Source: Shimia litoralis (GTDB taxonomy: Bacteria; Pseudomonadota; Alphaproteobacteria; Rhodobacterales; Rhodobacteraceae). Taken from it: a stretch of 64,000 nucleotides of DNA. The position numbers and the translations under genes were made by a program. This document shows, piece by piece, positions 1 through 64,000 of this stretch. The notes below the pieces were generated by a model. It did not search any database. It was not told the origin of the DNA and was given only the letters and a program-made list of their open reading frames with translations. Within the stretch, counting starts at the first letter, position 1. Each line of letters begins with the position of its first letter. The stretch is from contig NZ_SULI01000006.1 of the NCBI RefSeq assembly GCF_005518135.1, positions 62,001-126,000 of the forward strand. The letters are read 5' to 3'.

Positions 1-1
1 G

Positions 2-808
2 AAAGAAGCCGAGTCAAACGTTGCGATCAAAATCTCTGACACCCCTGGCGGCGAAGCCTTTGAAGTTGCCGGTCGTGGCGAACTTCAGATGGGTGTTCTT
101 ATCGAGAACATGCGCCGCGAAGGGTTCGAATTGTCGATCTCTCGCCCACAGGTTCTGATGCGCGAAGACGACGGGCAACGCATGGAGCCCATCGAAGAAG
201 CCACCATCGACGTGGATGATGAATACTCTGGCGCGGTCATCGAAAAAATCACCGGTACCCGCAAAGGTGAATTGATCGAGATGCGCCCAGCAGGTGCTGG
301 CAAAACCCGTATTATTGCACATGTCCCGTCTCGCGGATTGATCGGCTATCACGGTGAATTCCTGACAGACACGCGCGGCACTGGTGTTTTGAACCGTGTG
401 TTCCACGGCTGGGCCCCTTACAAAGGTGCGATTCCTGGGCGTCGTTCGGGTGTTCTGATCTCTATGGAAGACGGTGTATCCGTCGCCTATGCGCTTTGGA
501 ACCTCGAAGATCGCGGAAAAATGATGATCGGGGCACAGGCCCAAGTCTATCAAGGGATGATCATCGGTGAACACAGCCGTGAAAATGACCTTGAAGTTAA
601 CCCGCTCAAAGGCAAAAAACTGACCAACGTACGGGCCTCGGGCACGGATGATGCGGTGCGTTTGACAACCCCGATGACGTTGTCGTTGGAAGAAGCCATC
701 GCGTATATCAACGACGATGAACTGGTCGAAGTCACGCCCAACAATATTCGTCTGCGCAAGCGGTATCTTGATCCGCATGAACGCAAGCGCATGTCGCGCT
801 CTAGCTAA
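2..808 (+). CDS. typA: TypA/BipA translational GTPase, C-terminal part (5' end outside window)
   Basis: The window opens inside this gene, and 268 C-terminal residues remain before TAA at 806-808. TypA (BipA) is a ribosome-associated GTPase of about 605 residues involved in 50S maturation and stress adaptation. The GTPase core lies upstream of the window. The fragment holds the EF-G-like region (GRGELQMGVLIENMRREGF) and the TypA-specific C-terminal domain with the conserved stretches SRGLIGYHGEFLTDTRGTG and NPLKGKKLTNVRASGTDDA. A strong terminator follows 9 bases after the stop, so this is the last gene of its transcript. The family assignment is secure. Confidence 0.96.
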   Translation, partial: KEAESNVAIKISDTPGGEAFEVAGRGELQMGVLIENMRREGFELSISRPQVLMREDDGQRMEPIEEATIDVDDEYSGAVIEKITGTRKGELIEMRPAGAGKTRIIAHVPSRGLIGYHGEFLTDTRGTGVLNRVFHGWAPYKGAIPGRRSGVLISMEDGVSVAYALWNLEDRGKMMIGAQAQVYQGMIIGEHSRENDLEVNPLKGKKLTNVRASGTDDAVRLTTPMTLSLEEAIAYINDDELVEVTPNNIRLRKRYLDPHERKRMSRSS

Positions 809-817
809 GATAAGAAC

Positions 818-846
818 GGGCAGCTTTCGAGCTGCCCTTTTTCTTT
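818..846 (+). terminator. Rho-independent terminator of typA
   Basis: A perfect 8-bp stem GGGCAGCT/AGCTGCCC (818-825 with 830-837) encloses a TTCG tetraloop and is followed by TTTTTCTTT. This is a textbook intrinsic terminator, and it separates typA from the channel gene downstream. Confidence 0.93.
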
Positions 847-930
847 ACTGGCACAAGCTTGGTCTTGTTTCAGGCCCAATTCTGCATGATGGTGTGTCAT
901 AAGACCCGTTTGCAGAATGAACCTATATCT

Positions 931-2001
931 ATGTCCCGATTATTCCACTTTTTTCTGATTCATCTCGGTATTCTCATACTCGGGTGTTTGGCTCTTTCGC
1001 AATCTGGCGTTGCCGAAGGGTTCGGCGATGAAACAATCGGCGAATTTCAGTCGCGCACCGACGTGCCACTTGAGGTCGGCGTTGGCATTCAGATCGAACA
1101 AATCACCTTTGTCGATCAGCAAGCCGAAAATTTCGGGGTTGTGGCGTCGATTGTGATGAAGATGCACATTCCCGAACTTGCCTTTGATGCCGAGGCCTAT
1201 GGCAAACCATACCAAGTGCACTCTCCTGAAGACTTCATCAAACTGGCCCGCGAAAAGCTGGTCGTGTTGCCCGCCTTCATTATCGCCAACCAACAGGGAC
1301 GCCGCTTTACACAACAGCATTTGGTTCTGCTCGAAGCGTCAGGAGACATAAAATACGTCGAGCGTTTTTCAACGACACTTCAAGCGCCTTACTTTAACTT
1401 CCGAAAGTATCCCTTTGATTCCCAAATATTTTATCTAGAGGTTTCTTCACTTTTCTCGGAATCATTTATCAAATTCACCCCCATAGATGATCTGTCAGGC
1501 TTGGGGGACTTATTGGGCGAAGAAGAATGGGTGCTTCACAGCCCAAAGATGGTCACCAAGACAATCGAAGGCATCACCGGTGAACCGACGTCGCAAGTTG
1601 CGCTTTCGTTTCAAGCACATCGCCATCTTCAATTCTATCTGCTCAGATTGCTGTTGCCGCTGCTGATGATCCTGTTTGTGTCATGGGCGACGTTTTTTCT
1701 TGAGGAATATCGCCGGCGCATCGATATGGCGAATGCCAACCTGCTTGTCTTTGTGGCCTTTAACTTCGCGATTTCAAGCACCCTGCCCCGACTTGGATAT
1801 CTGACGTTTCTCGATTCCCTGTTGGCGGGTATGTTCGTCATCACCGGATCAATGGTCTTGGTAAACATTGCCCTGCGCCGCCTCAAAATCAAAGATCGTG
1901 AAGATTTGGCGCGCAAGATAGACCGCTATCTGGTCATCTGGGTGTACCCGTTGATGTATGTCGGATTTCTGCTCTGGGCAGCGCGCTATTTCTTGATCTG
2001 A
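931..2001 (+). CDS. Pentameric ligand-gated ion channel homologue (Cys-loop superfamily, prokaryotic type)
   Basis: The protein has 356 residues from ATG 931; a longer reading from 859 would put an unlikely extension in front of a clear signal peptide (about residues 1-28). Residues about 35-232 are an extracellular beta-sandwich with the pLGIC signature region, RKYPFDSQIFYLEV at about 158-171, which matches the FPxD core of the Cys loop without its cysteines. Four membrane helices follow: M1 about 235-258, M2 264-284, M3 293-314 and M4 332-354. The M2-M3 link, LPRLGYLTFLD, resembles the LPKTPYMTY segment of GLIC. An Asp lies just before M2 (RRIDMANAN), and acidic residues there usually go with cation selectivity; that is inference. 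The ligand is unknown. The gene stands alone between the typA terminator and a convergent DUF1330 gene. The ribosome-binding site is weak. Confidence 0.86.
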   Translation: MSRLFHFFLIHLGILILGCLALSQSGVAEGFGDETIGEFQSRTDVPLEVGVGIQIEQITFVDQQAENFGVVASIVMKMHIPELAFDAEAYGKPYQVHSPEDFIKLAREKLVVLPAFIIANQQGRRFTQQHLVLLEASGDIKYVERFSTTLQAPYFNFRKYPFDSQIFYLEVSSLFSESFIKFTPIDDLSGLGDLLGEEEWVLHSPKMVTKTIEGITGEPTSQVALSFQAHRHLQFYLLRLLLPLLMILFVSWATFFLEEYRRRIDMANANLLVFVAFNFAISSTLPRLGYLTFLDSLLAGMFVITGSMVLVNIALRRLKIKDREDLARKIDRYLVIWVYPLMYVGFLLWAARYFLI

Positions 2002-2097
2002 ACCCAGTTCAAATCAAAACGACCCCAAGCAATGCGATTGCGAGGGGCCGTCAAAGATGTAACGACTTTGCTTTGTCGGTTTGGTCAGATTGAAACC

Positions 2098-2385
2098 TTA
2101 GTCAGTGGTTTCGACGACCATCAATTCGCGTTCTGATGCGCCACGCGCATGGTTCAGGGCTTCTTGATATTCCGGGCTGTGATAACAGTCGACGGCGGCA
2201 TCGACGCTTGGAAACTTGGCCACAACATTGCGTGGGCGCTCTTTGCCCTCAAGCTGTACAAATCGTCCACCACGGGCAATGAACGTGCCCCCGTGTTTGG
2301 CAATGGCAGGGCCAGCCAATTCTGCGTATTTTCCATAGGCATCTGCGTCAGTGACGGTCACATGGGCAATCCATAAGGCGGGCAT
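2098..2385 (-). CDS. DUF1330 domain-containing protein
   Basis: This is a 95-residue ferredoxin-fold (dimeric alpha-beta barrel) protein of the DUF1330 family, recognised from MPALWIAHVTVTDADAYGKY near the N-terminus and FPSVDAAVDCYHSPEYQEAL around residues 58-77. Its length is normal for the family. No biochemical function is established for it; members are small soluble cytoplasmic proteins. It is convergent with the channel gene and lies downstream of alaS on the same strand. A 16-bp palindrome 68 bases upstream of its start suggests that a dimeric repressor controls it separately from alaS. Confidence 0.88.
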   Translation of the reverse strand: MPALWIAHVTVTDADAYGKYAELAGPAIAKHGGTFIARGGRFVQLEGKERPRNVVAKFPSVDAAVDCYHSPEYQEALNHARGASERELMVVETTD

Positions 2386-2452
2386 GGGCTTCTCCGATTA
2401 ATGTGTCTGTTCGACAGTTTAGACAAATTGCCGAACAGTCCAAGTGTTATAT

Positions 2453-2468
2453 TTGACCATATGGTCAA
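2453..2468. promoter_or_regulatory. 16-bp perfect palindrome, possible TetR-type operator of the DUF1330 gene
   Basis: TTGACCATATGGTCAA is a perfect inverted repeat in the 90-base gap between the alaS stop and the DUF1330 start. Its TGACC/GGTCA arms resemble operators of TetR-family repressors. A second, looser repeat (CTGTTCG/CGAACAG, about 2407-2437) lies between it and the gene. No regulator gene is adjacent, so the cognate factor is unknown. Confidence 0.45.
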
Positions 2469-2475
2469 TAGGGTT

Positions 2476-5148
2476 CTAACCCTTGATCACGGCCTCTGCT
2501 GCCGAAATCGCTGCATCCGAGTTTGCAGCATCCTTGGCACCCCCTTGGGCCATATCAGGACGACCACCGCCGCCTTTACCCCCCAATTCGACCACGGCCG
2601 CCCGCACCAGATCAACCGCAGACACATTTTCAGTAAGGTCTTTGGTGACCCCAGCGGCAACAGCGACCTTGCCGTCAGCTTCGGCAATCAACAACACGGC
2701 GCCACTTTCAAGGCGGGCCTTATGTTCATCAATCAACGCCGGAAGATCGCGCCCGGACACACCGTTTACCACCTGCGCCAAGAATTTGATGCCTGCGACG
2801 TCTTTGGCTTCGGGGGCGTCCCCTTGTCCTGCTCCACCAGCCAAGGCCAGCTCGCGGCGCAGCTGCGCAACCTCGTTTTGCAGGGCTTTGCGATCATCCA
2901 TCAATGCCTTAAGACGATCTGGCACATCAGCGGGTTGAGATTTAAGAGCCGCCGCCACATTCGCCATACGATTGGCTTCGCGTTCCAAATGCAAAAATGC
3001 ATCATGCCCGGTCAGAGCCTCGATCCGGCGCACGCCCGAGGACGACGCGCTGTCGCCAAGCAATACAAACACACCGATATCACCGGTTTGTTTGACATGG
3101 GTGCCACCGCAAAGCTCTAGCGAATAGGTGTTCCCATCCTGACCTTTGCCGGTGCGCGCACGCCCCATCGAAACAACACGGACCTCGTCGCCGTATTTTT
3201 CCCCAAACAAGGCCTGTGCGCCCAGATCGCGCGCATCATCCGGCGTCATAATCCGTGTCTCTACGGTGGAGTTCTGGCGAATATAGGCGTTCACATCTGT
3301 CGCCACCTTGTGCAGCTCGTCCGCGCTTAGGGCCTTGCCGTGGCTAAAATCGAACCGCAACCGATCATGCGCATTCAACGATCCGCGCTGTGCAACATGA
3401 TCACCAAGCGTTTCGCGCAACGCCTCGTGCAACAAATGCGTCGCAGAGTGATTTGCACGCACAGCCGTGCGTCGATCATGATCCACCTCCATCAAGACAG
3501 GGTCGCCAACCGACACAGTGCCACGATCAGATGTGAATTTGTGAGCGAACAACTTGCCATCCGCGAACTTCTGCACGTCCGTGACCGATCCAGTTTCATC
3601 GCGGTTTTCCAAACGGCTGATGTACCCATGGTCGGCCACCTGACCACCAGATTCCCCATAAAATGGGGTCTGGTTCAACACCAACCACCCACTTGTACCT
3701 TGCTCCAGGGTTGGCACCGATGCGCCATCGACAACGATGGCCAGCACTTGCCCTTCGGCGGATTCAGTATCATAGCCAAGAAAGTCCGTGGCACCGTGTT
3801 CTTCGACAATATCAAACCAGATTGCGTTGTCGGCTGCTTCGCCTGTACCTGACCACGCCGCACGCGCCTTGGCCTTTTGCTCTGCCATGGCCGCGTCAAA
3901 CCCTTCTGTATCAACAGTGCGACCTTTTTCGCGCAAGGCGTCCTGTGTCAGATCAAGCGGAAACCCGAAGGTGTCATACAGTTTAAACGCCGCAGCACCT
4001 TCCAAAGGCGCGCCCTCGGCTAGACCGTCCAGCTCGTCATCCAACAGCTTGAGACCGCGTTCAAGCGTCTGCTTGAAACGGGTTTCCTCGAGGCGCAAGG
4101 TTTCCTCGATCAAGGCTTGGGCTTGGCCCAACTCAGGATAGGCGGCACCCATTTTGTTCACCAATGCAGGAACAAGGCGGTGCATCACCGGATCTTTTGC
4201 CCCCAACAAATGCGCATGACGCATCGCGCGGCGCATAATCCGGCGCAACACATATCCACGCCCATCATTCGACGGCATAACGCCATCAGCGATCAGGAAT
4301 GATGTCGACCGCAGATGATCAGCGATCACACGATGATGGACGTTTTTATCCCCATACGGGTCAACCGATGTTTCGTTGGCAGAGGCCTCGATCAGCGATT
4401 TAAACAGATCAGTATCATAGTTGTCATGGCTGCCCTGAAGAAGCGCGCCGATCCGCTCGAGCCCCATGCCGGTATCAATGGACTGCATGTCCAATGCCTT
4501 CATCGAGCCATCTTCGAACTGTTCATTTTGCATGAACACGATGTTCCAGATTTCGATGAACCGATCGCCGTCCTCTTCGGGTGATCCCGGAGGGCCACCC
4601 CAAATGTGTTCGCCGTGGTCATAGAATATCTCGGTGCACGGACCACAGGGGCCTGTCGGACCCATTTGCCAGAAGTTGTCTGATGTCGCGATCCGGATGA
4701 TATGATCTTCTGGAACACCGATTTTTTTCCAGATATAATAGGCTTCGTCATCCGTGTGATACACGGTCACGTACAAACGTTTGGCATCGATTCCGAAACC
4801 CTGCGTGATCAACTCCCACGCAAAGACGATGGCTTCGTCTTTGAAATAGTCCCCAAAACTAAAATTCCCGAGCATCTCAAAAAACGTGTGGTGGCGTGCG
4901 GTATATCCCACATTGTCCAGATCATTGTGTTTGCCGCCTGCGCGCACACATTTTTGCGCCGTGGTTGCACGCTGGTAATCACGGTGTTCAACACCTGTAA
5001 AAAGGTTTTTGAACTGTACCATTCCAGAATTCGCGAACATCAACGTCGGATCGTTGCGCGGCACCAAAGGGCTCGAGGCCACAATCTCGTGCCCCTGCTT
5101 GGAGAAGTAATTCAAAAATGTCGACCGGATGTCATTCAGGCTTTGCAT
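2476..5148 (-). CDS. alaS: Alanine--tRNA ligase
   Basis: This is an 890-residue class II synthetase that charges tRNA-Ala. I chose the start at ATG 5148 ([15 protein letters not shown]), which matches the usual AlaS N-terminus; an upstream in-frame codon adds 12 atypical residues. The catalytic domain has [18 protein letters not shown] and [14 protein letters not shown]. The editing domain has the zinc-binding [11 protein letters not shown] and CGGTH motifs, and the C-Ala domain ends in a [14 protein letters not shown] segment. All expected parts are present and the length is normal. Only the MOSC gene lies close upstream, 98 bases away. Confidence 0.98.
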
Positions 5149-5246
5149 GAGACAGGCTCTCTCGCGGCTATTTATAGGTTCCAAGCGGGTTTATCCGCCC
5201 TGCCCCTGCCTGTCCACATGTCAAAGCAACCAAGCGCGATCTGGAC

Positions 5247-5804
5247 TCATTTTGCAGCGATTTTCGTAAGGAAATCTCCGGCTTTCAAGAGACCTGCGCG
5301 CTCCACACTGCACAGAACACCCCGCAACCGAAGTTTTGGATGGTCATCTGCCACAATCCAATCCTTGGCTGCAGCACCATAGCGGGCTTTCCACTTGACG
5401 CATCCGTCATTGAAGACATCCGAAACCTTTAAGATGGCGGTCCCCACCGATAGTAGCTGACCCACAGGGAGGTTGTCGTGGGACAAATCCATATCGACAA
5501 CAAACGTATCACCTGGATGAGGCGTGTTTTCCCGATCTTGCCACACCAAATCCAATACGCGCTGTTGCAGGATACTAATTTGAATGCCGGGATGCGGGGC
5601 ACCTTCTGGCGTTGTCAGCCAAGGCGACTCGAGCCACCTTTCTCCTGCGATACCCTTTTCTGGAGACACCTCAATCTGATCAACAAACTTGCGTTGATTG
5701 CGTTCTGGCCGCAGGCACAACATGCCAATGGCCGCCCTGTCTTTTGGGGCGGCCATCACATCAGGCAATGCCTGGTCCAGTTGTATTCTGGAAATTTCTG
5801 TCAC
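5247..5804 (-). CDS. MOSC domain-containing protein
   Basis: The protein has 185 residues. The MOSC fold is known from molybdenum cofactor sulfurases and related enzymes, in which a conserved cysteine handles sulfur. The diagnostic segment is NDGCVKWKARYGAAAKDW (about residues 132-149), with the Cys in the expected place. The gene starts only three bases after the recA stop on the same strand, so it is probably co-transcribed with recA. Whether it is SOS-induced through the recA promoter is inference. The substrate cannot be told from the sequence. Confidence 0.85.
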   Translation of the reverse strand: MTEISRIQLDQALPDVMAAPKDRAAIGMLCLRPERNQRKFVDQIEVSPEKGIAGERWLESPWLTTPEGAPHPGIQISILQQRVLDLVWQDRENTPHPGDTFVVDMDLSHDNLPVGQLLSVGTAILKVSDVFNDGCVKWKARYGAAAKDWIVADDHPKLRLRGVLCSVERAGLLKAGDFLTKIAAK

Positions 5805-5807
5805 GCA

Positions 5808-6884
5808 TTATCCTTCGACAAGTGAATCGTCTTGATCAGGGTTGGGCGGCATATCGAAATCTAGTCCGTGGGCTGCGCGAATTTTATCTTCGATCTCGTA
5901 TGAAATACGAGAGTTTTCTCGCAGGAAGGTTTTGGCATTTTCACGTCCCTGACCGATACGCTCATCTCCATAACTGAACCAACTGCCCGACTTAGCCACG
6001 ACCCCGGCCTTAACACCCAGATCAAGCAGCTCTCCCATTTTTGAGATGCCTTCGCCATACATGATGTCAAATTCAACCTGCTTAAAGGGGGGTGCGACTT
6101 TGTTTTTGACAACTTTGACGCGGGTTGCGTTTCCAACAACCTCGTCACGATCTTTGATCGCGCCAATTCGGCGGATATCCAGACGCACAGAACTATAGAA
6201 CTTCAGCGCATTACCACCTGTGGTGGTTTCTGGTGATCCAAACATGACGCCGATTTTCATCCGGATCTGGTTGATAAAGATGACCATACAGTTGCTGCGT
6301 GCAATCGATCCGGTCAGTTTGCGCATGGCTTGGCTCATCAGGCGGGCCTGAACACCCACACTGCTATCGCCCATCTCACCTTCAAGTTCTGATTTTGGAG
6401 TCAACGCGGCGACGGAATCCACCACAACCATATTCACAGCACCTGACCGCACCAATGTATCAACAATTTCAAGCGCCTGTTCACCAGTGTCGGGTTGTGA
6501 AATCAGCAGCTCGTCAAGGTCCACGCCAAGCTTCTTGGCATATTGTGGATCCAATGCATGCTCAGCATCCACAAACGCGCAAACACCACCCTTTTTTTGG
6601 GCTTCAGCCACACAGTGAAGCGTCAACGTTGTCTTGCCGGAACTCTCGGGTCCATAAATTTCTATGATACGCCCTTTTGGCAGACCACCGATGCCCAAGG
6701 CGATATCCAGCCCCAACGACCCTGTCGACACCGCTTCGATTTCCTGGATGGCGTTGCCATCACCCAGCTTCATAATCGATCCCTTGCCGAACTGACGTTC
6801 GATTTGGGCCAAAGCGCTATCGAGCGCCTTTTGTTTATCCGAGGATTTTTTGCTGCTCATTTCCAAAAGATCTGCCGTTGCCAT
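5808..6884 (-). CDS. recA: Recombinase RecA
   Basis: RecA forms the nucleoprotein filament for homologous recombination and activates LexA self-cleavage. The protein has 358 residues from ATG 6884, which is preceded by a good ribosome-binding site (AAGGAG, 7 bases upstream). A longer reading to 6953 would run through the LexA box and is rejected. Visible motifs are Walker A GPESSGKT, the [16 protein letters not shown]-terminal signature, [20 protein letters not shown] (loop L2 region) and an acidic C-terminal tail. Regulation by LexA is supported by the box at 6935-6949. Confidence 0.98.
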
Positions 6885-6934
6885 TGTTCGGCTCCTTATT
6901 CCACACACCGTTACCGGCGGCAATGATTGCCTGT

Positions 6935-6949
6935 GTTCACCGCTTGTTC
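6935..6949 (-). promoter_or_regulatory. LexA (SOS) box of recA
   Basis: The 15-mer GTTCACCGCTTGTTC is GTTC-N7-GTTC exactly (GAAC-N7-GAAC on the recA strand), the LexA site known in Rhodobacter and other alphaproteobacteria. It lies 51-65 bases upstream of the recA start codon and abuts the predicted transcription start, where a bound repressor would block RNA polymerase. Confidence 0.88.
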
Positions 6950-6955
6950 TCACCC

Positions 6956-6984
6956 CTTATGAGATCAAAACAAGAACATTTCAA
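6956..6984 (-). promoter_or_regulatory. Probable recA promoter
   Basis: On the minus strand TTGAAA (6984-6979) and CATAAG (6961-6956) are separated by 17 bases. The -35 matches five of six consensus bases and the -10 four of six. The start point would fall near 6949, at the edge of the LexA box. Confidence 0.5.
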
Positions 6985-7077
6985 CATAAATTTCTCGTAA
7001 CAAGTTTTTCCCAAAAGCGTTAAAGAGTAGTTTACAAAGATTTGACACGTATGACTAAAGTCACCTGAGGCCTCTAA

Positions 7078-7674
7078 ATGCTTGTTTTCTGGAAACAAAG
7101 ACTTGTCTTCCTCTCGGTTCCCAAAACAGGAACGACCGCAATCGAAACAGCGTTGGCACCGCATGCGGGCATTGTTATTTCCGATCCGCCAGAGCTTAAG
7201 CACGCCCCGCTATATAGGTATAATCGTTTTTTTCGCCCGATGTTCGAACGCGCGTGCAAAGAAGACAACATGGAAACACTGGCGGTCATGCGTGAACCCA
7301 TAAGCTGGCTGGGCAGTTGGTATCGCTATCGCCAACGCGATTTCATCAAGGGACGACCAACTTCAACAAAGGGCATCACGTTTGACGAATTTGTCGATGC
7401 CTATACCCGCGGCGATCGTCCGGCCTATGCCAATGTCGGAAGCCAAGCCAAGTTTCTTGAACCACGCCCGAATGGCACGCAGATTACGCATCTCTTTCGA
7501 TATGAAGACCAACCACCACTTTTGCAGTTTCTCAAGTCAAGACTGGGTGTCGACTTTGAACTCGAGCGCAAGAACGTGTCACCAACTGTGGCACTGTCTC
7601 TTTCACCAGATATCGAGGCAAAGCTCCGCCGAAAATGTGCCGCAGAGTTTGAGCTTTACGACACCATTTCGTGA
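7078..7674 (+). CDS. Sulfotransferase-family protein
   Basis: The protein has 198 residues. The N-terminal SVPKTGTTAIETAL (about residues 13-26) fits the 5'-phosphosulfate-binding loop of PAPS-dependent sulfotransferases (PKxGTT), and MREPISWLGSWYRYRQRDF (about 71-89) fits the 3'-phosphate-binding region (REPxxWLxSxY). It would transfer sulfate from PAPS to an unknown acceptor, often a cell-surface glycan. The start is ATG 7078 with GAGG upstream. The gene is divergent from recA, and its 3' end overlaps the convergent cckA reading frame by 19 bases. No glycan or capsule genes are nearby. Confidence 0.78.
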   Translation: MLVFWKQRLVFLSVPKTGTTAIETALAPHAGIVISDPPELKHAPLYRYNRFFRPMFERACKEDNMETLAVMREPISWLGSWYRYRQRDFIKGRPTSTKGITFDEFVDAYTRGDRPAYANVGSQAKFLEPRPNGTQITHLFRYEDQPPLLQFLKSRLGVDFELERKNVSPTVALSLSPDIEAKLRRKCAAEFELYDTIS

Positions 7675-9158
7675 TCCAAAGTAAGTTGCGTTCTTACCGT
7701 TTCGGTCAAATCGACCAATGAAAATGGCTTGGGCAGGAAGACAGAGTTCGGGATACGGGCCTGTCGATCAGAAAAACTGTCTTCAGCGTACCCCGAAACA
7801 AATACGACCCGTACATCTGGCCGCTTTATACGCGCTTTGTTTACCCATGTGGGGCCATCCATGCCAGGCATCACAACATCAGTGACAAACAAGTCAATGG
7901 CCAAGCTTTCGTCCTCCAACAAATCAAGTGCTTCTTCGCCTGTGCTTGCTTCGTGCACGGTAAATCCACGCAACCGTAAAGCACGCGATGCAAATGATCT
8001 TACGGGCGCTTCGTCCTCGACCAAAAGAACGATACCAGACACGGAATCGGCGATTGCGAGAGGTTTCTCTACGACATCAACTGCCACCGGGCGTTCATCT
8101 TGTTCGTGCACGGGGAACATAAGTGTAAAACAGGTGCCCTGCCCGATTTTACTATCGACAAAGATATAGCCCCCAGTCTGCTTCACGATTCCATAGGCTG
8201 TCGATAACCCTAGGCCTGTGCCTTCTCCCAGGCGTTTTGTCGTATAAAACGGCTCGAACACTTTTTGCAGTTTATCGGCAGGAATACCTGTCCCTTGATC
8301 CAGAACGCGCACACACACATAGTGTCCAATTGGGACAATCACGCGGTCACGTGTCAAATTCTGCTTAAGATGGAGACTCTCTGTATGGATGGAAATTTCG
8401 CCTCCGTCCGGCATCGCATCGCGCGCATTGACCACCAAGTTCATAATCACCTGCTCAAGCTGGCGCTTGTCCGCGCGAACTGAGCGCAAAATAGGATCAT
8501 GATTCAGCGAGAGCCTCACCTTTTCGCCGACAAGTCGATTCAACAGATGGGTCAAATCGGCCAGCGTATTGCGCAAATCCAGGACTTCTGGGCGCAGGTT
8601 TTGTTTGCGAGAGAAGGCCAGTAACTGCCCGACAAGAGCAGCGGCGCGATTGGCGTTCTGGTTGATTTGCACCAAATCTCCAAAATCGGGATCACCTTGA
8701 TCATGGCGCAACAACAACAGATCGCAATGTCCTGAAATTGCAGTCAATAGATTGTTAAAATCATGCGCGATTCCACCCGCCAATTGACCGATAGCTTGCA
8801 TCTTCTGACTTTGAACAAATTGTGCCTCAAGCGTTTTCAGCTCTGTGGCATCGCTCAAGACAGCGATCAAAGACACCTCATCGCCCTCAATGACCCGATT
8901 CAAGCTCACTTGCACAAAAACTTCGCGATCTTCTCTTTTTAACAGAAGGAACTCAGAATGTTTTGCGCATCTGCCCGCAGATGCCTCGGACAACCAGTCT
9001 TCGATAGAACGCCCCAAGCCTTCCATCAGATGTGTCATCTCGGTGTTGGCTGTCACCTCCAGTTTTACCAACTTTCGTGCGGCTTGATTGGCCATCAGCA
9101 CCCGCCCCGTCGGAGACACTTTCAAAAGCGCGACTGGCAACCCTTCAAACTGGATCAC
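7656..9158 (-). CDS. cckA: CckA-type hybrid histidine kinase, catalytic and receiver part (second piece of an interrupted cckA)
   Basis: This 500-residue frame starts at GTG 9158, whose GTGA overlaps the stop of the upstream piece. It holds a PAS domain (FEGLPVALLKVSPTGRVL), a HisKA box with IAHDFNNLLTAI, the CckA hallmark LVGQLLAFSRKQNLRPEVL, a HATPase domain (VNARDAMPDGGEI, GTGLGLSTAYGIVKQTGG) and a C-terminal receiver whose phospho-acceptor Asp is in LFVTDVVMPGMDG. CckA feeds phosphate through ChpT to the master regulator CtrA. In relatives this is one protein of about 750 residues together with the preceding frame. The AAGG four bases before GTG could allow translational coupling; otherwise this is a -1 frameshift. 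The 3' end overlaps the sulfotransferase gene. Confidence 0.86.
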   Translation of the reverse strand: MIQFEGLPVALLKVSPTGRVLMANQAARKLVKLEVTANTEMTHLMEGLGRSIEDWLSEASAGRCAKHSEFLLLKREDREVFVQVSLNRVIEGDEVSLIAVLSDATELKTLEAQFVQSQKMQAIGQLAGGIAHDFNNLLTAISGHCDLLLLRHDQGDPDFGDLVQINQNANRAAALVGQLLAFSRKQNLRPEVLDLRNTLADLTHLLNRLVGEKVRLSLNHDPILRSVRADKRQLEQVIMNLVVNARDAMPDGGEISIHTESLHLKQNLTRDRVIVPIGHYVCVRVLDQGTGIPADKLQKVFEPFYTTKRLGEGTGLGLSTAYGIVKQTGGYIFVDSKIGQGTCFTLMFPVHEQDERPVAVDVVEKPLAIADSVSGIVLLVEDEAPVRSFASRALRLRGFTVHEASTGEEALDLLEDESLAIDLFVTDVVMPGMDGPTWVNKARIKRPDVRVVFVSGYAEDSFSDRQARIPNSVFLPKPFSLVDLTETVRTQLTLDHEMVS

Positions 9159-9970
9159 GCCGCCTTGTGTACGGTTGGCTGAATCGTTGGCAGAAAATAG
9201 ATCTCGCGACGTCCGCCGGCCACATCTACCTGCGCGACCATACATTGCTGCTGTCCAACTGCCGTTTCAATCGTGTTTGTTTGTCCAAGCTTGAAGCCCT
9301 GGTCACCAAAAATATCATCAAGCGAGGTTTTACGCTCGCCCAGCAGATCTCTGGCGGCGGCATTCATAAACAGCACTGTATTCGTGCGCCCCACAGTCAG
9401 CATCGGCAACCGTGGCATTCCACCTTGTGCCCCTCCTGCCGATGGCGCCAGACTGGGTTCTTGCTGCCACACATAGACAGACTCGCGCATACGACGGACT
9501 GTCAAGCGCACGCCGCCAGTGCGTGCAGGGAAGCTTTCTTGGACAAATCCATCAGTAAATGCACAAGCGAGCAATGACGCAATTTTGTCCTCGTGCTCTG
9601 CCTCGAACCTTCGGATCAGCTTCTCAACACCATCCCCGGAAATCGCGCGTGCGGCCGCATTTTGGGCAAGAACACGACCATGCCCATCAGTCGCCACTTC
9701 TGGAAATCCGGACGCGTCTAAATAGCTTTTCAGAGTATCTTGCTCAGAGCGTGACTTGCGTCGATGCCAAGTCGCATCCGCCACAACCACAAGCAATCCC
9801 AATCCGATAACACTTCCACAGATTGCAAAGAACAGCTTCGCCAATCCCGCTGGCGAAAGAACCGCCATGCCCCCAAAGCACACTGCCGCAAGAGACAAGA
9901 TCAGCGTACGGCGACGCAGACCTGTTTCGACAGAGCCTTCATCTCTCGGTGAAAATGTTGCTGCGATCAT
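9155..9970 (-). CDS. cckA: CckA-type kinase, N-terminal membrane and PAS part (first piece of an interrupted cckA)
   Basis: This 271-residue frame runs from ATG 9970 to TGA at 9157-9155. Two membrane helices (about residues 23-44 and 48-65) are followed by PAS-like sensory segments (SYLDASGFPEVATDGHGRVL; TVGRTNTVLFMNAAARDLLG). It stops right after REIYFLPTIQP, the point where CckA proteins run on into their next PAS domain, and that domain continues in the -1 frame. So either a one-base deletion or sequencing error split the gene, or the halves are made as two coupled proteins. No obvious X XXY YYZ slippery heptamer is visible at the junction. Confidence 0.8.
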   Translation of the reverse strand: MIAATFSPRDEGSVETGLRRRTLILSLAAVCFGGMAVLSPAGLAKLFFAICGSVIGLGLLVVVADATWHRRKSRSEQDTLKSYLDASGFPEVATDGHGRVLAQNAAARAISGDGVEKLIRRFEAEHEDKIASLLACAFTDGFVQESFPARTGGVRLTVRRMRESVYVWQQEPSLAPSAGGAQGGMPRLPMLTVGRTNTVLFMNAAARDLLGERKTSLDDIFGDQGFKLGQTNTIETAVGQQQCMVAQVDVAGGRREIYFLPTIQPTVHKAA

Positions 9971-10026
9971 GAAATTTTCGGCCTTTTGTGCAACCCAAAG
10001 AACAGTCCTTTGTCACACACCAACCA

Positions 10027-10042
10027 TTAATTTCTGTTTAAC
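10027..10042. promoter_or_regulatory. CtrA-type box upstream of cckA
   Basis: TTAATTTCTGTTTAAC fits the full CtrA consensus TTAA-N7-TTAAC with no mismatch. It sits in the 107-base gap in front of cckA, 57-72 bases from the start codon, where a response regulator would normally act on a promoter. CckA sits at the head of the relay that phosphorylates CtrA, so the site suggests feedback on the kinase gene. Confidence 0.65.
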
Positions 10043-10077
10043 CGCAAAAGACAACCTATAAGGGTAATAGCACTCAA

Positions 10078-11237
10078 CTAAACTCGGGTAAATTGTGCAA
10101 AGAAAAATCCGTCTGATCCATCAGCCAGTGTTTTCTGCTGCCTATGCACCACCGACCACTCGGGGTTTTCTTGGACAAATTTGTCGACCTGATCCCCATT
10201 TTCCGCAGCCAAGAGGGAACAGGTTGCGTAAACCAGCATTCCGCCCTGAGCCACCAAGCCCGAGGCCTCTTGCAAAATTTGCGCCTGAACCGCGTTCAGA
10301 TCATCCAACATCTCTGCGGTAAAGCGCCATTTCGCATCAGGTGTTCGGCGCCACGTGCCGGATCCAGAACAGGGTACATCGCAAAACACCACATCAAACG
10401 GTGCGTGTTGGCTGATACTGTCGGGCGCGACGATTTCAACGTCGACACCCGCGCGTGCAGCGCGCGCAGGTAAATCCTGCATTCGGTCAGGGTTCGCATC
10501 ATGGGCAAAAAACGCACCCTCCATACGCCCGGCAATCGCCAGCAATTTGCCGCCGCCTCCCGCACAATAATCCAACACACGCTGTCCATCCGACCAAGGC
10601 AAAGCCGCGATCGCGGCTTGGCTGGACACATCTTGAAGCTCGACCAATCCCGTTTGATAGGCCTGACCCACGGCGACCTTGCGCGGCCCTTCCAGCACTT
10701 GCAAAGCGGTGTCAGCCTGTGACATCGGTGCGGTTGTGACACCATCGTCTTGCAAAACCAGTTGCGCAGCGTCGCGCGTTGTTTTCTTAAGGTTAACCCG
10801 CAAGCAGACGGGGGCCCGTTGCCGCAACGCATCTGCGTTTTCAGGAAACGCCGTGCCCAGATCAGTGCGCAACATGGGCACAATCCAGTCGGGCAAATCG
10901 ACAGGCTCTGCCACCTTTGCCGCAACAGCCGCGACTTCGGCCTCGGTCATCGGAGCAGCGCCATAGCCATCCCCCGAGAAAAGCCGCTCAAGATCGGCCT
11001 CGTCTTGCGCCAGAACGCCAAGCATAATGCCGCGCCCATCGTCTGAACCGCCCTGAAGAGCCGCTGACGCCCGCCGACGCAGAGCATCAAACACATGATC
11101 GCGCACAGCCGCACGATCTTTGGACCCCGCAAAACGGGATTTTCGCGCCCATCCAGTGAGTGCTTTTTCCGCAGGGGTTCCAGACAAAATATCGTCTAGA
11201 ATTTCAATTGCGGTCTGAATGCGCGCGCTGGGTGTCA

Positions 11238-11238
<1 letters not shown>
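10078..11238 (-). CDS. RsmB/NOP-family RNA (cytosine-5)-methyltransferase
   Basis: The protein has 386 residues. This SAM-dependent family methylates cytosine C5 in rRNA (RsmB acts on m5C967 of 16S rRNA). An N-terminal NusB-like helical region (about 1-140) precedes the Rossmann-fold catalytic domain. The SAM-binding motif is VLDYCAGGGGKLLAIAG, motif IV is CDVPCSGSGTWRRTPD and motif VI is YATCSLL, which supplies the catalytic Cys. Its ATG overlaps the guaB stop in TAATG, so the two are translationally linked. The exact target base is inferred from the family. Confidence 0.88.
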
Positions 11239-12995
<1,757 letters not shown>

Positions 12996-15044
12996 ATGAG
13001 CAACGACCCCCTCGTGATCTTTACGCCTTCGGGCAAACGCGGCCACTTTGCGGCAGGCACTCCTATTCTGACCGCCGCACGCCAATTGGGCGTCGATTTG
13101 GACTCGGTGTGTGGCGGACGTGGCATTTGTTCAAAATGTCAGATTACCCCATCTTATGGCGAGTTCTCGAAACATGGTGTGACCGTTGCCGAAGATGCGT
13201 TGTCAGAGTGGAACAGCGTCGAGCAGAGATACAAAGACAAACGCGGCCTGATCGACGGACGCCGCTTGGGATGTCAGGCCACCATACAAGGCGACATCGT
13301 TGTGGATGTGCCGCCAGAATCGCAAGTGCACCGACAAGTGGTGCGCAAGGCGGCGTCGAACCGCACAATTGTGATGGATCCAGCCACACATCTGTATTTT
13401 GTCGAGGTCGATGAACCCGATATGCACGAACCCACAGGCGATCTTGAACGTCTGGCGCGTGCGCTCAAGGATCAATGGGACATCGAGCACATCACCGCCG
13501 ACCTGTCCATTATGACACGCCTGCAACCCGTGTTGCGCAAAGGAAAATGGCAAGTCACCGTTGCCTTGCACAAATCGCACACGGCAACCGCCCACAAAGT
13601 GCTCGAGATTTGGCCCGGCCTGACAGAAGACCGGATTTACGGGCTTGCAATTGATCTGGGGTCGACCACCATCGCCGCGCATCTCTGTGATCTGCGCAAT
13701 GGCGAGGTCAAAGCGTCATCTGGTGTGATGAACCCGCAAATTCGTTTTGGCGAAGACCTTATGAGCCGCGTATCGTATTCCATGATGAATCCGGGCGGCG
13801 ACAAGGAAATGACAAATGCCGTGCGCACAGCCATTAACGGCCTGACCGAAGCCATCGCCACCGAAGCCGACATCAGGCCGTTTCAAATTCTCGAAACCGT
13901 GTTTGTATGTAATCCAGTGATGCATCACCTCTTGCTCGGCATCGATCCTGTTGAACTGGGACAGGCTCCATTTGCGCTGGCAACCTCAGACTCCATGTCG
14001 CTGAATGCGCGTGACCTTGATCTGAGTGTGATGAATGAAAATGCACAGGTCTATATTTTGCCCTGTATTGCGGGTCACGTGGGTGCTGATGCTGCTGCGG
14101 TGGCCCTCTCAGAAGCGCCGAACACATCAGAAGACCTTGTTCTGGTGGTCGATGTCGGCACCAACGCCGAACTCTTGCTGGGCAACAAAGATCGGGTTCT
14201 GGCCTGTTCGTCGCCAACCGGCCCCGCATTTGAGGGCGCGCAGATTTCAAGTGGACAGCGCGCCGCCCCAGGTGCCATTGAACGCATCGAAATCAATCCC
14301 GACACCAAAGAACCTCGGTTTCGCGTGATCGGCTCTGATATCTGGTCTGACGAAGACGGATTTGACGTGGCCATTGCAACCACAGGCATTACCGGCATTT
14401 GCGGGTCTGGGATCATCGAAGCAGTCGCCGAGATGCGCATGGCCGGTCTTGTAGACTCGAAGGGGCTCATTGGCTCAAGCGCGCAAACCGGCACCGAGCG
14501 GTCTGTGGCCGAGGGCCGCACACACTCCTATCTTATTCATGATGCCTCTGACCAAGGTGGCCCCCGTATTAGTGTGACCCAAGGCGACATTCGGGCCATC
14601 CAGTTGGCCAAATCTGCCCTGTATGCAGGCGCCCGCTTGTTGATGGACGAAATGGGCGTCGACAAGGTGGATCGCGTCGTTCTTGCAGGCGCATTTGGGG
14701 CATATATTTCAACCAAACATGCGATGGTATTGGGCATGATCCCCGATGCACCTTTGGACAAGGTCAGCTCTGCGGGGAACGCCGCCGGCACAGGGGCCCG
14801 CATTGCACTGTCCAATCTTGCGGCACGTCGCGAGATTGAAAAAGTCGTGCGCGAAATTGTCAAAGTGGAAACAGCCATCGAACCCAAATTTCAGGAACAT
14901 TTTGTCAATGCAAATGCGATCCCGCATGCCACTGATCCGTTCCTTGAACTGGCCAAAGTCACCAACCTGCCGGACAACAACTTTAATACAAAAAGCAACG
15001 ACTCGGGTGACACAGGCGGTCGCCGCCGACGCCGTCGCAGCTAA
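12996..15044 (+). CDS. RamA-like corrinoid reactivation protein (2Fe-2S and ASKHA domains, DUF4445)
   Basis: The protein has 682 residues from ATG 12996 (a TTG one codon earlier is less likely). An N-terminal 2Fe-2S ferredoxin domain has CGGRGICSKC and a later LGCQA as cluster ligands (about residues 38-47 and 90). The rest is an ASKHA-type ATPase-like domain: YGLAIDLGSTTIAAHL, VVDVGTNAELLLG, TGICGSGIIEAVAEM and VVLAGAFGAYIS. Such proteins use ATP to return inactive Co(II) corrinoid proteins to Co(I). In roseobacters a protein of this kind replaces the reactivation domain of methionine synthase; that role is inferred here from the corrinoid and homocysteine methyltransferase genes at 49-52.6 kb. 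The last residues form an unusual basic tail, GGRRRRRRS, like the tail of the methyltransferase. A terminator follows. Confidence 0.88.
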   Translation: MSNDPLVIFTPSGKRGHFAAGTPILTAARQLGVDLDSVCGGRGICSKCQITPSYGEFSKHGVTVAEDALSEWNSVEQRYKDKRGLIDGRRLGCQATIQGDIVVDVPPESQVHRQVVRKAASNRTIVMDPATHLYFVEVDEPDMHEPTGDLERLARALKDQWDIEHITADLSIMTRLQPVLRKGKWQVTVALHKSHTATAHKVLEIWPGLTEDRIYGLAIDLGSTTIAAHLCDLRNGEVKASSGVMNPQIRFGEDLMSRVSYSMMNPGGDKEMTNAVRTAINGLTEAIATEADIRPFQILETVFVCNPVMHHLLLGIDPVELGQAPFALATSDSMSLNARDLDLSVMNENAQVYILPCIAGHVGADAAAVALSEAPNTSEDLVLVVDVGTNAELLLGNKDRVLACSSPTGPAFEGAQISSGQRAAPGAIERIEINPDTKEPRFRVIGSDIWSDEDGFDVAIATTGITGICGSGIIEAVAEMRMAGLVDSKGLIGSSAQTGTERSVAEGRTHSYLIHDASDQGGPRISVTQGDIRAIQLAKSALYAGARLLMDEMGVDKVDRVVLAGAFGAYISTKHAMVLGMIPDAPLDKVSSAGNAAGTGARIALSNLAARREIEKVVREIVKVETAIEPKFQEHFVNANAIPHATDPFLELAKVTNLPDNNFNTKSNDSGDTGGRRRRRRS

Positions 15045-15055
15045 CCCGCGTACAT

Positions 15056-15092
15056 GGCGGCATCTTTACCCGTTTGGATGCCGTCTTTTTCT
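15056..15092 (+). terminator. Rho-independent terminator after the RamA-like gene
   Basis: GGCGGCATC (15056-15064) pairs with GATGCCGTC (15077-15085) through nine pairs including one G-U, with a 12-base loop, and TTTTTCTT follows. It isolates the RamA-like gene from the tRNA promoter just downstream. Confidence 0.85.
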
Positions 15093-15115
15093 TGTCGAAA
15101 CTATTGCACGGGTTG

Positions 15116-15144
15116 TTGACCCCTGACGTGAGCTCAAGTACCTG
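15116..15144 (+). promoter_or_regulatory. Probable tRNA-Gly promoter
   Basis: TTGACC (15116-15121) and TACCTG (15139-15144) are 17 bases apart. The predicted start lies about 7 bases before the mature tRNA, the usual arrangement for a single tRNA gene. Confidence 0.55.
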
Positions 15145-15157
15145 TGCGTGGCGCGAA

Positions 15158-15231
15158 GCGGGTATGGTGAAATGGTATCATGCGAGCTTCCCAAGCTTAA
15201 GGTGCGGGTTCGATTCCCGCTACCCGCTCCA
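15158..15231 (+). tRNA. tRNA-Gly (anticodon CCC)
   Basis: The acceptor arms GCGGGTA (15158-15164) and TACCCGC (15221-15227) pair completely, and the T arm contains GCGGGTTCGATTCCCGC. The anticodon loop reads TTCCCAA, giving CCC, which reads GGG glycine codons. The 3' CCA is encoded (15229-15231). A promoter and an upstream terminator frame it as a single-gene transcript. No attachment-site duplication or integrase was seen next to it. Confidence 0.95.
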
Positions 15232-15236
15232 GCCTT

Positions 15237-16868
15237 CTAGTCGGCGGATTCGCGCGTCTCTTCACACTTCAAAACATACTCGAGAAGATGTGCGGTCGAC
15301 GGATTTGCATCCTCAGGAAGCGCCCCACCTTCGAAAGCTGGCGCAAAAGCTCGTGCCAGCTCTTTGCCAAATTCGACACCCCATTGGTCAAAAGAGTTGA
15401 TCCCAAGCGCCACCCCTTCGACAAACACACGATGTTCATACAACGCAATGATCTGACCCAGCACAAATGGTGTGAGTTTGGGATACACCAACGTCGTGGA
15501 CGGGCGGTTGCCCGAAAATGTCTTTTGGCTGGCCAACAGACGCGCGTCTTCGGGCTCAATTCCTTGATCCAACAATTCGCGATAGGCAACTTCCAAGGTT
15601 TTGCCCCGCATCAGGGCTTCGGATTGCGCCAAGCAATTCCCAACCAACACTTTGTGATGGTGCCTCAAGTCAGGCTCGTGGCCATTCGCTCCAACCAGAA
15701 ACTCACACGGGACAACTTGCTGACCCTGATGGATCAGTTGAAAGAATGCGTGTTGCCCATTTGTGCCGGGTTCACCCCAAACAACGGGACCGCCGCCATG
15801 CTCCAAGGGGTTGCCCTGCATGTCGACACCCTTGCCGTTGCTCTCCATTTCAAGCTGTTGAAGATACGCAGGCAAGCGCGCGAGCCGCTGTTCATATGGG
15901 ATCACTGCACGGGTGCCATATCCACAAATTTGATGATGCCACAGGCCCACCAAGGCCAGCAAAACGGGCATATTCTCCAACGCAGGCGTGGTCAGGAAAT
16001 GCTGATCCATATCGAGCCCGCCCTTCAGGAACTCCGAGAATGCCTCGGGGCCGATTGACACCATCAGCGACAGTCCGATCGGGCTCCAGACGGAGTACCT
16101 ACCCCCAATATAGCTTCCGAACCCGAATACCTGTGAATCTGGGATTCCAATGGCGCTGGTCAGGCCCACTGCAGATGAAATTGCCACAAATCGCGATGGC
16201 GCATCCGGCACTGATTGTGACATCCATGCCAGTGCGGATCGCGCATTTTGCATAGTTTCTAAGGTCGTAAAGCTTTTTGACGCCACGATCACCATCGTTG
16301 TATGCGGATCAAGGTCAAACAATGTGTCATGCAAATCAGCACCATCTGCATTGGCAACAAAATGGCATTTCGGCCCATCGCCGTAAGGAGACAAGGCTTG
16401 GACCGCCATTGCAGGCCCGAGATCTGATCCACCAATTCCGATATTCACAACATCAGTGATTGTCACACCATCGCCCGGCCACGCACCGGAACGCACGTCA
16501 TGCGCAAAAGACTCGAGCCGTGCGTGACCTGCGCGTGTATCCGCGAGGACATGCTCTCCGTCGACAACTATCTCAGGCCAATCCGCTGACTGGGCCACGC
16601 GCGGCGCGATATGCAAAACCGAACGCCCTTCGGTTTCGTTGATCGCAGCCCCCGAAAACATTGCCTCACGCTTGGCTTCAAAATCAACGTCATCAAGGAG
16701 TGCTTTGAAATCGTTCAGAATATCAAAATCAAGATTGGTTTTAGAGTAGTCAAACAGCAAGCCGTTGTGAGACATAGAAAAGCGAGACGCGCGCGCGCCC
16801 GAAGAGAACAGCGATGCTATTGATCTCGTTGCCACATCTTGGTGGCGGGTTTTAAGTGTTTCCCACAT
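15237..16868 (-). CDS. pgi: Glucose-6-phosphate isomerase
   Basis: The protein has 543 residues, a normal length. It interconverts glucose 6-phosphate and fructose 6-phosphate in the cytosol. Family signatures are present: NIGIGGSDLGPAMAVQAL, VIVASKSFTTLETMQNA, GGRYSVWSPIGLSLMVSIG, MESNGKGVDMQGNPLEHG and FDQWGVEFGKELA. It is the last gene of a zwf-pgl-pgi block on the minus strand, and the gap after pgl is only three bases. Together these genes route glucose 6-phosphate to 6-phosphogluconate or back to fructose 6-phosphate. Confidence 0.98.
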   Translation of the reverse strand: MWETLKTRHQDVATRSIASLFSSGARASRFSMSHNGLLFDYSKTNLDFDILNDFKALLDDVDFEAKREAMFSGAAINETEGRSVLHIAPRVAQSADWPEIVVDGEHVLADTRAGHARLESFAHDVRSGAWPGDGVTITDVVNIGIGGSDLGPAMAVQALSPYGDGPKCHFVANADGADLHDTLFDLDPHTTMVIVASKSFTTLETMQNARSALAWMSQSVPDAPSRFVAISSAVGLTSAIGIPDSQVFGFGSYIGGRYSVWSPIGLSLMVSIGPEAFSEFLKGGLDMDQHFLTTPALENMPVLLALVGLWHHQICGYGTRAVIPYEQRLARLPAYLQQLEMESNGKGVDMQGNPLEHGGGPVVWGEPGTNGQHAFFQLIHQGQQVVPCEFLVGANGHEPDLRHHHKVLVGNCLAQSEALMRGKTLEVAYRELLDQGIEPEDARLLASQKTFSGNRPSTTLVYPKLTPFVLGQIIALYEHRVFVEGVALGINSFDQWGVEFGKELARAFAPAFEGGALPEDANPSTAHLLEYVLKCEETRESAD

Positions 16869-16871
16869 CGC

Positions 16872-17543
16872 TCAAACTGCCCAGTGAATCGTTGCGTCAG
16901 ATAATACACTTTGTATCGGCGCTTCGATGTCAGGAAGGTGACGCGATTGTGTTAACGCTTCTTTTTTGGCCGCGCCTCTAAATACGACATGCTTGCAGGT
17001 CGCAGCCCGTAGCACGCGCGCAGACAAGGTTACTCTGGATTCGGGCAGATCTGGGCGGCGGATCGGCACCAAAATCGGCGCATGCGGATCAAGCGCTGCA
17101 GCAAGCCCATCGGAATCGGGAAATAGCGAGGCGGTATGCATATCTTCTCCCATTCCAATCAACGCCACATCAATTGGCAATGCAGGAGCAATCATGCTTT
17201 CCAGTTCGGGCAAGACATCTTCGGGACGCGTAGCGGGCATGAACAGCGGCAGAAAGCGCGCGGCACTGGCGCGATCAACCAACAATCGCTGCTTGATCAG
17301 CCCAGCATTCGAGCGCGCGTGATCTTCGGGCACCCAGCGCTCGTCGGTTGGCATGACATCGACACGCGTCCAATCCAGATCCGCAGCACAGAGCGCGTCA
17401 AATATCGGGCCGGGTGTCGTGCCTCCGGCAACGGCCAAACACACACGATCATTCTGGTGTAGAGCTTCTGTTAGTTCCGCGGCCACAATATTGGCCAGAT
17501 CAATTGCCATCATTTCTGAATCGGCATACTCGACAAATTTCAA
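16872..17543 (-). CDS. pgl: 6-phosphogluconolactonase
   Basis: The protein has 223 residues from TTG 17543. This start overlaps the zwf stop as TTGA and has GAGAGGA upstream at good spacing; a GTG at 17561 would add six residues and lacks such a site. The enzyme hydrolyses 6-phosphogluconolactone, the product of Zwf. Visible signatures are LAVAGGTTPGPIFDAL (phosphate loop), VMPTDERWVPEDHARSN and DVALIGMGEDMHTASLFP, which are typical of the NagB/Pgl fold. It is translationally coupled to zwf and lies three bases before pgi. Confidence 0.95.
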   Translation of the reverse strand: MKFVEYADSEMMAIDLANIVAAELTEALHQNDRVCLAVAGGTTPGPIFDALCAADLDWTRVDVMPTDERWVPEDHARSNAGLIKQRLLVDRASAARFLPLFMPATRPEDVLPELESMIAPALPIDVALIGMGEDMHTASLFPDSDGLAAALDPHAPILVPIRRPDLPESRVTLSARVLRAATCKHVVFRGAAKKEALTQSRHLPDIEAPIQSVLSDATIHWAV

Positions 17544-19018
17544 CTTAAAAGTCCTCTCCACTCGCGACCGTCGCGACGCAGTAATTGCGCCGCCCCATCC
17601 GGACCGGTGGTAAATGAATCATAGGGTTTCGGGACATCGCCGCGCGACTCCCAGCCGCGAATAAGCGGGTCCGTCCATGCCCAAGCGGCTTCTACTTCGT
17701 CATTGCGCATGAACAGCGTTTGGTTGCCGCGAATAACATCCATAATCAAACGTTCATACGCGTCTGGGGCATGCGATCCCTCGCCCAGTGCCTCTGCAAA
17801 ACTCATATCAAGCGGGACATCCATCAGGCGCATTCCACCCTGCCCCGGTTCTTTGATCGTCACGTCCAAGGTGATACCTTCGTTGGGCTGAAGCACAATT
17901 GTCAGTTCGTTATTATGCCGCCCGGCTTCGGGACCAAAAATGGAATGCGGGGCGTCTTTGAAAACCACAGTGATCTTTGAATTGCGCACTTCCATGCGCT
18001 TGCCCGTTCTCAGATAAAACGGTGTTCCGGCCCATCTCCAATTGCTCAGGTGGCACTTGAGCGCCATAAAGCTCTCGGTTTTAGAGCGATCATTCCCCAC
18101 GTCTTCGCGGTAACTCGCCACGCCGTCCGCTGACGTATATTGCCCGCGAACGATATGGTGTGGCTCGACCGGATCCAATGCCCTGATGACTTTCAGTTTT
18201 TCATCGCGCACTGCATCCGGTTCGAACTTTGCTGGGGGTTCCATCGCGATCAGGCACAACAGCTGCATCAAATGGTTTTGCACCATGTCCCGCATGGCAC
18301 CCGCACGTTCATAATAGACATCACGCCCGGCCACACCGACGGTTTCGGCCACCGTAATTTGAATATGGTCAATGTACTGCGAGTTCCACAGAGGTTCGAA
18401 CAGCATATTGCCAAACCGTACCGCCATAAGGTTCTGAACAGTTTCTTTTCCAAGATAGTGATCGATCCGGTAAATCTGGCTTTCATGAAAGTGCGCCGCC
18501 AGAATCGCATTCAGCTCCTGAGCTGTTTCCAGATCACGCCCAAAGGGTTTTTCGACCACAATTCTGCTGTCATCCTCGGTCAGGTTCCATTGATGAAGTT
18601 TGCAGGCAAGGTCTTCAAAAAGCCCCGGACCAACTGAAAAGTAAAACGCGCGGACCCGATCCGGTGCCATCATGCCTTGCAGCGTCGCCCAGCCGGTGTC
18701 GCCACGCGCATCCAGCACCACGTATTCGAGTTGCGCCAAAAATGCCTCTAGCGCGGCATCGTCTCCGTCGGGAATATCCACAAATTCCTTGATCGCAATC
18801 CGAACAAACGCGCGATACGCCTCAGTATCCATATCGGTTCGCGCAGCACCAATCAGCCGCGACGGTTTTGGCATTTGCCCTGCACAAAACCGTTTGAACA
18901 GCGCAGGCAAAATTTTGCGCCGCGCCAGATCCCCAGTTCCGCCAAAGACCACAAGATCAAATATGCCCACCAAACCAATGCGGGACCCGAATGTTTCCCG
19001 CCTCCATGTTGTTACCAC
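17540..19018 (-). CDS. zwf: Glucose-6-phosphate 1-dehydrogenase
   Basis: The protein is about 492 residues from GTG 19018. The reading frame is open to 19144, but the conserved part begins only at FDLVVFGGTGDLARRKILP (NADP-binding), so the start is uncertain between GTG 19018 and GTG or TTG codons shortly downstream. The active-site segment IYRIDHYLGKETVQNLMAVR with its Asp-His pair is intact, as are VVEKPFGRDLETAQELN and the C-terminal PEAYERLI-like segment (DAYERLIMDVIRG). The enzyme opens the pentose phosphate and Entner-Doudoroff routes. First gene of zwf-pgl-pgi; a radical SAM gene is divergent. Confidence 0.95.
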   Translation of the reverse strand: MVTTWRRETFGSRIGLVGIFDLVVFGGTGDLARRKILPALFKRFCAGQMPKPSRLIGAARTDMDTEAYRAFVRIAIKEFVDIPDGDDAALEAFLAQLEYVVLDARGDTGWATLQGMMAPDRVRAFYFSVGPGLFEDLACKLHQWNLTEDDSRIVVEKPFGRDLETAQELNAILAAHFHESQIYRIDHYLGKETVQNLMAVRFGNMLFEPLWNSQYIDHIQITVAETVGVAGRDVYYERAGAMRDMVQNHLMQLLCLIAMEPPAKFEPDAVRDEKLKVIRALDPVEPHHIVRGQYTSADGVASYREDVGNDRSKTESFMALKCHLSNWRWAGTPFYLRTGKRMEVRNSKITVVFKDAPHSIFGPEAGRHNNELTIVLQPNEGITLDVTIKEPGQGGMRLMDVPLDMSFAEALGEGSHAPDAYERLIMDVIRGNQTLFMRNDEVEAAWAWTDPLIRGWESRGDVPKPYDSFTTGPDGAAQLLRRDGREWRGLLS

Positions 19019-19155
19019 ACCCCTAATATCAGGGCCGCTGTACGTTTCCCTAGTCTTACCACCCTCAGCGCGCTTCACAACTGTGTCAGATGCCACAATA
19101 CGGGTTTTCTGTGTCAGCGCGGTAAGATAGCAATAGACAAACAAGGAATGCGCCC

Positions 19156-20097
19156 GTGAAAGACCAGCTTAGCACAGAAAAATTTGTCGATCCGCAGATC
19201 ACCGCAACAGGTGAACCTCGGGCGCATGTGGCGCTGCGAAATGTCCAAACCCTTTGGTTCAACACCGGCACCTTATGCAATATTGAATGCGAAAACTGCT
19301 ATATTCTAAGTTCGCCCACCAATGATGCGCTTGTATATTTGACCGCTGAGGACGTCACGACCTATCTGGATCAACTTGAGGATCGAAATTGGGGCGCGCA
19401 GGAAATCGGGTTCACAGGTGGTGAGCCGTTCATGAATCCACACATGATCGACATGACAAGGTGCGCACTTGAACGCGGATATGACGTGCTCATCTTGACC
19501 AACGCGATGCAGCCCATGATGCGAAAACGCGTGCAAGCCGGGTTGCTGGATCTTCACGCCACCTATGGCGACAAACTGACGTTACGCATTTCAGTCGATC
19601 ATTGGGACAAAGGTCTTCATGATAAAGAACGCGGCGCTGGCAGCTTTCAACGCACGCTGGATGGAATGAACTGGCTGCGTGATCACAATATCCACATGAC
19701 CGTTGCCGGACGGACTGTGTGGGGGGAAACAGACCCCCAAGCGCGCCAAGGATATGCCAAACTGTATGCTGCTCATGGGTTCGCCATTGATGCAGACAAC
19801 CCCGCCGCAACGGTGCTGTTCCCCGAAATGGACGAAACCGTGGATGTGCCGGAAATCACCACTGCCTGCTGGGGCATTTTGAACAAGTCACCCGATGACG
19901 TGATGTGTGCCAGCTCGCGCATGGTGGTCAAACACAAAGGCGCGGCGTCACCTTCGGTGATTGCCTGTACCCTCTTGCCCTACAGTCCGGAATTCGATCT
20001 GGGCACAACATTGGAACAGGCCGAGCGCGACGTGCACCTGAACCATCCACATTGCGCCAAGTTCTGCGTCCTCGGCGGTGCAAGCTGTTCAGCATAG
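19156..20097 (+). CDS. Radical SAM protein of unknown function
   Basis: The protein has 313 residues from GTG 19156, which has AAGGA 8 bases upstream. The 4Fe-4S/SAM motif is CNIECENC (CxxxCxxC, about residues 41-48), and IGFTGGEPFMNP (about 80-91) is the GGE motif that binds SAM. The C-terminal third has more cysteines (ACWGIL, DVMCAS, VIACTLL, and a cluster HCAKFCVLGGASCS at the very end), which could hold an auxiliary iron-sulfur cluster as in SPASM or twitch proteins. No peptide precursor or partner enzyme is adjacent; zwf is divergent and gyrA follows 213 bases later. I cannot name the substrate. Confidence 0.85.
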   Translation: MKDQLSTEKFVDPQITATGEPRAHVALRNVQTLWFNTGTLCNIECENCYILSSPTNDALVYLTAEDVTTYLDQLEDRNWGAQEIGFTGGEPFMNPHMIDMTRCALERGYDVLILTNAMQPMMRKRVQAGLLDLHATYGDKLTLRISVDHWDKGLHDKERGAGSFQRTLDGMNWLRDHNIHMTVAGRTVWGETDPQARQGYAKLYAAHGFAIDADNPAATVLFPEMDETVDVPEITTACWGILNKSPDDVMCASSRMVVKHKGAASPSVIACTLLPYSPEFDLGTTLEQAERDVHLNHPHCAKFCVLGGASCSA

Positions 20098-20236
20098 CAG
20101 GCGGCGTGTTTTGAATTGTGACCCCCAAAAAGCATTCGGCGCATATGTCGCCGGATATGTCATCTCGGGTCGCATAAAATCGTTGGTAATTTCTGAATTG
20201 AATCCCCTTGGAATTGGCCTCATTTTTCAATGACCA

Positions 20237-20266
20237 TTGCGCCTTATGGACCGCCTCTGTTATAAA
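20237..20266 (+). promoter_or_regulatory. Possible gyrA promoter
   Basis: TTGCGC (20237-20242) and TATAAA (20261-20266) are 18 bases apart, about 45 bases before the gyrA start. The gap of 213 bases between the radical SAM gene and gyrA shows nothing else that I can call. Confidence 0.4.
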
Positions 20267-20310
20267 AGCTTCAATAAGATATAGACCGCCAGACAGAAGC
20301 GAGCCAACAC

Positions 20311-23049
20311 GTGAGCGACACCCCAGAAACGCCTGAAAACGAAGAACAAAACGTCCCTGAACGTATGGTTCATGACGGGCCCTCTGTGTCCATCGAAGAC
20401 GAGATGCGCACCTCATACCTTGATTATGCCATGAGCGTGATCGTCAGCCGTGCGATTCCCGACCTGCGAGATGGCCTGAAACCGGTGCACAGACGTATTC
20501 TTTACGCCATGCACGAGACTGGAAATACCCACGATAAATCTTATCGAAAGTCTGCCCGTCCGGTCGGCGATGTGATGGGTAAATATCACCCACATGGCGA
20601 CAGCGCGATCTATGATGCGTTGGTGCGTATGGCCCAAGATTTCTCCATGTCGCTGCCTTTGTTGGATGGTCAGGGCAACTTTGGCTCCATGGATGGCGAT
20701 AACCCCGCCGCGATGCGCTATACCGAAGTACGGATGGACAAACCTGCGGCTTTTGTTCTGGCCGACATCGAAAAAGACACTGTTGATTTCCAAGATAACT
20801 ATGACGGCAAAGATCGCGAACCCACCGTTCTGCCGGCACGGTTTCCGAACATGCTGGTCAATGGGGCTGGCGGTATCGCGGTCGGTATGGCGACAAATAT
20901 CCCGCCACATAACCTTGGCGAAGTTGTGGATGCCACGCTTGCCTTGATCGAAGATCCCGATTTGACCAGCGAGCAATTGATCGACTATGTGCCTGGCCCC
21001 GATTTCCCGACGGGTGGCATAATGCTGGGCCGGACTGGCGCACGCAAAGCCTATCTTGAAGGACGCGGCAGCGTCATTATTCGTTCGAAAACGCGCGTCG
21101 AAGAAATCCGCAAGGATCGCTATGCGATCGTCATTGATGAAATCCCCTATCAGGTGAACAAAGCATCGATGATCGAGAAAATCGCCGAACAGGTGCGCGA
21201 CAAAAAGGTCGAAGGCGTCGCCCACGTTCAGGATGAATCTGATCGGAATGGTGTCCGTGTTGTTGTTGAACTCAAGCGAGATGCGACCGCAGAAGTCGTG
21301 CTGAACCAATTGTTCCGCTTCACCCCGATGCAGACCTATTTCGGGTGTAATATGCTTGCGCTGAACGGTGGGCGTCCGGAGCAATTGACTCTGCGCCGGT
21401 TCCTGACCTCGTTCATCGATTTCCGCGAAGACGTGGTGGCACGTCGTACGGCGTATGAACTGCGCAAGGCGCGGGAACGCAGCCATATCTTGTGCGGCCT
21501 TGCGGTGGCTGTGACAAACATTGATGAAATCGTCACAACAATCCGTCAATCGCAAGACGCGGCAGAAGCCCGCCAAAAGCTGATGACACGGCGCTGGCCT
21601 GCCCAGCCAATCTTGCAATACATCGCCTTGATCGATGATCCGACCCATACGGCAAACGACGATGGCACCTATAACCTGTCCGAAACTCAGGCCCGTGCAA
21701 TTCTCGAACTGCGCCTTCAGCGTCTGACACAAATCGGTGTCAAAGAGGTCACCGACGAACTTGAAGAACTGGCAGGTAAGATCAAGGAATACCTCGAAAT
21801 TTTGGGATCACGTGATCGCATTATGGGGATCATCACCGACGAATTGAACGAAGTCCGCGAAAAATTTGCTGTGCCACGGCGCACCGAAATCGTCGACTGG
21901 TCCGGTGATATGGACGACGAAGACCTGATCGAACGTGAAGACATGGTCGTGACCGTGACATCCGGTGGATATATCAAGCGCACGCCGCTTGCCGATTTCC
22001 GCGCGCAAAAGCGTGGCGGCAAAGGCATCAGCGGCATGCAGACCAAAGAAGAAGACGTCGTGACCACTTTGTTTGTGGCCAATACCCACACGCAACTGTT
22101 GTTCTTTACGACCGAAGGCATGGTCTACAAACTCAAGACATGGCGTTTGCCACTTGGGGGGCGCACAGCCAAAGGCAAGGCCATTGTTAATATCCTGCCT
22201 ATTCCGACGGGTGTGTCGATTGCGGCCATCATGCCTGTGGATCGGGACGAAAAAGAGTGGAATGATCTTCAGGTTGTCTTTGCAACATCCGCAGGAACTG
22301 TGCGACGTAACCGTCTGTCAGACTTCACAAATGTGAAATCCAACGGCAAGATCGCCATGAAGTTCGAAGACGAGCACGCCAACACCACATTGATCAATGC
22401 ACGGATTTGTTCGGAGGACGAAGACGTCATGCTTGTGACCAATTCCGGTCGTGCGATCCGCTTCCCAACGACCGAGGTGCGGGTCTTTAACAGCCGCTCT
22501 TCGGTTGGTGTTCGCGGTGTGAAGCTGTCCGGTGACGATCACGTGGTGTCTATGTCTGTGATCCGGCACTTTGATGCCTCGTCCGATGAACGTGCCGCAT
22601 ATCTTAAAATGCGCCGCGCAGTTGCTGGTGCCACCGACGACGATGTCGTGGCAGACGAAGACGCCGATGCCAACGCAACAATCAGCCAAGAGCGGTATGC
22701 CGAAATGTCCGCCGCCGAAAACCTGATCCTGACAATTACATCGGGCGGTGCTGGCAAGCTAAGTTCGAGCCATGATTACCCTGTGCGTGGTCGCGGTGGC
22801 ATGGGTGTCGCCGCAATGGACAAGGCGATGCGTGGCGGACCGCTTGTGGCGTCATTCCCCGTCGAGATGGATGACCAAATCATGTTGGCCACCTCCAAAG
22901 GACAATCCATCCGGGTACCTGTGGATGGCATTTCCTTCCGCTCGCGCAGTGCGGGTGGCGTGAAAGTGTTCAACACCGGCAAAAACGAAGAGGTTGTGTC
23001 GGTGGCGTGGATTGCAGAACAGTCCGATGAGGAAGACGGCGAAGAATAA
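20311..23049 (+). CDS. gyrA: DNA gyrase subunit A
   Basis: The protein has 912 residues from GTG 20311. GyrA is the breakage-reunion subunit that introduces negative supercoils with GyrB. The catalytic Tyr is Tyr137 in MRYTEVRM. The quinolone-resistance region [17 protein letters not shown] keeps Ser98 and Asp102, equivalent to E. coli Ser83 and Asp87, so no common resistance change is seen. The gyrase-specific GyrA box is AQKRGGKG, followed by the six-bladed beta-pinwheel C-terminal domain. An acidic inter-blade segment (about residues 765-790) and an acidic tail are present. A strong terminator follows. Confidence 0.98.
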
Positions 23050-23080
23050 GATCGCCATCCGCCTTACAGCCAAATAATTG

Positions 23081-23112
23081 AAAACGCCGCCCATATTGAG
23101 GCGGCGTTTTTT
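23081..23112 (+). terminator. Rho-independent terminator of gyrA
   Basis: AAAACGCCGCC (23081-23091) pairs with GGCGGCGTTTT (23100-23110) around an 8-base loop, and the T run continues to 23112. It could also stop minus-strand transcription from the carboxypeptidase side because of the A run. Confidence 0.9.
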
Positions 23113-23185
23113 ATGGCTGGGTGATGAAAAAATATGGCGCCCACCACAGACATGGAAGGCGCCAAATCATGCAAAAATCGATGGC

Positions 23186-24661
23186 TTACAAATCGTAAAG
23201 CGCGCCGAACTTCTGCTCCAGATAGTCCAACAACGGGTCAGGCGACGGCTGCATGCGGCTGGCATGGGCAATCGTCGCCTGCGGGGCTCGCAAGCCTCCG
23301 TATTGTTGCAGATTTTCCTTGAGCCATGTTGTGGCAGACGATGTGTCTCCTTTGCCCAAATCATCATCAAGGTTTGGGATATCTTCGCGCAGTGTCTGAT
23401 GCAGACAACCCGCATAGACATTCCCCAACGCATACGTCGGGAAATATCCAAACAGACCAACAGACCAATGCACGTCTTGCAAAACGCCATTCGACGGCTT
23501 GTCGACGGCATATCCGAAATCTGCCAGAAACCGGTCATTCCACGCGGCTTCCAAATCCCCAACCGCGAGATCCCCCGACATCAGGGCGCGTTCCAGATCA
23601 AAGCGCAGCATAATGTGCAGATTGTATTGCACTTCGTCGGCTTCGGTCCGGATATATCCGTTTTGCATACGATTCACGGTGCCATAAAACGCGTCCGCGC
23701 TTTCCGATCCAAAGTCGCCAAACATGTCGTTCATTTGGTCAAAAAGCCATCCGGTGAACGCCTTGGAACGGCCAAGCTGGTTTTCATAAATCCGGCTTTG
23801 GCTTTCGTGAACCCCCATGGAAACGCCTTGGCCAAGAGGTGTCAGCAAATACTCTGGGTTGATATTTTGCTCATAACACCCGTGGCCCACCTCGTGGATG
23901 GTCGAATAAAAACAGTTGAACGGATCGAAATCACTGGTGCGCGTGGTGATCCGTACATCTTGGCCCGACCCAGAGCTAAATGGATGAACCGCCTTGTCCA
24001 CACGTCCACTGGCCATGTCATACCCAAATGTGCGGGCCAACTGTCGCGTTAGTTTCATCTGCTTGTCGGCAGGAAACTGACCCGTCAGCGCCGCCGGCGC
24101 TGTTGCCTCAAGAACGGCAGCACGCAATGCCACAAGCCGGGGTCTCATGGCTTGGAACATGTCCTGTAATTCGCCTGCGGTCATTTCCGGTTCATAGTCG
24201 TCAATCATGGCGTCATAGACATCGGCCCCTTGCGCAAGCGCCTGACCTTCTTGACGTTTTAGATCCACGACCTCTTGCAACACAGGCAAAAAAGACTCGA
24301 CGTCTTCGTCTTCTCGCGCTTGTGCCCAAAGCCCTTGCGAACGGCTTGTCACTTTGGCAATTTGTGCGGCCAAATCTGACGGAACCTTGAGGCTGCGCGC
24401 ATAACTCTTGCGGATATGACGCATCTGCGCCTGCCCGACCTCGTCCAAGGTCGTATCTTTGATTTGATCCAGCCAGTCTGCGATCTTTGGATCGGTGCGG
24501 CGCGCGTGTAAAACCGTTTCCATCGCGGCCATTTCTTCGGCGCGCTGGCTCGCGGCCCCGCGTGGCATCATGGTTTCCTGATCCCAGCCCAAACGGCCAG
24601 CCACCTGCCCCAACGCCTCAGTGGTATGCTGAAACGCCATAAGCTCTTTATAGGCTGTCAT
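23186..24661 (-). CDS. M32-family metallocarboxypeptidase
   Basis: The protein has 491 residues. M32 carboxypeptidases (Taq type) are cytosolic metal-dependent exopeptidases that remove C-terminal amino acids. The zinc-binding motif HEVGH lies in FYSTIHEVGHGCYEQN (about residues 260-275), with the downstream MGVHESQSRIYEN supplying the third ligand. The N-terminus LMAFQHTTEALGQVAGRLGWDQETMMPRGA is typical in sense. Its start lies three bases from the heme A synthase stop, on the same strand, so the two are probably co-transcribed. Confidence 0.93.
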   Translation of the reverse strand: MTAYKELMAFQHTTEALGQVAGRLGWDQETMMPRGAASQRAEEMAAMETVLHARRTDPKIADWLDQIKDTTLDEVGQAQMRHIRKSYARSLKVPSDLAAQIAKVTSRSQGLWAQAREDEDVESFLPVLQEVVDLKRQEGQALAQGADVYDAMIDDYEPEMTAGELQDMFQAMRPRLVALRAAVLEATAPAALTGQFPADKQMKLTRQLARTFGYDMASGRVDKAVHPFSSGSGQDVRITTRTSDFDPFNCFYSTIHEVGHGCYEQNINPEYLLTPLGQGVSMGVHESQSRIYENQLGRSKAFTGWLFDQMNDMFGDFGSESADAFYGTVNRMQNGYIRTEADEVQYNLHIMLRFDLERALMSGDLAVGDLEAAWNDRFLADFGYAVDKPSNGVLQDVHWSVGLFGYFPTYALGNVYAGCLHQTLREDIPNLDDDLGKGDTSSATTWLKENLQQYGGLRAPQATIAHASRMQPSPDPLLDYLEQKFGALYDL

Positions 24662-24664
24662 GTC

Positions 24665-25810
24665 TTATCCTTCTCGTATGGAACGGGTCACAGGGAACTG
24701 TGACAAAAAACGGGCCCGCAAGATCAACACCCAAACGACGATCGCGGCGAACTGATGTACAATCGCAATATGCACCGGCGCAGCATACAAAACTGTGACA
24801 ATCCCTAACACGAGTTGTACGGCCACAATGGCCATTACGGAATTAAAGGCAAATTGTGTGCCTGTGTTGGCTGCCGCGCGCCCACGACGCCAGACGACCA
24901 CGGCGAAAATCACAAACAAATATCCCCAAATCCGGTGCACAAACTGAACCAGCCCGGGGTTTTCAAAAAAGTTCCGCCAAACAGGTTCGATCATAAAGGC
25001 ATCCGGTGGAAATATCTGCCCCGCCATCAACGGCCAATCGGTATAGGAACGCCCCGCATCTATGCCCGCCACCAAAGCGCCTAGCAAAATCTGGATAAAG
25101 GCCACATGCAAAAGCCCTGTGGAAAGCGAAAACAGCTTGGTGTCTTTACTACGACGGGCCTGCATCAGGTCACGTTCGGTACGGCCCAGCATAAAGATAT
25201 ACCAAGCAATAAAGCCCAAAATCACAAAGGCCAGCCCCAGATGGATGGCCAAACGATAAGACGCAACAGCCACCATACCTTCGCCAGATGTGACCCCCGA
25301 GGCCACCATCCACCAGCCGACAGCCCCTTGCACACCGCCAAGCGCGCCGATCCAAAGCAAACGCCCTGTCCAGCCCGTCGGAATTTGGCGTGCAGCCAGA
25401 AAGCCGAAAAACCCAAGCGCCCACACCAGACCAATCACGCGCCCGATTTGACGATGTCCCCATTCCCACCAGTAAATCTGTTTGAAGTCGGCCAGCGTCA
25501 TCCAGCGATTTTCGATCTGCCACTGGTCAATCTGTTTGTATTTGTCGAACTCAGAGACCCAGTCCGCTTGGGACATCGGGGGGATTGCACCAGTAACCGG
25601 GCGCCATTCCGTGATGGACAACCCGCTGTCGGTCAGGCGCGTCAGCCCCCCCACGGCAATCATCACCACAACCATTGCAAACAGGACCATCAACCACAGA
25701 AGCACCCCGCGACGGGCGCCGCGCGTGCCTTTGTCAATCATTCCGGCGGTTGGCGCTGGCGCAGCGCTCTGTTCGCTCACGTCCTCAAAAATACTGCGCT
25801 TTTGGCTCAT
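24665..25810 (-). CDS. ctaA: Heme A synthase (CtaA/Cox15)
   Basis: The protein has 381 residues with eight predicted membrane helices. It oxidises the C8 methyl group of heme O to give heme A for aa3-type cytochrome oxidase. Signatures are GGLTRLTDSGLSITEWRPVTGAIPP in sense (shortened: LTDSGLSITEWRPVTG), WEWGHRQIGRVIG, VHRIWGYLFVI and VHQFAAIVVW, which carry the four conserved His of the heme sites. A proline- and alanine-rich cytosolic N-terminus of about 30 residues precedes the first helix. No other cytochrome oxidase gene is in the window. Confidence 0.94.
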   Translation of the reverse strand: MSQKRSIFEDVSEQSAAPAPTAGMIDKGTRGARRGVLLWLMVLFAMVVVMIAVGGLTRLTDSGLSITEWRPVTGAIPPMSQADWVSEFDKYKQIDQWQIENRWMTLADFKQIYWWEWGHRQIGRVIGLVWALGFFGFLAARQIPTGWTGRLLWIGALGGVQGAVGWWMVASGVTSGEGMVAVASYRLAIHLGLAFVILGFIAWYIFMLGRTERDLMQARRSKDTKLFSLSTGLLHVAFIQILLGALVAGIDAGRSYTDWPLMAGQIFPPDAFMIEPVWRNFFENPGLVQFVHRIWGYLFVIFAVVVWRRGRAAANTGTQFAFNSVMAIVAVQLVLGIVTVLYAAPVHIAIVHQFAAIVVWVLILRARFLSQFPVTRSIREG

Positions 25811-25878
25811 AGGACACCTTTTGCTGTTGATGAAAGATTAGGCCGCAGCGGCGGGCCCTTCAAGGACATGATGTCAAA

Positions 25879-26625
25879 TTAGTCGTCGCGTTCTTTCCAA
25901 CGCACCATCTGCCGCATCATTCCGTGCAACATTTGCACATCCGCGCGCGTAAAGGTCATACGTGACCACATATTGCGCAGGTTGATCTTCATGCTTTCGG
26001 CTTTGGCCTCGGGGAAAAAGAAACCCGCCGTTTCCAGACGTTGTTCGTAATGATCCGCAAGCTTTTCAACCTCAAGGTTGCTTGCCCATTCTGCTTTGGC
26101 CATTTCCACACGTTCTGGCACGACATCTGCGGCCCCGCGACGCCACTCATAGGCCGTCAGCAGCACACATTGCGCCAAATTGAGTGACGCATATTCCGGA
26201 TTGACCGGCACATTGATAATCGCATTTGCCTTGGAAATATCGTCGTTTTCTAGTCCTGCACGTTCAGGGCCAAACATCACGGCGACTTTTTCCCCAGCGG
26301 CAATCTTTTCCCGCGCGACCTGCATCGCGCGCTCTGGTGTCATGACCGGCTTGGTCAGATCACGCGCCCGCGCCGTCGTGGCAAACACATAGGTGCAGTC
26401 GCTGAGCGCATCCGCCACAGAGCCACTGAGCTGTGCTTCATCCAAAAGCCGTCCCGCCCCAGAGGCCATCGCAACGGCCTTTTGGCTGGGCCACCCATCG
26501 CGGGGGCTGACAATCCGCATGCGATCCAACCCAAAGTTCCACATGGCACGGGCAGCCCCGCCAATGTTTTCCCCCATTTGCGGACGCACCAACACAAAAG
26601 ACGGCTGTGGCATATGACTTGGCAT
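25879..26625 (-). CDS. TrmJ-type RNA 2'-O-methyltransferase (SpoU/TrmH family)
   Basis: The protein has 248 residues from ATG 26625, which follows CAGGAG at good spacing; the open frame to 26697 is not supported. The trefoil-knot SAM-binding fold is recognised from FVLVRPQMGENIGGAARAMW in sense, VMFGPERAGLENDDI and SLNLAQCVLLTAYEW. TrmJ methylates the ribose at position 32 of several tRNAs; the helical C-terminal extension (about 165-248) supports TrmJ over the shorter SpoU enzymes. It lies upstream of ctaA on the same strand with a 68-base gap and is divergent from the TfoX-like gene. Confidence 0.88.
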   Translation of the reverse strand: MPSHMPQPSFVLVRPQMGENIGGAARAMWNFGLDRMRIVSPRDGWPSQKAVAMASGAGRLLDEAQLSGSVADALSDCTYVFATTARARDLTKPVMTPERAMQVAREKIAAGEKVAVMFGPERAGLENDDISKANAIINVPVNPEYASLNLAQCVLLTAYEWRRGAADVVPERVEMAKAEWASNLEVEKLADHYEQRLETAGFFFPEAKAESMKINLRNMWSRMTFTRADVQMLHGMMRQMVRWKERDD

Positions 26626-26757
26626 GCGTGGCTCCTGTAAAATCTGATTGCTGATATCGTCGCAGGCGCTGTGAAACAACCCGCCCGCCACTGTCATTCT
26701 TCAAAAACTGACTGTTCCAGCCTAGAGTGGGTCAACATGATACGAAAGGACAGCACA

Positions 26758-27087
26758 TTGGCCTATGATGAAGGGCTTGCGACCTTGATGCGCGACGACT
26801 TGGCCCAAACCCAAGGGATCATCGAAAAGAAGATGTTTGGCGGACTGTGTTTTATGCACTTTGGCAATATGTTGTGTGGGGTGCACAAGGGCGGCGGCAT
26901 GTACCGCGTCGGCAAAGCCAACGAGACCGCGGCCCTTGCCGTTGACGGGGTCAGCCCCTTGGCATTCACCGGAAAGCGCATGGGTGGCATGCTGGATGTC
27001 GATGATGATCTGATGGGTGATGATGACAGACGCGCACAATTGTTGGAATTGGCGCTGGATTTTGTTGGCAGTCTGCCTGCAAAGTAG
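26758..27087 (+). CDS. TfoX N-terminal domain protein
   Basis: The protein has 109 residues from TTG 26758. This start has AAGGA 7 bases upstream and gives the usual N-terminus (M)AYDEGLATLMRDDL; an ATG at 26737 would add seven residues with no such site. The TfoX_N fold is seen in KKMFGGLCFMHFGNMLCGVH and GGMYRVGKANETAAL. TfoX/Sxy controls competence in gammaproteobacteria, but single-domain proteins like this one are widespread and have no proven role. The C-terminal domain is absent, as is normal for this subgroup. Confidence 0.85.
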   Translation: MAYDEGLATLMRDDLAQTQGIIEKKMFGGLCFMHFGNMLCGVHKGGGMYRVGKANETAALAVDGVSPLAFTGKRMGGMLDVDDDLMGDDDRRAQLLELALDFVGSLPAK

Positions 27088-27143
27088 CCAAGCCCGTCAA
27101 ACCACGTTATAGCGGCGCAAACCCTGAATCACGGAGCCCGAAG

Positions 27144-27764
27144 ATGGCCGACACCGAGCACCCGCAAATCTATCTGATCACCCCGCCCGAGATCGAACTT
27201 AGCCGTTTTCCCGATCAATTGGCGGCCGTGCTGGATAGCACTGAAATTTCGTGTATCCGGCTTGCGCTGGCCACCCGCGACGAGGACCGGATTTCGCGCG
27301 CTGCAGATGCATTACGCGATGTGGCCCACACCCGCGATGTCGCGCTGGTGATTTCCGAACATCTTGTGCTGGCAGAACGTTTGGGGCTGGACGGCGTGCA
27401 TTTGTTGGATGGATCGCGATCTGTGCGCAAAACCCGCAAAGATCTTGGGGATGACGCCATTGTCGGCGCCTTTTGCAATGCCTCGCGCCATGATGGTATT
27501 TCTGCTGGCGAAGCCGGTGCAGATTATGTCAGCTTTGGTCCGGTCGGCAGCACCCCTTTGGGGGATGGTACCCTTGCCGACGCAGAGTTGTTTCAGTGGT
27601 GGTCCGAGATGATCGAAGTGCCGGTTGTCGCCGAAGGCGCGCTTGATCTGGATATCGTGCGCAAACTGGCGCCAATCACCGACTTTTTCGGCATCGGCGA
27701 TGAAATCTGGAATACCGAAGATCCAGTAGCCAAGTTGGCCGACTTTATGGCCGCCTCGCGCTAA
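27144..27764 (+). CDS. ThiE-like (thiamine phosphate synthase family) protein
   Basis: This 206-residue TIM-barrel protein is recognised from YLITPPEIELSRFPDQLAAVL, LVISEHLVLAERLGLDGVHL and GADYVSFGPVGSTPLGDG, which align with the ThiE substrate loops. The canonical GVHLGQxD and GPxFxTxTK motifs are altered (GVHLLDGS; GPVGSTPLGD), so the usual pyrophosphate- and Lys-dependent chemistry may be changed. No thiamine gene is close by. It may be a ThiE, a TenI-like protein or a paralogue with another role. The 3' end overlaps the convergent HupE gene by four bases. Confidence 0.75.
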   Translation: MADTEHPQIYLITPPEIELSRFPDQLAAVLDSTEISCIRLALATRDEDRISRAADALRDVAHTRDVALVISEHLVLAERLGLDGVHLLDGSRSVRKTRKDLGDDAIVGAFCNASRHDGISAGEAGADYVSFGPVGSTPLGDGTLADAELFQWWSEMIEVPVVAEGALDLDIVRKLAPITDFFGIGDEIWNTEDPVAKLADFMAASR

Positions 27765-28906
27765 AAAAACACACGCTCAAAAAACCAGTACGCGCCGACC
27801 ATCGCAATCCCGGCTGACATCGGGATCGCGATACGCGCGCGATACCACGGCTTGGCCCCAAACCAGTATCCCACGGTGGCAAACGCCAGCACAATGACGG
27901 TGAGTTGACCCAACTCTACCCCAACATTGAACCCAATCAGGGCAGGTATGAACTGATCAGCAGGCAGACCAAACTCGCCCAGCACCGACGCAAATCCAAG
28001 ACCGTGCAACAAGCCGAATCCAAACACGACAAACGGGCGCCAGCGGCTAAGCCCCTCGCCCAAAATATTTTCGACGGCGATATACACGATGGACGCCGCA
28101 ATCAGAGGTTCCACAATGCTTGCGGGCACCGACACCCAGCCCAACGCCCCCATCGCCAGTGTCACCGTATGGGCCAAGGTAAAGGCCGAGACTTGCCACA
28201 ACAACGTCCGCAGCTTGAGCGACAAAAAGAACAACCCCAACACGAACAGGATATGATCCAGTCCCTTGGGCAAGATATGGTCAAACCCCACAGGAACATA
28301 GCTTGCAAAGCTGGCCCAGGGCCCCAGCGCATCGCCGCCCTGTACGGTGATCGCAGGGCTTGAGTCCCCTCCGGCAAGATATCCGGTATACGGATCGTCA
28401 ACACCTTGCTGGCGCAAAATCAGAGCACCAAAGCCCTTGGGCCAAGACACCATGATATCTCTTGAACCAGAAGGTATCTGCGACATCAGAGTGATCCGCG
28501 ACAAACGGGGCAATTCAACATCCCCGGTCTCTGAAACAAGAATATCGCTGATTTCAAGCGCAAGCCTGCCGGATTGCGTCGAGATCACAATGCCATCTTC
28601 GAAAATCTGCCGCGCATCCCATAGTTGGCTTTTCAGCGCATCTTGGGACAAGGTACGCAATGTCACATAATCTGACGTGTCCGCCACCAGATCGGTATCG
28701 CTGACCTTATCCAGATCAATACCCGCCAAGAACACTTCGGCATTCACCCGAAGCTGGAGCGTGACCTGCCCGTCCACAACTGTCAGGTCCCCAATTGTCG
28801 GGTTGATCTCGTGGGCATTCGCGGGCACCGTGATCGCCATGCTCAGGCACGCAATCCAAAGCGCCAAACACCGCCTCAGCATAGTCCAAAAAGTGAGATG
28901 TGACAT
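27761..28906 (-). CDS. HupE/UreJ-family membrane protein
   Basis: The protein has 381 residues. A signal peptide (about 1-31, ending PANA) precedes an extracytoplasmic domain of about 170 residues and then six or seven membrane helices (about 195-378). The family signature is GLDHILFVLGLFFLSLK with a second His-rich helix, FTLAHTVTLAM, and a third, GLLHGLGFASVLGEFG. HupE/UreJ proteins are linked to nickel or cobalt supply; these long forms with an N-terminal domain are less well understood. Cleavage after PANA would leave a mature N-terminus His-Glu. The ATG is preceded by GGCGGAG and shares CATG with the divergent DUF4198 gene. Confidence 0.85.
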   Translation of the reverse strand: MSHLTFWTMLRRCLALWIACLSMAITVPANAHEINPTIGDLTVVDGQVTLQLRVNAEVFLAGIDLDKVSDTDLVADTSDYVTLRTLSQDALKSQLWDARQIFEDGIVISTQSGRLALEISDILVSETGDVELPRLSRITLMSQIPSGSRDIMVSWPKGFGALILRQQGVDDPYTGYLAGGDSSPAITVQGGDALGPWASFASYVPVGFDHILPKGLDHILFVLGLFFLSLKLRTLLWQVSAFTLAHTVTLAMGALGWVSVPASIVEPLIAASIVYIAVENILGEGLSRWRPFVVFGFGLLHGLGFASVLGEFGLPADQFIPALIGFNVGVELGQLTVIVLAFATVGYWFGAKPWYRARIAIPMSAGIAMVGAYWFFERVFF

Positions 28907-29714
28907 GACATTGCTCCGCCTGATGACCGTTTTGATAGCAGGCGCCTTTGCCGCGCCAGGTCTTGCGCACGAGTTTTGGATTGAACCACAAAATTTTCAA
29001 GTCGAAACCGGCGACCAGATCGTCGCAGACCTAAAAAACGGCCAGAATTTCAATGGATCGGCCTTTGCCTGGTTCGACAGTCGTAATCTGAGGTTTGACC
29101 AAATTCAGGCCGAGACAATCCGCCCCGTTAAGGGACGCGCAGGTGATATGCCCGCCGTTAAAATTGCGACTGACACGGCTGGATTGATGATTTTGGTGCA
29201 TGAAACAACCTTGCGCAAAGTGACCTATCGCAGCTGGGACACATTCGCCAGCTTTGCGCATCACAAGGGATATCGTGACATCGCAGCCCGCCATGCCGCC
29301 CGCAACCTGCCTGATGCGCCTTTTGACGAAGGGTATCGTCGATTGGTAAAATCCCTGATTGGCGTTGGCCACAGCCGCGGTCAGGATCGCAATACCGGAC
29401 TGGAGGTCGAGTTGATCGCGCTTGGCAATCCGTACACCGACTCCCTGCCCGACGGCTTGGACGTTCAGTTGCTGTATCAAAACAGCCCTCGCAGTGGCGC
29501 CCAGATCGAAATCTTTGACCAAGCTCCTGACGACACTGTTCAGACCAAAACCCTTATCACCAACTCGGATGGCATCGCCCGTATTCCCCTAAAACGCGGA
29601 CATCGGTATCTGGTGGATTCGGTGGTTTTGCGTCCTCCATCTGCGGCATTGGCCCAAGAGCACGACATTGTGTGGGAATCTTTGTGGGCTGCGCTCACGT
29701 TTCAACGACCATAA
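28905..29714 (+). CDS. DUF4198 domain-containing secreted protein
   Basis: The protein has 269 residues from ATG 28905. A signal peptide (about 1-21, ending PGLA) is followed by HEFWIEPQNFQVETGDQI, the usual start of DUF4198 proteins (periplasmic, Ig-like fold, often beside nickel, cobalt or copper transport genes). The rest shows FARHKGY-type and FDEGYRRLVKSL segments and a C-terminal beta-rich carboxypeptidase-regulatory-like region (LITNSDGIARIPLKRGHRYL). Its start codon overlaps that of the divergent HupE gene in one CATG, so each promoter must lie inside the other coding region. A metal-related role shared with HupE is inference. Confidence 0.82.
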   Translation: MTLLRLMTVLIAGAFAAPGLAHEFWIEPQNFQVETGDQIVADLKNGQNFNGSAFAWFDSRNLRFDQIQAETIRPVKGRAGDMPAVKIATDTAGLMILVHETTLRKVTYRSWDTFASFAHHKGYRDIAARHAARNLPDAPFDEGYRRLVKSLIGVGHSRGQDRNTGLEVELIALGNPYTDSLPDGLDVQLLYQNSPRSGAQIEIFDQAPDDTVQTKTLITNSDGIARIPLKRGHRYLVDSVVLRPPSAALAQEHDIVWESLWAALTFQRP

Positions 29715-29761
29715 CGCGTCATTGTCTTGCCAAGGTGCACGAGAACGGTCAGAACTCGGCT

Positions 29762-30655
29762 ATGACACACCATCCAGATATCTTGTGCATCGGGTCCGTT
29801 TTGTGGGACATCATCGGCCGCGCGCCAGTCCATATGCGCCATGGCTCCGACGTTCCGGGGCGCATTACGCGTTTGCCCGGTGGCGTTGCGTTGAATATTG
29901 CCATGACGCTCGCGCGCTTTGGAGTCCGCCCAGCATTGCTGAGTGCTGTGGGCCGAGATCCAGAGGGTGATGAACTGATCGGGGCATGTCAAAGCCTTGG
30001 GATGATCACCGACCATATCTATCGCTCAGAAGACTTGCCGACCGATCGCTATATGGCTGTTGAAGGCGCCAACGGCTTGATTGCAGCCATCGCTGACGCG
30101 CATTCGCTTGAAGCCGCAGACGAAAAAATTCTCCGCCCCATGGAAAACGGCACCTTGGGCGACCGTCTGGCCCCCTATCAGGGCCCCATCGCGCTGGATG
30201 GCAATCTGACCCAGAGATTGCTGGAAAAGATTGCCCATAGCCCGCTCTTTGAAAATGCCGACCTGCGTGTGGCCCCCGCGTCCCCCGGTAAGGCAGAACG
30301 CCTTGCTCCTTTTATGGCCCATGAGCGCGCCACGCTTTATGTGAACCTTGAAGAGGCCGGATTGCTGTGTCAGCGCACATTCGACACCTCGGCACAGGCG
30401 GCTGCAGGGTTGCTTGAACGCGGCGCACGCCGTGCCCTTGTGACGGACGGAGGGCAATCTGCTTCTGATGCCTCGCCCAAGGGCATCTTGACCCAAACCC
30501 CGCCGAATGTGCTGGTGACACGTGTCACGGGTGCGGGCGATACATTTATGGCCGCTCATATCGCGTCCGAGATTTCCGGTGCATCGCGAGACGACGCCTT
30601 ATCTCGCGCGCTTCAGGCCGCGGCAAACTATGTCTCCGGAGGAGATGCGAAATGA
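29762..30655 (+). CDS. psuK: PfkB-family kinase, probable pseudouridine kinase
   Basis: The protein has 297 residues from ATG 29762; an open frame to 29672 overlaps the DUF4198 gene. The PfkB/ribokinase fold shows DILCIGSVLWDIIGRAP at the N-terminus, RLPGGVALNIAMTLARFG and the catalytic C-terminal motif VTGAGDTFMAAH with its Asp base. Pseudouridine as substrate is inferred from the next gene, psuG, whose start overlaps this stop as ATGA. The pair would phosphorylate pseudouridine and then split it to uracil and ribose 5-phosphate. Confidence 0.88.
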   Translation: MTHHPDILCIGSVLWDIIGRAPVHMRHGSDVPGRITRLPGGVALNIAMTLARFGVRPALLSAVGRDPEGDELIGACQSLGMITDHIYRSEDLPTDRYMAVEGANGLIAAIADAHSLEAADEKILRPMENGTLGDRLAPYQGPIALDGNLTQRLLEKIAHSPLFENADLRVAPASPGKAERLAPFMAHERATLYVNLEEAGLLCQRTFDTSAQAAAGLLERGARRALVTDGGQSASDASPKGILTQTPPNVLVTRVTGAGDTFMAAHIASEISGASRDDALSRALQAAANYVSGGDAK

Positions 30656-31575
30656 CAATGATTACCCTGTCCCCTGACGTAAAGTCCGCCCTCGAGTCCG
30701 GCGCGCCCGTCGTGGCCTTGGAAAGCACCATCATCACCCACGGGATGCCATATCCGCAAAACCTAGAGGTTGCGCGACAGGTCGAAGACACCATTCGGGC
30801 GCATGGGGCAACGCCAGCCACAATCGCTGTTATTGACGGCATCCTATACGCGGGCCTGACCGATCCTCAGTTGTCGGCACTCGCACAGGCCAAAGACGTA
30901 GCCAAGCTGTCGCGTGCCGATCTTGCGGTGTGCATGGCCCAAGGCCGCACCGGGGCCACAACCGTTGCCGCCACCATGATCGCCGCACATCTTGCCGGCA
31001 TTCATGTGTTTGCAACAGGTGGGATCGGCGGTGTTCACAAAGGTGCAGAGACATCTTTTGACATCTCGGCTGATCTGACTGAATTGGCTGCAACACCTGT
31101 GACTGTCGTGGCCGCAGGCGCCAAGGCCATTCTGGATATTCCCAAAACCCTTGAGGTGTTGGAAACCAACGGTGTGCCCGTAATTGCCTATCAACAAGAC
31201 AGCTTTCCGGCCTTCTGGTCAGCCAGATCTGATCTGGATGCCCCATTGCGTATGGACACCCCGACCCGCATTGCCCGCGCGCATATCATGCGCGGCCAAC
31301 TGGGATTACCCGGAGGCCAATTGGTCGCCAACCCGATTCCGGTTCATGATGAAATCCCTGCTGACACGCTGGCGCCGATTATTGCCCAAGCCACGCAGGA
31401 GGCCGCAGACCAAGGCGTCTCTGGCAAAGGGGTCACACCATTCTTATTGGCACGCATTTTCGAGCTGACGCAGGGCCGGTCTTTGGAGGCCAATATCGCA
31501 CTTGTGCTCAACAATGCGCGGCTCGCAGCACAGATCGCGACCGAAATCGGCACATTGCGTGTCTCAGGGCCCTAA
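30652..31575 (+). CDS. psuG: Pseudouridine-5'-phosphate glycosidase
   Basis: The protein has 307 residues, normal length. PsuG cleaves the C-glycosidic bond of pseudouridine 5'-phosphate to give uracil and ribose 5-phosphate. The family signature VALESTIITHGMPYPQN is complete, followed by GRTGATTVAATMIAAHLAGI and FATGGIGGVHKGAE, which carry the catalytic Lys and Mn-binding Asp environment, and YQQDSFPAFW. It overlaps psuK by four bases in a two-gene operon. No uptake gene is adjacent. Confidence 0.95.
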   Translation: MTMITLSPDVKSALESGAPVVALESTIITHGMPYPQNLEVARQVEDTIRAHGATPATIAVIDGILYAGLTDPQLSALAQAKDVAKLSRADLAVCMAQGRTGATTVAATMIAAHLAGIHVFATGGIGGVHKGAETSFDISADLTELAATPVTVVAAGAKAILDIPKTLEVLETNGVPVIAYQQDSFPAFWSARSDLDAPLRMDTPTRIARAHIMRGQLGLPGGQLVANPIPVHDEIPADTLAPIIAQATQEAADQGVSGKGVTPFLLARIFELTQGRSLEANIALVLNNARLAAQIATEIGTLRVSGP

Positions 31576-31646
31576 TATTCGACGTGAAACGTTGAACCCC
31601 GTTAGGGAAACGCTTACCTCTTTTTCAACCAGAATGCAGGATCACG

Positions 31647-32333
31647 ATGACCACGCCATTTGATGAAGATCACACACCCTCTGCACGAAAGCCGCGCAAG
31701 CTTTCAGGACTGCGGGCGTCGTTTCTGACCGGTATCGTCGTGATAGCCCCAGTCAGCATGACCATTTGGCTGATCTGGACGCTGATCGGCTGGGTGGATG
31801 GTGTTGTGTTGCCGCTGGTCCCTGCCACGATTCAGCCCGAGAAATACATCGGCATCAACCTGCGTGGTGTCGGGGTGATCATTTTCCTGATTTTCACGAT
31901 TCTTGTTGGCTGGGTTGCCAAAGGCTTGATTGGTCGCTCGATGATCAATTTTGCAGAAAGCCTTGTGGATCGGATGCCGGTTGTGCGGTCGATCTATTCC
32001 GGCGTCAAACAGATTGCCGAAACCGTCTTTGCCCAAGCTGACCGCAACTTTGAAAAAGCCTGCCTGATTGAATATCCACGACGCGGTATCTGGGCGGTGG
32101 GCTTTATTTCCACCGAAGCCAAAGGCGAAGTCGCAAAAGCCGCCCACACAGGCGACACCTTGATGAGCGTGTTTGTCCCGACAACACCAAACCCAACATC
32201 GGGCTTTCTGCTGTTTTTCCCGAAACAAGACATCATCGAGCTGGATATGAGCGTAGAAGACGCCGCAAAATTGGTGATTTCGGCAGGTCTTGTGTATCCA
32301 AATACAAAAGACCCCACAAAACCCGCAGCCTGA
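31647..32333 (+). CDS. DUF502 family membrane protein
   Basis: The protein has 228 residues. After a polar N-terminus there are two membrane helices (about 25-50 and 70-95, SFLTGIVVIAPVSMTIWLIW and GVIIFLIFTILVGWVAKG), then a soluble domain with RMPVVRSIYSGVKQIAETVF and PNPTSGFLLFFPKQDIIELD, the conserved DUF502 segments. The function is not established; some plant homologues are involved in protein trafficking. It is a single gene with a good terminator behind it. Confidence 0.9.
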   Translation: MTTPFDEDHTPSARKPRKLSGLRASFLTGIVVIAPVSMTIWLIWTLIGWVDGVVLPLVPATIQPEKYIGINLRGVGVIIFLIFTILVGWVAKGLIGRSMINFAESLVDRMPVVRSIYSGVKQIAETVFAQADRNFEKACLIEYPRRGIWAVGFISTEAKGEVAKAAHTGDTLMSVFVPTTPNPTSGFLLFFPKQDIIELDMSVEDAAKLVISAGLVYPNTKDPTKPAA

Positions 32334-32354
32334 TATTGTACTGTATCAGAACGC

Positions 32355-32378
32355 AAAAGACCCCCGTGGGGGTCTTTT
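32355..32378. terminator. Bidirectional terminator between the DUF502 gene and bdhA
   Basis: AAAAGACCCCC and GGGGGTCTTTT form an almost perfect palindrome (32355-32365 with 32368-32378). The A run and T run on opposite sides let it serve both converging genes. Confidence 0.88.
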
Positions 32379-32400
32379 CTCATTTTGAAGGCCTAAGCCC

Positions 32401-33174
32401 CTAAAGAGCGGTCCAGCCGCCGTCCACGCTGATGGTGGTTCCGGTGATCTGTGCCGCCGCATCCGAACACAAGAATACGGTTGTGCCGCCCAATTGCTCG
32501 ACCGTTGCGAATTCTTTCGAGGGTTGGCGGGTCAACATGACGTTTTTCACCACATCTTCGCGGCTCATATTGTATTCGTGCATTGTGTCGGGGATTTGGG
32601 CCTCGACCAGCGGCGTCAACACATATCCGGGGCAAATCGCGTTACACGTGATGGGCTCTTGAGCCGTTTCAAGCGCAACCGTTTTGGACATGCCGACAAC
32701 GCCATGCTTGGCGGCAATATAGGCGGCCTTGAAGGGCGATGCCGTCAGACCATGCGCCGATGCAATATTCACAATGCGACCCCAGCCCCGCTCGCGCATC
32801 CCTGGCAAGGCTGCCGCCATTGTGTGAAACGCTGAATTCATATTGATCGCGATGATCGCATCCCATTTTTCGACGGGGAACTCGTCGATCGGGGCAACGT
32901 GCTGAATCCCAGCGTTGTTCACCAAAATGTCACAGCCGCCAGCCTTGGAGATCAGGGCGCGGCATTCATCCCCCTTGGACATGTCGGCTTGGATGTATTT
33001 TGCATCCACATCAAACTCTTGGGCGATCGAGGCCGCCAGCGCATGATCATCATCGCTATCGGTGAAAGAGTTAAGCACCACATTCGCGCCAGAGCGCGCC
33101 AGTTCGCGGGCGATTCCCAGACCGATTCCCGAATTTGAGCCAGTGATGATGGCCGTTTTGCCTGACAACGTCAT
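32401..33174 (-). CDS. bdhA: 3-hydroxybutyrate dehydrogenase (SDR family)
   Basis: The protein has 257 residues. It oxidises D-3-hydroxybutyrate to acetoacetate with NAD+, a step in polyhydroxybutyrate or ketone-body use. The SDR cofactor motif is TGSNSGIGLGIA, the structural motif is NNAG, and the catalytic residues are Ser in NIASAHG and Tyr-Lys in AAYIAAKHG. The BDH-specific region GIQHVAPIDEFPVEKWD and the C-terminal QPSKEFATVEQLGGTTVFL make this assignment much stronger than for a general SDR. A 22-base inverted repeat lies just upstream and may be its operator. Confidence 0.93.
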   Translation of the reverse strand: MTLSGKTAIITGSNSGIGLGIARELARSGANVVLNSFTDSDDDHALAASIAQEFDVDAKYIQADMSKGDECRALISKAGGCDILVNNAGIQHVAPIDEFPVEKWDAIIAINMNSAFHTMAAALPGMRERGWGRIVNIASAHGLTASPFKAAYIAAKHGVVGMSKTVALETAQEPITCNAICPGYVLTPLVEAQIPDTMHEYNMSREDVVKNVMLTRQPSKEFATVEQLGGTTVFLCSDAAAQITGTTISVDGGWTAL

Positions 33175-33197
33175 TGAAGATCCCTTCGTCCTAAGTT

Positions 33198-33219
33198 TGC
33201 AGCATCATATCATGCTGCA
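33198..33219. promoter_or_regulatory. Inverted repeat upstream of bdhA, possible operator
   Basis: TGCAGCAT and ATGCTGCA are perfect 8-bp arms around CATATC, centred about 34 bases before the bdhA start. The TGC/GCA-rich sequence is reminiscent of sites bound by regulators of polyhydroxybutyrate or acyl-CoA metabolism, but the orientation differs from the CTGC-Nx-GCAG sites of PhaR, so the factor is not identified. A 12-bp palindrome TCTTACGTAAGA lies further upstream at 33256-33267. Confidence 0.4.
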
Positions 33220-33276
33220 CTCGCAAAATAAGGGGGTTTTGGTCGCACCACGTATTCTTACGTAAGACAAAACGCC

Positions 33277-33305
33277 AAAAAAAAACGCCCGCGCAAGGCG
33301 GGCGT
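33277..33305 (-). terminator. Strong minus-strand terminator with no coding gene upstream
   Basis: On the minus strand ACGCCCGC/GCGGGCGT (33285-33292 with 33298-33305) pair through 8 bp around a 5-base loop and are followed by nine T (33285-33277). It lies upstream of bdhA, and the next gene at higher coordinates is on the plus strand. It therefore ends an unannotated transcript or acts in a bdhA leader. Confidence 0.8.
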
Positions 33306-33353
33306 AAAGTTATTGAGGCAGGTTTCATACAGGCAAGAAACCTATCGAGCAGT
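33277..33353 (-). ncRNA. Candidate small RNA of about 77 nt
   Basis: Read on the minus strand, a promoter-like pair TTGGAC (33389-33384) and TATAAA (33365-33360) spaced by 18 bases is followed by a predicted start near 33353. A first hairpin comes next (AGGTTTC at 33343-33337 in complement, arms 33320-33326 and 33337-33343, 10-base loop), then a short single-stranded linker, then the strong terminator at 33277-33305. This is the typical plan of a trans-acting bacterial sRNA. I do not recognise a known family. It could instead be a bdhA leader that terminates early. Confidence 0.5.
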
Positions 33354-33467
33354 AAGTTCTTTATAAGCAATCCCACGCCGAGAGTCCAAGCTAAAAGTTT
33401 GATAAGGCCGCGAACCCGATGTACCTTTGTGTCAACAAAAACAAGGCAGAGCAGGATTGTTCCGATA

Positions 33468-35291
33468 ATGCGACCAGTATGTTTCCGGCAATTTTGGCGG
33501 CCAATCGTCATTGCAGGCCTAATTTCTATGGGCACATTTGCGCAGTCCGACCCAAGCCATGGCATAGCTATGTATGGGCCCCCTGCTCTTCCACATGATT
33601 TTGTGTCCCTCCCCTATGCCAACCCCAACGCCCCCAAAGGTGGACGGCTGGTGACCGGCAACTCTGGTGGATTCGATTCGCTTAATCCGTTTTTGCGAAA
33701 AGGCACCGTCTCTTGGCAGCTTAGATTCTTTACCCACGAATCCCTGATGGGGCGAAATTGGGACGAACCGTTCTCACTTTATGGCCTTTTGGCCGAATCG
33801 GTTGAGACAGATCCAGACCGCACATGGGTCGAATTTGTGTTGCGCCCCGAGGCGAAATTTTCAGATGGCACCCCCGTGACGGTCCAAGATGTGATCTGGT
33901 CTTTTGAAACATTGGGCACCAAAGGCCACCCGAGGTACCTAGGGCTGTGGTCAAAAATCCAAAGCATTCAGGCAACGGGGCCGCGCAGCGTGCGCATCAC
34001 GTTCAACACACCGGACCGCGAATTGGCCCTGATCGCCGGATTGCGCCCGATTTTACAAAAAGCCCAGTGGCAGGACGTCGAATTCTCGGATGCCACACTT
34101 GCCGATATACCGATCGGATCAGCTCCCTATCAGGTATCGTCGTTTGAACCGGGCCGTCACGTTACGCTGACCCGCAATGAGGATTACTGGGGCAAGAACT
34201 TGCCGCTTCGGCGCGGTGTTGGCAACTTTGACGAGGTCCGCATCGACTTTTATGGCGATGCAGACGTGATGTTCGAAGCCTTCAAAGCCGGCGAGCTGGA
34301 CTTTGTGCGCGAATTTAACGCCGAAAACTGGGCCAGCCGCTATGGTTTTCCGGCCGTCGTTGCTGGGGATGTCGTGCAATCCGAAATTCCACATCAAAAA
34401 CCATCCGGGATGACCGGCTTGGTCATGAATTCCAGACGCGCCCCGTTTGATGACATTCGGGTGCGCGATGCGATGCTGCATGCGTTTAACTTTGAATTCA
34501 TCAATGACACCATGACTGGTGGACGACAGCCGCGCATTTCATCGTATTTCTCTGGGTCATATCTGGCAATGCAAGATGGCCCCGCAAAGGGTTCGGTCGC
34601 TGACATTCTAGAGCCGTATGTCGCAGATATCCCCACAGAGGCCCTCACCGGATACACACTGCCTGCCTCAAACGGAACTGCGCGCAATCGCAAAAACCTG
34701 CGCAAAGCGATGGCGTTGCTAACCGACGCCGGTTGGGTTGTGGAAAATGGCCAGCTCCAAGACCAGAATGGTGTGCCCTTTGCCTTTGAAATTTTGCTGC
34801 GCCAAGGCGACAGTCAGAACAAAGCCATCATAGACATATATCGTAAGTCTTTGGAAAAGCTTGGCATTCAAGTAACGGTCGCCGCAGTAGACAATGCCCA
34901 ATATACCCAGCGCATTGCAGGTTTTGATTTTGACATGACCGACTATCGGCGTGCGTTGTCCCTGAGTCCAGGTAACGAACAATCCCTGTATTGGGGCAGC
35001 GAAAGCGCCGCACAAGATGGTTCACGCAACGTGATGGGCATACAATCCCCTGCTGTGGACGCTCTTATCCAAGCATTGCTGACATCTACATCTCAAGACC
35101 AGTTCCAATCGACCGCGCGGGCGCTGGATCGGGTTTTGACAACGGGTCGATACGTCATCCCGATCTGGACCTATTCGGTTGGCCGTATTGCACATATCAA
35201 ACAGCTTAAGTATCCATCGAATTTGCCGATATACGGCGACGGAGTCGAATGGATGCCCGCCGTGTGGTGGTACGAGGAGACAGATAAATGA
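33468..35291 (+). CDS. Peptide ABC transporter substrate-binding protein (YejA-like)
   Basis: The protein has 607 residues from ATG 33468 (AGGA 11 bases upstream; a longer open frame begins at 33399 but would precede the signal peptide). A signal peptide of about 25 residues ends near FAQS. The mature start HGIAMYGPPALPHDFVSLPYANPNAPKGG, shown here as YGPPALPHDFVSLPYANPN, is typical of YejA-like SBP_bac_5 proteins that bind oligopeptides or microcin C. Other family marks are EWMPAVWWYEE-type C-terminus and FKAGELDFVREFNAENWAS. No permease or ATPase gene follows, so it is an orphan binding protein here. Its stop overlaps a tiny lipoprotein start as ATGA. Confidence 0.9.
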   Translation: MRPVCFRQFWRPIVIAGLISMGTFAQSDPSHGIAMYGPPALPHDFVSLPYANPNAPKGGRLVTGNSGGFDSLNPFLRKGTVSWQLRFFTHESLMGRNWDEPFSLYGLLAESVETDPDRTWVEFVLRPEAKFSDGTPVTVQDVIWSFETLGTKGHPRYLGLWSKIQSIQATGPRSVRITFNTPDRELALIAGLRPILQKAQWQDVEFSDATLADIPIGSAPYQVSSFEPGRHVTLTRNEDYWGKNLPLRRGVGNFDEVRIDFYGDADVMFEAFKAGELDFVREFNAENWASRYGFPAVVAGDVVQSEIPHQKPSGMTGLVMNSRRAPFDDIRVRDAMLHAFNFEFINDTMTGGRQPRISSYFSGSYLAMQDGPAKGSVADILEPYVADIPTEALTGYTLPASNGTARNRKNLRKAMALLTDAGWVVENGQLQDQNGVPFAFEILLRQGDSQNKAIIDIYRKSLEKLGIQVTVAAVDNAQYTQRIAGFDFDMTDYRRALSLSPGNEQSLYWGSESAAQDGSRNVMGIQSPAVDALIQALLTSTSQDQFQSTARALDRVLTTGRYVIPIWTYSVGRIAHIKQLKYPSNLPIYGDGVEWMPAVWWYEETDK

Positions 35292-35404
35292 AAAACCTAA
35301 TTGTTGTGACGCTGATCTGTAGCGCCCTTGCCGGATGCAACACAGTGGCCGGCGTTGGCGAAGACATCACGGATGGGGCCACCGCCGTTCAGGGCTGGTT
35401 CTAG
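35288..35404 (+). CDS. Entericidin A/B family small lipoprotein
   Basis: A 38-residue protein starting at ATG 35288, whose ATGA overlaps the stop of the peptide-binding protein. The sequence is MKNLIVVTLICSALAGC followed by NTVAGVGEDITDGATAV. It has a short hydrophobic signal and a lipobox LAGC, so the Cys would be lipidated after signal peptidase II cleavage, leaving a mature peptide of about 22 residues. The N-T-V-x-G-x-G-x-D-I pattern after the Cys matches entericidin-like lipoproteins. Entericidins are envelope lipoproteins linked to stationary-phase lysis in enterics; their role in this group is unknown. Confidence 0.85.
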   Translation: MKNLIVVTLICSALAGCNTVAGVGEDITDGATAVQGWF

Positions 35405-35427
35405 GGCACCTAAAAGCTCCATCACTC

Positions 35428-36804
35428 TTAGGCTGAGGGATGCGCGCCCTGTTGTCGTGGCTCCAATCGAAGCCAGATGCCATCGCGTGACCGCACAGTC
35501 AGGTGCGCGACGGGCACCGGCGCCGCCCCTACCGCAGTCACCCGAAACGACTTGAGGATCATCGACAAGATCAGCGGGCCTTCGATCATCGCAAATCCAG
35601 CCCCTGTACACACGCGGCTTCCGGCGGAAAATGGCAGATACGCCTCTCGCTGACAGGTTTTGCCATTTTCGGTGCCCCATCGGTCAGGATCAAACCCGTC
35701 GGGGTTATCCCACAGGCGCTCGTGGCGATGCAGATGCCATGGCGACAGAACGATTTGGCTTTTCAGCGGAATATCACGATCCCGAAAATGCTCGGGGCAC
35801 GTATTCTGACGTACCATCATCGGCACGGGCGGATACAGGCGCAACGACTCTCGAAAGACATCGCGGCTGGTGCGTAATTTGCTCATGACTGTGAAGTCAC
35901 ACGCAGACAGCACCTGCGCTTCTTCGGCGACCTTGTCCTGCCATTCGGGATAAAGCGCCATCAAATACAATGTCCATGCCAAGGCCGACGCGCTGGTTTC
36001 ATGGCCCGCCAGAAAAAAGATCGCCACATGGTCCACCATCTCTTGGGTGGAAAAGGTGCGTCCGGTTTCCGGGTCTTGTGTCGACATGATCTTGGTCGCC
36101 AAATCGTCGGGCGCTGTGCCTGCCCGAATGTCGTGCATGCGCGCCTCGGTCAGTTGAGTGATCAGCGCCCGAATGGACTTGGCGGTTTGTTTGGTCCGTT
36201 TGTTAAAAAACCGCGGCATCCATTTGGGCAATGGCACCAAGGCCGCCAAATTCAAAATGGGCTGACTGCGCTGATAATCACGGAATTGGGCAAACACCTG
36301 TTGTGCGATCCCGTGTTCAATTGGAATGGAAAACAGGGTTCTGAAAATGACGTCTGCCGCAACATGGCTGGTTTCCGCCTCGATCTCGATTGGTATTCCG
36401 GTCTTGTCGTGCAAGCGTTGCGTCGCAGCCTCGGCGGCTTGCCACATCGCAGGAAATGTATCGCGAAGTCGCCCGCCCTCAAAGGCCGGATCAATGATCC
36501 GGCGCTGTTGCTTCCAGACCTCGCCATTTGTCAGAAACACGCAGTCGCCCAACAATGGGCGCAGGCCCTCGCTGATCCGGCTGGATTTTGGGAAATCATC
36601 GGGCCGATCCTTGAGCACGGTTTTCACAAGGTCCGGTTGGTTCACCATATAAGAGCGGAAAAACGGCGTGCGAAACTCGGCCATCCACGCCCGATACAAG
36701 CGCGCAGGCTGGGCCGACAGAATATCTTGTCGAAACAGCTTCACATATCGCAGCAAGGACACCTTGTCTGGGCGGGCTGCTGGTTTCGGGGGCACACGAG
36801 TCAT
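35428..36804 (-). CDS. Cytochrome P450
   Basis: The protein has 458 residues, soluble bacterial P450 length. The I-helix oxygen-activation motif is AGHETSA, the K-helix ExxR is ESLR, the meander contains FDPDRWG, and the heme-binding loop is FSAGSRVCTGAGFA with the thiolate ligand Cys399. Substrate class cannot be read from the sequence; the overall look (FLTNGEVWKQQRRIIDPAF, PPVPMMVRQ) is closer to the CYP4/CYP102-like fatty-acid group than to camphor-type enzymes, which is a guess. Its start overlaps the end of an alpha/beta hydrolase gene as ATGA, and no ferredoxin or reductase gene is adjacent. Confidence 0.94.
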   Translation of the reverse strand: MTRVPPKPAARPDKVSLLRYVKLFRQDILSAQPARLYRAWMAEFRTPFFRSYMVNQPDLVKTVLKDRPDDFPKSSRISEGLRPLLGDCVFLTNGEVWKQQRRIIDPAFEGGRLRDTFPAMWQAAEAATQRLHDKTGIPIEIEAETSHVAADVIFRTLFSIPIEHGIAQQVFAQFRDYQRSQPILNLAALVPLPKWMPRFFNKRTKQTAKSIRALITQLTEARMHDIRAGTAPDDLATKIMSTQDPETGRTFSTQEMVDHVAIFFLAGHETSASALAWTLYLMALYPEWQDKVAEEAQVLSACDFTVMSKLRTSRDVFRESLRLYPPVPMMVRQNTCPEHFRDRDIPLKSQIVLSPWHLHRHERLWDNPDGFDPDRWGTENGKTCQREAYLPFSAGSRVCTGAGFAMIEGPLILSMILKSFRVTAVGAAPVPVAHLTVRSRDGIWLRLEPRQQGAHPSA

Positions 36805-38012
36805 ACAGCAGTATCCGTAAATTTATTCACCGGCGTTTCGATCCGTGACTTGGATGGAGCCCGATTTTCATAACGATCCCCCAATGTCAGTGATCCCGCA
36901 GTGATGCGAAAGTAATCATACTCCCCAACCTGATCAAAGGCACACAGGTATTGAAAATGCAGTCTAAAGAACCGCCAGCGCAGCTCTTTCCACCGTTCTG
37001 GGCTTAGGGTTTGGGTAAACGCCGCAGACAGAACCAATGGCCATTTTTTCTGTGCCGGAGCGACACCGGACACACACACCGGATCACAAAGCGCAAAGGC
37101 ACAGCCGTCTCCCGGGGCGGTCACATCCACCCATGTCAGATCATCACACGCGCTGAGAAACTTCAAATCTGCACGAAGCCGTTGCGCATCCGGCAAAAAC
37201 GACACCATGGGCACGACTTGACCAAGCGATAGGAAGCTTAGGCGTGGTCCGTCGCTGGCGACCTGCCCCGACCGGATCAGATCGGCAAGAATAGACACCG
37301 CCAAATGGGCACCCGATGAATGCCCGACAACCAGAACTTCGTCTGTATCGTCCTGTAAGGCTTGGGAAATGCTGCTGGCAAATTCGGTCATGCGGGCTTC
37401 TAATGACGGTGGGTTTGCACCGCGCGACGCCGCAGAATACGCGTAATCATGCATCAGGTAATAGGCGAAAAATTTGCCGTCGTGTTTGCGAAACCATCCC
37501 AACAAGAACGGCACAATGCCCAGCCCCGCAATTGCTGTCCACGCGGGCAACACCATCGCGAGCAATGCTCCCAACCCATATGCGGCAAGTAATGAAACCA
37601 CCAATTGCAGCAGCAGGAATAACACCGGATACAGCGCGGCAATCACGGGACCTTTGCGCAGCTTCATCAACCGCCACAACGCGCCAGTGCTGATATAGAC
37701 CCACGCCGTGCGCACAAGTTGGCCATAGGTTGCAAATATCCGCTGATCCATGCTGTCGCGCACAATATCCGACCACACCAAAACCTCGAAATCGGCATGG
37801 GTTTCGACACCATCAATTCGTCCAGCAACGTGCCAACCATAGGCCCCGCCTGAGGGTTTTGCCGACAGATCAATGTCGTAGCCCGAAATCTTGGCCTGTG
37901 TACGGGATTCCTTGCGATACAGTTCTCGGTATCGACGTGGATGAATGGGATCATACCCGGGAATATAGAAAACCCGACGGCGGGTGACCAAGTTGTCCAC
38001 GCTCTGGCTCAT
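36801..38012 (-). CDS. Membrane-associated alpha/beta-hydrolase-like protein
   Basis: The protein has 403 residues. I do not recognise a named family. The N-terminal RRVFYIPGYDPIHPRRYRELY (one letter shortened: VFYIPGYDPIHPRRYRELY) looks like the first strand and oxyanion region of an alpha/beta hydrolase. Two or three membrane helices lie at about 123-174. The nucleophile elbow is VLVVGHSSGAHLAV with Ser232. A late Asp and His region (ACDDLTWVDVTAPGDGCAF) may complete the triad. It is translationally coupled to the P450 (ATGA overlap), so the two probably act on the same lipid-like substrate; that is inference. Confidence 0.72.
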   Translation of the reverse strand: MSQSVDNLVTRRRVFYIPGYDPIHPRRYRELYRKESRTQAKISGYDIDLSAKPSGGAYGWHVAGRIDGVETHADFEVLVWSDIVRDSMDQRIFATYGQLVRTAWVYISTGALWRLMKLRKGPVIAALYPVLFLLLQLVVSLLAAYGLGALLAMVLPAWTAIAGLGIVPFLLGWFRKHDGKFFAYYLMHDYAYSAASRGANPPSLEARMTEFASSISQALQDDTDEVLVVGHSSGAHLAVSILADLIRSGQVASDGPRLSFLSLGQVVPMVSFLPDAQRLRADLKFLSACDDLTWVDVTAPGDGCAFALCDPVCVSGVAPAQKKWPLVLSAAFTQTLSPERWKELRWRFFRLHFQYLCAFDQVGEYDYFRITAGSLTLGDRYENRAPSKSRIETPVNKFTDTAV

Positions 38013-38120
38013 GCTTTGACCTCAATTCGAGATCAGACTATCCGGCTTTTTTGCGTGACGTAAGACCAAAGCGGTCTGCTGGTTGGCCGCACCTCAAAAT
38101 TTCCCGCAAAGGTCGCAGGC

Positions 38121-38873
38121 TTAGCCCAACTCTGCCAACGCAGGGAAGGTTTCCAACAGCCACCAGCTTAGGGTGCTAAAGGCGCCGGTCACCAAGGCCA
38201 CGCCGACAACCACCAACAAGATACCCATAATTTTCTCAATCATAGACATATGGCGTTTCAAACGGTTCATGACCCCCATGGCCCGTGACAAGAACATCGC
38301 CGACAACAAAAATGGAATACCAAGGCCCAACGCGTACACACCAAGCAAGAGTGTGCCACGTGCGATTGACGCCTCGCCCGCTGCCAGCGACAGGATCGCA
38401 CCCAATTGAGGCCCAATGCAGGGCGTCCAACCAAAGGCAAACGCCAAGCCCAGCACATAAGCCCCAAACGCGGATCCGCCCGCATCACCCGTGTCCAGTC
38501 GCGCCTCGCGATCCAGAAACGGGATCCGGAATACATTCAGGAAATGAAGACCAAAAATGATCACCACCACGCCCGAAATTTTCGAGAAAAGATCCTGATT
38601 TTTCAGAAAAAATGCCCCAAACGCAGAGGCTGTGAACCCAAGGAACAAAAAGACCGTCGACAACCCCATCACAAAGAACAAGGCGGCCACTGTCGCCCGA
38701 CGCCGCCCAGCGGCCTGGTCCGACATATCAGACATCGACACCCCGCTCATATATGCAAGATATGGCGGTACAATCGGAAGCACACAGGGGCTGAGGAAAG
38801 AGACAATCCCAGCCACGAGCGCGACGAGCATGGCAGGCAACAAACCTGCGTCGATGATTTCGATTCCAAACAT
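38121..38873 (-). CDS. ccdA: Cytochrome c biogenesis protein CcdA
   Basis: The protein has 250 residues from ATG 38873 (MFGIEIIDAGLLPA), the usual N-terminus; an ATG six codons upstream is possible. It has six membrane helices. The two redox cysteines sit in SFLSPCVLPIVPP (helix 1) and FGWTPCIGPQLGA (helix 4). CcdA carries electrons from cytosolic thioredoxin across the membrane to keep apocytochrome c and other periplasmic thiols reduced. The gene is divergent from tusA, with a 92-base gap between them. No other ccm gene is nearby. Confidence 0.94.
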   Translation of the reverse strand: MFGIEIIDAGLLPAMLVALVAGIVSFLSPCVLPIVPPYLAYMSGVSMSDMSDQAAGRRRATVAALFFVMGLSTVFLFLGFTASAFGAFFLKNQDLFSKISGVVVIIFGLHFLNVFRIPFLDREARLDTGDAGGSAFGAYVLGLAFAFGWTPCIGPQLGAILSLAAGEASIARGTLLLGVYALGLGIPFLLSAMFLSRAMGVMNRLKRHMSMIEKIMGILLVVVGVALVTGAFSTLSWWLLETFPALAELG

Positions 38874-38965
38874 GAGTCCCACATAATCCATCCATGCAGC
38901 AAGGTCACGCGCTGCAAAGTCACATCTCTGTGGACAGGTCCATAAATCGCGCATATTTGAACAAT

Positions 38966-39190
38966 ATGACTTTGGAAATTGATGCCATCGGCCTGTTGTG
39001 CCCCCTGCCCGTGTTGCGCTTGCGTAAACGACTGCAACCGCTTGCGTCAGGCGAGCGCATTCGCCTGTTGGCAGATGACCCGGCCGCCGTGATTGATGTG
39101 CCGCATTTTTGCAATGAATCCGGTCATATCCTGATCGATACGCAGGACAACAACGGAGTTCTGGTTTTCGAGGTTGAAAAGTCCGGCTGA
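38966..39190 (+). CDS. TusA-family sulfur carrier protein
   Basis: The protein has 74 residues from ATG 38966. The TusA signature IGLLCPLPVLRLRKRL is present, with the active Cys in CPxP (about residue 12). TusA-like proteins pass persulfide sulfur to acceptors such as tRNA-thiolation or molybdenum cofactor pathways. The second conserved part DDPAAVIDVPHFCNESGH contains another Cys. The gene is divergent from ccdA and ends before a bidirectional terminator. Which pathway it serves is not shown by the neighbours. Confidence 0.92.
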   Translation: MTLEIDAIGLLCPLPVLRLRKRLQPLASGERIRLLADDPAAVIDVPHFCNESGHILIDTQDNNGVLVFEVEKSG

Positions 39191-39251
39191 TATTCGAAGC
39201 AATTAAGTCGTGCGCTCCAGACAGCAAACCAGACGCCACCCCAACATGTGA

Positions 39252-39290
39252 AAAACGCCACAGATTTCTCTGCGGCGTTTTCTATTTTTC
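39252..39290. terminator. Bidirectional terminator between tusA and rne
   Basis: AAAACGCC and GGCGTTTT (39252-39259 with 39274-39281), an inner CAGA/TCTG pair and a TTTC loop form a long stem with one A-C mismatch. T and A runs flank it, so it can stop both converging transcripts. Confidence 0.88.
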
Positions 39291-39309
39291 ACATATCGCG
39301 GATACGGCG

Positions 39310-42300
39310 TTATCCGCCCATCGACCACCAGCCCTTGCGTTTGGGCTTGGCTGGGGCGGCAGGGGCTGTGGATGCAACGGGCGCAGGGGCTGGATCAGGT
39401 TGCACAACCTCGGCCTCGACTGGTGCTGCGACAACGTCCTCGACCGGAGCCGGCTCGTCTACAACAACCGGTTTCGCATCGGTTTTTTCAACCGGAGCAT
39501 CACTCACTTCTGGTGCGGTTTCAACGGCTTGCGGCGCGGCGCTCACAGTTTCAGCACCATTGACCACAGGTGTTGCATCCTCCGACACATCGCGCACTTC
39601 AGTGGCAGCTTGCGGTGCCTCGGTCTCTACCGGTTTCGCATCTGACGTCGGCTCTGACGCATCAGAAGTAGCAGAAACATCCGCATCTTGCGTGTCTTCC
39701 GATTTCTTCGCCCGCGACCGATTGCGATTGCGAGAGCGTGAACGACGCGGCTTTTTCTCGGCCTCACCCTCAGAAGCTTGCTCTGGGGCCGCCTCATCGG
39801 TTGCGGCATTTTCCGACGCGTCGGCTGTGCCCGACTCGGCGGATGCGCCATCTTCAGTGGCAACAACATCCGAATTCTCGCCGCCTGATTTCCGACGACG
39901 ACGACGACGACGGCGTTTTTTCGGCTTATCGTCCTGTTCTTCTTCAGATACAGCGGCCACTGGTGCGGTCTGATCCTGTGCCACATCTTCATCGATCTCA
40001 TCCATTAGGGATGTATCAACAGACACGACCGGCGCGGCAACCTCTGCAACAATGCGTGTCGCGGTTTTAAGTTTTTCAATCGAAAAATCAGGCGAAACCA
40101 ACATCGGATCACCTTCAACCCGTACCGAAAGACCATACCGGCCTTCGATCTGGGCAATGTGCTCGCGCTTTTGGTTCATCAAATAGTTGGCAATCGCAAC
40201 CGGCGCTTTGACCAGAACTTCGCGCGACCGACGGCGGGTGCCTTCTTCTTCGATCTGACGCAAAATCGATAGCGCCAGATTGTCGTCCGACCGGATCAAA
40301 CCTGTGCCATGGCAATGTGGGCATGGCTGGGTTGTGGCCTCGATCATACCGGGGCGCAACCGCTGGCGGCTCATTTCCATAAGACCAAAGCCCGAAATCC
40401 GGCCCACTTGAATGCGAGCACGATCTGTCTTGAGCTTGTCTTTCATCCGTTTTTCAACGGCGGTGTTGTTCTTGCGTTCATCCATGTCGATGAAATCGAT
40501 CACGATCAAACCAGCCAAGTCACGCAGACGCAATTGGCGCGCAACCTCTTCTGCCGCTTCAAGGTTGGTCTTGAGCGCGGTTTCTTCGATCGAGTTCTCT
40601 TTGGTCGCACGACCAGAGTTCACATCGATGGCCACAAGCGCTTCGGTCACACCAATCACGATATAGCCGCCCGACTTGAGCTGAACAGTCGGGTTGAACA
40701 TCGAAGACAAATAGCTTTCGACCTGATAGCGCGCGAACAGAGGCAAAGACTCTTCGTATTTCTTCACGTTCTTTGCGTGTGACGGCATAATCATCTTCAT
40801 AAAGTCTTTGGCAATGCGGTATCCCCGCTCGCCTTCCACAAAGACTTCGTCGATTTCGCGGTTGTACAAATCGCGGATCGAGCGTTTGATCAGATCGCCT
40901 TCTTCATAGATCTTAGAAGGGGCAATTGACTTTAGTGTCAACTCGCGGATTTGCTCCCAAAGGCGCTGCAGATATTCATAGTCGCGCTTGATTTCAGCTT
41001 TGGTCCGTTTTGCTCCGGCGGTGCGCACGATCAGACCTGCGCCTTGTGGCACATCAATCTCGGCAGCAATTTCCTTGAGCTTTTTGCGGTCAACTGCGTT
41101 GGTGATTTTGCGAGAAATCCCACCACCGCGCGCGGTGTTCGGCATCAACACGCAATACCGTCCCGCCAACGACAGATAGGTCGTAAGGGCGGCGCCTTTG
41201 TTGCCACGTTCTTCTTTGACAACCTGAACCAAAAGAATTTGGCGGACCTTAATCACTTCTTGAATTTTGTAGCGACGTGGGCGCGGCTTGCGTGGCGGGC
41301 GAATGTCTTCGCTGTCATCTTCATCCGCTACGGACTCAATGCTGGCGTCCTTGGCGGTTGCGTCCGAGCCTTTGGCGGGCGCGTCGTCGTCATCCGCATC
41401 TGCAGCATCGGCTTGAACGCCCGCATCCTCGTCGGAATCAACAGTGTCTTCTTTAGCGTCGCTCGCAGGCGTGGCCGTCTCGACAGGTTCTGCGGCAACG
41501 ATCTCGGGTGCCACAACAGGTTCAGCGGTGACTGCATCTTCCTGCACGGCAGCATCAGACGCTTTGGTCTCGGTGTCTTCACCTGTTTTGGGGTCGCGTG
41601 ACACAACGGCGTCTTCACCGTCGGTGTCGGCAGCCATGTATTTGTCGCCGCCGTCTTTTGGTGTCTCGTCAGACGTGTCTTGCGATGTTGCAGCATCAGC
41701 GTCACCTGCATCAACCGCCACAACGGCCTCATCGACTTCCGCCTGCGCTTCAACAGCGTCTACGGGCGCGTCTGCCTCTGCGACATCTGCCGCAACGGGC
41801 TCTTCGTCTGCGACGACGTCAACCGCTTTGACCTCTTCTGCAACATCCTTGTCGATATCGGACGCTTCAGATTTCGGGCTTTCTTCGGGCTCTTGAACTG
41901 GTGTCTCATGCACCAATTCCATCGGCGACAAGCCTTCGGTGGTGTCATCCCCAAGATCAATTGTTTCCATACCATCGATCTGGGTCACATCTGTTGCTGT
42001 GTCAGTAGATGGAGCTTGATCAGCGGCGGCCTCTTCAACAACAGGCGCCTCTTTGGCTTTGCCACGCGAGCGAGAGCGTGCACGACGTGGCTTGGATTTG
42101 GGTTTTTCCTCGTCTTCGTCACGCGCTTTCAGGCTTTCGGCATAAGCGCGCTCTTCCTCAAGCAGCGCCTCACGGTCAGCCACTGGAATCTGGTAATAAT
42201 CCGGATGAATCTCGGAAAATGCGAGAAACCCATGACGATTTCCACCATAGTCGACAAACGCCGCCTGAAGTGAGGGTTCAACCCGTGTGACCTTAGCAAG

Positions 42301-42429
42301 GTATATATTGCCAGCAAGCTGGCGTTTGTTTTCGGATTCAAAGTCGAATTCCTCAACTTTGTTTCCGTCGACCACTACGACGCGGGTTTCTTCCGCGTGG
42401 GTGGCATCGATAAGCATTTTCTTAGGCAT
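39310..42429 (-). CDS. rne: Ribonuclease E/G family protein (RNase E)
   Basis: The protein has 1039 residues from ATG 42429 (MPKKMLIDATHAEETRV). RNase E is the main endonuclease for mRNA decay and rRNA processing. The S1 domain begins with NIYLAKVTRVEPSLQAAFVDYG, is interrupted by a long acidic, Asp/Glu/Ala/Val-rich insert (about residues 100-385), and resumes at QILLVQVVKEERGNKGAALT. The catalytic core has ALVAIDVNSGRAT and IVIDFIDMDERKN with the metal-binding Asp residues, and the Zn-link is CPHCHGTG. The C-terminal half is low-complexity with an arginine-rich stretch (KKRRRRRRRRK, about 850), expected to bind RNA and degradosome partners. Inserts in this position are common in alphaproteobacteria. 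Confidence 0.95.
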   Translation of the reverse strand: MPKKMLIDATHAEETRVVVVDGNKVEEFDFESENKRQLAGNIYLAKVTRVEPSLQAAFVDYGGNRHGFLAFSEIHPDYYQIPVADREALLEEERAYAESLKARDEDEEKPKSKPRRARSRSRGKAKEAPVVEEAAADQAPSTDTATDVTQIDGMETIDLGDDTTEGLSPMELVHETPVQEPEESPKSEASDIDKDVAEEVKAVDVVADEEPVAADVAEADAPVDAVEAQAEVDEAVVAVDAGDADAATSQDTSDETPKDGGDKYMAADTDGEDAVVSRDPKTGEDTETKASDAAVQEDAVTAEPVVAPEIVAAEPVETATPASDAKEDTVDSDEDAGVQADAADADDDDAPAKGSDATAKDASIESVADEDDSEDIRPPRKPRPRRYKIQEVIKVRQILLVQVVKEERGNKGAALTTYLSLAGRYCVLMPNTARGGGISRKITNAVDRKKLKEIAAEIDVPQGAGLIVRTAGAKRTKAEIKRDYEYLQRLWEQIRELTLKSIAPSKIYEEGDLIKRSIRDLYNREIDEVFVEGERGYRIAKDFMKMIMPSHAKNVKKYEESLPLFARYQVESYLSSMFNPTVQLKSGGYIVIGVTEALVAIDVNSGRATKENSIEETALKTNLEAAEEVARQLRLRDLAGLIVIDFIDMDERKNNTAVEKRMKDKLKTDRARIQVGRISGFGLMEMSRQRLRPGMIEATTQPCPHCHGTGLIRSDDNLALSILRQIEEEGTRRRSREVLVKAPVAIANYLMNQKREHIAQIEGRYGLSVRVEGDPMLVSPDFSIEKLKTATRIVAEVAAPVVSVDTSLMDEIDEDVAQDQTAPVAAVSEEEQDDKPKKRRRRRRRRKSGGENSDVVATEDGASAESGTADASENAATDEAAPEQASEGEAEKKPRRSRSRNRNRSRAKKSEDTQDADVSATSDASEPTSDAKPVETEAPQAATEVRDVSEDATPVVNGAETVSAAPQAVETAPEVSDAPVEKTDAKPVVVDEPAPVEDVVAAPVEAEVVQPDPAPAPVASTAPAAPAKPKRKGWWSMGG

Positions 42430-42880
42430 GTTGTCCGTTTGCACCCGCGCAATCGCCTCCGTCCTGGCGGACCGTGGCGAAGGGGTTGCGGGGGGTGTCT
42501 TGTCAAGGCGAAGCTAGGCGCGCGACCAAGGGGGCCGCATGCGGCCTCTGCTCGGTGTCTCAATACGTACGCGCGCGTCATCGCGGTTTTTCTCCGACGC
42601 TGTGGGCGTTTTCACATCCCTGCGCCTGTTACAGGCCCGTCGCAGTAGCGGTCCGGGCGTCTCTCTGACCCATTTTCGGGGTCCAATCGGTCTGAAAGGA
42701 AGGTCGGGCTTTGGGCCATCGTACCTCGCCCTTCAGCGAAACTCATTATGATGGTCCAATACGGACCACCGCAGAACTACATAAGACCAGCGTCAGGCAA
42801 ATTACAATGACAAAAGCAATCGTGACGACAAACCCTTTGCGTAAAATACACTTTTAGGTGCTTAACAGGTCAAATAGGCC
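42430..42880. other. Long region upstream of rne, probable promoter and 5' leader
   Basis: These 451 bases separate rne from the outer-membrane-type gene, both on the minus strand. No coding sequence is convincing. The half next to rne is G+C-rich with several short inverted repeats, for example GGCCGCATGCGGCC near 42531-42544, and the half near 42760-42880 is A+T-rich and may hold the promoter. A long structured leader fits the known autoregulation of rne mRNA by RNase E in other bacteria, but that is inference here. Confidence 0.45.
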
Positions 42881-43561
42881 TTAGAACTCTCTCTTATAGC
42901 TCACGCCAAATTGATCGCGCTGCCCATACGAGTTGTCGATATAAGAGCCAAAAATCCCCAAGCTGTCTCGATCTGTTAATGCATAGGTCAATCCGGCACC
43001 AATACTATATCCGGAATAGTTATTTGATCCGCGCGAGCCCACAAAACCCGTCTTGAATATCCAGTTATCGCTAAGAGACTTCAGGACCAGCGCGCCAATA
43101 TACCCACCTTTGCTGGATGTAGAGGCCAACAGGCTGTCGTCCAAGTTCAGGTCGATATCCGCAAGCTGGCCATCGGTATAATTCACCCCGAACGCAGGAA
43201 AAATCTGCCAACCTGCGGGCTGAATGCCAAACGCGCCGAGCGGGACGAAGCTTCCGATCGAATATTGAGTCTGGCGAATGCCACTGGACAGTTCCTTGCG
43301 AGAGGCCGCGACATTTACGATCCCGAAGCCAAACAAATATGATCCGCCAAGCGACCATTCTTTGTTTTCAGTGATCGAGGCGTTGACCTTGGTCACAGGC
43401 CCAAAGGCCACCGATCCAGACAGAGTCGCAAAATCGGAATACCTCACTCCGAGCTTTGTAATCACTTTCGTTGGATCTTCAGACAGCTTTTGGGGGGACT
43501 CTGCTGACACCGATGCCGGTGCACATAGCAATAGCACCACCGCACTATACGCAAATTTCAT
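42881..43561 (-). CDS. Putative outer-membrane beta-barrel protein
   Basis: The protein has 226 residues and I do not recognise a family. A signal peptide (about 1-20, ending VSA) is followed by alternating amphipathic strands such as SLGGSYLFGFGIVNVAAS, GYIGALVLKSLSDNWIFKTG and SYSIGAGLTYALTD-like segments, and the last residue is Phe (VSYKREF), the usual signal for barrel assembly. About eight to ten strands could form a small barrel. It lies 15 bases downstream of the DctD-like gene on the same strand and may be co-transcribed with the two-component pair. Confidence 0.6.
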   Translation of the reverse strand: MKFAYSAVVLLLCAPASVSAESPQKLSEDPTKVITKLGVRYSDFATLSGSVAFGPVTKVNASITENKEWSLGGSYLFGFGIVNVAASRKELSSGIRQTQYSIGSFVPLGAFGIQPAGWQIFPAFGVNYTDGQLADIDLNLDDSLLASTSSKGGYIGALVLKSLSDNWIFKTGFVGSRGSNNYSGYSIGAGLTYALTDRDSLGIFGSYIDNSYGQRDQFGVSYKREF

Positions 43562-43576
43562 AGAGTCCCCTTGCCG

Positions 43577-44914
43577 TTAGGTAAGATAGTCTGAACGTTG
43601 CAGACTATATTTCGCCATCTTTTCATTCAACGTGCGACGCGGCAAGCACAGTTCCTCCATCACGCTGGCAATTGATCCCCGATGACGGCGCATGGTATTG
43701 TCGATCAACATCCGCTCAAAGGCTTCGACGTATTCTTTCAACGGCTTACCTTCTGTGGTCATCACAGGTTGCATTTCGTCGTGGTCATTCATCAATAATG
43801 AGGCAATGGTCCCTTCCCCACGGCGCGATTGCAACACGGCCCGTTCCACAAGATTGATCAACTGACGCACATTGCCGGGCCAAGGGGCCTGCAGCAATTG
43901 CGCCGCCTCTTGGGCGCTGACTTTGGGGGCATCACAGCCGTATTCATCGGCGAACTGATCACTGAGACGCGTGAACAACGTCAGGATATCTTCGCCACGT
44001 TGACGCAACGGTGGCACCGTCAGTTTGAGCGCCGCCAGGCGGTAGAACAAATCCGAACGCAAGGCATCTTCGCAGGTCCGATCCTGTTCCTGCATGTTGG
44101 AGATCGCAATAATCCGCGTCTCGGCCGGCGTGCCCTGCTCGTTGATCACATTCAACAGGCGCGCCTGAAGCGTATCGCTCAGCGCTTCGATATCTTCGAG
44201 CACCAAAGTCCCGCCGCGCGCTTCTTCGATGGCAGGCAACTGGCTGTCTTCCGGCTGCATCGGCCCAAACAACCGCTTGGCCAAAGCGTCCTCTTCAAAG
44301 GCGGCACAGCTGACCAGAACAAACTTCTTGCCTGCACGGCTGCCGACAGCATGCAACGCATGGGCCACCAATGTTTTGCCGGTTCCGGTTTCACCATCGA
44401 TCAGAACATGGCCATCCGCCTGCCCCAAATCCAAAATGTCTTCCTTAAGGCGCTCCATCACCGGACTTGAGCCAATCAATTTCTTGATCAACTGTCCACC
44501 GTCGCTCAGTTCACGCCGCAAGGCGCGGCTGTCCAATGTCAAACGCCGCGCTGACGTTGCCTTTTTGGCAAGCTGGCTCATGCGGTCAGGATTGAACGGT
44601 TTTTCAAGAAAGTCGAACGCACCAACGCGCATGGCCTCAACCGCCATCGGCACATCGCCATGGCCGGTGATCATAATAACAGGCAGGGCACTGTCCGCCC
44701 CCATCAGTTTCTTAAGGAACTGCATGCCATCCATGCCGGGCATTTTGATGTCGGAAATGACAATTCCCGGATATTCTGCGCCCAACGCCTTAAGCGCGTC
44801 TTCGGCGCTGGCAAAGGTTTCCGTGTCATAGCCGGACAACGCGAGCCATTGGCTGATTGATTGACGCATATCCTGTTCGTCATCAACAATCGCGATTTTC
44901 ATACCTTGGGCCAT
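43577..44914 (-). CDS. DctD-like response regulator with an AAA+ domain lacking GAFTGA
   Basis: The protein has 445 residues: a receiver with Asp55 in IVISDIKMPGMDG, an AAA+ domain (about 145-370) with Walker A GETGTGK, arginine-containing DALRSDLFYRLAALKLTVPP, and a C-terminal Fis-type helix-turn-helix (about 405-440, GSIASVMEELCLPRRTLNEK). Between LFGP and ARGGTLVLEDIEAL the loop that normally carries GAFTGA, the contact to sigma-54, is replaced by MQPEDSQLPAIEE. It therefore may not work with sigma-54 in the usual way. The partner sensor is directly upstream. Dicarboxylate control is inferred only from family resemblance. Confidence 0.85.
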   Translation of the reverse strand: MAQGMKIAIVDDEQDMRQSISQWLALSGYDTETFASAEDALKALGAEYPGIVISDIKMPGMDGMQFLKKLMGADSALPVIMITGHGDVPMAVEAMRVGAFDFLEKPFNPDRMSQLAKKATSARRLTLDSRALRRELSDGGQLIKKLIGSSPVMERLKEDILDLGQADGHVLIDGETGTGKTLVAHALHAVGSRAGKKFVLVSCAAFEEDALAKRLFGPMQPEDSQLPAIEEARGGTLVLEDIEALSDTLQARLLNVINEQGTPAETRIIAISNMQEQDRTCEDALRSDLFYRLAALKLTVPPLRQRGEDILTLFTRLSDQFADEYGCDAPKVSAQEAAQLLQAPWPGNVRQLINLVERAVLQSRRGEGTIASLLMNDHDEMQPVMTTEGKPLKEYVEAFERMLIDNTMRRHRGSIASVMEELCLPRRTLNEKMAKYSLQRSDYLT

Positions 44915-44917
44915 TCG

Positions 44918-46681
44918 TTACTCCGCCGCTTCTATATCTTCACTTAAAATAGGAAGCTGAACTTCAAATACAGCCCCCCGTCCCTGTCCGTTTCGTGCCG
45001 TGAGACGCCCACCAAGATCGCTTACGATCCCCGATGAGATGGCAAGGCCCAGCCCAACCCCATCCCCGGGTTGTTTCGTGGTGAAAAACGGCTCGAACAA
45101 ATTGTCCAAATCTTCGATACCCGGACCATTGTCACGCACCGTCAACGTCGCGGTTTCACCTGCAGCGAGCAACACCTCGATTTCGGGATCGACTTCGGCC
45201 TCGGTGGCATCAAGCGCGTTGCGCAGCAGATTGATAATCACCTGTTCAATCCGAACACGATCCGCCATCACCCGCACAGGAACATCCGGCACAATCCGGC
45301 TGATCCGTACGTGACGCTGGCGCAGTTGGGGTTCCATCATGGACAACGCCGAATTCAAGGCCGCACTCAGATCAACCGCAGCGAAATCATCGCCGCCTTT
45401 TCGGGCATACGATTTCAATTGTTTGGTGATGGACCCCATCCGCTCGATCAAATCATCAATGCGCTGAAAACTTGACAATGCCTCTTCGGGGCGATTGCGG
45501 CGCACCAAGAGACGCGCGCCCGCAAGATACGTCCGCATAGCGGCAAGGGGTTGATTCAATTCGTGACTAACGGCAGCTGACATTTCGCCCAATGCCGCAA
45601 GCTTAGAGCTTTGGGCCAGAGATTGTTCTGCGACCGCAAGACTTTCCTGCATGCGCTCGCGTTCGGCAATCTCGCGTTGCAACCGCAAATTCAACGCCCG
45701 CAGTCCCGCGGATTCCCGCTGAAACAGGGCCATCTGCAGGGTATTTTTCCGATTGAGAAAGTAAAACGCCAAAGCCAAAAGGATCGCAAAACCCATAATT
45801 TCAAGCGCGAGTACGGCGTTCACCCGCTCTCGTACGCTGTTGTACGTTGTAAATGACGTCATGCGCCAACCGCGAAACGGAATACGCACATCTTCGCGCA
45901 TCACGCCCTCGCCTTGAAAATAGGCATCTGCGGGCACGGCGGTCCAATCTGAGGTGGCTTGAATGGCGCGCTCGATCGCCCCTTCGGCAGGTTGTCGCGC
46001 AAGGGCCGCCCCCTCGGTCAATCCACGCCAGCGCGGTTCTGACGTCAAGATAACGACGCCTTCGCTATCCGTCACGAAAACAGCGTCTGAAATTCCGGCC
46101 CACGCGCGTTCAAACTTTTGAAGATCCACTTCAACCGCGATCACGCCGATCACCTGACCTTGGCTGTCTAGGCGCCGTGCATAGGTGAAATGATACGCGC
46201 CGCTTTCCTGCTTCTCTACGGAAAACACCGTAGCATTAGAGTTCAGAGCGTTGATGAAATAGGGTTTTTCGAAATGGTTGGCCCCAATTCGTGTACGCTC
46301 TGTCGCCGCAACAGTGCGCCCCTCGGCATCAAGCATCATCAGTGAGGCTGCGCCAATTTCATCCACAAATGAAATCAAACGAGAGGTGGATTGCGAAAAA
46401 TCGCTCGAGACCAAAGCCGCGATAAGCGCTGGATCTTTAGACAACAGTTGAGGAACAATCGCATTGCGCCGCAATTCGGATTGCAGGTTACCAGAATAGA
46501 GCGCCATGCGCAGCTCGGCCCGATTGCGGGTGTTCTGTGTAAAGCGGTCTGTCAGATAACTGTGCGTGACCCAGATCGTGGCACACGCGATGACACTCAG
46601 CCCCACAAGCGCAAGACGCACGCGCCAATTGGTTGGCGCGGCTTTGGTGGTGTCTTGATCCCGAAAAGGTAACTCTGTCAT
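44918..46681 (-). CDS. DctB-like sensor histidine kinase
   Basis: The protein has 587 residues from ATG 46681 (a TTG at 46717 would add 12 residues). One membrane helix (about 21-41), a periplasmic double-PDC sensor domain (about 42-290) with PYFINALNSNATVFSVEKQESGAYH in sense, and a second helix (about 292-314) precede a coiled segment and the kinase core. The H box is MSAAVSHELNQPLAAMRTY, followed by the N box LLRNALDATEA and G boxes DNGPGIED and GVGLGLAISSGIV. This layout is that of DctB, the sensor for C4-dicarboxylates. The response regulator begins three bases after its stop. No dctP/Q/M transporter genes are in the window. Confidence 0.88.
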   Translation of the reverse strand: MTELPFRDQDTTKAAPTNWRVRLALVGLSVIACATIWVTHSYLTDRFTQNTRNRAELRMALYSGNLQSELRRNAIVPQLLSKDPALIAALVSSDFSQSTSRLISFVDEIGAASLMMLDAEGRTVAATERTRIGANHFEKPYFINALNSNATVFSVEKQESGAYHFTYARRLDSQGQVIGVIAVEVDLQKFERAWAGISDAVFVTDSEGVVILTSEPRWRGLTEGAALARQPAEGAIERAIQATSDWTAVPADAYFQGEGVMREDVRIPFRGWRMTSFTTYNSVRERVNAVLALEIMGFAILLALAFYFLNRKNTLQMALFQRESAGLRALNLRLQREIAERERMQESLAVAEQSLAQSSKLAALGEMSAAVSHELNQPLAAMRTYLAGARLLVRRNRPEEALSSFQRIDDLIERMGSITKQLKSYARKGGDDFAAVDLSAALNSALSMMEPQLRQRHVRISRIVPDVPVRVMADRVRIEQVIINLLRNALDATEAEVDPEIEVLLAAGETATLTVRDNGPGIEDLDNLFEPFFTTKQPGDGVGLGLAISSGIVSDLGGRLTARNGQGRGAVFEVQLPILSEDIEAAE

Positions 46682-46718
46682 AAATGTCAGAGTACGCCGC
46701 GCGCGCGGCGTGCTCAAG

Positions 46719-47387
46719 TCATGCAGTCGCCAACTGGTCCATCAGCGAGCGGAACATTGCCACCCCGTCGGTCCCGCCGTGGCCTTCGTCGGCGGCGCGC
46801 TCTGGATGCGGCATCATTCCCAACACGCGACGGTTCTTGGACACAACGCCAGCGATGTCAGCAACAGATCCGTTCGGATTGTCGGCATATTTGAAAGCGA
46901 TACGCCCTTCGTCCTGAAGCTGCGCCAGTTTGGCATCATCCACAAAATAATTGCCATCATGGTGCGCGATCGGAATGTGGATCGATTGCCCAACCGAATA
47001 TCCTGACGTGAACGCGGTATCAGCAGTTTCGACAGTTAATTCAACCGTGCGGCAGATATACTTGAGACCTGCATTGCGGCGCAATGCACCGGGCAAAAGA
47101 CCTGTTTCCGTCAAGATTTGAAATCCGTTGCAAATCCCCAGAACATAGCCGCCGCGCTCGGCATGGCTGACGACGGATTGGCAAATTGGAGAATTCGCAG
47201 CAATCGCGCCACAGCGCAGGTAATCGCCAAACGAAAAGCCGCCCGGCACGCCAACAATATCGACGTCCTGTGGCAAGGCCGTGTCTTTGTGCCAAACCAT
47301 CGTGACATCCGCACCCGCACGTTCGAATGCAACGGCCATATCCCGATCACAGTTCGAACCGGGGAAAACAATGACGGCCGCCTTCAT
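46719..47387 (-). CDS. purQ: Phosphoribosylformylglycinamidine synthase, glutaminase subunit
   Basis: The protein has 222 residues, a class I glutamine amidotransferase. It supplies ammonia to PurL for the fourth step of purine synthesis. The nucleophile is Cys86 in [11 protein letters not shown], the oxyanion loop is [15 protein letters not shown], and the His-Glu pair is in [10 protein letters not shown] near the C-terminus. Its start overlaps the purS stop by four bases. PurL is not in the window. Confidence 0.97.
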
Positions 47388-47617
47388 CCCATCAGCTCCA
47401 CGCGATAGCTTTCGATCACCGTATTGGCCAAAAGTTTTTCACACATCTCGGTCACGGTGGACTCGGTCGACCCTTCGGCCAGATCCAGCTCGATCACTTT
47501 GCCTTGACGAACACCTTCTACGCCATCAAATCCGAGCGATCCCAATGCGTGGCGCACGGCCTCGCCTTGTGGATCCAGAACCCCGTTTTTCAGCATCACA
47601 TAGACACGCGCTTTCAT
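47384..47617 (-). CDS. purS: Phosphoribosylformylglycinamidine synthase subunit PurS
   Basis: The protein has 77 residues. PurS bridges PurQ and the small form of PurL in the FGAM synthase complex found in alphaproteobacteria and Gram-positives. Signatures are [20 protein letters not shown] and a C-terminal ESYRVELMG. It lies between purC (90 bases upstream) and purQ (ATGA overlap), the usual purC-purS-purQ order. Confidence 0.97.
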
Positions 47618-47643
47618 CTGCTTATTTCTCCGGTCTTGGCCTT

Positions 47644-47664
47644 AAGAAGCAAGTTCTGCTTCTT
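47644..47664. other. Hairpin in the purC-purS gap
   Basis: AAGAAGCA and TGCTTCTT (47644-47651 with 47657-47664) form an 8-bp stem with a 5-base loop. On the transcribed strand no T run follows, so it is not a normal terminator. It could mark an mRNA-processing or stabilising point between purC and purSQ. Confidence 0.4.
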
Positions 47665-47707
47665 TCTTGCAAAAATACTCTGATCTATGCCGAACACGGC
47701 GATAGGA

Positions 47708-48463
47708 TTAGTTGACGAGGGTCGGTTTTGGACCTGTGCCTTTGGGCAATACACCCAAACGGCGCGCGACTTCGGAATATGCATCGGTCAGGCTTCCTAG
47801 ATCGCGACGGAACACATCTTTGTCCAGCTTCTGACCGGTTTCCAGATCCCACAGGCGACAACTGTCTGGGCTGATTTCATCCGCGACCACAAGACGCTGG
47901 AAATCACCATCATACACACGGCCAATTTCGATTTTGAAATCAATCAACTTGATTCCGACACCGAACATGACACCCGACAGGAAATCATTTACCCGAAGCG
48001 CGAGCCCAAGGATATCATCCATATCTTGCTGACCGGCCCATCCAAAGGCGGCGATATGCTCTTCGCTGACCAAAGGATCGCCCAGCGAGTCATCTTTATA
48101 GCAATATTCAACGATCGGGCGCGGCAATTGCGTACCTTCTTCGATCCCAAGGCGTTTGCTCATGGTGCCTGCGGCGAAATTGCGCACGATCACTTCCAAC
48201 GGAATAATCTCGCAAGACCGCACGAGCTGTTCGCGCATATTCAAACGCTTGAGAAAATGCGTCGGAACACCAATCTGATTCAACCCAGTCATAAAATACT
48301 CGGAAAGACGGTTGTTGAGGGCACCCTTGCCATCGATCACGTCTTTCTTTTCCGCGTTAAACGCGGTCGCATCGTCTTTAAAATACTGGATAATTGTTCC
48401 CGGCTCTGGGCCTTCAAACAAAATCTTGGCTTTGCCTTCGTAAATCTTCTTGCCACGCGCCAT
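47708..48463 (-). CDS. purC: Phosphoribosylaminoimidazole-succinocarboxamide synthase
   Basis: The protein has 251 residues. SAICAR synthetase joins CAIR and aspartate with ATP. The signature [15 protein letters not shown], then [20 protein letters not shown], the substrate-binding [14 protein letters not shown] and [14 protein letters not shown] are all present. Length is normal. It is the first gene of purC-purS-purQ. Confidence 0.98.
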
Positions 48464-48619
48464 GGAATCTCTTTCCTGTCCGGCGGGGATGAATCCCCAG
48501 TTCTTTGCGCCCTCTTAATCTATGGGCAGCATTGTCGCAAGCTCGCGCGCCCCCCTTGCGGCTTTGCGACCCAAAGGGCATAACAAGGTCAACACCAACG
48601 TATGCAGGGGAATCTCTAG

Positions 48620-48934
48620 ATGACCACCTTTGACGACCGCGAAAACGCCTTTGAAGCCAAGTTTGCTCATGACGAAGAAATGAACTTCAAAGCAGAAGCA
48701 CGCTGCAACAAGCTGCTTGGCCTTTGGGCAGCAGAGAAACTTGGCAAATCCGGTGATGACGCCGACACATATGCCAAAACCGTTGTGATTGCCGACTTTG
48801 AAGAAGCTGGCCACGAAGACGTGGTCCGCAAAGTTGTGGCCGACCTTGAAGGGCATACAACAGCCGAAGAAATTCGCGCAAAACGGTCCGAGCTTTTGGC
48901 TGTTGCCAGAAAACAGATCATGACCGAAACCTGA
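48620..48934 (+). CDS. DUF1476 protein, F1-ATPase inhibitor zeta subunit
   Basis: The protein has 104 residues, mostly helical. DUF1476 is the zeta subunit first characterised in Paracoccus denitrificans, which inserts its N-terminal helix into the F1 catalytic interface to block ATP hydrolysis. Signatures are TTFDDRENAFEAKFAHDEEM and ARCNKLLGLWAAEKLG. It occurs almost only in alphaproteobacteria, which supports the taxonomic reading. It is divergent from purC and is followed by a strong terminator. Confidence 0.92.
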   Translation: MTTFDDRENAFEAKFAHDEEMNFKAEARCNKLLGLWAAEKLGKSGDDADTYAKTVVIADFEEAGHEDVVRKVVADLEGHTTAEEIRAKRSELLAVARKQIMTET

Positions 48935-48965
48935 TTATTCAGGGTTTACGGCGATAAGATTGTGA

Positions 48966-48997
48966 AACGCGTGTTGTGAGAACAACGCGCGTTTTTT
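48966..48997 (+). terminator. Rho-independent terminator of the zeta subunit gene
   Basis: AACGCGTGTTGT and ACAACGCGCGTT pair over 12 positions (one G-T) around a GAGA tetraloop, followed by TTTTTT. Confidence 0.92.
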
Positions 48998-49039
48998 ACT
49001 TTGCACAGATGAGTTTACCGCTTGGGCGGTCCTCCGCCT

Positions 49040-49053
49040 CATGATTTGCATGA
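49040..49053. promoter_or_regulatory. CATGATT-NN-CATGA motif upstream of the homocysteine methyltransferase gene
   Basis: The 14-mer CATGATTTGCATGA lies 78 bases before the start codon and sits inside an inverted repeat CTCATG-N5-CATGAG. The same motif (12 of 14 identical) lies upstream of the corrinoid protein gene at 51729-51742. A shared methionine-responsive regulator is a reasonable guess; SahR-type ArsR regulators control such genes in other Proteobacteria. Confidence 0.5.
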
Positions 49054-49130
49054 GAATTTTGCAATTGCCCCGCCCCCGACGGCATGACAAATGTGCGCCA
49101 AACGCCTTTTGCGAGTATAAGGAGAGACCG

Positions 49131-50147
49131 ATGACCAATGCCCTATCCAAAATGCTGGAAACGCGGGACTGGATCATGGCTGACGGAGCGACCGGAACAA
49201 ATCTGTTCAATATGGGTCTCAGCTCTGGCGATGCGCCTGAAATGTGGAACGAAGAACATCCGGATCGGATCAAGAAACTGTATAGCCTTGCCGTCGACAA
49301 CGGCAGCGATCTGTTTTTGACCAACTCGTTTGGCGGGAATGCCTCGCGTCTTAAACTGCACAATGCAGGCCATCGGGCGCGCGAACTGTCGCGCATGTCG
49401 GCAGAAATTGGGCGTGAAGTCGCTGATGCCGCAGGTCGCCCCATCGTTGTGGCCGGATCTGTCGGCCCCACAGGCGATATCATGCAACCGGTTGGCACCC
49501 TAAGCCACGCCGACGCCGTCGAGATTTTCCACGAGCAGGCCGAAGGCCTCAAGGAAGGGGGCGCGGACGTTCTGTGGCTTGAAACCATTTCCGCCCCAGA
49601 GGAATATCGCGCTGCGGCCGAAGCCTTTGGATTGGCCGGAATGCCTTGGTGTGGCACCATGAGCTTTGACACCGCTGGGCGCACAATGATGGGCCTGACC
49701 AGTCAGGACATGGTGCAAATGGTGGAAACGCTGGACAACCCGCCCATCGGCTTTGGCGCGAACTGCGGCACAGGCGCATCAGATTTGTTGCGCACCGTGC
49801 TCGGCTTTGCGGCCCAAGGCAGCGAGCGGCCGATCATTGCCAAAGGCAACGCAGGTATTCCTAAGTATGTGGACGGCCACATTCATTACGATGGCACACC
49901 GGAATTGATGGGCGAATATGCCGTCATGGCGCGTAATTGTGGGGCGACGATTATTGGCGGCTGCTGTGGCACCATGCCAGAGCACCTTGCGGCCATGCGC
50001 AAAGCGCTTGAGGCTAACGACAAAGGGCCGCGTCCCACACTTGAGCAGATCACCGATGTGCTGGGTCCATTTTCGTCAGCCGGTGATGGCACAGGCGACG
50101 ACGAAGCGCAGGCCCCTGCCCGTCGCAGATCGCGCCGCCGCACATAA
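49131..50147 (+). CDS. Homocysteine S-methyltransferase, methyl-acceptor component of a split methionine synthase
   Basis: The protein has 338 residues from ATG 49131, which follows AAGGAG; an open frame to 49041 would read through the regulatory motif. It is a Pfam S-methyl_trans (BHMT-like) TIM barrel: MADGATGTNLFNMGL, TNSFGGNASRLKLH, and the zinc ligands Cys in FGANCGTGASD and Cys-Cys in IGGCCGTMPEH. It would methylate homocysteine with a methyl group carried on the corrinoid protein at 51892-52590. Databases often label it betaine-homocysteine methyltransferase. Fitness studies in roseobacters, as I recall them, assign this type to a split MetH. The C-terminus is an unusual basic tail, ARRRSRRRT, after an acidic linker. 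Confidence 0.87.
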   Translation: MTNALSKMLETRDWIMADGATGTNLFNMGLSSGDAPEMWNEEHPDRIKKLYSLAVDNGSDLFLTNSFGGNASRLKLHNAGHRARELSRMSAEIGREVADAAGRPIVVAGSVGPTGDIMQPVGTLSHADAVEIFHEQAEGLKEGGADVLWLETISAPEEYRAAAEAFGLAGMPWCGTMSFDTAGRTMMGLTSQDMVQMVETLDNPPIGFGANCGTGASDLLRTVLGFAAQGSERPIIAKGNAGIPKYVDGHIHYDGTPELMGEYAVMARNCGATIIGGCCGTMPEHLAAMRKALEANDKGPRPTLEQITDVLGPFSSAGDGTGDDEAQAPARRRSRRRT

Positions 50148-50167
50148 TTGCACATTTTTTATGCACC

Positions 50168-50199
50168 CATCAGGCCGGACCCCAGTTTCTGGCCTGATG
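50168..50199 (+). other. Long hairpin after the homocysteine methyltransferase gene
   Basis: CATCAGGCC and GGCCTGATG (50168-50176 with 50191-50199) form a perfect 9-bp stem around a 14-base loop, 20 bases after the stop. No T run follows, so it is not a standard terminator; it may protect the mRNA 3' end or be a weak pausing site. Confidence 0.4.
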
Positions 50200-50337
50200 C
50201 ATGACAGAATGCCCCTCACTTTGACTTAGATCAGAGTGGCTCTGCGAAATGCTCTCTCAGACTGTGAGTGTCGGAATGGTTCCGGCTCTGCTGCTCTGTG
50301 TTTGGCAGGGCGCATTGATCCTGCAAAGGAGAAATTT

Positions 50338-50604
50338 ATGAGCATTCTATTCACCAAGATGACCCCCACCGCTCGCGAAATCGCTGAAGCTGCGCTGAGG
50401 TCCCAAGGAATTCTGGCACCGGACGCGCCGCTTGAATATGCGTTCGAAGTTCACAGCAACGAGCGTGATGCGCTTGAAAAAGCGCGTGTGGCCTATGATC
50501 ACAAAATTGATGCCTGTCCGCCCAATGATCACGACTGCATTGCCCGAATGGCCATTGCCAAGGCAAAATTCATCCGCAGCACGTTAGACGCGGCGCCGTC
50601 CTAA
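50338..50604 (+). CDS. Small hypothetical protein
   Basis: An 88-residue protein from ATG 50338, with a strong AAAGGAG 8 bases upstream, so it is very likely translated. It starts MSILFTKMTPTAREIAEAAL, is rich in Ala and charged residues, looks mostly helical and has two Cys in DACPPNDHDCIARM. I recognise no family. It sits between two parts of the split methionine synthase but has its own 190-base leader; its stop overlaps the convergent radical SAM gene by four bases. Confidence 0.72.
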   Translation: MSILFTKMTPTAREIAEAALRSQGILAPDAPLEYAFEVHSNERDALEKARVAYDHKIDACPPNDHDCIARMAIAKAKFIRSTLDAAPS

Positions 50605-51686
50605 AACAGCGACAGCTGATCCCCGGCTTTTGGCGGCAGAGCAAACAAATCCGAGCGCAACGCCTTTTGCGCCCAGTTCAGCCCGTTGCGCTTCATGGCA
50701 AGCGCCATGCGGGCGGAAATGATTTTTGCGTAAGGCCCTGTGCCATGCATGCGTCGGCCCCAATCCGCGTCATAAGGTTTGCCGCCGTGCATATCGCGCA
50801 CATGCCCCATCACGCGCGTCGCCCGATCCGGCACATGGGCCACAAGCCATTCCTGAAACAGGTCCGAGACCTCTCTGGGCAGGCGCAACATGATCCAACT
50901 GGCCGACGTCGCGCCTGCCTCGGCCCCAAGTTCCAAAATGCGCTCGGCCTCGTGATCGGTCAGACCCGGCACAACTGGCGACACCATAACCCGCGTCGGA
51001 ATACCCTGACTTGCGAGGGTTTTGATAACTTTGAGCCGTCTTGCGGGTGACGGCACGCGCGGCTCCATCGCCCGGGCCAGCTTGTGATCCAAAGTGGTGA
51101 TCGAAACCCCCACCTCAACCAGCCCCTTTTGCGCCATGTCACCCAAAATATCCGCGTCTCGCTCAATCAGCGTGCCCTTGGTCACAATCGTCACCGGATG
51201 ATGAAACGCGTTCAGAACTTCGAGGCACTGACGCATGATGGTTTGGGCACCTTCAACAGGTTGATACGGGTCGGTGTTGGTGCCAATCGCAAGCGGTGCC
51301 ACCCGATACGACGGGCGGCGCAACTCGGACTCGAGCACCTGCGCGGCGTTCGGGCGCGCGATCAACTGGGTTTCGAAATCCAATCCCGGTGACAACCCCA
51401 AATAGGCATGGGTCGGTCTGGCAAAACAATAGATGCACCCGTGTTCACACCCACGATACGGGTTAATCGATCGGTCAAACGGAATATCAGGCGAGGTATT
51501 GCGCACAATCATGCCGCGGGCATCTTGCAGATGCAGCACCGTTTCAAACGGCGTGCGCTCTTCTGGGATGTCCCACCCATCAGAAATGTCGACTCGTGCC
51601 ACATCAAAACGCCCGGTCTGATTACTTTGCGCGCCGCGCGCTTTGCGGCGCCGGTCATCAATCATAAGTTGGTCCGTATCTGACAT
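50601..51686 (-). CDS. PA0069-family radical SAM protein
   Basis: The protein has 361 residues. The Fe-S motif is CEHGCIYCFARPTH (CxxxCxxC, about residues 78-85), preceded by RSINPYRG. Further marks are LAIGTNTDPYQPVEG and VGVSITTLDHKLARAMEPR, typical of the SplB-like PA0069 group. Its function is not established; resemblance to spore photoproduct lyase is limited to the core. The N-terminus is basic (DDRRRKARGAQSNQTGRF) and the C-terminus ends DQLSLF, a possible beta-clamp-binding peptide (QLSLF), which would hint at DNA-linked work. It is transcribed toward the small ORF and divergent from the corrinoid gene. Confidence 0.88.
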   Translation of the reverse strand: MSDTDQLMIDDRRRKARGAQSNQTGRFDVARVDISDGWDIPEERTPFETVLHLQDARGMIVRNTSPDIPFDRSINPYRGCEHGCIYCFARPTHAYLGLSPGLDFETQLIARPNAAQVLESELRRPSYRVAPLAIGTNTDPYQPVEGAQTIMRQCLEVLNAFHHPVTIVTKGTLIERDADILGDMAQKGLVEVGVSITTLDHKLARAMEPRVPSPARRLKVIKTLASQGIPTRVMVSPVVPGLTDHEAERILELGAEAGATSASWIMLRLPREVSDLFQEWLVAHVPDRATRVMGHVRDMHGGKPYDADWGRRMHGTGPYAKIISARMALAMKRNGLNWAQKALRSDLFALPPKAGDQLSLF

Positions 51687-51728
51687 TGCTAGCTTTTAGA
51701 ACATAAAGGGAACATTTGCAATCTACCC

Positions 51729-51742
51729 CATGATTCTCATGA
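51729..51742. promoter_or_regulatory. CATGATT-NN-CATGA motif upstream of the corrinoid protein gene
   Basis: CATGATTCTCATGA differs from the copy at 49040-49053 only at the two central bases. It lies 150 bases before the corrinoid protein start, in the intergenic region shared with the divergent radical SAM gene. Confidence 0.5.
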
Positions 51743-51891
51743 ATGTTTTTCACACCAAATGCGCAAAATCGTCGTTATAAGTCGGAAGCAGTGCAACCGA
51801 TGTCGCAAATTTGACAGTCGAAAACGCAGAAAAAGAAGAACTCTGTTTGAAACACAACCTGGCGCGCGCGCCGATTATCAAGGATACGCCC

Positions 51892-52590
51892 ATGTCTGAA
51901 GAAGACGATATCATTCTGGCGGAGCTGGATGACGAAGAATTAGTCCAGCAAATGTTTGACGATCTTTACGACGGTCTGAAAGAAGAGATCGAAGAAGGCG
52001 TCAACATTCTGATCGGTCGTGGCTGGATGCCATACTGCGTCCTGACCGAAGCGCTCGTGGGTGGCATGACCATTGTGGGTGCTGACTTCCGTGACGGTAT
52101 CCTGTTTGTGCCAGAGGTTCTTTTGGCCGCCAACGCGATGAAAGGTGGCATGGCCATCCTCAAGCCGCTGTTGGCTGAAACCGGTGCCCCTCAGGTCGGT
52201 AAAATGGTGATTGGAACCGTCAAAGGTGACATTCACGACATTGGCAAAAACCTTGTGTCCATGATGATGGAAGGCGCTGGTTTCGAAGTTGTCGACCTTG
52301 GCATCAATAACGCCGTAGAGAGCTATCTTGAGGCGCTGGAAGCCGAAAAGCCGGACATTCTTGGCATGTCTGCACTTTTGACCACAACCATGCCTTACAT
52401 GAAGGTGGTGATTGATACGCTGGTCGAGCAAGGCATTCGCGATGATTATACCGTTCTCGTGGGTGGTGCGCCGCTCAACGAAGAATTTGGCAAAGCCATC
52501 GGTGCAGACGCCTATTGCCGTGATGCTGCCGTTGCTGTGGAAACAGCCAAAGAATACATGTCGCGCAAGCACAACCGCATGAGCGCCTAA
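51892..52590 (+). CDS. Corrinoid (B12-binding) protein of a split methionine synthase
   Basis: The protein has 232 residues from ATG 51892 with AAGGA 8 bases upstream. An N-terminal helical cap domain (about 1-95, EALVGGMTIVGADFRDGILFVPEVLLA in sense) precedes a Rossmann-like B12 domain with the DxHxxG motif in GDIHDIGKNLVSMMM (about 116-130), whose His is the lower cobalt ligand, and later SALLTTTMPYMK and VGGAPLNEEFGKAIGADAY. It matches the cobalamin-binding segment of MetH and the MtbC/MtmC family. It would carry the methyl group between a methyltetrahydrofolate-dependent partner (not in this window) and the homocysteine methyltransferase. Confidence 0.92.
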   Translation: MSEEDDIILAELDDEELVQQMFDDLYDGLKEEIEEGVNILIGRGWMPYCVLTEALVGGMTIVGADFRDGILFVPEVLLAANAMKGGMAILKPLLAETGAPQVGKMVIGTVKGDIHDIGKNLVSMMMEGAGFEVVDLGINNAVESYLEALEAEKPDILGMSALLTTTMPYMKVVIDTLVEQGIRDDYTVLVGGAPLNEEFGKAIGADAYCRDAAVAVETAKEYMSRKHNRMSA

Positions 52591-52619
52591 GGATCAACGA
52601 TCTTTCCAATGAGATCCTT

Positions 52620-52653
52620 GTGGCCCCGCCTTCTCACCGGGGCCACATTTTTT
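52620..52653 (+). terminator. Rho-independent terminator of the corrinoid protein gene
   Basis: GTGGCCCCG (52620-52628) pairs with CGGGGCCAC (52638-52646) over 9 bp around a 9-base loop, followed by ATTTTTT. Confidence 0.92.
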
Positions 52654-52765
52654 CGCGCGGTCGCATGACGTCTGCATGGAAAACATGATGATGTCGCGTA
52701 CGGGGCTTTGTGTATCTCGATTTTGCCCCTAGGCTTGGACAGATTGATTTGCAAAGGTACATGAC

Positions 52766-53416
52766 ATGACCCATCCCTCTGCACCGCCAGATGACGCCAC
52801 GCTGTCCGACATCGGATTGCCCGTGACCCCATCCGAAAACCGGATTTTGCTGATTGCCTGCGGGGCTTTGGCGCGTGAAATTCTTGATATCACCAAACGC
52901 AACAATTGGTCTCACATGGACCTGACATGTTTGCCCGCAAATCTGCATTTGTATCCGGAAAAAATTGTACAGGCGGTGCGCGATGCGGTTGCCAAACACC
53001 GTGCGGCTTATGACAAGATATTTATTGTGTATGCGGATTGCGGCACTGGCGGGTTGCTAGAACAAGCCTGTGACGAGATGGGAGTGGACATGGTAAAAGG
53101 GCCACATTGTTACAGCTTTTTTGAGGGAAATCAAAAGTTTGAAGAGATAAGCGAAAGTGAATTCACGGCATTTTATCTCACGGATTTTCTTGTACGCCAA
53201 TTTGATGCGTTCATTTGGAAACCCATGGGGCTGGATCGTCATCCAGACCTGAAAGACATGTATTTCGGGAACTATGAGAAACTGGTGTACCAAGCGCAAA
53301 CCGATGATCCCGAGTTGACGCAAAAGGCAAAAGCCTGTGCAGACCGGTTAGGGCTGGCGTTCGAGCGGCGCTTTACCGGTTATGGTGATCTGCCTGCAAC
53401 CTTGGGACAACTTTAG
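52766..53416 (+). CDS. DUF1638 domain-containing protein
   Basis: The protein has 216 residues. Conserved DUF1638 segments are LLIACGALAREILDI, CLPANLHLYPEKI, IVYADCGTGGLLEQACDEMG and GPHCYSFFEGN, with Cys residues in each block that could bind a metal or cofactor. DUF1638 genes are found next to corrinoid methyltransferase systems in archaea and bacteria, and here the gene follows the B12-binding protein. A role in loading or maintaining the corrinoid protein is inference. A terminator separates the two genes, so this one needs its own promoter. Confidence 0.88.
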   Translation: MTHPSAPPDDATLSDIGLPVTPSENRILLIACGALAREILDITKRNNWSHMDLTCLPANLHLYPEKIVQAVRDAVAKHRAAYDKIFIVYADCGTGGLLEQACDEMGVDMVKGPHCYSFFEGNQKFEEISESEFTAFYLTDFLVRQFDAFIWKPMGLDRHPDLKDMYFGNYEKLVYQAQTDDPELTQKAKACADRLGLAFERRFTGYGDLPATLGQL

Positions 53417-53429
53417 CAGGCCCAGCGGA

Positions 53430-54053
53430 TTAGGTCAGCGACGTCACCCACAGGATCAAGGCATCTTCGTCTGACACCGATACCACATTGTGGCCCATGG
53501 TTCCGTCATAATACGCGCTGTCACCGCGACGCATTTCGACCGGTTCATAGAATTCGGTGTACAGACGCACGACACCTGTCAGGACATAGAGAAACTCTTC
53601 TCCGTCGTGGCGCACCCATCCGTCAAATTCGTCAATGGAACGCGCCCGTACGCGCGCACGATACGGCAACATGGCCTTTTTGCTCAGGGTTTCGGCCAAG
53701 AGCTCGTGCTCATAGGTGGTGGTCGCCTGATGAACACCTTCGCCGGATTTCACCACAGCCATACGACCGTTCACCTGATCTTGTTGCGGGGGTGTAAACA
53801 GCTGTGGCACCGATATCTCGAGCCCGACCGCCAGTTTCTTGAGCGCATCATAGGTCGGTGACATCTGACCATTTTCGATCTTGGACAATGTCGAGCGCGC
53901 AAGCCCCGCCTGCCCCGCAGCCTGTTCCAATGTCCAGCTTCGGGCTTTGCGCAATTCTCGCACCCGAAGACCCAAATCCAACGGCTCTACGTGGTGGTGT
54001 TCACCGTTTTCTCGGGCCACTTTGATCAGTGATTTGGGGTCTTTGTCTGTCAT
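53430..54053 (-). CDS. XRE-family regulator with cupin domain
   Basis: The protein has 207 residues from ATG 54053. The helix-turn-helix (about 29-84) reads LGLRVRELRKARSWTLEQAA, AGLARSTLSKIENGQMSP. The C-terminal cupin (about 115-205) has HDGEEFLYVLTGVVRLYT and RRGDSAYYDGTMGHN, a possible metal- or ligand-binding pocket. Regulators of this layout sense small molecules such as amines, aromatics or sugars. It is divergent, over 66 bases, from the CoA-ligase operon, which is its likely target. Confidence 0.92.
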   Translation of the reverse strand: MTDKDPKSLIKVARENGEHHHVEPLDLGLRVRELRKARSWTLEQAAGQAGLARSTLSKIENGQMSPTYDALKKLAVGLEISVPQLFTPPQQDQVNGRMAVVKSGEGVHQATTTYEHELLAETLSKKAMLPYRARVRARSIDEFDGWVRHDGEEFLYVLTGVVRLYTEFYEPVEMRRGDSAYYDGTMGHNVVSVSDEDALILWVTSLT

Positions 54054-54119
54054 GAAACAGCTTCTACCCTGTCCACCTAGGCACTTGCAACTGCTGGCCC
54101 CTGAACATACCAAAGACCC

Positions 54120-55640
54120 ATGCATTCCTTATTTGATCTTGGCGCATTCCCCTGTGCCCCCGCATCCTTCAATATGGCGGCTCATGTGTTGGCTCATGCC
54201 GACAAAACGCCAGATAAAGTTGCCCTATCGGTGATTTCGCTGACGGATGTTGACGACTGGACATATGGCGCACTTAAGTCTGCGGTTCTTGGCACGGGCG
54301 CGGGTTTGCTCAAGCACGGGCTGAAACCCGGTGACCGAGTGATTATGCGGCTGGGAAACACCGTTGAATTCCCAATTGCCTATCTGGCCTGTATCGCCGT
54401 TGGCCTGATCCCTGTGCCAACCTCGTCCCAGCTCACGGCTAGCGATGTGGAAAAGATGGTGGCAGAGCTGGCACCATCTGCCATTCTGCGCGCCCCGACG
54501 GTGGCTTGCCCCGAGACGCCGGGAATTGTGCAGATTGATCTTGAGGCCCTTGAAGACATGCGCGAATACCCCCCCGCGTCCTATGACATGGGGAATCCGG
54601 ATCGGTTGGCGTATATTATTTACACGTCAGGCACGTCAGGCGTACCACGGGCAGTATGTCATGCGCATCGGGCCATTTGGGCACGCCAAATGATGCATGA
54701 CGGGTGGTACGGGCTCCAGAGCAATGACCGTCTCATGCATGCCGGCGCATTTAACTGGACCTATACATTGGGCACCGGATTGATGGACCCTTGGTCGGTG
54801 GGGGCAACAGCGCTTATTCCCGCAAGTGCGGTTTCGATCACCGAATTGCCGACGTTGCTGGCCCAGCACAAAGCCAGTATTTTTGCCGCGGCCCCCGGCG
54901 TTTATCGAAAGATGCTATCGGATCATCCGGATTTGCATTTGCCAGATTTGCGCCACGGGCTTTCGGCTGGCGAAAAACTGTCCGAAACCATCCGCGAGGA
55001 ATGGCTGAACGACACGGGGACCGCGCTCTATGAAGCGTACGGAATGTCAGAGTGTTCGACCTTTATCTCGGCCAGCCCAAGCGCCCCGGCTCATCCCGAT
55101 ACATTGGGCAAACCGCAAAATGGTCGCCGTATCGCAATCGTAGATTCCGCAGGCCCCGTGCCTGTTGGGTCCGAAGGCACCATTGCCATTGATCGGCGCG
55201 ACCCCGGATTGATGTTGGGGTATTGGAATGCGCCAGAGGATACGGCCGCGCGTTTTCAAAACGATTGGTTTCTTACCGGGGATCAGGGGATCATGGATCG
55301 TGACGGCTATATCACCTATGCAGGCCGCGCAGACGACATGATGAACGCAGGTGGATATCGCGTGTCCCCCCTTGAGGTCGAAGCCGCCCTAAGCCGATAC
55401 CCTGGTCTGCTTGCCGTAGGGGTGATCGACGTCGAGATCAAACAAGACGTCCGCGTAATCGCAGCGTTTTTCACAGCCTCCAAGGCAGTCGACATTGCGG
55501 ATCTTGAGACATTTGCGACCCGCACACTTGCCCGTTATAAACAGCCCAGATTGTTCAAACAGCTGGACGCTCTTCCAACCAATCCCAACGGCAAACTAAG
55601 CCGACGCGCATTGCGTGAAAACTTTGAGGCACCAAAATGA
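54120..55640 (+). CDS. Acyl/aryl-CoA ligase (AMP-binding enzyme)
   Basis: The protein has 506 residues of the ANL superfamily. It would activate a carboxylic acid to its CoA ester through an acyl-adenylate. Motif A3 is YIIYTSGTSGVPRAV, A5 is YEAYGMSECSTF, A7 is DWFLTGDQG, A8 is YAGRADDMMNAGGYRVSP, and the catalytic Lys of A10 is in NPNGKLSRR. The overall form is like benzoate- or medium-chain acyl-CoA ligases; the substrate is not decided. It is the first of four genes joined by ATGA overlaps and is divergent from a cupin-XRE regulator. Confidence 0.9.
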   Translation: MHSLFDLGAFPCAPASFNMAAHVLAHADKTPDKVALSVISLTDVDDWTYGALKSAVLGTGAGLLKHGLKPGDRVIMRLGNTVEFPIAYLACIAVGLIPVPTSSQLTASDVEKMVAELAPSAILRAPTVACPETPGIVQIDLEALEDMREYPPASYDMGNPDRLAYIIYTSGTSGVPRAVCHAHRAIWARQMMHDGWYGLQSNDRLMHAGAFNWTYTLGTGLMDPWSVGATALIPASAVSITELPTLLAQHKASIFAAAPGVYRKMLSDHPDLHLPDLRHGLSAGEKLSETIREEWLNDTGTALYEAYGMSECSTFISASPSAPAHPDTLGKPQNGRRIAIVDSAGPVPVGSEGTIAIDRRDPGLMLGYWNAPEDTAARFQNDWFLTGDQGIMDRDGYITYAGRADDMMNAGGYRVSPLEVEAALSRYPGLLAVGVIDVEIKQDVRVIAAFFTASKAVDIADLETFATRTLARYKQPRLFKQLDALPTNPNGKLSRRALRENFEAPK

Positions 55641-56278
55641 TCAAGCTCGACATCCTGTCCGACCCAATCTGTCCTTGGTGTCTTATTGGCAAAACCCAGC
55701 TGGAAACCGCTCTGGCGGCCGAGCCAGATCACCCGTTCACCGTAGAGTGGCACCCGTTCCAATTGAACCCCGACATGCCCAAAGACGGGATGGATCGCCG
55801 CCTGTATTTGGAAACAAAATTCGGCGGAAAAGACCAAGCGATCAAAGTCTATGCGCAAATCGCCCAGCACGCCGAAAAGATCGGACTTGAGATTGATTTC
55901 GGCGCCATCAAGCGCACGCCCAACACGGTTGATGCCCATCGCCTGATTCACTGGGCTGGCATAGAAGGCAAACAGAACGACGTTGTTGACGCCTTGTTCG
56001 CGGCCTATTTCAAAGAAGGTCGTGACATTGGCAATATCGAAGTCCTTGCGGATATCGCAGACAGTGCCGGATTGGACGCAGCAGTTGTGATCAAACTTTT
56101 GCAGTCTGATGCGGATATCGACAATATCCAGAAACGCGACACACATAGCCGCGAAATGGGTGTCACATCAGTGCCCACATTTATTGTGGATGGCAAGCAT
56201 GCCGTCCCCGGTGCACAGGCCCCCGAACTTTGGCAAAAGGTGATCGCAGAACTGCGGGAAAGGGAAAACGCAACATGA
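55637..56278 (+). CDS. DsbA-family (FrnE-like) oxidoreductase
   Basis: The protein has 213 residues with no signal peptide, so it is probably cytosolic. The thioredoxin-like active site is CPWC in SDPICPWCLIGK (residues 12-15), and the cis-Pro loop is VTSVPTFIVDG. The helical insertion is typical of FrnE / 2-hydroxychromene-2-carboxylate isomerase-type DsbA proteins. Those with CPWC are likely thiol-disulfide enzymes. Its start overlaps the CoA-ligase stop and its stop overlaps the channel start (both ATGA). Confidence 0.9.
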   Translation: MIKLDILSDPICPWCLIGKTQLETALAAEPDHPFTVEWHPFQLNPDMPKDGMDRRLYLETKFGGKDQAIKVYAQIAQHAEKIGLEIDFGAIKRTPNTVDAHRLIHWAGIEGKQNDVVDALFAAYFKEGRDIGNIEVLADIADSAGLDAAVVIKLLQSDADIDNIQKRDTHSREMGVTSVPTFIVDGKHAVPGAQAPELWQKVIAELRERENAT

Positions 56279-56637
56279 CACCTGGTGAACGTATTATCGC
56301 ACTGTTGCTTTTGATTGCGCCGACCATCGGCAGCGGCACGGTATTTTTCCACTTTGTCGAAGGCTGGAGCTGGATCGACAGCTATTTCTTTTCGGTTGTC
56401 ACCTTGTCCACCGTCGGCTACGGAAGCCTTGTGCCTGCCACAGCTCTTGGCAAGATCGGCACCACCGTATTTATTTTCACAGGCATCGGCATTTTCGCCT
56501 TTGTGATCCAGCAATTCTCGAAAATCACCGCAGAAAAACACGCGGCGCATTCTGAATGGCTTGTCGCACGGCTGGGACATCACAAGGCTCCAATCGAACC
56601 GCATGCCGACAATCAGGACGATCGACCCGTAGCATGA
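56275..56637 (+). CDS. Two-helix potassium channel protein
   Basis: The protein has 120 residues from ATG 56275 (ATGA overlap with the previous gene; the longer frame to 56230 is not supported). Two membrane helices (about 6-25 and 62-85) flank a pore loop with the K+ selectivity filter in VVTLSTVGYGSLVP (TVGYG). The cytosolic tail is short, with no RCK domain. It would form a tetramer of the KcsA type. Placement in an operon with a CoA ligase and an efflux carrier is unusual. Confidence 0.9.
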   Translation: MTPGERIIALLLLIAPTIGSGTVFFHFVEGWSWIDSYFFSVVTLSTVGYGSLVPATALGKIGTTVFIFTGIGIFAFVIQQFSKITAEKHAAHSEWLVARLGHHKAPIEPHADNQDDRPVA

Positions 56638-57851
56638 CACAAAAACTCGCGATCTCGCGCACCGAGTTCGTTGCATTATGTGCGATGATGTTTGCCACCA
56701 TTGCATTTTCGATAGATGCCATGTTGCCAGCTCTGCCCACAATTGGGCAGGAACTTAGCCCAAACGATTTGAACAAAGCCCAACTGATTGTCACAAGCTT
56801 TGTGCTTGGGATGGGACTTGGAACCTTTTTCACAGGCCCCCTGTCCGATCACTTTGGCCGGAAACCAGTGCTGATGGGCGGCGCGCTGGTGTATTCGATT
56901 TGTGCCTTTGTTGGATGGTTTAGCCAGTCGCTGGAAATGGTCCTATTGGCGCGATTTTTCCAAGGTGTTGGCGCGGCGGGCCCCCGTATTGTCACCATGG
57001 CCATGATCCGGGATTTGTTTTCTGGGCGCGAAATGGCGCGCATTGTGTCGTTTGCCATGATGATCTTTACCATCGTGCCAGCGATTGCCCCTTCGTTGGG
57101 GGCGGTGATCATTGCTTTTGCAGGATGGCGTGGGGTGTTTATTTCATTCATCGTGTTTTCGGTCATTTCAGTGCTGTGGATTGGTCTGCGCTTGCCCGAA
57201 CCCTTGCCTGAAACGCAACGGCGCCGCTTTGGTCTGACCCAACTGACGGACGGGATCATCGAGATGTGGAGAATGCCCACGGTGCGCGTCACAGTGATCG
57301 TGCAAGCCCTTTGCTTTGCTGGGCTGTTCGGCATGATTTCGTCGGTTCAACAGGTCTATGACACAACATTCGGACGTGCGGAGACTTTCCCGCTTTGGTT
57401 TGGTGCGATTGCATTGGTATCTGGCAGCGCCAGTTTGCTGAATGCCAGCCTTGTCATGCGATTGGGCATGCGGTTCCTGATCACGTTTTCATTGGGCATG
57501 CAGATTGTATTCTGTGCGCTCATGTTGCTGTGCGCCCTGATCTTGCCGATGGGAAATCTGTTGTTTGCAGCTTTTGTCATCTGGCAGACATCCGTATTTT
57601 TTATGGTCGGGATGACCCTAGGCAACTTGAATTCAATCGCAATGGAACCCCTTGGGCATATGGCAGGCACCGCAGCCAGCGTGATGGGCGCATTCGCAAC
57701 CATCCTTGGGGGCGCAATGGCAATCCCAATCGGGCTGGCCTTTGATGGCACTGTTGTACCATTGGCCTTTGGCATTGGCGCGGCGTGCACCATTGCGTTT
57801 GGGTTGATGCTCTACATGAAGCGCATTGAAGAGTTCGAGGGCCGCCCCTAG
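56634..57851 (+). CDS. MFS transporter, Bcr/CflA-like drug efflux family
   Basis: The protein has 405 residues from ATG 56634 (ATGA overlap) and twelve predicted membrane helices. The first helix FATIAFSIDAMLPALPTIG and the loop 2-3 motif GPLSDHFGRKPVLMGG are typical of Bcr/CflA proton antiporters for drugs; ARFFQGVGAAGPRIVTMAMIRD is the motif of helix 4-5. Substrate unknown. Last gene of the four-gene operon; a terminator lies 49 bases on, inside the 3' end of mfd. Confidence 0.9.
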   Translation: MTQKLAISRTEFVALCAMMFATIAFSIDAMLPALPTIGQELSPNDLNKAQLIVTSFVLGMGLGTFFTGPLSDHFGRKPVLMGGALVYSICAFVGWFSQSLEMVLLARFFQGVGAAGPRIVTMAMIRDLFSGREMARIVSFAMMIFTIVPAIAPSLGAVIIAFAGWRGVFISFIVFSVISVLWIGLRLPEPLPETQRRRFGLTQLTDGIIEMWRMPTVRVTVIVQALCFAGLFGMISSVQQVYDTTFGRAETFPLWFGAIALVSGSASLLNASLVMRLGMRFLITFSLGMQIVFCALMLLCALILPMGNLLFAAFVIWQTSVFFMVGMTLGNLNSIAMEPLGHMAGTAASVMGAFATILGGAMAIPIGLAFDGTVVPLAFGIGAACTIAFGLMLYMKRIEEFEGRP

Positions 57852-57899
57852 CACGGCTTTTGGGGTGCGAAATCTCGCATACCCGCCGCACACACGGAT

Positions 57900-57935
57900 A
57901 AGCGCGCCGCCTATTTGGCCTTGGCGCGCTTTTTC
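57900..57935 (+). terminator. Terminator of the CoA-ligase to MFS operon
   Basis: AAGCGCGCC (57900-57908) pairs with GGCGCGCTT (57923-57931), with an inner GCC/GGC helix, followed by TTT. It overlaps the last codons of the convergent mfd gene. Confidence 0.6.
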
Positions 57936-60900
57936 TCAGCGACGACCTTGGTCGCCAAATCCCGTGCGATCGCAAAGGCCCCTTTGATTTTGTCGCTTTC
58001 TTTTTTCCAATCGCGACGCACAACGATTTTGTTGTCTTTGACCTTGGCCAGTCCGCGCTGATCCTGAATGAACTCGACCAGCCCCTGAGGGGAAGCGAAT
58101 TTGTCGTTGTGGAACTGCAACGTGGCCCCTTTTGGACCTCCGTCCAGCTTGGCAATACCGGCCTTTTTGCACATTTCCTTGATCCGCACGATGAGCAAAA
58201 GCGTGTTCACTTCTTTGGGCAGTTTGCCAAAGCGGTCAATAAGTTCCGCTGCGAACCCTTCGAGTTCGACCTTGCTGTGCAATCCGCTTAGGCGGCGGTA
58301 CAGTCCAAGACGCACATCCAGATCAGGTACATAATCCTCTGGGATCAGAACCGGCACGCCCAGATTGATCTGTGGCGCCCATTGATCATCCGCATCACTC
58401 AGCCCTTCAAGCTCGCCCGCCTTGATCTTGGCGATCGCCTCTTCAAGCATCGATTGATAGAGCTCATATCCCACATCCCGCATCTGGCCGGATTGCTCTT
58501 CGCCCAACAGGTTCCCTGCCCCGCGAATATCCAAATCCTGAGATGCCAGCGTAAAGCCCGCCCCCAATGTGTCCAGAGACCCCAAAACCCGGAGCCGCTT
58601 TTCCGCCGCAGCCGTGAGTTTCATGCGGGGCTTGGTGGTCAAATATGCGTATGCGCGGGTTTTTGAACGCCCAACCCGTCCACGAATTTGATACAGCTGT
58701 GACAGGCCAAACATATCTGCACGATGCACAACCATCGTGTTCGCCGTTGGGATATCCAACCCGGATTCCACAATCGTCGTCGCCAGAAGCACATCGAACT
58801 TGCCATCATAAAAGGCATTCATCCGGTCATCCAGCTCTCCGGCGGCCATCTGGCCATGGGCCGTCACCACACGCAATTCGGGCAGTTGCTCGCGCAGGAA
58901 GCTTTCGATATCCGGCAAATCACTGACGCGTGGCACCACGTAAAAGCTTTGCCCACCACGATAGTGTTCACGCAACAGGGCCTCGCGGATGGTGACCGCG
59001 TCAAATTCACTGACATAGGTCCGGATTGACAACCGATCGACTGGCGGCGTGCCGATAATCGACAGATCCCGGACACCCGACAATGACAACTGGAGCGTAC
59101 GCGGAATTGGCGTCGCCGTCAGCGTCAGCACATGCACGTCAGAGCGCATTTGTTTGAGCCGTTCCTTGTGACTCACGCCAAAGTGCTGTTCTTCATCGAT
59201 AATCAATAACCCAAGGTTCTTGAACCGCACAGATTTCGCCAACAACGCATGCGTACCGATGACGATATCAACCGTGCCGCGCGCCATGCCATCACGGGTT
59301 TTTTCGGCGTCTTTGGCAGACACAAACCGCGACAGACTTTGGACCTCAAGAGCAAAGCCGCGAAAACGCTCGGCAAACCCTTTGTAGTGCTGGCGCGCCA
59401 ACAATGTGGTTGGAGCAATGATGGCCACCTGAACCCCAGACATCGCAGCCACAAACGCGGCGCGCATGGCGACTTCGGTTTTCCCGAATCCAACATCTCC
59501 ACAGACCAGCCGATCCATGGGCTGGCCCGACGACATATCCGCCAACACATCTTCGATGGCACGCAGCTGGTCGTCGGTTTCCTGATACGGGAACCGTGCG
59601 CTAAAGGCCTCCCATGCATGATGTTCGGCTTCCATCACAGGGGCTGTGCGCAATGCCCGCTCTGCGGCGACACGGATCAAACGATCCGCCATCTCGCGGA
59701 TACGCTCTTTGAGTTTTGCCTTTTTGGCCTGCCATGCCCCGCCGCCCAAACGATCAAGGATGGCCTCGTCATGGCCATATTTTGACAGCAGTTCAATATT
59801 TTCAACCGGCAGGTAAAGCCTTGAATTCTCGGCATACTCTAGGCTGATGCATTCATGCGCCGCCCCAGCCGCAGTGATCACCTCGAGACCGTGGTATCGC
59901 CCGATCCCGTGATCGACATGCACCACCAGATCTTTGGGAGATAGCGACTGTGTTTCGGTCAGAAAGTTCTCGGCGCGGCGACGTTTACGCGGAGCCCTGA
60001 TCAAACGATCTCCGAGCACGTCTTGTTCTGAAATCACCGTCATGCCCGGCATTTCAAAACCGTGCTCTAGCGCCCAAACAGCCAGATACAATCCGGATTT
60101 GCCAATTCTCGAGGCGTCCGTGATCTGAATGGTTTCGGCCAGACCTTCGTCTTCGATCAATCCGCTCAGGCGTTCTCTTGCGCCCTCGGAATAGCTGGCG
60201 ACAAGCACCGGACCGTTGGCCTGCTTTGATCTGATGTGCGCGGCCAGCGCGCCAAACAAACTAACGCTTTCTTGCTGACGCTCGGGGGCAAAATTGCGCC
60301 CGATGCGACCGCCCGCATCAATCGATCCCGGACCGCTGGCTTGCGGCAGTGGCTTGAAATGCAATACGCGGCGGCCAGAAACCGCCTCGGCCCATGCTGC
60401 ATCATCCATATACAACAGCTCTGGCGGGACCGGCTTATATACCGTATCCAGCCGCGCTTTTTGGCTTAGGGCATGATGGCGTGTTTCATATTGATCTGCC
60501 ACGGAATCCCAACGTGCAAGTCGGGTTGCATCCGATTGATCATCCAAGGAAATTGTTGCCTGAGGCAGATAGTCAAACAAGGTTTCCAAACGTTCATGAA
60601 AAAATGGAAGCCAGTGCTCGATGCCCTGATGTTTGCGCCCTGCACTGATGGCCTCATAGAGCGGATCATCGGTTCCGGCGGCGCCAAATTCGATCCGGTA
60701 AGACTGGCGAAACCGTGTGACGGCAGCCTCGTCCAGAATGACCTCTGACACAGGTGCCAGTTCGATCAAGTCAAGTTTTTCTGTCGTGCGCTGGGTCGCC
60801 GGATCAAAGCGGCGCGCCCCATCCAGCACATCCCCGAACAAATCAAGCCGCACCGGTCCGCTATCACCCGGAGGATAGATATCAATGATCCCTCCCCGCA

Positions 60901-61369
60901 CGGCATAATCACCCGGCTCCATCACTGTTGGCGCTTGGCTAAATCCCATACGCACCAAAAATGCGCGCAGCGCCTTTTCGTCGATCTGATATCCCACTTG
61001 GGCCTTAAACGCCGCCTCGCGCAAAATTTCGCGCGCTGGCAGGCGTTGTGTGGCCGCGTTCAGCGTGGTCAACAACACAAACCGCTCGGGCATCCCATGC
61101 ACAAGCCCAGCCAAGGCCGCCATACGCGCCGCAGAGATGTCTGCGTTCGGCGACACGCGATCATACGGCAAACAATCCCAGCCTGGAAACGTAATAACAG
61201 GCATATCCGGTTGAAAGAACGCCAGCCCCGCCTGCAGCGCCGCCAGCCGTTTGTCATCGCGCGCAATATGCAGCACCGGCCCCGATGATTTGGCAACCTC
61301 GTCAAGGATCAAGCGCGCATCAAGCCCTTCGGGTGCGCCACCTACGGTGATGTGTTTGGTATTTCCCAT
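57911..61369 (-). CDS. mfd: Transcription-repair coupling factor
   Basis: The protein has 1152 residues, normal size. Mfd removes RNA polymerase stalled at DNA damage and recruits UvrA. It shows a UvrB-like N-terminal module (GWDCLPYDRVSPNADISAAR), the RNA-polymerase-interacting domain (LVVHVDHGIGRYHGLEVI), then the RecG-like SF2 motor: Walker A CGDVGFGKTEVAMRAAF, DEEQ box LLIIDEEQHFGVSHKERL, TLTATPIPRTL and QIRGRVGRSKTRAYAY, and the C-terminal TRCF domain. The start MGNTKHITVGGAPEG is usual for the group. The small membrane-protein gene lies 13 bases upstream. Confidence 0.97.
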   Translation of the reverse strand: MGNTKHITVGGAPEGLDARLILDEVAKSSGPVLHIARDDKRLAALQAGLAFFQPDMPVITFPGWDCLPYDRVSPNADISAARMAALAGLVHGMPERFVLLTTLNAATQRLPAREILREAAFKAQVGYQIDEKALRAFLVRMGFSQAPTVMEPGDYAVRGGIIDIYPPGDSGPVRLDLFGDVLDGARRFDPATQRTTEKLDLIELAPVSEVILDEAAVTRFRQSYRIEFGAAGTDDPLYEAISAGRKHQGIEHWLPFFHERLETLFDYLPQATISLDDQSDATRLARWDSVADQYETRHHALSQKARLDTVYKPVPPELLYMDDAAWAEAVSGRRVLHFKPLPQASGPGSIDAGGRIGRNFAPERQQESVSLFGALAAHIRSKQANGPVLVASYSEGARERLSGLIEDEGLAETIQITDASRIGKSGLYLAVWALEHGFEMPGMTVISEQDVLGDRLIRAPRKRRRAENFLTETQSLSPKDLVVHVDHGIGRYHGLEVITAAGAAHECISLEYAENSRLYLPVENIELLSKYGHDEAILDRLGGGAWQAKKAKLKERIREMADRLIRVAAERALRTAPVMEAEHHAWEAFSARFPYQETDDQLRAIEDVLADMSSGQPMDRLVCGDVGFGKTEVAMRAAFVAAMSGVQVAIIAPTTLLARQHYKGFAERFRGFALEVQSLSRFVSAKDAEKTRDGMARGTVDIVIGTHALLAKSVRFKNLGLLIIDEEQHFGVSHKERLKQMRSDVHVLTLTATPIPRTLQLSLSGVRDLSIIGTPPVDRLSIRTYVSEFDAVTIREALLREHYRGGQSFYVVPRVSDLPDIESFLREQLPELRVVTAHGQMAAGELDDRMNAFYDGKFDVLLATTIVESGLDIPTANTMVVHRADMFGLSQLYQIRGRVGRSKTRAYAYLTTKPRMKLTAAAEKRLRVLGSLDTLGAGFTLASQDLDIRGAGNLLGEEQSGQMRDVGYELYQSMLEEAIAKIKAGELEGLSDADDQWAPQINLGVPVLIPEDYVPDLDVRLGLYRRLSGLHSKVELEGFAAELIDRFGKLPKEVNTLLLIVRIKEMCKKAGIAKLDGGPKGATLQFHNDKFASPQGLVEFIQDQRGLAKVKDNKIVVRRDWKKESDKIKGAFAIARDLATKVVAEKKRAKAK

Positions 61370-61382
61370 GGGTGTACTCTGC

Positions 61383-61907
61383 TTAGCCGATTGGCGAGCT
61401 GTTGAAATTCTGGAACATGCCCCAGAGCGAGGTCACAAAAATCGAGATCATCCCAATCACCTGTGTCCAAATGCGATGCCGGATCAAACGTTTGCACAAC
61501 AGTTCGCCGCGCGCATCCTCTTCCTGAATACGGGCCGCTGTTGACAGGCTCATGAGACCAATCAAAGACATCGGAAACAACAACATGAACACCGCTTGGG
61601 CAAATTCAATGCCATAGACAAATCCGACAATGGCCAAGCCGGTCAAAACAAAGCACGCCAATGCCAAAAGCCAGAGACCAGACACACGCCCGATATATAG
61701 CAAACGGTTGGTATTGATCCGCATAAGATCCTCAAGGTCGATCTCGCTTTGGCCACCCACGCGCCGCGCGCGCAATATGGTATCAAACGGCACCCCGATC
61801 ACCCAGTGGCTGGCCGACGACCACATTACCGCAAGCGCAATCCAAAACCAAAGGTTCGAGAAGCTTCGCATGTCGATGAGTTCAAAAACTGTTTGGTACC
61901 AATTCAC
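61383..61907 (-). CDS. Membrane protein annotated in relatives as SufBCD-complex component
   Basis: The protein has 174 residues from GTG 61907, which has AAGGG 8 bases upstream and gives the usual start (M)NWYQTVFELIDMRSFSN; the open frame to 61958 is less likely. Four membrane helices are predicted (about 18-35, 72-92, 98-118, 150-168). The segment DLEDLMRINTNRLLYIGRVSG is conserved in Rhodobacteraceae homologues. The link to SufBCD comes only from database naming; nothing in the sequence shows an iron-sulfur role and no suf gene is here. It lies 13 bases upstream of mfd on the same strand. Confidence 0.72.
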   Translation of the reverse strand: MNWYQTVFELIDMRSFSNLWFWIALAVMWSSASHWVIGVPFDTILRARRVGGQSEIDLEDLMRINTNRLLYIGRVSGLWLLALACFVLTGLAIVGFVYGIEFAQAVFMLLFPMSLIGLMSLSTAARIQEEDARGELLCKRLIRHRIWTQVIGMISIFVTSLWGMFQNFNSSPIG

Positions 61908-62007
61908 GACAATGACCCTTGTAGAATAGAAATTCCACATAGCGCGCACAGAGGGCAATTCCTAGTCTTGTGATGCGGGAAAATCCGTGGCACCCCAAGG
62001 AAGCTGA

Positions 62008-63024
<1,017 letters not shown>

Positions 63025-63151
63025 GAACAACAAAGCGGTGTGTGAATTGTCGTTGTTTCTAGTGACAGTGCATTGTGCTGTCTCTATAATCGCGCGCAAC
63101 GACCGGTCAAAGCCGGCGGTATGAGCACAACAAAAATACAGGCATGTAAAA

Positions 63152-63712
63152 ATGAACACTTTTTCCAGAAGAAGCTTTGCCCTGACAGGGCTGGCCTCGC
63201 TCGGGGTGACCGCCGCGTGCGGAAACGGCGTCGGCAGCAACGGTGCACAAGAGATTGATGCACGCGTCGACAACACTTTGGATTACCTCTATTCCAACCA
63301 TCCCAATTCGGTTGATCTTGCAAATAAGGCCACAGGTATTCTGGTGATGCCCGTCGTCACCGAGGCCGGGTTTGGTTTTGGCGCTGGGTACGGTCGTGGC
63401 GCATTGCGCGTCAACGATGTCACTGTCGACTATTACTCTGCAACCAAAGGCAGCTTTGGTCTTCAGATCGGCGCCTCACAATATGCCCACGTTCTATTCT
63501 TTATGACACAGGGCGCACTGGAAGAATTCCGTCGCTCGCGCGGCTGGGCCGCCGGAGCCGACTTGAAATATGCTGTGATCGACGAGGGCCAAACGCTCGC
63601 CGCGGGCACAACAACCGTTTTGGCACCGGTAATTGCCGTGATCTTTGGGCAGGCTGGCCTGCAGGTCGGCGCGACCTTGGAAGGCGTGAAATACTCGCGC
63701 ATCATCCCCTAA
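63152..63712 (+). CDS. SYLF-domain (YSC84-like) lipoprotein
   Basis: The protein has 186 residues. The N-terminus has twin arginines in FSRRSFALTGLASL and a lipobox-like GVTAAC, so it is probably exported and lipidated at Cys23. The SYLF domain (about 60-185) shows KATGILVMPVVTEAGFGFGAGYGRG and SYGA-like SFGLQIGASQYAHVLFFMTQGALEEF in sense, with the repeated Gly-rich strands of lipid-binding YSC84 proteins. The function is unknown; an envelope lipid-binding role is inferred. It is a single gene followed by a strong palindromic terminator. Confidence 0.88.
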   Translation: MNTFSRRSFALTGLASLGVTAACGNGVGSNGAQEIDARVDNTLDYLYSNHPNSVDLANKATGILVMPVVTEAGFGFGAGYGRGALRVNDVTVDYYSATKGSFGLQIGASQYAHVLFFMTQGALEEFRRSRGWAAGADLKYAVIDEGQTLAAGTTTVLAPVIAVIFGQAGLQVGATLEGVKYSRIIP

Positions 63713-63738
63713 CGGTCGGGCACTTGTTAGAAAACAAC

Positions 63739-63772
63739 AAAGGCGTTCTGAGATATCTCAGAACGCCTTTTT
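63739..63772. terminator. Bidirectional terminator after the SYLF gene
   Basis: AAAGGCGTTCTGAGAT and ATCTCAGAACGCCTTT are a perfect 16-bp inverted repeat with flanking A and T runs, placed between two convergent genes. Confidence 0.93.
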
Positions 63773-63797
63773 ACATTTATAACAGAACCTTATGAGA

Positions 63798-64000
63798 TCA
63801 GCCTAAAGCACGAAGCCTTTTGAGCAAGCTGGATGTATCCCAGCGTCCGCCATCCATTTTCTGAACGTCTTTATAGAACTGATCCACAAGAGCCGTCACC
63901 GGCAGGCTGGCACCGGTTTCATCTGCAGTCGACAAGCAGATACCCAGATCTTTGCGCATCCAATCCACGGCGAACCCGTGCTCGAAATGATCGTCCAGCA
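63798..64000 (-). CDS. NAD(P)-dependent beta-hydroxyacid dehydrogenase, C-terminal part (5' end outside window)
   Basis: Only the last 67 codons are inside the window, ending TGA at 63800-63798. The translated piece contains FAVDWMRKDLGICLSTADE, GASLPVTALVDQFYKDVQK and GGRWDTSSLLKRL, which match the C-terminal helical domain of 3-hydroxyisobutyrate / tartronate-semialdehyde reductase-type enzymes; the Lys in RKDL is the conserved catalytic-domain Lys. The exact substrate cannot be told without the N-terminal half. Confidence 0.85.
   Translation of the reverse strand, partial: LDDHFEHGFAVDWMRKDLGICLSTADETGASLPVTALVDQFYKDVQKMDGGRWDTSSLLKRLRALG

Follow-up and report, generated by a model that had tools for sequence, protein, structure and literature searches.

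The question raised by this locus is whether the intergenic DNA between a 3-hydroxybutyrate dehydrogenase gene (bdhA) and a divergent gene for a solute-binding protein (SBP) encodes a small RNA (sRNA) and, if so, which RNA it is and what it acts on. The window, i.e. the whole stretch of 64,000 nucleotides of Shimia litoralis DNA that was analysed, showed at this place a promoter pair, a 5' hairpin, a linker and a terminator on the minus strand, positioned to the base as the initial annotation had placed them. The features of the locus are as follows.

33277..33353, minus strand: sRNA gene of 77 nt, very probably an StsR ortholog, with +1 predicted at A33353 and the nine T ending at 33277
33319..33344, minus strand: 5' hairpin with an 8-bp stem and the 10-nt loop TTGCCTGTAT, from the calculated fold; invariant in 25 of 25 aligned rows
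33318..33334, minus strand: pairing segment GCCTGTATGAAACCTGC, i.e. loop plus 3' arm, complementary to site A of the dcw leader
33346..33352, minus strand: sRNA 5' end CTGCTCG, complementary to the leader motif CGAGCAG (candidate site B, weak evidence)
33277..33305, minus strand: Rho-independent terminator with nine T, from the terminator scan; compensatory changes at 5 of 8 pairs
33360..33365, minus strand: -10 element TATAAA; TATA kept in nearly all of 138 aligned loci
33384..33390, minus strand: -35 element CTTGGAC, RpoH-like, with a CTTG core present in 122 of 138 loci
33386..33401, minus strand: upstream block CAAACTTTTAGCTTGG, the shared edge of the divergent promoters; CAAACTTTT in 100 of 138 loci
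32401..33174, minus strand: bdhA, 3-hydroxybutyrate dehydrogenase (TIGR01963, 365 bits), downstream; adjoining the sRNA in 95 of 126 loci
33468..35291, plus strand: family-5 (peptide-type) SBP, divergent, with ATG 33468 taken as the start by inspection; found in 126 of 133 loci

Inspection of the sequence showed that the 5' hairpin reads AGGTTTC-N10-GAAACCT, with the loop GCCTGTAT, and is followed by an open linker. The terminator detected by the scan consists of ACGCCCGC-CTTGC-GCGGGCGT, forming an 8-bp stem, and the nine T (33285-33277). The RNA measures 77 nt when the whole T run is counted and about 72 nt without the last Ts. Its calculated fold energy was -24.4 kcal/mol, compared with -14.4 +/- 2.6 kcal/mol in shuffled sequences (z -3.9). 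Since a strict sigma-70 scan of the region did not list the sRNA promoter, and promoter-like and terminator-like sites were no more numerous in the 3-kb region than in its shuffles, promoter and terminator alone prove little. A 124-aa open reading frame on the minus strand (33191-33565) overlaps the sRNA, and no model was matched when it was searched against NCBIfam.

Conservation was then the main evidence. The sRNA occurred in all 244 Rhodobacterales genomes sampled, belonging to 101 genera, with rarely more than one match per genome. When 41 genomes were searched at the DNA level, all 25 members of the same family (25 genera) carried it, and the 16 from other families within the class gave no match; phage records gave no match to the sRNA. 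Carriers named by a pattern scan include Ruegeria pomeroyi, Leisingera, Sulfitobacter, Paracoccus, Roseobacter, Gemmobacter and Neomegalonema. The first 40 nt were nearly invariant in the 138 aligned loci, part of this block having been fixed by the search pattern in the named loci; yet ACTGCTCGAT before the fixed part and GCCTCA after it lie outside the pattern and were without variation, and the 25 family genomes, retrieved without any pattern, displayed the same near-invariant 5' block. The predicted +1 coincides exactly with the start of this block. Examination of the two hairpins in relatives, a check proposed in the initial annotation, was positive for the terminator stem, where five of eight pairs had changed on both sides and no shuffle scored as high for covariation; the first hairpin, being invariant, gives no covariation signal. 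On the basis of its conservation the candidate is a real gene, and this conservation together with the fold bears out the original proposal of a stand-alone sRNA on the minus strand, about 77 nt long and equipped with a promoter and a terminator of its own.

In the promoter, TTGGAC (33389-33384) and TATAAA (33365-33360) are separated by an 18-nt spacer, and CTTGG and TATAA are kept among relatives at -35 and -10. Among the 122 loci with an upstream CTTG, 118 carry it 36-37 nt before +1. RpoHI/RpoHII promoters are described by -35 TTG and -12 TAT (PMC10673084), a motif matched by the CTTG-N-TATAA of the sRNA. Judged from its elements, the promoter fits the RpoH type; it may be a housekeeping promoter. 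The CAAACTTTTAGCTTGG block, which lies between the two divergent promoters of the sRNA and SBP, is retained in most genera. It could be a site for a regulator, with AARCT-N3-AGYTT as an imperfect palindrome, or else two back-to-back -35 elements.

The adjacent genes were considered both as host and as target of the RNA. The sRNA lies on the bdhA strand, 103 nt upstream of this gene, an arrangement that would suit a cis-acting leader or attenuator of bdhA; this explanation is very unlikely, as a strong terminator separates the two, the conserved sRNA segment is complementary to the dcw leader and not to bdhA, and bdhA is adjacent in only 95 of 126 loci, the sRNA core being still invariant in the 31 from which it is missing. 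With regard to targets, the longest run between the sRNA and the bdhA start was 9 nt including G-U pairs, equalled or beaten in 111 of 600 random 90-nt stretches, while the SBP start gave a longest run of merely 7. The suggestion that bdhA or the peptide-binding protein is the target thus found no complementarity beyond chance. The SBP 5' UTR (33430-33467, AACAAGGCAGAGCAGGATTGTT) is recognisably similar in many genera, hinting that SBP might be under post-transcriptional control by something other than this sRNA.

When the sRNA was compared with Rfam at gathering and relaxed thresholds, no family reached the cut-off. The mmgR/suhB family (alpha-r8, RF00519), an alphaproteobacterial sRNA of similar size with a 5' hairpin and a terminator, was weighed as a possible identity, which would make the RNA a regulator of PHB storage. 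A weak full-length match to RF00519 (22.3 bits) and the adjacency of bdhA speak for this assignment, but the score is below the 41-bit gathering cut-off and in line with other terminator-driven matches. Moreover, five relatives (G001, G004, G008, G015 and G017) have, in addition to this sRNA, a true mmgR scoring 60-68 bits at a separate locus, the mmgR core GTTTCCTCCCTAGACTTGG differs from the sRNA core, and the mmgR core GTTTCCTCCCT...ACTTGG is absent from the sRNA. The mmgR identity was rejected because of the separate co-occurring loci and the different core, and its probability is practically negligible.

A closer correspondence was provided by StsR (formerly RSs0827) of Rhodobacter sphaeroides, a stress-induced RNA described as an orphan, which base-pairs with the leader of the genes for cell division and retards growth. 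StsR is 72 nt long, RpoHI/RpoHII-controlled and Hfq-bound, and pairs with the sRNA UpsM and the dcw 5' UTR, the pairing exposing an RNase E site for cleavage (PMC8307010, PMC11354728, PMC8625941). UpsM ends at a terminator within the 268-nt mraZ leader, a feature described as special to Rhodobacteraceae, and the UpsM fragment measured in R. sphaeroides is 130 nt long (PMC5089854). On account of this literature the mraZ leaders of the relatives were examined.

These leaders contain GCAGGTTTCATACAGGC, the exact complement of the sRNA loop and 3' arm. Site A, as we call it, occurred in 21 of 22 readable dcw leaders, that of S. litoralis being counted among them, and was not found in the leader stretch read in G008; three further relatives stand outside the count, two with leaders off the contig end and one without a mraZ match. 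The segment facing the loop, ATACAGGC, is invariant in all 21 leaders with site A and is usually extended to GCAGGTTTCATACAGGC. In the search of 41 genomes for the 17-mer, with one mismatch allowed, the S. litoralis genome gave just two sites: the sRNA gene itself and C23:143648-143664, the latter outside the window and upstream of mraZ by about 200 nt. The reversed-pattern control gave no matches. The sRNA and the leader form 16 contiguous pairs in S. litoralis and 16-17 overall. Co-folding assigned the pairing of sRNA nt 19-35 with site A a probability of 0.88-0.94 in 19 leaders and of 0.61-0.65 in two. Unrestricted RNAduplex energies of the sRNA against the leader were mostly within about 2 sd of shuffles, G+C-rich terminators dominating the values. 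The S. litoralis leader resembles UpsM and has a stem like that of a terminator about 55 nt ahead of mraZ; counting 130 nt back from this terminator places the predicted UpsM start about 7 nt beyond the pairing site, which is no more than suggestive. The complementarity supports the dcw (mraZ) leader, and not the adjacent genes, as the putative target. The trans-acting build proposed in the initial annotation is upheld by this predicted pairing and by the Hfq-type architecture, the adjacent genes as its target being unsupported.

The sRNA is thus very probably the StsR ortholog, a stand-alone sRNA of the Rhodobacterales, an assignment drawn from size, promoter type and target, with StsR known to us by description. 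The gene found here is stand-alone with its own promoter and terminator, of about 72 nt in the description and 77 nt with all T in S. litoralis; its promoter elements fit the RpoH type, and the pairing predicted for it, as for StsR, with the dcw/UpsM leader follows from perfect sequence complementarity. The two RNAs belong to different genera, and the likeness of the S. litoralis RNA, with its core ACTGCTCGATAGGTTTCTTGCCTGTATGAAACCTGCC, to StsR is one of described features and not of letter-by-letter sequence. A literature search by sRNA sequence and by RSP_0823-0831 yielded nothing mapping the neighbours of IGR_0827 to the locus. The reported StsR target rpoE mRNA is bound 10 nt after the start codon; the best ChrR-like match in the S. 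litoralis genome has no adjacent rpoE, which left no rpoE site for comparison. Since the assignment to StsR is supported by size, promoter type and target rather than sequence, the RNA might instead be a separate unnamed Rhodobacterales sRNA that pairs with the dcw leader; this is improbable, since StsR is an orphan of 72 nt under RpoH control that pairs with exactly this leader, and two such sRNAs in one order would be a coincidence.

A second contact with the leader was suggested by the motif CGAGCAG, the complement of the invariant sRNA 5' end; 18 of 21 leaders have it at a distance of 41-52 nt past site A, in the correct antiparallel order. Co-folding favoured pairing at this site B in just one genome, probably owing to the stable leader stem that contains the motif. 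The longer complement of the 5' end, CCTATCGAGCAGT, had exact matches only at the sRNA genes, and its one-mismatch matches were about as common as in the reversed control. It is quite possible, if short of probable, that, in Rhodobacterales, the dcw leader and StsR together form an ancestral division switch common to the whole order, with bipartite pairing at sites A and B; such a target would account for the lack of change over nearly 40 nt of the sRNA.

By analogy with R. sphaeroides, an RpoH-type sigma factor would transcribe the sRNA in stationary phase or under stress. The loop would contact ATACAGGC in the long 5' leader of the dcw operon and in the leader-derived UpsM, and pairing would then zip through the 3' arm, opening the hairpin of the sRNA itself. 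RNase E, together with Hfq, would cleave the altered leader, so that the levels of UpsM and dcw mRNA fall and the cells divide more slowly. The gene, its structure and conservation, the promoter elements and the conserved pairing site were observed here, while sigma factor control, Hfq binding, UpsM/dcw pairing and RNase E cleavage presumably hold in S. litoralis as in R. sphaeroides.

The StsR system itself was already known; the order-wide conservation of the gene, its position and its target pairing is new, and links a conserved sRNA that Rfam lacks with a mechanism already in the literature. These data suggest that the stress-to-division link described in R. sphaeroides may operate across a large, ecologically important order, and the conserved pairing site makes this link directly testable in laboratory strains of Ruegeria, Paracoccus and Rhodobacter.

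Finally, several minor observations were collected. Loop variants occur in two relatives, TAGCCTGTAT in L052 and TTGCCTGTTT in L055, the dcw leader of the latter, in which a compensatory change might show, running off the contig. Some genomes (e.g. G137, G143, G161 and G176) have two sRNA matches, the second being perhaps the dcw leader, perhaps an additional copy. Two further TTCATACAGGC sites in the S. litoralis genome lie opposite long ORFs, in antisense orientation; these ORFs resemble comEC and livF by inspection. In Paracoccus denitrificans, intergenic 134 is an expressed 84-nt sRNA, widely conserved in Rhodobacteraceae, with a context common to a putative R. sphaeroides sRNA (PMC5107571); it is similar to the present RNA in size, and their identity is an unproved lead. 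An mmgR-like sRNA candidate with a TTTCCTCCCT core (33 bits, under the Rfam cut-off) is located at G000 C56:24701-24783 (L037), on the contig that contains the window and about 37 kb ahead of it.
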